Below are positions 1-36,365 of a DNA stretch of 36,365 nucleotides, in pieces (the first letter of the stretch is position 1; every line of letters starts with the position of its first letter). The DNA is from Acidobacteria bacterium RBG_13_68_16. Its GTDB lineage: Bacteria > Acidobacteriota > Thermoanaerobaculia > Thermoanaerobaculales > Thermoanaerobaculaceae. The notes under the pieces are model-generated. The model was not told the DNA's origin. It made no database searches and saw only the letters and a program-made list of their open reading frames with translations. The translations under genes and the position numbers were made by a program. The stretch lies in the NCBI GenBank assembly GCA_001766905.1, contig MEKI01000130.1:1-36365 (forward strand). The letters are read 5' to 3'.

Positions 1-672
1 TTCCACGACACCTTCTGGCAGACCGAGACCGGTTGCATCGTGATCACGAACTTTCCGGGCATGCCGATCAAGCCCGGCTCGATGGGCAAAGCGTTTCCGG
101 GAATCACCGCCACCGTGCTCAGCCCCAAGACGTACCAGCCCTACGAACAGCCCGGCCCCGTCGGCCTGATCGCCCTGCGCCCCGGGTGGCCGTCGATGAT
201 CCGCAGCTACTGGAACAATCCGACCGGCTACGCGAGCAAGTTCAAGAACGGCTGGTACCTGTGCGGGGACAGGGCGAGCATTGATCCGGACGGGTACTTC
301 TGGTTCGTCGGCCGCGACGACGACGTCATCAACACCGGCGGCCACCTCGTGGGCCCTTTCGAGATCGAATCTGCGCTGCTCGAGCACCCCGCGGTGGCCG
401 AGTCGGCGGCGGTGGCCAAGCCCGATCCGGTGAACATGGAGGTCGTGAAGGCGTTCGTGACGCTGAAGCCGGGCTTCGAGGGCGGCCCCGACCTCGAGCT
501 CGAGATCATGAACTTCGTCCGCAAGAAGCTCTCGCCTCTGGCGATGCCGCAGGAGATCGAGTTCATAGCCAGTCTCCCCAAGACCCGCAGCGGCAAGATC
601 GTTCGCCGCATCCTGCGAGCCAAAGAGTGGGGCGAGCCGGTCGGGGACACCTCGACCCTGATGGACGAATGA
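1..672 (+). CDS. Acetyl/acyl-CoA synthetase-like AMP-forming enzyme, C-terminal part
   Basis: This is a partial gene, open at the left edge of the window, with 223 codons visible. It belongs to the ANL adenylating family, which activates a carboxylic acid with ATP and loads it onto CoA or another thiol. The fragment begins just before WQTETG, the family's adenylate-binding motif, typical of acetyl-CoA synthetases. It continues through a GDRASIDPDGYFWFVGR hinge region to TRSGKIVRRILR near the C-terminus, which holds the catalytic lysine of the small domain. The ending GDTSTL also matches acetyl-CoA synthetases. An acyl carrier protein gene begins 99 bp downstream, so the physiological acceptor could be CoA or that carrier; the visible part cannot decide this. 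Family assignment is secure and substrate is inferred. Confidence 0.9.
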   Translation, partial: FHDTFWQTETGCIVITNFPGMPIKPGSMGKAFPGITATVLSPKTYQPYEQPGPVGLIALRPGWPSMIRSYWNNPTGYASKFKNGWYLCGDRASIDPDGYFWFVGRDDDVINTGGHLVGPFEIESALLEHPAVAESAAVAKPDPVNMEVVKAFVTLKPGFEGGPDLELEIMNFVRKKLSPLAMPQEIEFIASLPKTRSGKIVRRILRAKEWGEPVGDTSTLMDE

Positions 673-771
673 TGAAAGAAAGGCAAAAGGCACGAGGCAG
701 CAACAACGACGTTCGAACCGGTTTGCGAATGACTTTCGTCAATGGTGGGCGGAGCCGAGCGGAGGATCCAG

Positions 772-1023
772 ATGGACGAGCTCAAGAAGGCGATTCGGGA
801 CTACGTGGTGAAGGAGTACCTGGAGGAGGGAGATGACCGTCAGGTCGGCGAGGATACGCCGCTGATCACCGGGGGCATCGTCGACTCCTTCTCGATGGTC
901 TCGCTCAAACGCTTCCTGGAGAGGAAGTACAGCATCCAGATCCCGGACGCCGAGGCCACGCCACAGGCGTTCGACACGGTCAACAGCATTGCGGCGCTGG
1001 TGACCAGATTCACCAAGGGGTAG
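772..1023 (+). CDS. Acyl carrier protein
   Basis: An 83-residue phosphopantetheine carrier. The attachment site is Ser39 in GGIVDSFSMVSL, a good match to the conserved DS motif, and the flanking predicted helices and length are normal for the family. The ATG at 772 is chosen because GGAGG at 761-765 sits 6 bases upstream; an in-frame ATG at 742 would add ten unlikely residues. It lies between an acyl-CoA-synthetase-like gene and a Kbl-type oxoamine synthase (12 bp gap), so it probably carries the acyl group between them, as the carrier of bacterial serine palmitoyltransferase clusters does. It is not the housekeeping fatty-acid ACP by context. The 99-bp gap before it holds a purine-rich stretch and an imperfect palindrome at 712-729. 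Confidence 0.85.
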   Translation: MDELKKAIRDYVVKEYLEEGDDRQVGEDTPLITGGIVDSFSMVSLKRFLERKYSIQIPDAEATPQAFDTVNSIAALVTRFTKG

Positions 1024-1035
1024 TCGGGAGGGCGC

Positions 1036-2283
1036 ATGGCGTACAGCGGCAGGGCCCGCGAGTCGTACCAGAACGAGCTGGCCAACCTACGGGACCAGGG
1101 GCTGTTCAAGGAAGAGCGCTACATCCACGCGCCGCAGGGCGCGGAGATCGAGGTCGAGTTCCCCACCGGCAACCCGCCGAGGAAAGTCATCAACATGTGC
1201 GCCAACAACTACCTGGGGCTCTCCAGCCACCCCGAGGTGGTGGCGGCCGCCCACGCGGGTCTCGACCACCGCGGTTACGGCATGTCGTCGGTGCGCTTCA
1301 TCTGTGGCACGCAGGACATCCACCGGGAACTCGAGAACAAGCTCACCGAGTTCCTGGGGACCGAGGACACGCTCCTCTTCCCCTCCTGCATGGACGCCAA
1401 CGCCGGGGTCTTCGAAGCGGTGCTTTCCGAGCAGGACGTCATGATCGCCGACAGGCTGGTACACGCCTCGATCGTGGACGGTATGCGCCTCTGCAAGGCG
1501 ATGCAGGACACCTTCAAGCACTCCGACATGGGGCACCTCGAGGAGAAGCTGGTCGAGCACCAGGACAAGCGCTTCCGGATGGTCATCACCGACGGCGTCT
1601 TCTCGATGGACGGGGACATCGCCAGGCTGGACGCGATCGTCGCGCTTGCCGAGAAGCACGACGCGATGGTGTTCGTTGACGATTCGCACGCGTCCGGCTT
1701 CATCGGCAAGACGGGCCGCGGAACCCACGAGCACTGCGGGGTGGTGGGCAGGATGGACGTCATCACCACGACGCTCGGGAAAGCTCTCGGCGGAGCGTCG
1801 GGTGGGTGCGTCTCGGGGCGCCGCGAGCTCGTGGAGATGTGCCGTCAGCGCGCGCGCCCGTATCTCTTCTCCAACACGGTGGCCCCGGTCATCGTCTCAG
1901 GGGCACTCAAGGTGCTGGACCTGATCTCCGCCACGACCGAGCGGCGGGACAAGCTCGAGACCAACACCGTGTACTGGCGGAAGCTCCTCACCGACGCCGG
2001 TTTCGACATCAAGCCCGGCGAGAGTCCAATCGTTCCTGTCATGCTCTACAACGCCAAGCTGGCGCAGGACGTGGCTCGCGATCTATTCGCCGAGGGGATC
2101 TACGTCGTGGGGTTCTTCTTCCCGGTCGTGGCGAAGGGTCAGGCGCGCATCCGGACGCAGCTCTCCGCAGCGCACGAGAAGCACCACCTCGACGCCGCGA
2201 TCGCGGCGTTCGTCAAGGTGGGGAAGAAGTACGGCATTCTCGGACTGGGCAAGAACCAGATCATCGAGAAGTACGGGTTGTAG
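1036..2283 (+). CDS. kbl: Alpha-oxoamine synthase, glycine C-acetyltransferase (Kbl) type
   Basis: A 415-residue fold-type I PLP enzyme that condenses an acyl thioester with an amino acid or runs the reverse cleavage. Several long stretches match E. coli Kbl closely from memory: CANNYLGL (55-62), VRFICGTQ (86-93), DGVFSMDG (186-193), DDSHASGF (215-222) and TLGKALGGASGG (247-257), in which Lys249 is the PLP lysine. The start has GGGAGGG upstream. Kbl normally acts on 2-amino-3-ketobutyrate beside threonine dehydrogenase, but no tdh is visible here. Instead the gene is preceded by an acyl-activating enzyme and a carrier protein, an arrangement closer to acyl-carrier-fed oxoamine synthases. The family is certain; the physiological substrate is not. 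Confidence 0.88.
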   Translation: MAYSGRARESYQNELANLRDQGLFKEERYIHAPQGAEIEVEFPTGNPPRKVINMCANNYLGLSSHPEVVAAAHAGLDHRGYGMSSVRFICGTQDIHRELENKLTEFLGTEDTLLFPSCMDANAGVFEAVLSEQDVMIADRLVHASIVDGMRLCKAMQDTFKHSDMGHLEEKLVEHQDKRFRMVITDGVFSMDGDIARLDAIVALAEKHDAMVFVDDSHASGFIGKTGRGTHEHCGVVGRMDVITTTLGKALGGASGGCVSGRRELVEMCRQRARPYLFSNTVAPVIVSGALKVLDLISATTERRDKLETNTVYWRKLLTDAGFDIKPGESPIVPVMLYNAKLAQDVARDLFAEGIYVVGFFFPVVAKGQARIRTQLSAAHEKHHLDAAIAAFVKVGKKYGILGLGKNQIIEKYGL

Positions 2284-2297
2284 GGAGGGAGCCGGCC

Positions 2298-2603
2298 ATG
2301 GCCAAGGCACCGACCATCGAGATTCCGCTGCCGGAGGGCGTGCAGCCCAGCAAACTCGACCTCGAGCTGTTGAAGGCCACCTTCCAGGCGATCGCCACCC
2401 TGCGCACCGAGCGCGGGCGTGAGTGGGAGGAAGTCCTCTGCCAGCTCGAGCGCGACGGCTGGAACGTGCACTGGGGGCTGTGCTGGCACGCCGAGGCCAA
2501 GCGTGGCGAGGACTTCGAGCAGGCGAGCGGCAAGACCCTCGACGGGACGTTTGCCGAGCTTGCTCAGCTCGCGCGCCTGGACATGGTGGGCCACTGCCCG
2601 TAG
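2298..2603 (+). CDS. Small conserved-looking protein of unknown function
   Basis: A 101-residue soluble protein that I do not recognise. The ATG at 2298 follows GGGAGGGAG with good spacing and lies 14 bp after the oxoamine synthase, so it is probably the last gene of that operon. It is acidic, with a predicted helical middle (roughly 20-50) and a tryptophan/cysteine-rich segment GWNVHWGLCWHAEAKRG near residues 54-70. There is no signal peptide or membrane segment. A hairpin 12 bases after the stop (2616-2642) probably ends the transcript. Its constant position behind the synthase in relatives would suggest a partner role, but this cannot be seen here. Confidence 0.7.
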   Translation: MAKAPTIEIPLPEGVQPSKLDLELLKATFQAIATLRTERGREWEEVLCQLERDGWNVHWGLCWHAEAKRGEDFEQASGKTLDGTFAELAQLARLDMVGHCP

Positions 2604-2615
2604 ACCCGCTGCGAC

Positions 2616-2642
2616 CCTGTGGGCCGTACGTAGTCCCACAGG
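2616..2642 (+). terminator. Hairpin after the synthetase/ACP/kbl operon
   Basis: CCTGTGGG at 2616-2623 pairs perfectly with CCCACAGG at 2635-2642 across an 11-base loop. It begins 12 bases after the stop codon at 2603. There is no T tract, so it may be a Rho-assisted or weak terminator. Confidence 0.45.
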
Positions 2643-2666
2643 CACCCACGGCGAGCCCACCCACAC

Positions 2667-2675
2667 TGCTAGAAT
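2667..2675 (+). promoter_or_regulatory. Extended -10 promoter element, TGCTAGAAT
   Basis: TGCTAGAAT fits an extended -10 element. It ends 9 bases before the GTG at 2685, so a start about 7 bases downstream would place transcription within a few bases of the start codon, giving a leaderless or nearly leaderless mRNA. The same nine bases occur on the other strand at 21493-21501 upstream of the POT transporter. Confidence 0.5.
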
Positions 2676-2684
2676 TCGCGCAGA

Positions 2685-3353
2685 GTGGCCTTCTCTGACG
2701 CCGCTGATGCGACCGCGAGGGCCCGCGCGGGATGGGCTCTCGCGCTTCTGCTCGTGCCCCTGCCGCTTCTCGCCCAGGCGCCGCCCGGCTCGGTCGAGGT
2801 GGGGTACGGCGTCGGCCGGCTCATCGGGGGGACGCTGGCCAAGGGGAGCAACGAGGCGTTCGATCGCAAGGTGGACGTGGACGGCGACCCCACCGGCGGG
2901 TTCTGGCTCGCGGCACAGCTCACCCCGGAGTGGGAAGTGGAGCTGGCGTACCGCCGCACGACGACGCACGTCATCGAGTACAGGGGTGGGGTGTTCGCCT
3001 CGCAACAGGAGCTGGCGGCCCTGGTCGTGGCTTCCTTCGAGGCCCTCGCGGTGCGCTCGTTCCGCAGCGGGCGCTTCATTCCGTACGTCGGGGCAGGCGT
3101 CGGCTTCGTCAACCTGGACATAGACACGCCCGATCGCTCGTTCCGCGATTCCAATCGCGGTGCGGTGGCCCTGACCGCCGGGACGCGCTTCTTCCTCACC
3201 CGGTGGGCCGGGATCCGTTTCGATCTACGGGGACGCGCCACCTACCTGGGCCGGCGACGCCTCGGTGAGGATCACGGCTGGACCGACACCGGGCGCTGGT
3301 TTGCCGACGCCGAACTGACCGGAGGCGTGTTCGTTTCGCTCGGCGGGCACTGA
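2685..3353 (+). CDS. Outer-membrane beta-barrel protein (OmpW/opacity-like)
   Basis: A 222-residue exported protein. A hydrophobic signal segment at about 16-30 (WALALLLVPLPLLAQA) ends in a plausible signal peptidase I site. The rest alternates polar and hydrophobic residues in amphipathic strands with aromatic girdle residues, with a GRFIPYVGAGVGF segment that is typical of small eight-stranded barrels, and a final strand TGGVFVSLGGH. The GTG at 2685 is the only sensible start; no Shine-Dalgarno is visible and a -10 element lies just upstream, consistent with leaderless expression. It converges on the secreted protein gene at 3426-3764. The exact barrel family and any ligand are unknown. Confidence 0.7.
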   Translation: MAFSDAADATARARAGWALALLLVPLPLLAQAPPGSVEVGYGVGRLIGGTLAKGSNEAFDRKVDVDGDPTGGFWLAAQLTPEWEVELAYRRTTTHVIEYRGGVFASQQELAALVVASFEALAVRSFRSGRFIPYVGAGVGFVNLDIDTPDRSFRDSNRGAVALTAGTRFFLTRWAGIRFDLRGRATYLGRRRLGEDHGWTDTGRWFADAELTGGVFVSLGGH

Positions 3354-3380
3354 AACCCGCAGACTGCCCAAAGAAAACGA

Positions 3381-3403
3381 CGGCCGCGGATAGACCGCGG
3401 CCG
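3381..3403 (-). terminator. Rho-independent terminator between convergent genes
   Basis: CGGCCGCGG (3381-3389) and CCGCGGCCG (3395-3403) form a perfect 9-bp stem with a 5-base loop. On the minus strand the stem is followed by a T-rich run (TCGTTTTCTTT), so it is a classic terminator for the 3426-3764 gene and may also stop the plus-strand barrel gene. Confidence 0.78.
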
Positions 3404-3425
3404 CCCATCAGGAGCCTCTTCCGGA

Positions 3426-3764
3426 TCAATCGATCTTCAGGGTCGCGACCTTGATCATGTCCCCGGTGAGCTCGCCGGTGACCGTGACCCGAATGCCGTT
3501 CATCTTCTGGGTCGCCTTGAGCGCCTTGAGTGCCTCGTCATTCCCCGCCTTGTCGAACTTGAGCCACGTCCCGTCGGAGGTGAGGACCCCATACCCGCTC
3601 TTGGAGCACATGATCAGGCAGCTGGTTTCATGCTTGTCGGGATCGGCCTTGACCTTCTCCAGGCAGTTGTGGTCCACGAGCGGCAGGTTTGTCCACGTCT
3701 CCGCGGCCGCGAGCGCAGGGACGATAAAAGCGGCCACGACGAGCAAAGCGGCGAGTCTCTTCAC
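3426..3764 (-). CDS. Small secreted protein of unknown function
   Basis: A 112-residue protein beginning at the GTG at 3764, chosen because AAAGGAGG lies 7 bases upstream and a signal peptide starts immediately (KRLAALLVVAAFIVPALAAAE, cleaved near residue 21). The mature part has three cysteines (NCLEKV and SCLIMC), a glycine-containing turn SGYGVLTSDGTWLKFD and a beta-rich C-terminus (IRVTVTGELTGDMIKVATLKID) that resembles the last strands of a small OB-like barrel. I recognise the general type of periplasmic protein but no function. It stands alone, converging on the barrel gene and divergent from the Suf regulator. Confidence 0.7.
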   Translation of the reverse strand: MKRLAALLVVAAFIVPALAAAETWTNLPLVDHNCLEKVKADPDKHETSCLIMCSKSGYGVLTSDGTWLKFDKAGNDEALKALKATQKMNGIRVTVTGELTGDMIKVATLKID

Positions 3765-4104
3765 GGTGAAGCCTCCTTTCGACGACAGCCACAACAACGT
3801 GGGGGGCCGGGCCCCCGATTTCGCGGCAACGTGACGCATCGCACAAACGCGCCGCCGGATGCCACCCGCGGGTCAGGATCCCCGGGCGCCAACGGCGGGG
3901 GCTATGGAGGGTGTCCCTCCTCGAGCGAGGTGCGGCCCATGTAGCTCCACTCCTGACCGCGTTTCAAGCTCTCGCCTGGGAGACGTAGTTGCGAAAAGCA
4001 CCGGAGGGTCTGGACTTGTCAAATCCGGAAATTTAGGTCATGATTTACCGGTTGCGCGGGTCGGGAGCCGAGCCGACGACCCGGGGCGCCACACGAGGAG
4101 AGCC
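3765..4104. other. 340-base intergenic region upstream of rrf2-suf
   Basis: No gene is seen. Near 3800-3816 is a GC-rich inverted repeat (GGGGGCC-G-GGCCCCC). At 3906-3920 GGAGGG-TGT-CCCTCC forms a perfect short hairpin, and CCTCG-AG-CGAGG follows directly at 3919-3930. The right end holds the suf promoter and inverted repeat (4016-4051). I found no recognisable riboswitch consensus; the paired hairpins could be an unrecognised leader or a terminator relic. Confidence 0.5.
4016..4051 (+). promoter_or_regulatory. Promoter and candidate Rrf2 operator of the suf operon
   Basis: TTGTCA (4016-4021) and CATGAT (4039-4044) are -35 and -10 candidates with an ideal 17-base spacer. Overlapping them is a 27-bp inverted repeat, CCGGAAATT (4025-4033) against ATTTACCGG (4043-4051), matching at 7 of 9 positions around a centre at 4038. 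An AT-rich dyad over the promoter of an Rrf2 gene is the expected place for autoregulation. The binding itself is inferred. Confidence 0.55.
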
Positions 4105-4611
4105 ATGAAGATCACCGCGACCGAGGAATACGGGATGCGCTGCATGTTGCAGCTCGCGCTCCACCACGGCGAGATCGTCCCTCTCTCCGAATTGGCAGGG
4201 ACCGAGGGGATCGCGCCGCCCTTTGCGGCCAAGGTGCTTCTTGGGCTTCGACGGGCCGGCCTGGTCGTGGCGACCCGCGGACGCAACGGCGGGTACGCGC
4301 TGGCAGCGCCCCCAGAGCAGATCACGGTCCTGCGAATCCTCAAGGCCCTCGGCAAGCCGCTTTTCGACTCGACGTTTTGCCGCGAGCACGGCAGTCCCGA
4401 CGCGACGGACTGCTCGCGGCTGACCGACTGCTCCCTGCGGCCGGTGTGGGCGCACCTCGACGCCCTGCTGAGGCGCTTCTTCGAGCAGACGACGCTGGCC
4501 GACCTTGCAGCCGGGGAACGCCGAACCGACCGACACCTGCAGGAGCGATGGTTGCTCACCGTGCCCGGTGGCTGGGGCGAGAGCACCGTCGCCAAGAGAG
4601 GAACCCAATGA
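4105..4611 (+). CDS. Rrf2-family Fe-S sensing transcriptional regulator of suf
   Basis: A 168-residue Rrf2/IscR-type repressor. The N-terminal winged helix begins [12 protein letters not shown] and includes the wing [10 protein letters not shown] (58-67). Three cysteines, Cys92, Cys103 and Cys109, in the FC...[14 protein letters not shown] region are the expected Fe-S cluster ligands; the first spacing is longer than in E. coli IscR. It probably senses cluster status and controls the Suf operon it heads. The ATG at 4105 follows GAGGAG; its stop overlaps the sufC start in ATGA. The C-terminal 50 residues are longer and more arginine-rich than usual and may be disordered. Confidence 0.9.
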
Positions 4612-5372
4612 GCGATTCTTCACAGCCCGTTTTCTCGTGCAAAGATGTGCACGTTTGGATCGCCGACAAAGAGGTCGTGAAAGGTGTCGACCTCGAGATC
4701 TCGGCCGGCGAGATCCACGCCATCATGGGGCCCAACGGCTCAGGGAAGTCCACGCTCGCCAACGCCCTGATGGGGCATCCCGCGTACACCCTCGAGGGCA
4801 CCGTCAAGCTCGCCGGCGAGGACGTGACCTCGCTCTCACCCGACGAGAAGGCCCGCAAGGGGATGTTCCTCGCCTTCCAGTACCCGGTGGCGGTGCCGGG
4901 GGTGACCGTGGCGTCGTTTCTCCGAGCGGCCGTGTCCGCGGTACGCGGCACCGAGACGCCGGTGCGGGAGTTCCGCAAGGAGCTGCTCTCCCGCATGGAG
5001 GACCTCGCGATGGACCCGGCGTTTGCCGGACGCTACCTCAACGACGGCTTCTCGGGTGGCGAGAAGAAGCGCCTCGAGATCCTGCAGCTGCTCATGCTCA
5101 AGCCCCGCTTTGCCTTGCTCGATGAGACCGACTCGGGCCTCGACATCGACGCGCTCAAGGTGGTGGCCGAAGGCATCAACGCCGCGGCCTCGCAGGACGT
5201 CGGGATGGTGCTGGTCACCCACTACCAGCGCCTGCTCAACTACGTGCGCCCGCACGTGGTGCACGTCTTCATGGACGGCCGCATCGTGCGCACCGGCGGG
5301 CCCGAGCTCGCACTCGAGCTCGAGGAGCGCGGCTACGACTGGCTCGAGCCCGCCGCCGCGGGAGGTGTGTGA
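4608..5372 (+). CDS. sufC: SufC, Fe-S assembly ATPase
   Basis: A 254-residue soluble ABC-type ATPase that energises the SufBCD scaffold complex. Walker [10 protein letters not shown] is at 41-49, the Q-loop in LAFQYP near 91, the signature FSGGEKKR at about 148-155 and Walker [12 protein letters not shown] at 169-179, followed by the H-loop LVTHYQR. The DETDSGLD form is diagnostic of SufC. Length is normal. It overlaps the regulator's stop codon by 4 bases and its own stop overlaps sufB by 1 base, so translation is coupled. Confidence 0.97.
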
Positions 5373-6790
5373 TGGCTTCGACACCCAAAGTTGCCGACAT
5401 CGGCACGGACTACGGCCAGCGCTACGGCTTCCACGACCCCGAAGAGTACTTCATGCGCACGCCCAAGGGCCTCTCCCACGAGGTCGTGGAGGCGATCTCG
5501 CGCCTGAAGAAGGAGCCGGAGTGGATGCGCGAGTTCCGCCATAAGGCGCTCGACATATTCCTCGCGAAGCCGATGCCCACGTGGGGCGATACCCAGATGC
5601 TCTCGGAGATCGACTTCGACGATATCACCTACTACGTTCGCGCCACAGAGAAGCAGGAGACGAGCTGGGAGGACGTCCCCGAGAACGTCAAGCGCACCTT
5701 CGACCGGCTCGGCATCCCCGAGGCGGAGCGCAAGTTCCTCGCCGGCGTGTCGGCGCAGTACGAGTCCGAGGTGGTCTACCACTCCGTGAAGGAGGAGCTG
5801 ACCAAGCAGGGCGTGATCTTTCTCGACATGGACTCCGGGCTGCGCGAGCACGAGGAGCTCGTGCGCAAGCACTTCGCCACCGTGATTCCCATCGCTGACA
5901 ACAAGTTCGCAGCGCTCAACAGCGCGGTGTGGTCGGGCGGCTCGTTCATCTACGTGCCGAAGAACACCGAGGTGGCGATCCCCCTCCAGGCGTACTTCCG
6001 CATCAACGCCGAGCGCATGGGTCAGTTCGAGCGCACGCTCATCATCGCCGACGAGGGCGCCAAGGTGCACTACATCGAGGGTTGCACGGCCCCCGTGTAC
6101 TCCACGAACTCGCTGCATTCCGCGGTCGTGGAGCTGATCGCCATGAAGGGCGCCCGCATCCGGTACACGACGATCCAGAACTGGTCCAACAACATCTACA
6201 ACCTGGTGACCAAGCGCGCGGTGGCCTGGGAGGACGCGGTGGTCGAGTGGGTGGACGGCAACCTTGGCTCCAAGCTCACCATGAAGTACCCGGCCGTGAT
6301 CCTGAAGGGCGAGCGAGCCCACGGCGAGGTGCTCTCGATCGCGTTCGCCGGTCCCGGCCAGCATCAGGACGCCGGTGCCAAGATGACGCATCTGGCACCC
6401 AATACGACCTCCAAGATCACCTCCAAATCGATCTCAAAGGGCACTGGCCGCGCCACGTACCGCGGTCTGGTCAAGGTGCGCAAGGGGGCGTCCGGATGCA
6501 AGACCTCCGTGCAGTGCGACGCCCTGCTCATCGGAGAGGCGGCCCGTACGGACACCTACCCGACGATGGAGATCGCCGAGGATCAGGTTCGGGTCGAGCA
6601 CGAGGCCCGCGTCTCCAAGCTCGGGGACGAGCAGCTCTTCTACCTGCGCTCTCGCGGCCTCAAGGACGACCAGGCGCGGCTGATGATCGTCAACGGCTTC
6701 ATCGAGCCGTTCGTCAAGGAGCTCCCGATGGAGTACGCGGTGGAGCTGAACCGCCTCATCGAGCTGGAGATGGAGGGCTCTGTTGGCTAG
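5372..6790 (+). CDS. sufB: SufB, Fe-S scaffold protein
   Basis: A 472-residue scaffold subunit on which clusters are built with SufC and SufD. Diagnostic segments include [26 protein letters not shown], the beta-helix core and the C-terminal [22 protein letters not shown] with SELPMEYA-like ending [16 protein letters not shown]. The position equivalent to E. coli SufB Cys405 reads LIGEAARTD here, without cysteine, as I recall for Bacillus-type SufB; this fits the SufU partner. The ATG at 5372 follows GGGAGGTGTG; an in-frame GTG just upstream is less likely. The stop overlaps sufD by 8 bases. Confidence 0.96.
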
Positions 6791-8060
6791 CCGTCCCACG
6801 AGCGAGCCGTCTCCCCCGACGCTCCCGCTCGAGCACCTCGCTGAGCTCTCGAGCGCCGCCGGTGAGGACCGCGCCCTCCTGGCCCTGCGCAATCAGGCCC
6901 GCGAGTCGCTCACGCCGCTGCTCCTCCCCGACCGGGCACGCCACCTGTGGCGCTATACCGACCCGACCCGTTTCCTGCCGGACACCGACCCGACCGACCT
7001 GACGCCCACCGACGTGGGCCCCACGTGGCGTCTCGAGGAGCCGCTGTCCGTGGCCGGTCTGCTGGCCGGAGGGGCGTTGCGCGTCGTGGAAGTGGACGCC
7101 CACGCGCGCAAGGCTGGCGTGGTTGTGGAAGACCTGCACACGGCACAGGCAAGCGAGTTTTTGGGCAAGGCCGTGTCAGAAAGCCACGGGTTCGTCGAAG
7201 CGATCAACACGGCGGCATGGCGCGGGGGCGTGCTGGTGCGCGTGCCGGCCGGCATCGAGCTCGAGCACCCGATCCGCCTGCGCATCGTGGCCGGCCCCTT
7301 GACCGTCCCCCGCGTGCTGGTGGTGGCCGGTGAGGGCAGCTCGTTCGAGATCATCGAGGGGCACGTAGGGGGCGACGGGTCGAGGGGCAAGGTCCTCGGC
7401 GTCACAGAGATCTTCGCCGAGAGTCGCGCCAACGTACGCTACGGCTTGGTGCAGCGCTGGGACCCGGGCGTGGTCGGACACCTCACCACACGGGCACGCG
7501 TCGCTGCAGGAGCCCGCTTCCAAATGTCGTTGGCCTCGTTCGGGGGCAGCACCTTCAAGGCCGACGTGGGCGCGATCCTCGCCGGCGAGGGCGCCGAGGT
7601 CGAGACCACCGGAGTGGCGATGGGCGGCGACGAGCAGCACTTCGACCACCACACCGAGCACATCCACGAGGCAGGAAAGACCCTGTCCAACCTCGACTTC
7701 AAGGTGGCACTCACCCACGCGGCCCGCTCTGCCTACACCGGGATGATCCGGATCGCCCGCCACGCGGGCGGAAGCGAGGCGTACCAGGAGAACCGCAACC
7801 TGCTGCTCTCCCACGACGCGCGGGCCGAATCGATCCCCGAGCTCGAGATCCTCACCGACGACGTACGCTGCTCGCACGGTGCTACCGTGGCCCCCATCGA
7901 TCCCGAGCAGCTCTTCTACCTCCAAAGTCGGGGCCTGGCGAACCTCCAGGCGATGCGGGTGATCGTGTACGGTTTCCTGGACCAGACCCTGGCGCGCTTG
8001 CCGCAGACGACCCGGGAGCGGATCGAGGCACTGGTGGCCGCGCGGTTGCACACGGAGTGA
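6783..8060 (+). CDS. sufD: SufD, Fe-S scaffold partner
   Basis: A 425-residue SufB paralogue that completes the SufBC2D complex. It shares the beta-helix core ([17 protein letters not shown]) and the conserved ending, with [47 protein letters not shown] and a short C-terminal helix. The histidine in CSHGAT matches the SufD residue implicated in cluster formation. It uses a TTG start at 6783, supported by GGAGGG 5 bases upstream and the 8-base overlap with sufB. The rare start may lower SufD output relative to SufB. Confidence 0.94.
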
Positions 8061-8062
8061 CG

Positions 8063-9316
8063 ATGACTGCGACCGCCCCCCCTCGCACGACGCTCGACCC
8101 CAGCGCACTGCGGGCGCGCTTCCCCATCCTGCAGCGGCAGGTGCACGGCCACCCGCTCGTCTACCTGGACAACGCCGCGACGACGCAGAAACCGGAGACG
8201 GTGCTTGCCGCGATCCAGCGCTACTATTCCACCTCCAACGCCAACGTGCACCGCGGGGTGCACACGCTGGCGGAGGAGGCGACCGCGGCCTATGAGGCGT
8301 GCCGGTCCCGTGTGGCCCGCTTCGTGAACGCCCCCGACGAGCGTGGAGTGATCATCGTCCGCAACGCTACCGAGGCACTCAACCTGGTGGCACGTGCGTG
8401 GGGTGCGACGCTCACTGCGGGGGACGAGGTGTTGCTCTCCGAGATGGAGCACCACTCGAACCTCGTCCCCTGGATCCTCCTCGCGCGCGAGCGTGGGGTC
8501 GTGCTGCGCCACCTCCCGATCACGGACTCGGGTGAACTCGACATGGCGGCGCTGCCCGGGATGCTGTCGCGCCGCACGCAGGTTGTTGCGCTCACCGCGA
8601 TGTCCAACGTGCTCGGGACCATCAACCCGATCGCCGAACTGACCGAGGCGGCCCACCGGGTCGGCGCGGTCATGGTGGTGGACGCGGCGCAGTCCGTTCC
8701 GCACATGCCGGTGGACTTCCAGGCTCTTGGCATCGACTTCCTGGCGTTCTCGGCCCATAAGGCGTACGGACCCACCGGCGTTGGGTTCCTGGTCGCGAAG
8801 CCGGAGCTCTTGGAGCGGATGGAGCCGATCAGCGGTGGAGGCGAGATGATCCGGGCCGTTCACCTCGACTCGGCCACCTGGAACGACATCCCTCACAGGT
8901 TCGAGGCCGGCACCCCCAACATTGCCGACGCCGCAGCGTTCCCGGCCGCCCTCGACCTGCTGGAGGAGCTGGGCATGGACGCGGTGCGGGCACACGAGCA
9001 CGACCTTGTCCGGTACGCCCTCGAGCGCCTGCGCTCGCTGGGGTGGCTCGAGCTGCACGGACCGCTTGATCCAGCCAGGCGCGGCGGTCTGGTCTCTTTC
9101 GTGGACCCCGAGATCCACCCCCACGACCTGGCCCAAGTCCTGGACACCCGCGGCATCGCCATCCGCGCCGGCCACCACTGCGCCCAGCCGCTGATGCGCC
9201 GGCTCGACGTCGCGGCGACGGCTCGTGCCTCCTTCGCCGTCTACAATGACCGCGACGAGGTGGATGCGCTCGTTGACGGCCTGATGGCCGCGAGGAAGTA
9301 CTTTGGGGTGGCGTGA
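8063..9316 (+). CDS. sufS: SufS, type II cysteine desulfurase
   Basis: A 417-residue PLP enzyme that takes sulfur from L-cysteine and passes it as a persulfide to SufU. The PLP lysine is Lys233 in FSAHKAYGPTGVGF and the catalytic cysteine is Cys373 in RAGHHCAQPLM, the type II context. The YLDNAATTQKP opening is standard. ATG 8063 is preferred over GTG 8057 because GGAG lies 5 bases ahead; it begins 2 bases after the sufD stop. Downstream the operon is interrupted by a 154-bp repeat-bearing gap before sufU. Confidence 0.96.
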   Translation: MTATAPPRTTLDPSALRARFPILQRQVHGHPLVYLDNAATTQKPETVLAAIQRYYSTSNANVHRGVHTLAEEATAAYEACRSRVARFVNAPDERGVIIVRNATEALNLVARAWGATLTAGDEVLLSEMEHHSNLVPWILLARERGVVLRHLPITDSGELDMAALPGMLSRRTQVVALTAMSNVLGTINPIAELTEAAHRVGAVMVVDAAQSVPHMPVDFQALGIDFLAFSAHKAYGPTGVGFLVAKPELLERMEPISGGGEMIRAVHLDSATWNDIPHRFEAGTPNIADAAAFPAALDLLEELGMDAVRAHEHDLVRYALERLRSLGWLELHGPLDPARRGGLVSFVDPEIHPHDLAQVLDTRGIAIRAGHHCAQPLMRRLDVAATARASFAVYNDRDEVDALVDGLMAARKYFGVA

Positions 9317-9326
9317 GCCGAGACGG

Positions 9327-9430
9327 TAAAGGGTAAAGGGCAAGGGTCAAAGGAAAGACGGGAGACGGGAAACAAGGTGGCGATCGTGGATTTGTTTTCC
9401 CTTTTTCGCTTTCCCCTTTCCTTTTGCCCT
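9327..9430. repeat. Purine-rich heptad repeat and long imperfect foldback
   Basis: The left arm (9327-9376) is built of degenerate 7-base units: TAAAGGG twice in tandem, then CAAGGG, TCAAAGG, GACGGGA and similar. The right arm (about 9391-9430) is the pyrimidine complement (TTTTCCCTTTTTCGC, TTTCCTTTTGCCCT), so the whole can fold into a long imperfect hairpin. It lies inside the suf operon between sufS and sufU. Short purine-rich relatives occur at 673-702. It looks like a non-coding dispersed repeat. Confidence 0.6.
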
Positions 9431-9470
9431 GGTGGAAGGCGTCGCACCTTGAGAGAGGCCCGGCAGTCTG

Positions 9471-9965
9471 ATGGTTGATCGTCCGGAAGTCGCACTCGAC
9501 GAGCTTTACCGCGAGGTGGTCCTAGATCACCACCGGCGCCCCCGGGGCCGGACACCGCTGCCCCGCGTGGACGCCCGCGCCCACGGTCTGAACCCCGTCT
9601 GCGGCGACGAGATCCACCTGCACCTTTCGCTCGACGGAGACCGCATCACCGGCGTCGAGGTGCAGGGGCGCGGCTGCGCCATCTGCACCGCGTCGGGCTC
9701 GATGATGGCTGAGGTCATACCGGGCCACACCGAGGTGGAGGCAACGGCCTTCGCCGAGGTGTTCCGGAACGTGATGCACGGGAAGGTCGTACCACCCGAC
9801 GTGGACATGGGTGACCTCGAGGCCCTCGAGGGGGTGAAGAAGTTTCCGGTCCGGGTGAAGTGCGCGCTCCTCCCCTGGGTCACCCTTGTGGACGCCTTGC
9901 GGGCCTGGCGGAACGGCGCCACGGAAGGAACCGCAACCACCGAGACCGAGGAGGCGAACCCGTGA
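9471..9965 (+). CDS. sufU: SufU, zinc-dependent sulfurtransferase
   Basis: A 164-residue IscU-like protein of the SufU class. Zinc ligands are Cys44 and Asp46 in NPVCGDE, Cys69 in GRGCAICTAS, and Cys131 in RVKCALLPW. The insertion between the second and third ligand regions (about 85-125) is the SufU hallmark. It accepts sulfur from SufS for delivery to SufBCD. The C-terminal tail after 150 is threonine/glutamate rich. The ATG at 9471 lies 154 bp after sufS; the stop overlaps the next start (GTGA). Confidence 0.94.
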   Translation: MVDRPEVALDELYREVVLDHHRRPRGRTPLPRVDARAHGLNPVCGDEIHLHLSLDGDRITGVEVQGRGCAICTASGSMMAEVIPGHTEVEATAFAEVFRNVMHGKVVPPDVDMGDLEALEGVKKFPVRVKCALLPWVTLVDALRAWRNGATEGTATTETEEANP

Positions 9966-10279
9966 ACGAACTGACCGTGGATGCGGTGCGCGAGTCCTTG
10001 CGGCCCATTCAGGACCCCGAGATCTTCATCTCGATCGTCGACCTCGGGCTCATCCGCACAATCGAGGTTTCACCCGACGGCAGCAAAGTGAAGGTCACCA
10101 TGACCCTCACAACCCCGTTCTGCCCCGAGGGCCCGATGATCGTTGAGGCCGTCAACGAGACGCTGAGGGCGCTCCCGGGCGTGCACGAAGCCGAGGTGGA
10201 CCTTCAGTGGAACCCACCCTGGGATCCCCGCAAGGAAGCGTCCGACGAGGTCAAGGCCGAGCTTGGGATCTGGGACTGA
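9962..10279 (+). CDS. sufT: SufT/MIP18-family Fe-S maturation factor
   Basis: A 105-residue DUF59 protein, the family that helps insert or mature Fe-S clusters in target proteins. The signature is RPIQDPEIFISIVDLGLI near the N-terminus and TPFCPEGPMI, in which Cys54 is the conserved cysteine. The tail WNPPWDPRKEASDEVKAELGIWD is typical of SufT-like members. A GTG start at 9962 overlaps the sufU stop, so translation is coupled. It is the last gene of the operon; its stop codon lies inside the terminal palindrome. Confidence 0.9.
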   Translation: MNELTVDAVRESLRPIQDPEIFISIVDLGLIRTIEVSPDGSKVKVTMTLTTPFCPEGPMIVEAVNETLRALPGVHEAEVDLQWNPPWDPRKEASDEVKAELGIWD

Positions 10280-10310
10280 CAATGCCTCGCCCGCGGGCGA
10301 GGCATTGTCA
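10277..10310. terminator. 34-bp perfect palindrome ending the suf operon
   Basis: Bases 10277-10293 are the exact reverse complement of 10294-10310, with no mismatch. The first three bases are the sufT stop codon TGA, so the foldback begins within the gene. There is no T tract. As RNA it would form a strong hairpin suited to termination or 3'-end protection. Confidence 0.7.
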
Positions 10311-10352
10311 CCCTGAGCCCGAGCGCTGCGAGGGCGAAGGGTCTCGCAGAAG
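10303..10352. repeat. Dispersed intergenic motif, TTGTCACCCTGAG...GAAGGGTCTCG
   Basis: After the palindrome the sequence reads TTGTCACCCTGAGCCCGAG, then GCGAAGGGTCTCGCAGAAG. This resembles the 'GTCATCCTGAGCG...CGAAGGATCTCG' intergenic element I recall from several environmental bacterial genomes. The internal CCCT...AGGG arms can pair. Only one copy is in the window, so its dispersed nature is from memory. Confidence 0.4.
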
Positions 10353-10420
10353 ACACGAGGACTGCCCCAGGCGACGCTCAACGGGAATCGGGCAAAGGCG
10401 GGTGCCCGAGCCCGGCGCAG

Positions 10421-10765
10421 TCACGCGGCAGCGAAGCTCGCCACCGCCTGGGTCTCGTCCTCGAAGACCTCCAGAAGGGGCAGGATCTGGCTCACGTGCA
10501 GCGTGTACTTGACGCGGTCCCCCGGACGCAGCAGTTTGATCGAGGCACCGAACTCATTGGCGAGCTTCCAGCTTGCGGCCAGCTCACCCACCCCGGAACT
10601 GTCCATGCGCTTGACGCTTGCGAGATTGAGTAGGATCTTTCTCCACCCCTCCGCCACCAACTCGTCGATGATCTGGCGGAGCAACTCCTCCCCGTCTTCC
10701 GCGACCAGGTCGCCCTGGAGATCCACGATGACCACGTCGTCCGCGTGGCGAACGTCGGCATGCAT
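10421..10765 (-). CDS. STAS-domain anti-sigma-factor antagonist-like protein
   Basis: A 114-residue single STAS domain. The central motif RMDSSGVGELAAS (54-66) carries the serine that SpoIIAA-type antagonists have phosphorylated by a partner kinase. Strand DVVIVDLQGDLV and the helix around LRQIIDELVAEG are standard. Such proteins switch partners according to phosphorylation, releasing sigma factors or other targets; no partner kinase is nearby. The ATG at 10765 lies 6 bases after a TACAAT hexamer with no Shine-Dalgarno, suggesting a leaderless message. It is divergent from the PilZ gene at 10866. Confidence 0.85.
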   Translation of the reverse strand: MHADVRHADDVVIVDLQGDLVAEDGEELLRQIIDELVAEGWRKILLNLASVKRMDSSGVGELAASWKLANEFGASIKLLRPGDRVKYTLHVSQILPLLEVFEDETQAVASFAAA

Positions 10766-10771
10766 GGGCCG

Positions 10772-10777
10772 ATTGTA
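10772..10777 (-). promoter_or_regulatory. -10 element TACAAT of the STAS gene
   Basis: TACAAT on the minus strand ends 6 bases before the ATG at 10765, so the transcript would start at or next to the start codon. No convincing -35 is seen. Confidence 0.45.
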
Positions 10778-10828
10778 GACCGTTTGACACGTTTGGTCGG
10801 CCGACCCCGGTGGCACCAGGCAATCCGC

Positions 10829-10834
10829 TATACT
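10829..10834 (+). promoter_or_regulatory. -10 element TATACT of the receiver-PilZ gene
   Basis: TATACT lies 31 bases before the ATG at 10866, giving a leader of about 25 bases with GGGGGAGCG as ribosome site. A perfect TTGACA at 10784-10789 is too far upstream to be its -35. Confidence 0.45.
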
Positions 10835-10865
10835 TGAGGCGAACGCAAGGGGGAGCGAGCGGAAC

Positions 10866-11609
10866 ATGTACGGGGCGCAGCGCAACACGCTGGCGGTGGC
10901 CCTGCAGAGCCAGGTCTTCGAGGGCGTCGCCAGGGTTCTCCGTGCCAACCAGTTCCATGCCGAGTACGAGGCGACGGCCACAACCGCCCTGGAAACGACC
11001 GGCCTCCTTGCCTTCGACGCGATTCTGGCCGGTTACCCCCTGCCCGACATGCCCATGCAGGCGTTCCTCGACGCGGTGCGCAGGGAGGACTCCCCATGCC
11101 GCTCGGCGGGGCTCATCCTGCTGGTCGGCCAGGACGCTCTCGAGGAGACCCAGCGCTTCGTGGGCCGGGGTGCCAACCGCGTCCTGACGGTGGAGGAGTT
11201 CATGGCGCGGCTGCCTCACGTTCTCCTCCGCCTGCTCGAAGTTCCACCACGCGTCGCGGTTCGGCGCAATCTGCGCCTCAAAGTGTCGCTCTCGCCGAGC
11301 AGCACCCACGTCACCTGCCAAAGCGAAAACATCTCCACCACCGGCATGCTGGTCAGGACCGACCGCAGCTACCCGATCGGCACCCAACTGGGGTTCGAAA
11401 TGGCGCTGCCGGGGGACAGCTCGCCGGTGCGTGGCTACGCGGTGGTCGTTCGCCACACCATGGCGGATCGCGAGCCGGTGAGCGGCTTTGCCGTCCAGTT
11501 CGCGTCGTTCTCGGGCGAGGACAAGGTGCGCTTCGAGACCCTCCTCCGCAGGCTCTTAAGCTCCTCCGATTCCTCCGAGGCGCAGGTGCAGCTCGCACCC
11601 CGCGAGTAG
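10866..11609 (+). CDS. Receiver-like/PilZ two-domain protein, copy 1
   Basis: A 247-residue cytoplasmic protein. Residues 1-125 look like a response-regulator receiver fold, but the phosphoacceptor aspartate is replaced: the segment FDAILAGYPLPDMP (50-63) has Gly56 where LLD would be expected, so phosphorylation is unlikely. Residues 130-235 form a PilZ domain with both c-di-GMP motifs, RRNLR (133-137) and NISTTG (155-160). It should bind c-di-GMP and relay it through the receiver-like part. A gap-free paralogue over the first 160 residues is at 14061-14759. The tail after 230 is serine/glutamate rich. Confidence 0.85.
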   Translation: MYGAQRNTLAVALQSQVFEGVARVLRANQFHAEYEATATTALETTGLLAFDAILAGYPLPDMPMQAFLDAVRREDSPCRSAGLILLVGQDALEETQRFVGRGANRVLTVEEFMARLPHVLLRLLEVPPRVAVRRNLRLKVSLSPSSTHVTCQSENISTTGMLVRTDRSYPIGTQLGFEMALPGDSSPVRGYAVVVRHTMADREPVSGFAVQFASFSGEDKVRFETLLRRLLSSSDSSEAQVQLAPRE

Positions 11610-11652
11610 TCTGAGCGCCCTCCCGGTCGTATCCCAAGCCGACACCGCGTGT

Positions 11653-11658
11653 TAGACT
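11653..11658 (+). promoter_or_regulatory. -10 element TAGACT of the GT-C gene
   Basis: TAGACT lies 12 bases before the ATG at 11671, so the leader would be about 5-6 bases and too short for a ribosome site, which is also absent. Confidence 0.4.
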
Positions 11659-11670
11659 GCTAGCCGAGCA

Positions 11671-13107
11671 ATGCCTCCGCCGATGCCCGATACTCCCCCG
11701 TCTGCGACAGGAGACCCTGCGCCCCGATCCATCCTGCTCGCCCCCGTTCTCGTCTTCGTGGCCGCCCTGGCTGCCTACCTCGCAGTGCCGTGCGAGCGCG
11801 CCTCCGACGACAACTACGGTTCCGAGCTGACCGCCTACTCCCTCGTCACCGGCCACTGGGGGGACCTCGACGCCTTGCGCCCGTACCTCGCCTCGCCGAT
11901 CCTCCAGCACCGCTGTACGGTTCTCGAGACTCGGGACGGACGGCTCGTCGCCGGTACCGGCTTCGGCGTGGCGCTGGCGCTGGTACCGGCCTACGCGCTG
12001 GCCCACGCCCTCGGGCTGCCCCCCGAGGTCGTGCTGTCGGATCGCTTCAACCAACTGTTCGCCGCGGTCTGGTGCGCCCTCGCCGTGGCGTTCTTCCTCG
12101 CCACGGTCCGAAAGCTCCGTGACCCGTGGGCGGCGTGGTTCTCCACGGCCGCCTTCGCCTTAGGCTCCTCGCTCCTCTCGATCCTCTCCAGGGAGGTCTG
12201 GCAGCACTCACTGCTGATCCTCCTGTGCGCGGTCGCGGTGTGGCTGCTGGCCGGAGCGGTTCCCCGACGCGAGACGTGGAAGCTCGCGGCGGCCGGTCTC
12301 GCGGTTGGATTGGGAATGACTGCCCGTCCCTCCGGCATCCTGTTCGCGATCCCGCTGGCGTGGGCCGCCGTGCGGTACGGGGGCCGACGCTCGGTCGCCT
12401 TCTTTGCCGGTCTCGCGCCCTGGCTCCTCGCGCTCGGCGCCTATAACTGGTGGGAGTTCGGGAGCCCGTTCCGGTTCGGGCAGACCATCATCGGCGCCGC
12501 CAGGTTCGGCACCGCCGAGGGGCGTGTCTTCGCGCTCACGCCGTTCGCCTCGCTGTCCGGTGCGCTCGTCTCCCCGGGCAGGGGGTTTTTCGTGTTCTCC
12601 CCGGTGTTCGCGCTGGCGGTGGCCCTGCTGCCGCTGGTCCTCCTCAGCGGCCGTTCACGAAGCGTGTCGAGCCAGGATCCCGGATACGACGCGCTCCGCC
12701 CGCTCGCCGGGCCGGCCCTGGCCATCATCCTGCTCAACTTTGCCGGCACCGCGGCCTGGAAGGAGTGGGCCGGGGGTTGGACCTACGGCCCGCGCTACAC
12801 CTCAGACCCCCTGGTCTTCTGGGGCCTGTTGCTCGCCCTTGGCCTGCACGCGGCCCGCACCCTGGCGCCACGGTGGCGGCGCCTGGTGTGGGTGGTGGGG
12901 ACCGCCGCCCTGCTCGTGTCGGTCGCGAACCACGCGGCGGGCCTGCTGGTGAACCCGTACGTCCCTTACTCCCACTCCGCGGTCGTGCTGCCCGACCAGC
13001 ACCCGGAGCGGTTGTGGCGCTGGAGCGATTTCCCGCCGCTGTACAACGTGCGGGTCTGGCATTCCCGCAACCTCCAACCGAAGCCGGCGCAGCGGGTGAG
13101 ACAATGA
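11671..13107 (+). CDS. Polytopic membrane protein, probable GT-C glycosyltransferase
   Basis: A 478-residue inner-membrane protein with roughly ten to twelve hydrophobic segments starting at about 20-42. A long periplasmic loop after the first segment contains ASDDNYGSELTAYSLVTGHWGDLD; acidic residues just after helix 1 are where lipid-phosphosugar-dependent GT-C enzymes (GT39/GT83 type) have their catalytic site. Other features are HALGLPPEVVLSDRFNQLF, and an aromatic YNWWEFGSPFRFGQ loop that recurs in this group. The C-terminus ends in a hydrophilic tail. The substrate is unknown. It lies between the first PilZ gene and the duplicated unknown protein. Confidence 0.65.
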   Translation: MPPPMPDTPPSATGDPAPRSILLAPVLVFVAALAAYLAVPCERASDDNYGSELTAYSLVTGHWGDLDALRPYLASPILQHRCTVLETRDGRLVAGTGFGVALALVPAYALAHALGLPPEVVLSDRFNQLFAAVWCALAVAFFLATVRKLRDPWAAWFSTAAFALGSSLLSILSREVWQHSLLILLCAVAVWLLAGAVPRRETWKLAAAGLAVGLGMTARPSGILFAIPLAWAAVRYGGRRSVAFFAGLAPWLLALGAYNWWEFGSPFRFGQTIIGAARFGTAEGRVFALTPFASLSGALVSPGRGFFVFSPVFALAVALLPLVLLSGRSRSVSSQDPGYDALRPLAGPALAIILLNFAGTAAWKEWAGGWTYGPRYTSDPLVFWGLLLALGLHAARTLAPRWRRLVWVVGTAALLVSVANHAAGLLVNPYVPYSHSAVVLPDQHPERLWRWSDFPPLYNVRVWHSRNLQPKPAQRVRQ

Positions 13108-13132
13108 GACTGCGTCTCTCGGTGGTTGGTGC

Positions 13133-13161
13133 TTGGAGACGCGCCACGAACCAAGTAAGCT
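13133..13161 (+). promoter_or_regulatory. Promoter TTGGAG-17-TAAGCT
   Basis: TTGGAG (13133-13138) and TAAGCT (13156-13161) are separated by exactly 17 bases. The predicted start near 13168 coincides with the left arm of the hairpin at 13166-13194, so the transcript for 13208-14038 would begin with that structure. Confidence 0.45.
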
Positions 13162-13165
13162 CTTG

Positions 13166-13194
13166 TGTGGCCGGGAGGGGCTTGCCCGGCCACA
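13166..13194 (+). promoter_or_regulatory. 5' leader hairpin before the duplicated unknown gene
   Basis: TGTGGCCGGG (13166-13175) pairs perfectly with CCCGGCCACA (13185-13194) across a 9-base loop. The ribosome site AGGAGAGGGG follows directly at about 13197-13206, leaving it unpaired. A second inverted repeat, GCGTCTC/GAGACGC, brackets the promoter upstream. It could stabilise the 5' end, insulate the transcript from the upstream gene, or regulate. Confidence 0.5.
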
Positions 13195-13207
13195 GCAGGA
13201 GAGGGGC

Positions 13208-14038
13208 ATGGAGCAGCTCAATCTTGTACTGAGTATTCCCCAGGGTGCGATCACCGTCACCAACCTGGGTATCGAGGGATTTGCCTGGCACCGCCGGCCC
13301 GGGTCCGGCAAGTACTTCCTGGGCCGCACGATCTTCTTCGACCTCGCGCTCTCCAACGGCCGGCCGGACTTCACCTACCTCGACGAGGGTGGCTGGCGAG
13401 ACGCAATGACTGACACTCTCAACGCGCTCCACGCCATGGTCCCCGGCAAGCGCACCAAGACCGCTCTTTCAAACAACGCCTTCTCATGTACGCCCATCGA
13501 CGCGTACCGCCGTTGCTTCCTGGGCAAGACCGGCGGTCAGATAATGGGGATGGAGCGCGCGGGCGAGGTGGCACACTTCGCCGCCAGCGACTGCCACGAG
13601 GGCATGACTCCAGATGAGGTGGCTGGCGCGATAGGGCAGCCAAGACAGGCTGCTCGCCACCCACGTCTCTACCTGGTGTTCTGCCCGGTGGAGTTCATCG
13701 TGCTGTCCAGCCTCACCCCGCCTGAGTACGCCTGGTACTCCACCCACCGGCCCGGCAAGATCTTCCGTCAGGTGCTCTTCACCGAGCTCCGGGCGGACCA
13801 GACCAGCCTGGCCGCGGAAAACCTCTTCCAACAGGCACGTCAGGAGTTCCAGGAGAGCCCCGGCAAGAAGACCAAGACGATCGTGTCCGCGGATTGTATC
13901 AACCGGGTGCCTTTCCAGGCCTGGGTGGGCTACAACCGCGAGGCGGAGGGTGGCATCTACGCCGGCGACAAGACACGCGTGAGCTTGTGGCGTTTCCCCG
14001 CGGAGATCCCGCACGCATGGGAGCGTGCCGAGGGGTAG
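13208..14038 (+). CDS. Unknown protein built from a tandem duplication
   Basis: A 276-residue soluble protein with no family I recognise. Its two halves are related: residues 4-110 align with 154-249. The shared landmarks are LNLVLSIP / LYLVFCPV, EGFAWHRRPG / PEYAWYSTHRPG, TIFFDLAL / QVLFTELRA and, most clearly, PGKRTKTALS (79-88) / PGKKTKTIVS (218-227), then IDAYRRC / FQAWVGY. Between them is a linker with cysteine and histidine (ASDCHEGMTPDEVAG). There is no signal peptide or membrane segment. The ATG at 13208 has AGGAGAGGGG. It is followed after 22 bp by the second receiver-like/PilZ gene, so the two are probably cotranscribed and may work together. Confidence 0.8.
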   Translation: MEQLNLVLSIPQGAITVTNLGIEGFAWHRRPGSGKYFLGRTIFFDLALSNGRPDFTYLDEGGWRDAMTDTLNALHAMVPGKRTKTALSNNAFSCTPIDAYRRCFLGKTGGQIMGMERAGEVAHFAASDCHEGMTPDEVAGAIGQPRQAARHPRLYLVFCPVEFIVLSSLTPPEYAWYSTHRPGKIFRQVLFTELRADQTSLAAENLFQQARQEFQESPGKKTKTIVSADCINRVPFQAWVGYNREAEGGIYAGDKTRVSLWRFPAEIPHAWERAEG

Positions 14039-14060
14039 GCGGACCGGGAGGTCAGCGCGC

Positions 14061-14759
14061 ATGTACGGGGTGCAACGGAGCACGCTGGTAGTCGGGCTGG
14101 AGGACCGGGTCTTCCAGAAGGTCGCGTCCGTCCTCTCCGCCGCCAAGTTCTACGCAGACTACGGGGAGACTGCCGCAACCGCGCTGGAGTCAATTGCGTT
14201 CCTCCCGTTCGATGCCATCGTTGCCGGCTACCCTCTTCCCGACATGCCGATGACCCAGTTCCTCGGCGCCGTGCGCAAGAAGGACTCGCCCTGCCGCCAG
14301 GCCGCCCTCGTCCTGTTGGCGCCCAAGGGTATGCTCGCCGAGGCCGAGGACTTTGTGGGCAAGGGTGCCAACAGGGCGCTGGCCATCGAAGACTTCCCCG
14401 AGCAGCTCCCCCATGTGCTATTCCGCCTGCTCGAGGTGCCGCCCCGGTTCGCCATGCGGGCCACGTCGCGCCTGAAGGTGCAGCTCTCCTGGGGCACCAC
14501 TCAGACCATCTGCCAGACCGAGAACGTTTCCGCCCATGGCATGCTGATCAAGACCGACCATACCTACCCGATCGGCACCCAGATGAGCTTTGAGCTGACG
14601 ATGCCGGGCGACAACAACCCGATCCGGGGATTCGCCGTGGTCGTCCGCCACACCATGGAGAAGCGCGAGCGCGTGACCGGCGTCGCGGTGCGCTTCTCCT
14701 CCTTTGGCGGTGACGACAAGAGGCGGTTCGAAACGCTCCTCGCCAAGATCATGAAGTGA
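14061..14759 (+). CDS. Receiver-like/PilZ two-domain protein, copy 2
   Basis: A 232-residue paralogue of the protein at 10866-11609, colinear without gaps for at least 160 residues and sharing MYG.QR.TL at the start, AGYPLPDMPM (55-64) and HVL.RLLEVPPR. As in copy 1, Gly56 replaces the phosphoacceptor aspartate. The PilZ motifs are RATSR (133-137) and NVSAHG (155-160), so c-di-GMP binding should be intact. GGGAGG precedes the ATG at 14061 with long spacing. It follows the tandem-duplicated unknown gene in one operon and converges on the metallopeptidase gene 24 bp downstream. Confidence 0.85.
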   Translation: MYGVQRSTLVVGLEDRVFQKVASVLSAAKFYADYGETAATALESIAFLPFDAIVAGYPLPDMPMTQFLGAVRKKDSPCRQAALVLLAPKGMLAEAEDFVGKGANRALAIEDFPEQLPHVLFRLLEVPPRFAMRATSRLKVQLSWGTTQTICQTENVSAHGMLIKTDHTYPIGTQMSFELTMPGDNNPIRGFAVVVRHTMEKRERVTGVAVRFSSFGGDDKRRFETLLAKIMK

Positions 14760-14783
14760 CCCAGCGCCGGGCACGGGCCACGG

Positions 14784-16268
14784 TCAGAACTGCAGGCTAC
14801 CAAGGGCCCTCTCGGAGAGCCCCGCCCGCGTCTTGAAGTCCTCCACACCCGCGAAAGGTACGCGCGCCCGGGCCGCGAGCCAGGAGCTCACCTCTGCGTC
14901 GGTGATCCCTGAAATCAGCCGCACGATCCCCTCCTCGGCGGTGTTCACGTCCATCGAAAGCGGGGCGTCGGTGCCCAGCCCGACCAGGCTCACCGTGCGC
15001 CCTGCCACCTCGCACCGAACCTGGGGACCCAGGCGCGAGTACAGCGCCTTCGGCTCCCTTGCCGCCGTCGTGCGCCAGCGCTCGCGAGCGGCGTCGATAA
15101 TCTCGCGACCGAGCTGCCGGAGGTCGAGACGCAGCGCCGCCAGGTAGTGCTCCCGCCAGAGGGAGGCCGCCTCGGGCGACACGAAGACCCCATGAGTGAG
15201 GTCCAGGAATACGTCGAGGGCCTCGCCGGCCTCCTCAGGGTAGAGGCGACGGTAGCTCTCGAGGAACTCCAAAAGGAAGGGCGCCTCGGGCGTGAAGGTA
15301 CTGTTCGCGAACATCTCGGCAAGCGCCGCCATCACCCTGTCCTGTCGCTGGCGCAGCTGGTTGGGCGGCGGCGTGCCATTTCCTCGCACGAGGAACCCGA
15401 AAAAGAAGCTGGCGTAGAACCCCTCGGACTGGAGGAGTTGGTCAGCGTCCCGCAGAGTCGCGAAGTCGCGCGCCTTTTCCATCTGCACGCGCAGGTAGTC
15501 CGGGCCCTTGAACGCGCTCGCAAAGGCGAAGTTGTTGTCGCGGACCTCGGCGTAGCGAGCGGTGGTCTGGGCGAAGGTCAGCAGGTCGGACGAGTGCTGG
15601 TAGTACTCGCCGCGCATCTGCGCCCCGGGGCCGAAGAGGAACTGGTCGTGCCGGTAGCGCTGACGGACCTCGGGCGCCGTCGAGACGTGCGCGACCAGCG
15701 TCTCCAGGTGAGTTGCAAACCCCTCGTCGAACGCGGTCCCGCGGTCGGTGAGCGCGGCGACGGTGTGGGGGATGGCGGCGATCTCGCGCTTGGGCACCTC
15801 CCGCCCGCCAGCCAGCATCGCCAGCGCAACGTGGCCGGTCTCGTGCAGCAGCGTCGTGGTGAACCGCCATTCTTCGGGGCCGAGTTGGATGTACGCGGTG
15901 CGCGGGTGGGTCTCGATTACCTGCCCTGTGCGGAGCCGGAAGCCGACGGCGCCGTTGTTCCCGTCGGGCACGAGGGCGATGAAGTACTCCACAGGCTGGT
16001 TGCGCGCCAGGCCGCGCGCAGCGGCGATCGTGCGCGCCCGTCTGTACACGTCGGCGGCCCAGCGGGCAGAATCGTTCTCCAGCCACCGACCCATGCGGGC
16101 GAGCCGCTCGGGGTCGGCGACCTTGCGGTACACGGGCGCGGCCCCCGCCGGCGAGCCCGGGTCGAGCTCCAGGAACACGAAGTGCACGCCCCCGACCGAC
16201 ACCTCGCCGGCAAGGCCGACGCCGGACCACGCCATGCACGCGGCGAGCAGAAGACGCACTTTCCGCAT
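14784..16268 (-). CDS. Secreted HExxH metallopeptidase with C-terminal helix-hairpin-helix domain
   Basis: A 494-residue exported protein. A signal peptide covers residues 1-20 (MRKVRLLLAACMAWSGVGLAGE). The zinc site is HETGH (142-146) with a second motif DEGFATHLE (181-189) whose Glu182 is the likely third ligand, a gluzincin arrangement. The middle region (200-420) is helical and unlike any peptidase I can name. The last 60 residues, from MDVNTAEEGIVRLISGITDAEVSSW, look like the helix-hairpin-helix domain of ComEA or type II secretion GspK. ATG 16268 is preferred over GTG 16280 because GGGAGGG precedes it. Substrate unknown. Confidence 0.75.
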   Translation of the reverse strand: MRKVRLLLAACMAWSGVGLAGEVSVGGVHFVFLELDPGSPAGAAPVYRKVADPERLARMGRWLENDSARWAADVYRRARTIAAARGLARNQPVEYFIALVPDGNNGAVGFRLRTGQVIETHPRTAYIQLGPEEWRFTTTLLHETGHVALAMLAGGREVPKREIAAIPHTVAALTDRGTAFDEGFATHLETLVAHVSTAPEVRQRYRHDQFLFGPGAQMRGEYYQHSSDLLTFAQTTARYAEVRDNNFAFASAFKGPDYLRVQMEKARDFATLRDADQLLQSEGFYASFFFGFLVRGNGTPPPNQLRQRQDRVMAALAEMFANSTFTPEAPFLLEFLESYRRLYPEEAGEALDVFLDLTHGVFVSPEAASLWREHYLAALRLDLRQLGREIIDAARERWRTTAAREPKALYSRLGPQVRCEVAGRTVSLVGLGTDAPLSMDVNTAEEGIVRLISGITDAEVSSWLAARARVPFAGVEDFKTRAGLSERALGSLQF

Positions 16269-16457
16269 CGTCCCTCCCACTCCATGGTAGCCCGGTCACG
16301 GCGCAAACGACCAGGGCGCGGGGCACACCCCACATCGACGCCACTTGTGAGATGCGGCACAGAATCGGTGGCAGGCCGAGGAACCGGGAGCGCACTCCTT
16401 CGTATGCTATCCTCCGGCCGCGCTTGCCGGCTTACCAGAAGGAAAGGACGGTGCCGA

Positions 16458-17117
16458 GTGATACGCGTCGAGAGCTTCTTCTCGCGGGCCGACCTCGAAG
16501 AGATCGAGGCCGCGGTCCACGAGGCGGAGGGGACGACCGCCGGTGAGATCGTCCCGTTCGTGGTCTCCCGCTCCGACCACTACGAGGCTGCGGCATGGAA
16601 GGGCGCGACGCTGGGCGCCTTCCTCGCGGTGGCAGCGGCCGCGGCGGTCTATCAGCTCGGCGGATTCTGGGGAGGCTTCCTCCTAGCGTGGATCCTCCTG
16701 CCGGCTCTTGCGGGCGGAGCCGTCGGCTTCGCGACGGTCGCGCTGGTTCGACCGCTGAGGTTCTGGCTTGCCGGCGCCGCCGCGGTCGACCGCCGGGTCC
16801 ACCAGCGCGCGACCGCCGCGTTCGTCGAGAACGAAGTGTTCCGGACAAGGGAGCGGACAGGCATCCTCATCTTCCTCTCACTGTTCGAGCGCCGGGTGAT
16901 CGTGCTGGGTGATTCTGGGATCAATGCCCGTGTCCAACAGCGCGAGTGGGACGCGGTCGTGGCCACGATCGTGGAGGGCATTCGATCCGGGCGTCCAGGC
17001 GCTGCGCTTGCCTCTGCGATCCGGCGTTGTGGGGAGCTGCTCACCCGCCGGGGCGTGGCGGTCCGCCCGGACGACACCGATGAGCTGCCCGACCAGCTGC
17101 GGATGCGGGAGGAGTAG
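16458..17117 (+). CDS. TPM-domain membrane protein
   Basis: A 219-residue protein in which an N-terminal half-domain (FFSRADLEEIEAAVHEAEGTTAGEIVPFVVSRSD) is split from the remainder by two or three membrane helices at about 50-97; the TPM core resumes at RATAAFVENEVFRTRERTGILIFLSLFERRVIVLGDSGI. TPM domains occur in membrane proteins linked to cell-envelope integrity and photosystem II repair, and some are phosphatases; the role here is unknown. The start is the GTG at 16458 with AAGGA upstream; the longer reading frame to the left is antisense to the metallopeptidase and is not coding. Two bases separate it from the next TPM gene. Confidence 0.8.
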   Translation: MIRVESFFSRADLEEIEAAVHEAEGTTAGEIVPFVVSRSDHYEAAAWKGATLGAFLAVAAAAAVYQLGGFWGGFLLAWILLPALAGGAVGFATVALVRPLRFWLAGAAAVDRRVHQRATAAFVENEVFRTRERTGILIFLSLFERRVIVLGDSGINARVQQREWDAVVATIVEGIRSGRPGAALASAIRRCGELLTRRGVAVRPDDTDELPDQLRMREE

Positions 17118-17119
17118 CC

Positions 17120-18052
17120 GTGCGGGTGGCCGGTTTAGCCGCCTGCAGACGTGGGGCTCGAATCGTGGTCGCCGCGGTCGCGCTCGCGGCCTTACCCTGC
17201 CTCCTCGCCAGGGACGTGCCGTACCTGTCGGGGCGCATCAACGACACCGCAGGCATGATCCCAGCCGAGGCCCGGGACCGGCTCGAGGGCAAGCTGGCGG
17301 CTTTCGAGAAGGAGACCGGCGCCCAGGTCGCCGTGCTGACCATCGACACCCTGGGTGGTGAGGTTCTCGAGGACTACTCGCTCAAAGTGGCCCAGACCTG
17401 GAAGCTCGGGCGCAAGGGTGTCGACGACGGGGTCCTGCTGCTCATCGCCAAGGGCGACCGCAAGATGCGCATCGAGGTCGGCTACGGCATGGAGGGCAAG
17501 CTCACGGATGCGCAGTGCCGCAGAATCCTCGACGACGTCGTCCGCCCGGAGTTCCGCAACGGCGATTTCGGCCGCGGCGTCGAGGCCGGGGTGGATGCCA
17601 TCATCGGCACAATCCAGGGCAAGGACATGATCCCGAGCCGAGCGCCCGCAGGCGGGACGCGAGCTTCGGACGTGCCGCTGGGTGCCAGGCTCATCGGCTC
17701 GGTTGTCTTCACCATCGTCATCGGTGTGTTCTCGCTCTTGGCCCTCCTGAGCAAGGGGTGCCAGAGCTGGTTCCTGTACGTTTTCCTGATGCCGTTCTAC
17801 GCGGCGTTCCCCCTCGCCCTCTGGGGCGCGCTCGGAGCGGTGCTCATCCCTATCTGGCTGGTCGGGTTCCCGATTGCCAAGTACTGGCTGCGCAAGACAC
17901 CGGCGGGAAAGAGCTTCCTCAAGACCCACCCGGGGCTGGTCGCGTTCGCGGCCTCGGGCGGGCACTCCGGCTCGGGCCACGGGTGGGGTTCGGGCGGTTT
18001 CTCAGGGGGCGGTGGCAGCTTCGGAGGCGGTGGGGCCTCTGGCGGCTGGTAA
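17120..18052 (+). CDS. TPM-domain protein with glycine-rich tail (YgcG-like)
   Basis: A 310-residue exported membrane protein. It has a signal segment (about 10-30), then a complete TPM domain at 35-170: VPYLSGRINDTAGMIP, TGAQVAVLTIDTLGG, WKLGRKGVDDGVLLLIAKGDRK and VGYGMEGKLTDAQ are the family landmarks. Three hydrophobic segments follow (190-255), and the tail is a low-complexity glycine/serine run ending GGGGASGGW, as in YgcG-like proteins. Such proteins often accompany LemA, which is not present here. GTG at 17120, preceded by GGGAGGAG, is two bases after the sister TPM gene, so the pair is one operon. Confidence 0.88.
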   Translation: MRVAGLAACRRGARIVVAAVALAALPCLLARDVPYLSGRINDTAGMIPAEARDRLEGKLAAFEKETGAQVAVLTIDTLGGEVLEDYSLKVAQTWKLGRKGVDDGVLLLIAKGDRKMRIEVGYGMEGKLTDAQCRRILDDVVRPEFRNGDFGRGVEAGVDAIIGTIQGKDMIPSRAPAGGTRASDVPLGARLIGSVVFTIVIGVFSLLALLSKGCQSWFLYVFLMPFYAAFPLALWGALGAVLIPIWLVGFPIAKYWLRKTPAGKSFLKTHPGLVAFAASGGHSGSGHGWGSGGFSGGGGSFGGGGASGGW

Positions 18053-18081
18053 TCCAAGACAGGGTGCAGGGGACTGCCCTG

Positions 18082-18097
18082 GGCTCCGAACGGAGCC
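18082..18097. terminator. Short hairpin between convergent TPM and arfB genes
   Basis: GGCTCC-GAAC-GGAGCC forms a perfect 6-bp stem with a tetraloop, just before the arfB stop at 18108. No T tract on either side, so termination is only likely. Confidence 0.4.
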
Positions 18098-18107
18098 GCC
18101 GCCAAGT

Positions 18108-18530
18108 TCACTCGTCGCCGTCAGGTCGGCGGCGGAATTCTTTGACCCTCGCGCGCAGCTTCTTGGAGGCGACGCGGCGCTCGGTCGCCATCCGGGTAGG
18201 CCGCGTCGGGACGCGTGGAGCCTCGCGTGCGAGCGCCATCCGCAGGAGCTCCACGAAACGCTCCAGCGCCGCGGTGCGGTTGCCGCCCTGCGTGCGGTGG
18301 CGCTGCGAGACGACCTGTAGGACCCCGTCCTTGCTGATCCGCGTCGCAAGGCGCCTGAGGATGCGCGCCTTCTGCTGCGGCACGAGGGTTGGGGAACCGA
18401 CGACGTCGAACGCCAGCGTGACCCGCGTATTGACTTTGTTGACGTTCTGTCCACCGGGGCCGCCGCTGCGCGAGGCCCTGAACGTGATCTCCCAGTCGGG
18501 AATCGCGAGCCCGGGTGTGATCTCGATCAT
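18108..18530 (-). CDS. arfB: ArfB-type peptidyl-tRNA hydrolase (ribosome rescue)
   Basis: A 140-residue release-factor-like protein that frees stalled ribosomes. The GGQ catalytic motif is at 26-28 in RSGGPGGQNVNKVNTRVTL. The basic tail (RRVASKKLRARVKEFRRRPDGDE) is the part that enters the empty mRNA channel in ArfB, and there is no codon-recognition domain, which separates it from RF1/RF2. The ATG at 18530 begins MIEITPGLAIPDWEI; an upstream in-frame start would add 15 unconserved residues. It stands alone between convergent TPM genes and the TonB-like gene. Confidence 0.92.
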   Translation of the reverse strand: MIEITPGLAIPDWEITFRASRSGGPGGQNVNKVNTRVTLAFDVVGSPTLVPQQKARILRRLATRISKDGVLQVVSQRHRTQGGNRTAALERFVELLRMALAREAPRVPTRPTRMATERRVASKKLRARVKEFRRRPDGDE

Positions 18531-18586
18531 GGCGGGATCATGATACCCGTCGCGCGATCGGCGGGAGCGAGGCACGCAGGCGCACG

Positions 18587-19324
18587 CTACTCGGCGCCGT
18601 GGAGCTGGAAGCTCACCCTCACTTCAAGGTAGACGCTGACCGGCCTCCCGCTGAGCGTCGCGGGCTCATAGCGCCAGCTTCGAATGGCCTCCAACGCCGC
18701 CTGGCCACAGCCCATGCCGATGTCGTTGAGCACGCGTGCGCCCACGACGTTTCCTACCTGATCGATGATGGCTTCCACGAGGACGACCCCCTCGATCCGC
18801 ATCTTGCGAGCGACCTCGGGGTACCGCGGTGCCGAGCGGGTGAGGGCAACCGGAGCCCTGACGTCGCCACCGATGCGTCTGGGCGGCTCGATCGCAGAAC
18901 CGGCTTCCATCTTTGGCTGCTCGGGCCTCTTCCCGAACCCGGGACCGGTGTCCGGCCCCTCGCTAGGCCTGTCGGTTCCGGACACCCGAGGCACGTCAGG
19001 GGAAGGCTCTGGACCTGTGGCCCTGGGAGCATCGACCGGCACGACGACCGGCTGTTCGACCTGCTGCCGCGGGACGCGTGTCCGGCCTGCCCGCGCGACG
19101 GACCGCCGACCCGGCGTGTCGTCCCCGCCGCCCAGCGGCGGGGACAGGTGCACGACCAGGGGCGGCACGAGCACGACATCGCGTACCGCGTCCACCGCCC
19201 AAAGTTGACCGACAGCAACTACACCCAGCACCAAGGCGTGGACAGCGAGCGCCGCTGGCAGTGCCGCGAGCCTGCGTTTCCCCTCGCGCTGTGGCTTTGA
19301 AGCCGTCAGGGTGGTTTCGAACAT
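18587..19324 (-). CDS. TonB-like energy transducer
   Basis: A 245-residue protein with the TonB layout: a short cytoplasmic N-terminus, one membrane helix at about 20-42, a proline-rich periplasmic linker (about 60-165) and a C-terminal TonB domain (about 165-242) with APRYPEVARKMRIEGVVLVEAIIDQVGNV and AALEAIRSWRYEPAT. It should couple proton-motive force to outer-membrane transporters. AAAGGAGG lies at good spacing before the ATG at 19324. No exbB or exbD is adjacent, so it probably uses components encoded elsewhere. Confidence 0.88.
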   Translation of the reverse strand: MFETTLTASKPQREGKRRLAALPAALAVHALVLGVVAVGQLWAVDAVRDVVLVPPLVVHLSPPLGGGDDTPGRRSVARAGRTRVPRQQVEQPVVVPVDAPRATGPEPSPDVPRVSGTDRPSEGPDTGPGFGKRPEQPKMEAGSAIEPPRRIGGDVRAPVALTRSAPRYPEVARKMRIEGVVLVEAIIDQVGNVVGARVLNDIGMGCGQAALEAIRSWRYEPATLSGRPVSVYLEVRVSFQLHGAE

Positions 19325-19456
19325 GGCCGCCTCCTTTCGCCGGTTACCCCTGTGCTCCTACCCTTTGGACACCGCCGAGCGTCCGAGCGAAACCAGAAAC
19401 AGTAGGATGGAGGCGATGAGAGGCCCGTTCACAACAGGCACCGTCACGGAGCGAGT

Positions 19457-19846
19457 ATGAGGGTCACCGCGACGGCCGAGTTCAAGCTCACCGTGGAGCG
19501 CTCGCGCTTCCACGCGCTGTTGTTCCCGGCCGCCGACGAGGAGGAAGTGACGGTGGTCATCAAGCGCAGGAGGGGCGAGCTGCGAAAGGCCAACCACCAC
19601 TGCTGGGCGATGCGCTGCCGCAACGACGCGGGAGGTCTGGTCGAGAGGTCAAGAGACGACGGCGAGGTGGGTCACCCGGGTCGGGTGCTGCTGGAGCTGC
19701 TCCGGCGCGAGGATCTCGAGGGCGGCATTCTCGTCTCGCGCGTTTTCGGCGGCGTCAAGCTGGGGGTGGGTGGCGTCTCCCGTGCGTTCCGCCAAGCCTG
19801 CGAGGGTGCGCTCACCGCGTACCGATCACTCCCGGCGCGCCGGTGA
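19457..19846 (+). CDS. Short YigZ/IMPACT-family protein
   Basis: A 129-residue protein with only the N-terminal UPF0029 domain of the YigZ/IMPACT family. Landmarks are ERSRFHALLFPA, KANHHCWAMR, SRDDGEVGHPGRVLLELL and VSRVFGGVKLGVGGVSRAF. E. coli YigZ is around 200 residues and has a second domain, which is missing here; the stop follows immediately after a normal helix, so this looks like a compact form and not a truncation by mutation. The bacterial role is not settled; the eukaryotic relative affects translation control. It is divergent from tonB and converges on the POT gene. Confidence 0.82.
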   Translation: MRVTATAEFKLTVERSRFHALLFPAADEEEVTVVIKRRRGELRKANHHCWAMRCRNDAGGLVERSRDDGEVGHPGRVLLELLRREDLEGGILVSRVFGGVKLGVGGVSRAFRQACEGALTAYRSLPARR

Positions 19847-19874
19847 CACCTTTCAAGGGGCGAGAAACCCGCCT

Positions 19875-21446
19875 CTACGCCTTCTGCTTCTCGAGCCAAC
19901 GGTTGAACAGCCACATGGAGAACGCGGAGGCGAGGCCGATCACCATCAGGATGATCCAGCCGAGGGCGTTCTGGGTCGGGTCGAGATCGAGGAGACCGTC
20001 GGGGCGCTTGGTTGCGCCCTTGGCCATGATGTCGTTGAAAATGAACGCCCCGACGGGACCGCCGAACAATGAGCCGATGGCGAGCGGCAGGTTGGCGTAG
20101 CCGAGGAAGAGCCCCTCCTGCCCCTTGGGTGCAAGCGCACCGATGTACTCGTACATCCGCGGCGAGGTGAACAGCTCCGAGAAGGCGATGAGCGCCACCG
20201 TCATGACCACGAACACCGAGCCGATCGGCAGCCAGTTGGCGGCAAGCGCCCGCACCCCACCCGCGGCGAAAACCGGGACGAGGTTGACGGCCATCGAGAG
20301 CGAGATGCCAACGCTGCCGATGATCATGGAGCGGATCGGCCGCATTCTGCCAAACATGCTGGTGATCAGGAGCTGGAAGCAAACAATCACCAACGGGTTG
20401 GCGGCGGTGTAAAGGTCCATCGCCGGGCTCAGCTCGACCACCCGCTTCACGTAGAGCGGCAACACGTTATAGACCTGGTTGTACAGGAAGAAGAACCCGC
20501 TGATGACGACCAGGAACAACGTGAAACGGCCGCTCCTCAGGACGAGGACCATGTCCAGCAGAATCCGGCCCACCGAGCGTTTCGGCCTGGCCGGAACGGT
20601 GGCGGCCGCTGGCTCCTTGTAGAAGAAGAGAACCACAAAGAACGCCCCGATCGAAGCGGCCGTGGCGACCGCAAAGATGTACGAGAGGCTGGAGCCCGAG
20701 CCGACGGAGGCCCGCCCGCTCGGGAGTTGCAGCACCCAGGAGATCAGGAGCACGGCGACGGCGAGGATGGAGAGGGAGCCGAGGGTGGTTGCTGCGATGT
20801 TGCCCCTGCGCTCCCGATTCGCGGCGCTCCAACGGGCCAGGAGGATGAGGGCGGTCGCCGCCACCGCGCACACCGCGACCACGAGCAGGACCGGCACCAC
20901 GTTCGACCGGGTGCGCACCACGTAGGCGGTGCCCCGCCCGAACAGCGAGCCGATGTTGATGACCATGTAGAAGATCGCGAAGCCGAGCGTTGCCATGGTC
21001 CCGGACGTCTTCTGCACGGTGCCCGAGATGCACGGCTTGATCACCGAGCCGCCCATCCCGACGAGGAGGATCGCCACCACGACGATGGCCACGAACTCCG
21101 GTTTGGCAGTGAACTCCTTGGCCACGGTGGGCGCAAGCTCGCCACCGGCGAACCAAACCGGGACACCCATCAGGAAATAGCCGACCGCGAGCAGCAGAAA
21201 CGCCACCAGTAGCGACCTGCGGAACCCCACCTGGTCGGCGATGGTCCCGGACAGGATCGGCAGGAAGTAGACCAGCGTCCAGAGGACGCTGTTGAGGTTG
21301 GACGGCCAGTACGCTCCGAACCCGAGCTGGCCAAGGTAGATGACCACGAAGCTGGCCATCGAGTAGTAGGCAGCGCGCTCGAACAGCTCCGTAACGTTGG
21401 CGGTCCAGAAGACCTTGGGAAACCTCTCGGTTGGGGGAGTCGCCAT
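19875..21446 (-). CDS. POT-family proton-dependent oligopeptide transporter
   Basis: A 523-residue polytopic MFS protein with twelve to fourteen predicted helices. The first helix carries ELFERAAYYSM (20-30), which is the ExxERxxYY proton-coupling motif of peptide transporters, followed by LSGTIADQVGFRRSLL, the loop between helices 2 and 3. Other landmarks are GMGGSVIKPCISGTV and SPRMYEYIGALAPKGQEGLFLGYANLP. Substrates are probably di- and tripeptides, though some members move other compounds. It sits alone; the leader to the extended -10 at 21493-21501 is about 40 bases. Confidence 0.88.
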   Translation of the reverse strand: MATPPTERFPKVFWTANVTELFERAAYYSMASFVVIYLGQLGFGAYWPSNLNSVLWTLVYFLPILSGTIADQVGFRRSLLVAFLLLAVGYFLMGVPVWFAGGELAPTVAKEFTAKPEFVAIVVVAILLVGMGGSVIKPCISGTVQKTSGTMATLGFAIFYMVINIGSLFGRGTAYVVRTRSNVVPVLLVVAVCAVAATALILLARWSAANRERRGNIAATTLGSLSILAVAVLLISWVLQLPSGRASVGSGSSLSYIFAVATAASIGAFFVVLFFYKEPAAATVPARPKRSVGRILLDMVLVLRSGRFTLFLVVISGFFFLYNQVYNVLPLYVKRVVELSPAMDLYTAANPLVIVCFQLLITSMFGRMRPIRSMIIGSVGISLSMAVNLVPVFAAGGVRALAANWLPIGSVFVVMTVALIAFSELFTSPRMYEYIGALAPKGQEGLFLGYANLPLAIGSLFGGPVGAFIFNDIMAKGATKRPDGLLDLDPTQNALGWIILMVIGLASAFSMWLFNRWLEKQKA

Positions 21447-21492
21447 CTGCGTGTCACCCGCTCTTCAGGCCCGTCCCGGGCCCGAGATCGCG

Positions 21493-21501
21493 ATTCTAGC
21501 A
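21493..21501 (-). promoter_or_regulatory. Extended -10 element TGCTAGAAT for the POT gene
   Basis: On the minus strand TGCTAGAAT is identical to the element at 2667-2675. It lies 46 bases upstream of the ATG at 21446. The -35 is weak, as expected with an extended -10. Confidence 0.5.
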
Positions 21502-21648
21502 GCGACCAAAAACGGCGAGCCCGAGCACCTCAAACGCCCCCGGCGGCCGGCCGGTGTACGAAGCTCAATCTAGGCCGGGCCCAGCTTTGAACCCGGCTGC
21601 ATCGCTGGTAGATTGGGGATCAGGAGATTGGCACCGGGGGGGAACGCG

Positions 21649-21996
21649 ATGCCTGACAAGGCGACACCCGCACGACGCTTCCCCCGCTTCCTGGCCGAGT
21701 ACGCCGTGCTGGTCAGGAGGACGGGCAAAATCGGCTCGGAGAAAATGGCCAGGACCCGCACCATCGGTGGCGGTGGGTGCATGTTCAACTTCCACGAGTC
21801 CCTCGGGGTGGGAACCGAGCTGGATCTGGTCATCTCCATGCTAGGAGGGGTCGTTAAGGCACACAGCCGGGTCGTTTGGGAGTCGATGGCCGGTCCGTAC
21901 CAGTTTGAGATCGGCGTCGAGTTCCTGCGCATGACGCCCGATGACCAGCAGTCTCTCGACACGACGCTTGCCGCGCTGGCCGCCGCGCGAAGGTAG
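21649..21996 (+). CDS. Single-domain PilZ protein, atypical second motif
   Basis: A 115-residue PilZ domain without partners. The first c-di-GMP motif RRFPR (9-13) is intact. The second, normally (D/N)xSxxG, reads TIGGGG in RTRTIGGGGCMFNF, so the aspartate/asparagine and serine are replaced; binding could be weaker or through a variant mode. Strands VVKAHSRVVWES and FEIGVEFLRM are normal for PilZ. GGGGGGAACG precedes the ATG at 21649. It is upstream of and in the same direction as the diguanylate cyclase at 22155, with a 158-bp gap. Confidence 0.72.
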   Translation: MPDKATPARRFPRFLAEYAVLVRRTGKIGSEKMARTRTIGGGGCMFNFHESLGVGTELDLVISMLGGVVKAHSRVVWESMAGPYQFEIGVEFLRMTPDDQQSLDTTLAALAAARR

Positions 21997-22154
21997 ATGC
22001 CCTCCGGTGAGGTCCCCTAACAGCAGGAACCCCCGCCTCACCGTACCTGGGCCGCCAAACACACGCTTCGCGAGGAAGGGCTGCCGAGTCGGACCTCCAT
22101 CGCACGCAGTTCTGCCTCAGGCATGATCACTGCTCATGGCCGGCCACGTGAATT

Positions 22155-23246
22155 ATGATGAGAGTGGGAGGGCGGGTGCACTCAGTCTCACCTGAAAGGC
22201 GCCATCTCACAGGGGTGGCGCGCCTGGCAAGGTCCTCATCAGGCGCGGGGCGTCCAGCGCGGGCTGCCATCGTGGCCGCCTGCGTCCTCGTCGGAAGCCA
22301 CCAGGCAGCTGCCCTGAACCTCGCCACGGCGCTTACCCAGTACGACCACGACTCGTGGCAGGTTGTGGATGGCCTGCACCGGAACGCAGGCGAGGTCGTC
22401 AAACAGGCCCGCGACAGCGGCCTATGGCTTGACACCTTTGCGTTGGAAGTCACGGCGAGCGGTAACGGCGGACCCTGGAATGGAAGCATCGTGGCTCCCA
22501 TGGTCTCGGTTGCCCCGTTCTTCTTCCAGACGGGGTGGTTCTACGGGTTGTGTGCCCTGGTCTTGCTCTTCGCGGCGTTCGCCGCCCATCGGCTGCGGAT
22601 CCGGAAGATCGTCGCACGTACCACCGAGCTGGCCGCGCAGGTGACCGACCGTACCGCCAGGCTCGAGGAGGCAAACGTACTGCTCAACGAGCGCAACCGT
22701 GAACTCGAGGAGGCGAACCGGCGACTCGAGCTGCTCTCGACCCAAGATAGCCTCACCGAAGCCGCCAATCGCAGGCAGTTCGATCACGTCCTCGACGCGG
22801 AGTGGCGGAGGTGTGCGCGAACCGGCCTTTCCCTGGCGCTCCTGATGCTCGACATCGACCACTTCAAGCCGTTCAACGACGGCTACGGCCACGTTCCCGG
22901 CGATGATTGCCTCAAGAAGGTGGCTGGTGTCGTCCGGCGGCTCGTACAGCGCGCGGGTGAGCTGGTCGCCCGCTACGGCGGCGAGGAGTTCGCGGTCCTG
23001 CTGCCTGGGAGCGATGCACCCCACGCCCGCGAGCTTGCAGAGACCATTCGGCAAGAGGTGGAGCATCTCGCGATACCTCACGCCCACTCCAAAGTCGCGC
23101 CGGTGGTCACGATCTCCGCTGGGGTGGCCGCAATGATCCCGATCTACGGAAACACGCCCGGTGAACTGATCTCTGCCGCCGACCGGGCGCTCTACCACGC
23201 CAAGCAAACCGGCCGCAACCGCGTGTCGCTGACCCCTCCCGGCTAA
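22155..23246 (+). CDS. Diguanylate cyclase with collapsed propeller sensor
   Basis: A 363-residue membrane sensor ending in a GGDEF domain (about 195-360) that makes c-di-GMP. The active motif is GGEEF (275-279). The product-inhibition site RxxD five residues upstream reads RAGE, so feedback may be weak. A membrane helix at about 128-145 and a coiled coil (150-193) lead into it. The N-terminal part matches the start of a two-component propeller, LTQYDHDSWQVVDGLHRN and QARDSGLWLDTF, and then jumps at residue 94-96 straight to the end of a Y_Y_Y domain (EVTASGNGGPWNGS, then FFQTGWFYGLC). Roughly six to seven hundred residues seem to be missing. The start is uncertain among ATG 22155/22158 and a GTG at 22176. 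Confidence 0.82.
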   Translation: MMRVGGRVHSVSPERRHLTGVARLARSSSGAGRPARAAIVAACVLVGSHQAAALNLATALTQYDHDSWQVVDGLHRNAGEVVKQARDSGLWLDTFALEVTASGNGGPWNGSIVAPMVSVAPFFFQTGWFYGLCALVLLFAAFAAHRLRIRKIVARTTELAAQVTDRTARLEEANVLLNERNRELEEANRRLELLSTQDSLTEAANRRQFDHVLDAEWRRCARTGLSLALLMLDIDHFKPFNDGYGHVPGDDCLKKVAGVVRRLVQRAGELVARYGGEEFAVLLPGSDAPHARELAETIRQEVEHLAIPHAHSKVAPVVTISAGVAAMIPIYGNTPGELISAADRALYHAKQTGRNRVSLTPPG

Positions 23247-23303
23247 CCGCGCCGGCCGGAGCCTTCCCTGCTACGCTTCCGGTGTACGAGGAGGCACGGC
23301 CCC

Positions 23304-24386
23304 ATGAACAGAAGGCGTTTGGGTTTCATGACAGTGGTTTCCCTGCTCGTCCTGGCGACCCACGCCACCCTGGCCGGCCAGGCGGCGCAAGCGCCGCTCC
23401 CAAACGTCGTGATCCTCGCCACAGGGGGGACCATCGCCGGCACCGGCACGACCAGCACGACGACCGTCGGCTACGCCGTAGCGACCGTCGGTGTGCAGTC
23501 CCTGATCGACGCTGTGCCGGAACTGAAGAGGATCGCAATGGTCCGCGGCGAGCAGGTGTTCCAGATCGCCAGCGAGAACATGACCTGCGACCACTGGCTG
23601 AAGCTGGGGAGAAGGGTGAACGAGCTGCTTGCGCAAGACGAGGTGGACGGCATCGTGATCACCCACGGCACCGACACCCTGGAGGAGACGGCATACTTCC
23701 TCAACCTGGCGGTCACTAGCGCCAAACCGGTCGTGCTGGTCGGCGCGATGCGCCCCTCCACCGCCCTCAGTGCCGACGGCCCCATGAACCTCTACGACGC
23801 CGTTTCGCTGGCCGGGAGCCGGGAGGCGGTCGGCCGGGGCGTGCTGGTTTGCATGAACGACCAGATCAACGGCGCCCGCGACGTGACCAAGACCAACACC
23901 TCCGACCTCGGCACCTTTCGCTCTAGAGAGCTCGGGCCCCTCGGCTCCATGCGGGCAGGAAGGCCGGCCTTCTACCGCACGTCCACCCGTCGGCACACGA
24001 CCCAGAGCGAGTTCGACATTCGGGAGATCAGGGAGTTGCCGCGTGTGGGGATCGTCTACGGCTACGCTGACTACGGCTCAGCCGTTATCGAGGCCTTAAC
24101 CGCCGCAGGGGTGAAGGGGATCGTCCACGCCGGGGTCGGCAACGGCAGCGTCTCCCTCGACGCAAGGCCCGCCCTCGTGGCGGCCCGCGTCAAGGGCATC
24201 GTCGTGGTGCGGTCCAGTCGGGTCGGGAGCGGGGCTGTGGCCCGCAACGGCGAGGTCAACGACGACGCGTTCGACTTCGTGGTAGCCGACGACCTCACCC
24301 CCCAGAAGGCCCGCATCCTGCTCGCGCTCGCGCTAACCAAGACAGTCGACACCCGCGAGATCCAGAGGATGTTCAACCAGTACTGA
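23304..24386 (+). CDS. ansB: Secreted type II L-asparaginase
   Basis: A 360-residue periplasmic asparaginase that hydrolyses asparagine to aspartate and ammonia. A signal peptide (about 1-24) precedes VVILATGGTIAGTG, with Thr43 the nucleophile; the second catalytic region is VITHGTDTLEETAYFL (118-133), holding Thr123 and Asp124. VGAMRPSTALSADGPMNLYDAV is also diagnostic. Length is normal. The ATG at 23304 follows CGAGGAGG upstream. It is convergent with the EamA exporter only 8 bp away. Confidence 0.95.
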   Translation: MNRRRLGFMTVVSLLVLATHATLAGQAAQAPLPNVVILATGGTIAGTGTTSTTTVGYAVATVGVQSLIDAVPELKRIAMVRGEQVFQIASENMTCDHWLKLGRRVNELLAQDEVDGIVITHGTDTLEETAYFLNLAVTSAKPVVLVGAMRPSTALSADGPMNLYDAVSLAGSREAVGRGVLVCMNDQINGARDVTKTNTSDLGTFRSRELGPLGSMRAGRPAFYRTSTRRHTTQSEFDIREIRELPRVGIVYGYADYGSAVIEALTAAGVKGIVHAGVGNGSVSLDARPALVAARVKGIVVVRSSRVGSGAVARNGEVNDDAFDFVVADDLTPQKARILLALALTKTVDTREIQRMFNQY

Positions 24387-24394
24387 GGCGGGCG

Positions 24395-25333
24395 TCACTC
24401 TTCCCCGGCGTGAGTCACCACGATCACGGGTGAGGTCCCGGGCTCGCCCGGTCGGCGGTTCACCAGCCAGACCCCGAGGAGAATCACGGCGCCACCGACA
24501 ACGGTCGGGAGGAGGATCGGCTCCGAGAGCACGACTGCCGCGACCGTCATCGCCACCAGCGGCTCCAGGTAGAGGAGGGCGCCAACCTGTGATGCCGGCA
24601 TGTGCTGGAGTGCGTCGTACCACGCGATGTATGCGAGACCCGAGCACGCGATCCCCAGGAAGGCCAGGGCGGACCACCCGCGGGGCGTGATCCTTCCGAT
24701 CTCTGAAAAACCTGGGCCGGTGAAGAACAGCACCGACGTGAAGAGCCAGCCGAGGGTCATCACGTAGAACATCATCCGGGTGGCGGGGTGCCTCTTCAGA
24801 GCGCCGCGCGAGAGTACCGAGAACAGAGCCCAGTTGGGGGCCGAGAGCAGAATCAGCACGTCCCCGGGGGCGCCGAACCTGCCAGCTAGGAGCGTGGCCG
24901 GATCGTCCTTCGACACCACCAGCAACACCCCGAGCGCCGCCAGCGCGATACCCACAGCGCGCAGCCAGGAGAGCCTCTCGCCGAGCACCAGCCTGCCGAG
25001 GACCGCCATGAAGATCGGCGTGGTGGCCACCAACCAGCCGCTGGTGCTGGCCTGAGAGGTCACCAGGGCGTTGGACTGCAACCACTGGTGAAAGGTGATG
25101 CCAATCAGCCCGAGCAGAGCGAAGGTCGCGAGTTCCCTGGGGGAGACGGCGGCGAACTGGCGCCGGACCGCCGCAGCCACCCCCAGTACCACTACACCCA
25201 TCGTGAAGCGCACCCACACGACTGTCACGGGCGATGCGTCAGCAAGAGCAACCTTGGTCGCGATAAACGAGCCGCCCCACACCAAGACCGCGAGAAGCCC
25301 CTCAATGATCGCAACCGTCCGCGCCCTCTCCAT
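24395..25333 (-). CDS. EamA/DMT-family transporter
   Basis: A 312-residue membrane protein with ten predicted helices in two EamA repeats. The first begins LAVLVWGGSFIATKVAL and the second APNWALFSVLSRGALKRH; the repeat ends GALLYLEPLVAMTVAAVVLSEP, a hallmark of the family. Such proteins export amino acids or metabolites; no substrate can be assigned. The start at 25333 (MERARTV) leaves a 171-bp divergent region with the UMF1 gene. Confidence 0.9.
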   Translation of the reverse strand: MERARTVAIIEGLLAVLVWGGSFIATKVALADASPVTVVWVRFTMGVVVLGVAAAVRRQFAAVSPRELATFALLGLIGITFHQWLQSNALVTSQASTSGWLVATTPIFMAVLGRLVLGERLSWLRAVGIALAALGVLLVVSKDDPATLLAGRFGAPGDVLILLSAPNWALFSVLSRGALKRHPATRMMFYVMTLGWLFTSVLFFTGPGFSEIGRITPRGWSALAFLGIACSGLAYIAWYDALQHMPASQVGALLYLEPLVAMTVAAVVLSEPILLPTVVGGAVILLGVWLVNRRPGEPGTSPVIVVTHAGEE

Positions 25334-25490
25334 CGTCTCTTCTCCCGGTCAGGCCAACATCACCGGAGGTTCTCGGCCTTTCAGCGCATCGCTATCGGAA
25401 TGAAGTGATCCACCGGGGCACCGCCACGATCCTACTCCCTCCCCATGTTAGGTTACCCCCCCGTTGGCGGGCGCGAAGGCACAAATGCGC

Positions 25491-25496
25491 TAGCAT
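25491..25496 (+). promoter_or_regulatory. -10 element TAGCAT of the UMF1 gene
   Basis: TAGCAT lies 8 bases before the GTG at 25505, so transcription would start at the codon itself. There is no ribosome-binding site in front of the GTG. A TTGGCG at 25464 is 21 bases away and too far for a standard -35. Confidence 0.4.
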
Positions 25497-25504
25497 CCAC
25501 CCGC

Positions 25505-27055
25505 GTGAAGGGCGAAGGCGCACAGCGCGCCTACAGGCAGCGGATCATGGCGTGGTCGCTGTACGACTGGGCCAACCACGGCTACCTCACGACCACCGCC
25601 ACCACCTTCTTCCCGCCCCACTTTATCGCGATCGCGGCTCCCGCCTTCATGGCGGCCGGCGCAGCCGTGAGCGCGGTTGCCCGCGACACCGCCTCCAACG
25701 TCTTCGCCCTCACGGTCTCGCTGGCGCTCCTCGTCTCGGCGGTCCTCGCCCCGGTCGTGGGCACTTACGCCGACATCACTGGCCGCCGCAAGCGGTTGCT
25801 CATCGCCGTCACGGTGGTCGGGGGAACGTTGGCCTCCGCCATGTTCACCCTGACGCCCGGCCGCTGGCAGCTCGCCCTGGTTCTCTACTTCGCCACGCAG
25901 GTGGCGCTGAACCTGGCGCTTGGCCTCAACAGCAGCCTGCTGCCGCACGTGGCGCGTCCCGAGGATTTGCCGCGCGCCTCCAGCCTCGGGTACGCCATGG
26001 GCTACATCGGCGGCGGCCTGCTTCTCGCCGTCAACGCCGCGCTCTTCCTCCTCTCGGGTCAGCTGGGCATCGACAGGACGCTTACCGTCCGCATCGCGTT
26101 CCTGACCGTCGGCGTCTGGTGGATCGGGTTCGCGGTGCCGCTGGCGCGTCGCGTCAAGGAGCCACCTGCGGTGCCGCTCGCGCACGGTGGGACCGGCAAC
26201 CCCATAGGCGACGCGTTCCGGCGTCTCGCCCACACCCTGCGCGACATCCGCCGCTACCGTGAGCTCTTCAAGATGCTTATCGCGTTCTGGTTCTACATGG
26301 AAGGCGTGGGCGCGATCGTCCTGTTGGCCACCGCCTACGGAGCCGCCCTCGGCCTCGACACCGCGGTGCTCGTCGGCACCCTCCTGATGACGCAGGCCGT
26401 GGCGTTTCCCTACGCCTTGCTGTACGGGCGTATTGCGGACCCGCGCACGCGGTGGCGCGGCGCCTTCGTGTCCATGCTCCTCTGGACCGGCGCCACCCTG
26501 CCGCTCATCGGTGCGTACGCCAGGGGACATGGGAGCATCAGCCTTGTCCACGCCTTCGCGCTGATCCTCGGCGACCAGCTCCTCGGGGTCGTTCTCTCGC
26601 TCCTGATAGGTCGACACCTCGTCAGTGGCCTGGTGCGTCGGCTGGACGCCAAAGGCGCCGTGATCCTGGGCCTCGCGATCTACACCGTCATCCCTGTCTG
26701 GGGCTTTGTCCTCTCCACCCAGGCCGAATTCCTCATGATCGGGTGGCTCGTGGGCACGGTGCAGGGCGGCACGCAGGCGCTCAGCCGTGCCATCTATGCG
26801 GAGCTGTCGCCGGCCGCAAAGTCGGGCGAGTTCTTCGGGCTGTACGGCCTGTCCGAGAAGTTCGCCGGGATCCTCGGGCCCCTGCTGTACGGGGTCGTCG
26901 GCCAGCTCACCCACAACCCCCGCGCCAGCATCCTTTCGGTCTCGGCGTTTTTCCTGCTCGGGATCGTCTTGCTCGCCCGCGTGAACGTCGCGGCAGGCAC
27001 ACGTGCCGCTGCCGACGAGGAAGCCGCCATCGAGGCCGCCCACGCCGCCGACTGA
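25505..27055 (+). CDS. UMF1-family MFS transporter
   Basis: A 516-residue polytopic transporter. The opening MAWSLYDWANHGYLTT and the acidic/aromatic helix-1 pattern, together with ADITGRRKRLL in the helix 2-3 loop and GTVQGGTQALSRAIYAELSP late in the protein, match the UMF1 (Atg22-like) family, whose bacterial substrates are unknown. The GTG at 25505 is chosen over an in-frame ATG at 25445 because the 20 residues between are unlike the family and a -10 element (TAGCAT) lies inside that stretch. The LPS-kinase-like gene follows after 53 bp. Confidence 0.87.
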   Translation: MKGEGAQRAYRQRIMAWSLYDWANHGYLTTTATTFFPPHFIAIAAPAFMAAGAAVSAVARDTASNVFALTVSLALLVSAVLAPVVGTYADITGRRKRLLIAVTVVGGTLASAMFTLTPGRWQLALVLYFATQVALNLALGLNSSLLPHVARPEDLPRASSLGYAMGYIGGGLLLAVNAALFLLSGQLGIDRTLTVRIAFLTVGVWWIGFAVPLARRVKEPPAVPLAHGGTGNPIGDAFRRLAHTLRDIRRYRELFKMLIAFWFYMEGVGAIVLLATAYGAALGLDTAVLVGTLLMTQAVAFPYALLYGRIADPRTRWRGAFVSMLLWTGATLPLIGAYARGHGSISLVHAFALILGDQLLGVVLSLLIGRHLVSGLVRRLDAKGAVILGLAIYTVIPVWGFVLSTQAEFLMIGWLVGTVQGGTQALSRAIYAELSPAAKSGEFFGLYGLSEKFAGILGPLLYGVVGQLTHNPRASILSVSAFFLLGIVLLARVNVAAGTRAAADEEAAIEAAHAAD

Positions 27056-27095
27056 GGGACCTCGACGGAACACGGCCGCCCCGCGGACGGTACCG

Positions 27096-27101
27096 TAAGA
27101 T
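27096..27101 (+). promoter_or_regulatory. -10 element TAAGAT of the LPS-kinase-like gene
   Basis: TAAGAT ends 7 bases before the GTG at 27109, which leaves no room for a leader or ribosome site. Confidence 0.4.
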
Positions 27102-27108
27102 ACCAACC

Positions 27109-27888
27109 GTGCCCCAGGCCGTCACCGCCATCGTTCGTCTGGCACCAGAGTGGGAACAGCCCGCAAGCCGGGCGTTCTGCTCCGGGCTCGAGGCGACCAG
27201 CCGACAGGTTCCCCGCGAGACGGTGATCCACACGGGCCGCAACCTCATCTTCCGCCAGCGGGTCGGGGGCGACGAGGTAGCGGTCAAACGCTTCCCGGTC
27301 AACGGCGGCAGGCGGCTCGTTTACCGCTTCCGCGCCAGCAAGGCGGTGCGCTCTTTCGACCACGCCGCACATCTGGTCGCAATGGGCATCGGCACGCCGC
27401 GCCCGCTGGCGGCCGTTGAGGTGAGGCGGAAAGGCGCGCTGTTCGCGTCGTTCTACTGCTGCAAGTTCGTGCCGACGTTAGGGGAGGCCCGGTTGCTCAA
27501 GCGGGCGGACGTCCCGGGCCGCGAAGAGCTGCTCGCGCTGCTCGGCGACTTCGTCGGCGGCCTCCACGAGAGCGGCGTGCTTCACCGGGACCTCACCTCC
27601 GGCAACGTGCTGCTGGTCCCCGACAGTGCCCGTCCCGGCGGCTTCGCCTTTCAGCTCGTGGACCTCAACCGGATGCGATTCGGCCCCGTCGGGGTGCGGG
27701 CCGGGCTCGCCAACCTGGCGCAGCTCCGGCTGCAGGACACGGGTTCACTACTGGCGGGGTATTGCAGGGCTCGCGGCCTCGGCGTCTCCCGCGCAAGGTC
27801 CTACTACGGCTTCCGCCTAGAGCTGCGCTCCGTTGCGCAGGCGGTCAAGGAGCGAACACGGCCGGTGCGACGCCGCCTCGGCCTGTGA
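27109..27888 (+). CDS. Lipopolysaccharide-kinase (Kdo/WaaP-like) family protein
   Basis: A 259-residue protein-kinase-like fold of the WaaP/InaA/KdkA group, which phosphorylates sugars of the LPS inner core. The ATP lysine is Lys60 (EVAVKRFP), the catalytic loop is HRDLTSGN (159-166) and the metal-binding aspartate is in VDLNRMRF (184-191), where DLN replaces the DFG of ordinary kinases as in this family. The region RRLVYRFRASKAVRSFDHA is also characteristic. A GTG start at 27109 with no Shine-Dalgarno suggests leaderless translation. LPS genes are not adjacent, so the target is inferred. Confidence 0.83.
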   Translation: MPQAVTAIVRLAPEWEQPASRAFCSGLEATSRQVPRETVIHTGRNLIFRQRVGGDEVAVKRFPVNGGRRLVYRFRASKAVRSFDHAAHLVAMGIGTPRPLAAVEVRRKGALFASFYCCKFVPTLGEARLLKRADVPGREELLALLGDFVGGLHESGVLHRDLTSGNVLLVPDSARPGGFAFQLVDLNRMRFGPVGVRAGLANLAQLRLQDTGSLLAGYCRARGLGVSRARSYYGFRLELRSVAQAVKERTRPVRRRLGL

Positions 27889-27932
27889 GCGGAGCTAGCG
27901 TCCAGGAAGGCTGAGGTTCGCGTAGCTGCGGC

Positions 27933-28142
27933 TCAGCGGGGCGGGCAGATCGATCCGTCGCTCCACTGCGAACTTGAACTTCCGACCAAGGTGACCGAGC
28001 AGACGTTCTTGCCCCTGTCCGTGGTGACCTCGGTCAGCACCCGACCGGAGATCCCGGGCGCAGGGTGGACCGGGAGCGCGGGCACGACGACCAGAGGCCA
28101 GCGCTTCACGAGCCCGGAGCCGACAGCCTTGGCGCGGGCCAT
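27933..28142 (-). CDS. Possible small gene after tlpA, maybe frameshifted
   Basis: A 69-codon frame starts one base after the tlpA stop. Its first 53 codons end almost always in G or C, which is coding-like, up to about 27986. From there the frame drifts to a TGA at 27933, while another frame of the same strand continues with RRIDLPAPLSRSYANLSLPGR to a TAG at 27895, which looks like a natural C-terminus. A frameshift near 27980-27990 would join them. The plus strand has equally good third positions in this stretch, so even the strand is uncertain, and no ribosome site is visible. No family recognised. Confidence 0.3.
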   Translation of the reverse strand: MARAKAVGSGLVKRWPLVVVPALPVHPAPGISGRVLTEVTTDRGKNVCSVTLVGSSSSQWSDGSICPPR

Positions 28143-28143
28143 C

Positions 28144-28746
28144 CTACGTGCCCGTGCGCTGGTCGGGGCGAGTCGGTGCCCCCTGCGGGGTACGGGCCTC
28201 CTCGATCATGCGCTCGGCGTTGGCGACCCAGTCATCCTCCCCGTCGCGATAGCCGACCTCGTCGAAACGCCAGACGCCGCCGGCGTCGATGACCCAGTTG
28301 CGCGGGATGCCCGTGGTTGTGAGGGTCTTGCGCACGTACTCGTGCGCGGGGATCACTGGGAAAGTGTAAGCGTTCTTGGCCACGAACGGCTGGACCTCCG
28401 AGACCTTCTCGTCAACGTTCATGGTGAGCAGCACCACGTCGGGCCGGTCCTTCACCCGTTCGTACAGCCTCTGCAGGTGGGGCAGCTCCTTGCGGCACGG
28501 TGCACACCAAGTGGCCCACACGTTGACGAACGCGGTCTTTCCCTTGAGGTCGGTGAGGCGCCACGTCCGGCCCTGGAGGTCCGCCAGCTCAAAGGGGGGC
28601 ACCGCCTGCCCGACCCGCCTGACCGGGGCTGGCCCCGCCTTCTGTGTGACGACGGAGATGATCCACCGGCTGCCAAGCCAGACCGTCGCGATCCCCGCCG
28701 CCAACACGACGAAGAGCACGACAACCGCCACCAGAGCTCGTCTCAT
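28144..28746 (-). CDS. TlpA/ResA-like periplasmic thioredoxin
   Basis: A 200-residue membrane-anchored thiol-disulfide protein. An N-terminal anchor (about 5-25) is followed by a thioredoxin fold with WATWCAPC, Cys81 and Cys84 being the redox pair, LTDLKGKTAFVNVW before it and the cis-proline loop TGIPRNWVID after it. The CAPC pair and the AhpC/TSA-like insertion are typical of TlpA/ResA proteins that reduce apocytochromes or other periplasmic cysteines. The tail after 185 is proline/arginine rich. No cytochrome maturation genes are adjacent. It diverges from the lipoprotein gene across 257 bp. Confidence 0.88.
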   Translation of the reverse strand: MRRALVAVVVLFVVLAAGIATVWLGSRWIISVVTQKAGPAPVRRVGQAVPPFELADLQGRTWRLTDLKGKTAFVNVWATWCAPCRKELPHLQRLYERVKDRPDVVLLTMNVDEKVSEVQPFVAKNAYTFPVIPAHEYVRKTLTTTGIPRNWVIDAGGVWRFDEVGYRDGEDDWVANAERMIEEARTPQGAPTRPDQRTGT

Positions 28747-28879
28747 CGCTCCTCCGCTCGCACGCCACCAGCAACCCCCGCAACCGTATCAGGTCCATCG
28801 ACCCCTGCAAGACCCCTCAAACGGCGGGCCGATTGCTGCCGTTCCCAGGCATCGCGCCCGGTATAACCTCCCGCGAGGG

Positions 28880-28908
28880 TTGTAAGTTTCCGAGCCGGGA
28901 AGCATATT
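28880..28908 (+). promoter_or_regulatory. Promoter TTGTAA-17-CATATT for the lipoprotein gene
   Basis: TTGTAA (28880-28885) and CATATT (28903-28908) match consensus at four positions each, with a 17-base spacer. The leader to the ATG at 29004 would be about 90 bases. Confidence 0.4.
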
Positions 28909-29003
28909 GAGAGGAGAGTTCCCAGGTGTGTGAATTTCGTCAGTCGCACTTTCAACGGCCGCTTCTCACCGGCAGCGGGAGTAGACGAAGGAGGGAGTCA
29001 ATC

Positions 29004-29486
29004 ATGTTCCGCAAAACCCTGGTCAGTATGCTAATCGTGGGTCTGGCCGCGATGCTGGTGGCCTGCACGAGGGGTTCGGTCGCGCCCCCTGCTGCGATGG
29101 TCGGGCACTGGGAGGGGAAGGCCGAGGTCGCCGTGAACTGGTGCAACGCCACAGAGTTGATCGTCTCCCTGACGATCAACGGGGACGGGACGGTGACAGG
29201 GAAGGTCGGGGATGCCGGCCTCAAGGATGGCCACATCTACCCGAACCCCGGCAAGCCGCCGAAGGGCTTCACGCTGCAGACGAACTTCGTGGTCGAGGCC
29301 GACCTCGACGGTCCTCTGGTCGCGGCCGAGGGGATCACGCGCGACACGATCTGCATCCCCGTTGAGGTGAACAAGAACGGGCAACTCGGGGGCGCCTTCC
29401 TAACTTCAGGGAATGAGTACGGCGGCAAGGACGAAAAGGTGTTCTCCGCGGGGCTCAAGCCCCTGACCAGGACCCCGGCACCGTAG
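29004..29486 (+). CDS. Lipoprotein of unknown function
   Basis: A 160-residue exported lipoprotein. MFRKTLVSMLIVGLAAMLVACTRG is a type II signal peptide with lipobox LVAC and Cys21 as the lipidation site. The mature part is beta-rich, with VGHWEGKAEVAV and TINGDGTVTGKVGDAGL, a pattern seen in small barrel or lipocalin-like lipoproteins, but no family can be named. GAAGGAGGGAG precedes the ATG at 29004. Confidence 0.75.
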   Translation: MFRKTLVSMLIVGLAAMLVACTRGSVAPPAAMVGHWEGKAEVAVNWCNATELIVSLTINGDGTVTGKVGDAGLKDGHIYPNPGKPPKGFTLQTNFVVEADLDGPLVAAEGITRDTICIPVEVNKNGQLGGAFLTSGNEYGGKDEKVFSAGLKPLTRTPAP

Positions 29487-29593
29487 CCACCGGGAGGCGC
29501 ACCACCAGCCCACCGTGCGCTCGCCCCGCGCTGAGCGCCGGGTGCCCGTCGTTCCCGAGCATTCTCCCGGGTAGTCGCACCATGCGGGATCGG

Positions 29594-29623
29594 TTGACAG
29601 AACGTCCGTGGCCAGGGCACAGT
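29594..29623 (+). promoter_or_regulatory. Promoter with consensus -35 TTGACA before the ferritin-like gene
   Basis: TTGACA (29594-29599) is a perfect -35; CACAGT (29618-29623) is a weak -10 with an 18-base spacer. The leader to 29691 would be about 60 bases. Confidence 0.4.
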
Positions 29624-29690
29624 GTCGCCACGACGACGGGGTGGCGGCTGTCGCCGTTCGGACCCCTCACCGTTCGATCCGGAGGAAAGC

Positions 29691-30164
29691 ATGGGCCTCA
29701 GCATGGACTTCTCGAAGCTCAAGCCGCACGACGTCCTCGATCTCGCGATCTTCGCCGAGGAGGAAGCCGAAGAGCAGTACGAGCACTTCGCCACGCTGGT
29801 GGAGACCGGCCGCAACAGCGAGTTGGCCGAGTTCTTTCACAAGATGGCTGGCCGCGAGAAGCGCCACCGTGACCAACTCGGCGAGCGCCGCCAAGCCCTG
29901 TACCCCAACGCCAGGCCTAACCTCGCGAACCGGGCGGTGTGGGGCATCGAGGCCCCCTACCGCGCCAAGGCCGAGCCATCCATGCCGCTCGCGGACGCTT
30001 TCACGCTCGCGCTCGACTCCGAGAAGAGGGCACAGGAGTACTACGCGACGGCGTTGCAGCAGGCACTCGAGTCGACGGTCGCCGAGCTGTTCGAGAGTCT
30101 TCGCTTGGCCGAGGTGGAGCACCAGCGCTTGCTCGAGGCGGAGCAGGCCAAGCGCCTGCGCTGA
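29691..30164 (+). CDS. Ferritin-like/rubrerythrin-type diiron protein
   Basis: A 157-residue four-helix protein. Candidate diiron ligands are the glutamates of FAEEEAEEQYEHF (21-33), Glu56 and His59 in REKRH, Glu111 in DSEKRAQEYY, and Glu141 with His144 in AEVEH. Two ExxH motifs and the glutamates spaced one per helix are the ferritin-like pattern; the C-terminal rubredoxin domain of rubrerythrin is absent. It probably acts in peroxide or iron handling. The ATG at 29691 follows GGAGGAAAGC; a longer reading frame upstream is not coding. It converges on the aminotransferase fusion gene. Confidence 0.85.
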   Translation: MGLSMDFSKLKPHDVLDLAIFAEEEAEEQYEHFATLVETGRNSELAEFFHKMAGREKRHRDQLGERRQALYPNARPNLANRAVWGIEAPYRAKAEPSMPLADAFTLALDSEKRAQEYYATALQQALESTVAELFESLRLAEVEHQRLLEAEQAKRLR

Positions 30165-30225
30165 CCGCCCGGCCTCACGAGAAGCCCATTCAACCCGCGT
30201 GCCCGCCGCGGCAGCGTCGCCGGGG

Positions 30226-32550
30226 CTACCTCGCGAGCTCAACCAGCCGCTTGGCTGCGGCCTCGGTGGACCCGATGGCCATGTTCAGCATGACCACCTT
30301 GGTGGCGCCAAAGAGGCGCTCGTGCTGGGCGCGCAGCAGGTCCGACCTCGAGCTGTCCAGGCCGGCCAGGTGCGGGTTCACAAAAGCGAACGTCTTGCCG
30401 GTGGCCCCGGGGAGCTGTCCAGAGGCCAGGGTGCGGGCGGCCTCACGCGCCGGCACGTCCTGCATCAGCGGCAGCACGGGGTCCTTGGCGAGCAACACGC
30501 AGAGCCGCGGCGCGGTGCGGCGCGCGTGACGCGACGCGCCGCCGAGCCAGTAGGGGTCGAGCATGATGCGGCCGTTCTTGGAGGCCTCGAGGCACACCGC
30601 GGCGCCGCGGTCGAGCGGGCACTCGTCGTTGGGGTGGTCCACGGTGCAGCTATCGCGGGAAACCACCATGTTCTCGAGCTTGGAGCGCTCGAGGAGTTTC
30701 TCGATCTCGGGGAACTTTCCCACCCATTTGGCTTTGAGGTACAGCTTGCGCTCGACGAGGTCGGCCACCGGCTCGGAGGAAGCCAGGCGCACTAGGACCG
30801 TGTCGTTGCTCACCAGGCGTACGCCTTCCTCCCGCATGATGGCTGCCAGCAGCCCCGTGCGCCCCGAGCCCGGCCCGCCCCAGATCAACACACCGTTGCC
30901 GTTGACGTCGAGGCCGGCGCAGTGGGCCAGCAGGGCCCCGGAGGTGCGCGCGGCTGACTCGGCCGCCAGCTGGAGGGTCAGTGAGCGAACCTGGCCGTAG
31001 AACGCGGTGTTGAAGACAAACGCGGTGGAGGTCTCGGCGCTCACAAGCCCGGAGGCCTCGCGGCCGGGGACGTCCTTGACCGCGTACACCACGGCGTGCG
31101 GCTCCAGGTCCCCCTCCAACGGGGCGGGGTAGAAGTTCTCCTGGTAGAAGTCGGCGAGGTGCGGGGAGTTGGTGCGCAGCTGCACCACGATGCCGGCGAC
31201 CGCCGCGTTCCATTCGAAGTAGGCATCAGGGGAGAGATGCGCGGCAGCCTCGTCGAGGAGCGCGTTGCGGGCCTCGAGACCGACCACCGGTCGGGTTTCC
31301 GCGTAGGTCGCCACCTTGGTGACCACGTTGTTGAGGGCGCGCGGCCGCAGCCGACGCGGCTCCTCGAGGCGGGAGAGCGCCTGGCCGATGCGACGACACC
31401 CTTCCTCGATGCGCTCCATCGAGGTGGCGAAGGCGATTCGCACGTGTTCGTCGGTGCCGAACGCCTCGCCCGGCACGACGGCGACATGCGCCTCCTTCAG
31501 GAGGTAGTACGAGAGACCGTAGGTGTTGCGAATCGGTGCGCCGCCGAACTCCCTGTCCAGGTAGCGGGTGACGTTTGGCATGACGTAGAAGGCGCCCGAC
31601 GGCGAGAAGCAGGAGACGTTGGGCAGCGAGCGCAGGCGGTAGACGATCGCGTTGCGCCGCCGCTCGAACTCCTGCCGCATGCGCTCCACCTCCATGCTGC
31701 AGTCGCGCAGCGCGACCAGGGCTGCCTTCTGCACGAACGACGTCGCGTTGGAGGTGTTGTGGGACTGGATCTTGGAACAAGCGGCCACGATCTCGCGAGG
31801 CCCCGCGGCGTAGCCCAGGCGCCAGCCGGTCATCGAGAACGCCTTGGAGAAGCCGTTGATCACCACGGTCAGCTTCTTGATCTTCTCGTTGAGTGAGGCG
31901 ATCGAGGTGTAGCGCTGGCCGTCGTAGAGCAGCTTCTCGTAGATCTCGTCCGAGATCACCCAGATCTGCTCCCGCACGCACACCTCGGCGATCTCCTCCA
32001 GTTGCTCGCGGCTGTACGTTGCGCCGGTCGGGTTGCACGGGAAGTTGAGGATCAGCGCCTTGGTGTTGGGGGTGATGGCGGCGGCCAGGTCGCGCGCCTG
32101 CAAGCGGAACCCGTCCTCTTCCCTGGTGGGCACGTAGACCGGGTTGGCCCCGGCGACCTTCACCTGATCGGGGTAGGACACCCAGTACGGGGCGGGGATG
32201 AGGACGTCATCCCCCTCCTCGTAGAGCGCCATCGCCACGTTGAAGAGGGAGTTTTTGGCGCCGACCGAGACGATCACCTCGTCGGGCGAGTAGTGGAGGT
32301 TGTTCTCGTGCTCGAGCTTCTCACAGATGGCCTTCCTCAGCTCGGGGATGCCGTCGTTGGCCGTGTACTTGGTGAAGTTGGCATCGAGGGCGGCCTTCGC
32401 GGCGCGCTTGACGGCCTCCGGCGTCGGGAAGTCCGGCTCGCCGACCGAGAAGTCCACGACGTCGATGCCCTGCGCGCTCATCTGAGTCGCGCGCGCGTTG
32501 ATCCGTAGCGTCGGGGAAAGCGTTATGCGGTTGGAGCGTTCGGAGAGCAT
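30226..32550 (-). CDS. Class I aminotransferase fused to an HprK/PEPCK-like P-loop domain
   Basis: A 774-residue protein. Residues 1-396 are a complete aspartate-aminotransferase-type enzyme: NPTGATYS (173-180), ISDEIYEKL (199-207), the PLP lysine Lys236 in INGFSKAFSMTGWRLGY, and Arg371 in HVRIAFA for substrate carboxylate. The usual stop is replaced by RLEEPRRLRPR and about 375 more residues. In that part, GGPGSGRTG (558-566) is a P-loop with arginine in place of the lysine, followed by RLVSNDTVLVRL (578-589), which aligns with the HPr-kinase segment LVADD. The context FRTNSP-like LRTNSPHLADFY (458-469) also recalls HprK-related kinases. Arginine in the P-loop and ND for DD suggest altered or lost catalysis. 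It follows the flotillin gene by 36 bp. Confidence 0.85.
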   Translation of the reverse strand: MLSERSNRITLSPTLRINARATQMSAQGIDVVDFSVGEPDFPTPEAVKRAAKAALDANFTKYTANDGIPELRKAICEKLEHENNLHYSPDEVIVSVGAKNSLFNVAMALYEEGDDVLIPAPYWVSYPDQVKVAGANPVYVPTREEDGFRLQARDLAAAITPNTKALILNFPCNPTGATYSREQLEEIAEVCVREQIWVISDEIYEKLLYDGQRYTSIASLNEKIKKLTVVINGFSKAFSMTGWRLGYAAGPREIVAACSKIQSHNTSNATSFVQKAALVALRDCSMEVERMRQEFERRRNAIVYRLRSLPNVSCFSPSGAFYVMPNVTRYLDREFGGAPIRNTYGLSYYLLKEAHVAVVPGEAFGTDEHVRIAFATSMERIEEGCRRIGQALSRLEEPRRLRPRALNNVVTKVATYAETRPVVGLEARNALLDEAAAHLSPDAYFEWNAAVAGIVVQLRTNSPHLADFYQENFYPAPLEGDLEPHAVVYAVKDVPGREASGLVSAETSTAFVFNTAFYGQVRSLTLQLAAESAARTSGALLAHCAGLDVNGNGVLIWGGPGSGRTGLLAAIMREEGVRLVSNDTVLVRLASSEPVADLVERKLYLKAKWVGKFPEIEKLLERSKLENMVVSRDSCTVDHPNDECPLDRGAAVCLEASKNGRIMLDPYWLGGASRHARRTAPRLCVLLAKDPVLPLMQDVPAREAARTLASGQLPGATGKTFAFVNPHLAGLDSSRSDLLRAQHERLFGATKVVMLNMAIGSTEAAAKRLVELAR

Positions 32551-32586
32551 GGCGGTCTCACCTCACCTTTCGCGGCGAAACCACTC

Positions 32587-33975
32587 TCACTTCTCGCTCT
32601 CGCTCTTCTTGCCGCGCTTGAGGACCTCCTCGAGCTTCAAACCCGTCAGCGACTCCACGACGCCCGGGAGCTGTGCCAGAACCTTCGCCACCTGCCCGGT
32701 GAGCTTGGAGGCGCCGTCCGCGTCGCCGACCATCACGATCTTGTCCACCTTCGACAGGGGCTCGGAGATAGCCTTGGCGAGCTCCGGCAGCTGCTTGATG
32801 ACCATCTCGGTGAGTCCCGCGTTGGTGTACTCCTTCCACGCCTGTGCCTTTTGCCGCATTGCGTCGGCCTCGGCTTTGCCCCGCGCGCTGATCGCCTCGG
32901 CCTCCGCGCCGCCGTACAGACGGATGCCAGCGGCCTTGCCCTTGGCTTCCAGCTCCTTCTGGTACGCGTCGGTCTCGGCCTCCAGCTTGGCCTGATAGTG
33001 CATCGCCTCCGCAGGACGCTTCACCGTGGCCTCGAGCTCCTTCTCGCGACGCACGATCTCCTGCTCCTCCACCTTTGCAGCCAGCTCCTTCTCGGCGAGC
33101 CGCACCGCGTACTCCTGACGCTTGAGCTCCTCCGAGAGCTTGGCGCGCTCGAGGTCGTAGGCGATGTCCGCCTTCGCACGCTTTGCGTTGACGGCCGACT
33201 GGAACTCGGCGCGCTGCATCTCGAAATCGCGTGTCGCCTTGGCGAGCTCGGCCTCGGCCGCTAGACGCGCGATGTCACCCTCCTTGCGGTATTCGGAGGC
33301 CTGGATCGCGGAGTCGCGCTCCGTCTCGGCCTGCGCCAGAGCGGCGTCGCGTTTGACCTCGGCGATGCGGCGGGCGCCCAGCGCCTGCAGGTAACCCTGG
33401 GAGTCGGAGATGTCCTTGAGGGAAAACGCCAGCAGCTCGAGGCCGAGGCGGTTGAAGTCTTCGCCCGCGGTCTGGCGCACGCGCTCGGCAAACGTGTCAC
33501 GCTCGGTGTAGATCTCCTCCACCTTCATCATCCCGAGGGTCGCCCTCATGTGGCCCTCGAGGACTTCCTGGGCAACCGAGCTGATGCCCGAAGAGCCCTT
33601 CGAGAGAAAGTTCTCGACCGCGCGGTGGAGCAGGGGCTCCTCACTCGCCGCTTTCACCTGGCCGAACGCCTCGGCGGAGATCATCACGCCCTGCGCGGTG
33701 AGCACCTCCGGGCAGCGCACCGAGATCGAAAAGACCTCGAGTGGAAGCATGTCGACCGTTTCCACGAACGGCATCACGAACGTGCCGCCCCCGACTCGCA
33801 GGCGGTAGCCGACCTCGCGCTCCCGGCCGTCCATCTCGGTCACGGTGGACGTCCGGCCCGAGATGACCAGCACCTGATTGGGGCCCACCTTGCGATAGTT
33901 GAAGGCCCACAGGCCGAAGAACAGCAGGACAACGACGAGAACGACGGCGCCGACGATCCAGGGGAGCAACGCCAT
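32587..33975 (-). CDS. Flotillin-like SPFH/band 7 membrane scaffold protein
   Basis: A 462-residue protein with an N-terminal membrane segment (about 5-27), an SPFH domain (about 30-190: NYRKVGPNQVLVISGR, EGHMRATLGMMKVEEIYTERDTFAERV) and a long alanine/glutamate-rich coiled coil (200-385) with repeated AEAE, KAEADAMRQKAQA motifs, then a small C-terminal domain. This is the flotillin layout, and such proteins organise membrane microdomains. The ATG at 33975 has GGAGG 7 bases upstream. The usual NfeD partner is not adjacent; instead it heads a probable two-gene unit with the aminotransferase fusion. Confidence 0.9.
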   Translation of the reverse strand: MALLPWIVGAVVLVVVLLFFGLWAFNYRKVGPNQVLVISGRTSTVTEMDGREREVGYRLRVGGGTFVMPFVETVDMLPLEVFSISVRCPEVLTAQGVMISAEAFGQVKAASEEPLLHRAVENFLSKGSSGISSVAQEVLEGHMRATLGMMKVEEIYTERDTFAERVRQTAGEDFNRLGLELLAFSLKDISDSQGYLQALGARRIAEVKRDAALAQAETERDSAIQASEYRKEGDIARLAAEAELAKATRDFEMQRAEFQSAVNAKRAKADIAYDLERAKLSEELKRQEYAVRLAEKELAAKVEEQEIVRREKELEATVKRPAEAMHYQAKLEAETDAYQKELEAKGKAAGIRLYGGAEAEAISARGKAEADAMRQKAQAWKEYTNAGLTEMVIKQLPELAKAISEPLSKVDKIVMVGDADGASKLTGQVAKVLAQLPGVVESLTGLKLEEVLKRGKKSESEK

Positions 33976-34010
33976 GGCTTCCTCCAGCGCCCAGGCGGGC
34001 GGGCGCTGCC

Positions 34011-34039
34011 ACCTTAACGCAAGTTCCTTTACGGTACAA
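34011..34039 (-). promoter_or_regulatory. Promoter TTGTAC-17-TAAGGT for the flotillin gene
   Basis: On the minus strand TTGTAC (34039-34034) and TAAGGT (34016-34011) have a 17-base spacer. The leader contains a perfect 8-bp stem, CAGCGCCC/GGGCGCTG (33985-33992 with 34001-34008), which abuts the ribosome site GGAGG at 33981-33985. Confidence 0.45.
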
Positions 34040-34186
34040 GCCTTTCTTGCCCCTGGTGCTTGCCGCCCTTCCAAAGACGCTGACAAGACCTGTTGAACGG
34101 TTTCGTGACGACCGGGAGGGGGAAGCCAATCCGCCAGGCGGGTGCGAGCGGGGGCGAGCAAGCGACGAGAGGCCGCGCACGCGCCG

Positions 34187-34330
34187 GGCAAAACAAAAAC
34201 CTCACGCGGTGAAAAGAGAAGAGCGACGGCTCCCGGCCCGCGGGGCACAACAAAAGCCACGCAGTGAAAACAAGACACCACGCGGCCACCCCGGCAAGAA
34301 AAGAAAGCGCCGCGCCGTGCAGAAAAAGGA
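34187..34330. repeat. Degenerate threefold A-rich repeat in a 407-base gene-free stretch
   Basis: Between the flotillin start and the phosphatase start (33976-34382) no gene is seen apart from the flotillin promoter. Three related units of about 35 bases begin at 34187, 34244 and 34293. Units 1 and 2 share GGCAnAACAAAA, CACGCnGTGAAAA and AAGA; unit 3 is looser (GGCAAGAAAAGAAAGCGC, GTGCAGAAAAAGG). Spacing is 57 and 49 bases. Each of the first two has a short CAC-GCN-GTG hairpin. The stretch stays open in a frame continuous with the phosphatase, but its lysine/arginine-rich product looks non-native. Confidence 0.5.
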
Positions 34331-34359
34331 GCAGGGGTGTGGGGCCGGAGGCCCCAGCG

Positions 34360-34365
34360 TATACT
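34360..34365 (+). promoter_or_regulatory. -10 element TATACT of the histidine phosphatase gene
   Basis: TATACT lies 18 bases before the GTG at 34383. The predicted leader of about 11 bases still includes GGAGG at 34373-34377. Confidence 0.5.
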
Positions 34366-34382
34366 GCGCGGCCGGAGGGGGC

Positions 34383-34949
34383 GTGGAGATCCTGGAGCTT
34401 TGGCTGGTGCGCCACGGGGAAACGACCTGCAGCCGCGACGGCATTCTCGCGGGCTGGAACGACGTGCCCCTCACCGAGAAGGGGGAGGCCCAGGCTGAGG
34501 CGGTTCGTCCGGTGCTGGATGGATCGCCGTTCGAGGGCGTCTGGAGCTCGGACCTGCGGCGCGCCATCCGTACCGCGCTGCTGGCTTGGGGTCAGCCCGT
34601 GGCCGACCCGCGCCTGCGCGAGATCAACTTCGGCGAGCTCGAGGGAACGAGATGGGAGACCCTCGAGGTGGTGCACAAGAAGGCGCTCATCGACTTCGAT
34701 GCCTTCAACCCACCTGGCGGCGAGACCCTCGAGCAGCTGCGTGAGCGGGTCGCGGGGTTCCTCTCCGAGTTGCGCCCCGGTCGCCACCTGCTGTTCACCC
34801 ACGGCGGGGTGATCCGCCTTCTCACTCGCGAGGTCGGCCACGACGGCTTTGTGCCGACCGGCACGGTGGTTGCTCTCGATTGGGCCCACCGCGCGCTGCT
34901 GTTCAAGCGTGAGTCCCCGATCCCGGGACCGATGCCCTTCGCGACGTAG
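34383..34949 (+). CDS. Histidine phosphatase superfamily protein (phosphoglycerate-mutase-like)
   Basis: A 188-residue phosphatase. The phosphohistidine motif LVRHGET is at 8-14 (His11 accepts the phosphate), SSDLRRAIRTA follows, and the second catalytic histidine lies in LLFTHGGVIRLL. The family includes cofactor-dependent mutases, alpha-ribazole phosphatase (CobC) and broad phosphatases; its short length and the REINFGELEG segment fit the CobC/GpmB branch without proving the substrate. GTG 34383 is chosen with GGAGGGGG upstream; the in-frame extension to the left is rich in basic residues and unlike the family. Confidence 0.85.
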   Translation: MEILELWLVRHGETTCSRDGILAGWNDVPLTEKGEAQAEAVRPVLDGSPFEGVWSSDLRRAIRTALLAWGQPVADPRLREINFGELEGTRWETLEVVHKKALIDFDAFNPPGGETLEQLRERVAGFLSELRPGRHLLFTHGGVIRLLTREVGHDGFVPTGTVVALDWAHRALLFKRESPIPGPMPFAT

Positions 34950-34957
34950 GGCCGCCG

Positions 34958-35119
34958 TTACTTACCCCAGGCGTCGCACTCGAAAGTGAAGAGGACCGCG
35001 TCGCGGTACCTGCCGCGCTTGAAGCACCGGCGCGGGATGCGCCCCACCTGCCGGTATCCAACCGCCTCGAGCATTCGCACCTACGCGTCGTCTCGAACGG
35101 AGTCGTGTTCCCGGGCTGA
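34958..35119 (-). pseudogene. GNAT acetyltransferase C-terminal remnant
   Basis: The minus strand reads VRMLEAVGYRQVGRIPRRCFKRGRYRDAVLF, then a TAA at 34960-34958. This is the typical end of a GNAT acetyltransferase (...yE..Gf..vGr......GryrD.vlf). An in-frame TAG at 35083-35081 interrupts it; upstream, VRDDA continues the family pattern before homology fades around 35119. The rest of the domain, including the acetyl-CoA loop, is missing, so the gene is dead. Confidence 0.6.
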
Positions 35120-35135
35120 CGTGGCGCCGAGCGGC

Positions 35136-35165
35136 TTGCTCTTTCGAGTCACAAGCGGCTATGCT
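35136..35165 (+). promoter_or_regulatory. Promoter TTGCTC-18-TATGCT for the PEPCK-like gene
   Basis: TTGCTC (35136-35141) and TATGCT (35160-35165) have an 18-base spacer. A start near 35172 gives a leader of about 28 bases containing GACGAGG before the ATG at 35200, and rules out the in-frame ATG at 35161. Confidence 0.45.
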
Positions 35166-35199
35166 CGCGGCAGGCGCCACGGCGCCCGACGAGGTGCGT

Positions 35200-36365
35200 A
35201 TGCCTGCCGGCCCGTACGATCCCGACGTCTACCGTCGCTTTGCGGAGAATCTGCGCAGCGCGCTCTCCGGGCCCAACATCGAGCGCCCCTCGATGCGCGC
35301 GCTGCGCAAGAAGGCCCTCGCGACCAGCCTGGAGACCGCCAACGGTTCGCACGTGTGGTTCTCCGCCATCTCCTCGCGCATGGCGGCCAAGACCGTATAT
35401 CTCGGGAACGGTCCGGAGATAGTCCTGCCCAAACCAAGTTCCGAGCAGTTGGGCCTCGTCGAGAAGGCACCCGAGCAGCTCCACAAGGTGCTGCAGCTCC
35501 TGCGCACGATGCCGTTCGTGCACGTGCGCCGGCAGATGGGCCACAACAAGGAGTTCAACCCGATCTGCAACCTCTACGTGTGTGTGGCCGACCCCAAGCA
35601 CTACCGCCTGGCCTACCAGTGGGCGATGACCATGGGGGAGGTCAGAAAGCGCCACCCGGGCCCCGAGTTCATCATGATCGACGTGCCCCAGGAGCACCCG
35701 CTACGGATGCAGATCCTCACGATCCCGGAGCACGACATCAACATCGCCCTCGGCACCGACTACACCGGCGAATGCAAGAAAGGTTTCCTCAGGCAGGGGA
35801 TGTTTCGGGCCGATCAGCGCGGAATGCTGGGCCTGCACGCCGGCACCAAAGTCGTGCGCGCCCGCGACAAGGCATCGGGCAAGCTCAAAACGTACGGCGT
35901 GTTCATGTTCGGGCTCACCGCCACCGGCAAGTCCACCTGGTCGTGCCACCAGCTCGGCCTCGAGGCCGAGCAGGGCGAGGGGACGTGGGTGGCGCAGGAC
36001 GACATCGTGTTCCTCAAGCGCGACGGCTCCGCCCTCGGCACCGAGCTCGGGTTCTACGTCAAGACCGACGTGGAGCAGAAGCTGCAGGAGGCGATGTACC
36101 ACGCCCTCACCCACCGCTCGGCGCTGCTCGAAAATCTCATGATCAACGCCAAGGGAGAGATCGACTTCCTGGACGAGCGCCTGGGCGAGAACGGCCGCGG
36201 CGTGCTCGACCGGCGCGAGCTCAAGGTGAGCCGCGGCGGCAAGCTGGTCTCCATCTGCGCCGATTCGATCAATCTGCCGCCGTTGGACGAGCTGGACGGG
36301 GTGGTGTTTGCGTTCATCACCCGCCGCGGCACGATCATGCCGTTCGCCCAACGCCTCTCCCCGGA
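35200..36365 (+). CDS. Divergent ATP-type PEP carboxykinase-like protein, 3' end missing
   Basis: 388 codons are visible; the gene runs off the right edge. PEP carboxykinase makes phosphoenolpyruvate from oxaloacetate. The family segment TDYTGECKKGFLRQGMF carries the lysine pair of the active site (E. coli GEMKKG), and the P-loop is FGLTATGKSTW where normal enzymes have GLSGTGKTT. The kinase-2 region reads WVAQDDIVFL in place of the usual IGDDEHGW, so this is a distant branch. The N-terminal 150 residues (HVRRQMGHNKEFNPICNLYV, WAMTMGEVRKRHPGPEF) also differ. ATG 35200 is supported by GAGG 5 bases upstream. It may be a true enzyme or a related kinase. Confidence 0.75.
   Translation, partial: MPAGPYDPDVYRRFAENLRSALSGPNIERPSMRALRKKALATSLETANGSHVWFSAISSRMAAKTVYLGNGPEIVLPKPSSEQLGLVEKAPEQLHKVLQLLRTMPFVHVRRQMGHNKEFNPICNLYVCVADPKHYRLAYQWAMTMGEVRKRHPGPEFIMIDVPQEHPLRMQILTIPEHDINIALGTDYTGECKKGFLRQGMFRADQRGMLGLHAGTKVVRARDKASGKLKTYGVFMFGLTATGKSTWSCHQLGLEAEQGEGTWVAQDDIVFLKRDGSALGTELGFYVKTDVEQKLQEAMYHALTHRSALLENLMINAKGEIDFLDERLGENGRGVLDRRELKVSRGGKLVSICADSINLPPLDELDGVVFAFITRRGTIMPFAQRLSP

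Follow-up and report, generated by a model that had tools for sequence, protein, structure and literature searches.

The conversion of aspartate to oxaloacetate and on to PEP proceeds through two consecutive reactions in the PEPCK-type C4 cycle and in other couples of aspartate aminotransferase (AAT) and PEPCK, where the two steps reside in separate enzymes. At the locus analysed here, which would serve the same two reactions, the AAT is instead fused to an apparent pseudo-PEPCK and co-encoded with a flotillin. Each half has described relatives of its own. The class I(beta) aspartate and prephenate aminotransferases of Thermus, Rhizobium and plants are alike over the N-terminal 395 residues, with all hallmark residues in place, however none carries the C-terminal domain (hereafter X), neither the PDB relatives found nor the AATs of 15 unfused loci. 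X in turn has its overall fold in common with the ATP-PEPCKs (PF01293; E. coli, T. thermophilus and T. cruzi), from which it differs by its shorter length, a Cys/His insert and its covalent attachment to an aminotransferase, and it is similar to HPr kinase/phosphorylase and the HprK-related kinases A/B (PF07475, TIGR00679, TIGR04352, TIGR04355) in the P-loop segment only. We found no description of the fusion (AAT::X), the pseudo-PEPCK or the flotillin linkage in a full-text literature search that covered few subscription journals; this is an absence of hits and no proof of novelty.

An unbroken fusion frame across bacterial phyla

The window, i.e. the entire 36,365-nucleotide stretch of DNA analysed (contig MEKI01000130.1 of Acidobacteria bacterium RBG_13_68_16), holds the fusion gene at 30226..32550. 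It is encoded on the minus strand, which the first-pass annotation had overlooked, as a single frame of 774 residues running from ATG to TAG; the plus strand over the same positions contains five stops. As that annotation had proposed, the frame is open throughout the junction between AAT and X at residue 397 (base 31362). A frameshift or lost stop near 31362 was excluded by the uninterrupted frame in 38 independent contigs and in 15 genomes of the same family or class, the window's own counted, with frames of 692-802 residues (the 692-residue form is cut by the contig start). Since the same unbroken frame and architecture recur across independent genomes, the fusion is genuine and not an assembly or frameshift artefact; it is also old.

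The N-terminal domain (residues 1-395; 31366..32550, minus strand) had been recognized as a complete class I aminotransferase with Lys236 and Arg371. Congruently, PF00155 (Aminotran_1_2) matches residues 30-388 with an E value of 4e-80 (270 bits against a cut-off of 19.7), and the PLP lysine K236 and the substrate arginine R371 are invariant in 31 fusions. The nearest PDB relatives are Rhizobium AatA/AatB, 1j32, Thermus AspAT and plant AAT/PAT. Judged from its sequence the domain is a class I aspartate aminotransferase, and by analogy with the nearest solved relatives the fusion would act on aspartate and 2-oxoglutarate.

Among 84,980 species genomes scanned, 39 loci had a frame that could be used (one more was a short fragment), and 38 of the 39 carry AAT::X, distributed over about ten bacterial phyla. 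By the names in the record titles, mostly of MAGs, the hosts belong to Acidobacteriota (including Thermoanaerobaculum and Holophagales), Latescibacterota, KSB1, Calditrichota, Myxococcota, Zixibacteria, Fischerbacteria, Caldisericota and Bacteroidota/Ignavibacteria, together with one gammaproteobacterial MAG. Within the window's own phylum, X was detected in 30 of 247 sampled genomes and is fused in all 30 (frames of 769-799 residues, one with a single internal TAA). The same fusion is thereby present in 38 public contigs and 30 genomes of the phylum sample, a broad spread that the first-pass annotation had missed along with the flotillin partner and the archaeal fusion of X to PEPCK described below.

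Fold and residues of domain X

Domain X occupies residues 397-774 (378 residues; 30229..31362, minus strand). No family in Pfam or NCBIfam covers it, and no PEPCK profile (PF01293 or NF0068xx) matches it up to an E value of 1. An AlphaFold2 model built with 32 natural sequences has high confidence (pLDDT 91.5, pTM 0.90), and the best 50 PDB fold matches to it are all PEPCKs, the ATP-type first and the GTP-type next, with E values down to 1e-18. The TM score to PEPCK is about 0.70 of the query, with the PEPCK fold spanning nearly all of X. In addition, hhalign of the X profile against the neighbouring PEPCK family aligned 203 columns (E 6e-7 in one comparison), bringing the P-loop, the kinase-2 Asp, E-x-x-Y and E-N into register. 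Because the top fold matches are exclusively PEPCKs and the profile aligns with the neighbouring PEPCKs, X is homologous to PEPCK and some 150 residues shorter. The relationship had to be established by profile and fold comparison, as direct BLASTP of X against the PEPCK part of the same protein, at the archaeal locus L067, gives a weak match (E 0.017).

The C-terminal part had initially been placed in the PEPCK/HprK superfamily and described as HPr-kinase-like. The superfamily membership is borne out; the HPr kinase likeness persists as a local resemblance around the P-loop and does not extend to the domain as a whole, which has the PEPCK fold over its full length. HprK-type profiles match a segment of about 50 residues from the P-loop start (E 5e-7 to 2e-3 for PF07475, TIGR00679, TIGR04352 and TIGR04355), reaching 17-29 bits against curated cut-offs of 33-240 and staying below every one of them (TIGR00679 21 versus 240 bits; PF07475 18 versus 33 bits). 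With no HprK among the best 50 PDB fold matches and scores this far below the cut-offs, an HprK identity is ruled out. AAA/RuvB-like matches to X are limited to the P-loop. In a model of the full-length fusion (pLDDT 88, pTM 0.56) two well-folded domains have an undefined mutual orientation and the linker at 401-403 is of low confidence, a prediction consistent with domains that are independent of each other, as would be expected for a tethered module.

The P-loop GGPGSGRTG is located at residues 558-566 (30853..30879, minus strand) and the RLVSNDTVLVRL segment at 577-588, both as first reported. The position of the Walker-A Lys (K254 in E. coli) is Arg564 in the window; across 32 X domains it is Lys in 14, Arg in 15 and Gly, Met or Val in three. 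The arginine P-loop noted earlier is consequently correct for the window and a lineage feature rather than a defining trait. Similarly, the His232 position is His in 15 domains, the window's included, Arg in 15 and another residue in two. None of the 32 has a Lys in the stretch aligned with PEPCK K212/K213, the Mn-ligand lysine region, K213 being assigned by equal spacing between two anchors and not by superposition. Thus, compared with the ATP-PEPCKs, X lacks a Lys in the K213 region throughout and is variable at the P-loop Lys and His232. These losses argue that X is a degenerate PEPCK from which the catalytic metal and phosphate ligands have disappeared, congruent with the initial suspicion that the C-terminal part is probably not catalytic.

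Other positions are newly conserved in X, namely ERK (600-602) and DPxWLGG (665-671), and conserved polar positions comprise R64, H69, D72, E76, H90, R102, D188 and E205-R206-K207 (A2 numbering). A candidate metal-binding knuckle, C-x3-H-x4-C-x8-C, recognized as a sequence pattern only, is found at residues 635-653 (30592..30648, minus strand). Of the 32 X domains, 24 have the whole pattern C-x3/4-[CH]-x4/5-C-x8-C, which is conserved in most bacterial X domains, lost in some lineages and absent from archaeal L067; the Bacteroidota/Ignavibacteria loci have Ser in place of its fourth Cys. It may represent a possible zinc or iron-sulphur site.

Gene neighbours and archaeal counterparts

Upstream of the fusion, on the same minus strand, lies a flotillin/SPFH (FloT-like) gene at 32587..33972 (PF01145 E 7e-26, NF058507 E 1e-99), the frame of which is readable back to 34281, with homology beginning at 33972. 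Wherever the upstream sequence reaches far enough (36 loci), the gene immediately before the fusion, in the same orientation, is a flotillin, with 44-92% identity to the window gene across phyla. It is also found beside the fusion in further genomes of the phylum and is retained at fusion loci without PEPCK, and no flotillin adjoins any of the 15 AAT relatives that are unfused. In an all-against-all comparison of open reading frames at 25 loci, the only recurring gene families were the fusion, flotillin and PEPCK, with other recurrent frames being shadow frames or stemming from close relatives. Between flotillin and PEPCK the window has a histidine-phosphatase (phosphoglycerate-mutase-like) gene (34047-34949, plus strand), and such a gene adjoins flotillin elsewhere in L030, L031 and L036 only.

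The PEPCK-type gene that the first-pass annotation had spotted 2.6 kb from the fusion is real and relevant. It encodes a divergent ATP-type PEPCK (35161..36363, plus strand; PF01293 E 2e-24, NF006821 213 bits), is divergently oriented relative to the fusion and breaks off where the contig ends, at 36365. Complete genes of this subtype score about 265-285 bits against NF006821 (cut-off 369). The divergent PEPCK adjoins the fusion in 22 loci, in 10 of them downstream at 19-91 bp and in 12 divergently oriented beyond flotillin. Nine catalytic positions (the equivalents of R65, K212, K213, H232, K254, D268, D269, K288 and R333) are invariant in all 18 neighbouring PEPCKs checked, and the subfamily therefore appears catalytically complete, the window copy being truncated.

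The association extends to whole genomes. In the phylum sample the divergent PEPCK is present in 18 of 30 fusion genomes versus 2 of 217 others (Fisher p 1.5e-17); close relatives with the fusion have the divergent subtype only, and those without it have a canonical PEPCK (NF006821 mostly 400-590 bits) or none. The remaining 12 fusion genomes are without the divergent form, and 9 of 10 tested encode a GTP-PEPCK away from the fusion gene (G118, G148, G199, G206, G214, G241, G249, G275 and G280); in G176 neither type was seen. The fusion thus persists with a distant GTP-PEPCK, which argues against a strict dependence of X on a neighbouring PEPCK. Across 16 loci the distances for AAT, for X and for PEPCK are mutually correlated (Mantel r 0.85-0.93), with X diverging about twice as fast as AAT or PEPCK, as a non-catalytic partner might.

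At the 39th locus of the scan, L067 from a Helarchaeota MAG, X lies at the N-terminal end of a PEPCK frame instead of behind an AAT. This arrangement, X::PEPCK, occurs in six archaeal genomes of the L067 phylum, five of them with complete proteins of 895-908 residues (L067:1550-4231; L095:6041-8758; L096:5915-8629; L098:901-3585; L099:6007-8730) and the sixth, L097, cut by the contig end. The archaeal X::PEPCK loci examined showed no adjacent flotillin. With AAT::X in bacteria and X::PEPCK in archaea, X is therefore joined to the producer of oxaloacetate in the one case and to its consumer in the other. Six further archaeal genomes of that phylum harbour short standalone X-like proteins, one a fragment; those at L090:5940-7115, L091:5899-6885, L092:5737-6717, L093:5686-6666 and L094:5917-6891 have about 325-390 residues and 22-28% identity to X, and the flanking sequence retrieved around them contains no gene for AAT, flotillin or PEPCK.

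Elsewhere in the window, an asparaginase-like gene (23304-24386, plus strand), the product of which begins with a signal-like segment, lies about 6 kb from the fusion and would feed aspartate. A SUF iron-sulphur assembly cluster (SufC, SufB, SufD and SufS-like frames, the translations being recognized by eye) is found at 4377-9316 on the plus strand. Two similar plus-strand proteins, at 10866-11609 and 14025-14759, starting MYGAQRNTLAVAL and MYGVQRSTLVVGL, respectively, appear to be paralogues in which a PilZ-like part comes after a receiver-like one.

Possible roles of X

The conserved AAT::X beside flotillin and PEPCK suggests an undescribed device coupling two steps of central metabolism. 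We place at about even chances the proposal that X is a non-catalytic adaptor coupling AAT to PEPCK, perhaps on a flotillin platform. The AAT part would interconvert aspartate and 2-oxoglutarate with oxaloacetate and glutamate, while X, a PEPCK descendant probably without catalysis, would bring the transaminase to a real PEPCK, which would interconvert oxaloacetate and ATP with PEP, CO2 and ADP. Oxaloacetate would in this manner be made and consumed in one assembly, for which the co-encoded flotillin would be the membrane platform. The two fusions, the fold, the loss of catalytic residues, the gene linkage and the co-occurrence are observed; that X docks on PEPCK, that oxaloacetate is channelled and that flotillin takes part is what we infer from them. 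The more specific form, a flotillin-scaffolded metabolon where X (fused to AAT in bacteria and to PEPCK in Asgard archaea) makes a heteromeric complex with PEPCK and oxaloacetate passes directly from one active site to the other, is tentative and clearly short of even chances. Several observations speak against an adaptor: the fusion genomes with a GTP-PEPCK encoded elsewhere and G176 with neither type, the two genomes having the divergent PEPCK without the fusion, the standalone X-like proteins of archaea, and a flotillin linkage that is tighter than the PEPCK linkage in bacteria, yet unseen in the archaeal loci examined.

The main rival is a ligand-sensing role, which we judge unlikely on balance. 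Here X would be an allosteric sensor that adjusts the activity of the attached AAT without contacting PEPCK, its pseudo-active site having kept the ability to bind a nucleotide, PEP or oxaloacetate. Pseudoenzyme sensors are common, and the complete PEPCK fold with its conserved polar positions would suit such a task; the persistence of X where PEPCK is of the GTP type and encoded elsewhere keeps the idea alive. Sensing alone, however, does not explain why X is fused to PEPCK in archaea, or why its gene is tightly linked to, and co-occurs with, a single PEPCK subfamily, and the Walker-A Lys of X is not conserved.

It is improbable that X serves mainly as a flotillin-binding anchor placing AAT in a membrane microdomain, with the PEPCK linkage being secondary. 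Flotillin is indeed the most constant neighbour (36 of 36), is kept in loci without PEPCK and is missing beside unfused AATs, but the archaeal X::PEPCK loci have no flotillin alongside, and X adopts the fold of PEPCK rather than any known membrane-anchor domain. Also improbable, and disfavoured by residue loss, is an active PEPCK or an enzyme with changed chemistry, i.e. a kinase or phosphotransferase making the protein bifunctional: the P-loop glycines are kept, the second kinase-2 Asp is retained in 30 of 32 domains and some lineages (L053, L054) have an intact GKST P-loop, yet the Walker-A Lys is replaced in 18 of 32, the K212/K213-region Lys is missing in every row, the H232 position is His in fewer than half and X changes at roughly double the rate of its neighbours. 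Chance read-through or an assembly error joining two ordinary genes has a negligible probability and is ruled out, as dozens of independent assemblies from about ten phyla share the uninterrupted fusion.

Automatic annotation, as an aminotransferase or as 'HPr kinase-like', conceals this conserved module in many uncultured phyla. The locus adds a widespread, unnamed family of putative pseudo-PEPCKs and links three genes, those of flotillin, aspartate aminotransferase and PEPCK, between which we found no earlier connection. Furthermore, two questions could be addressed with it in concrete terms, namely whether oxaloacetate channelling exists and which clients bacterial flotillins organise.
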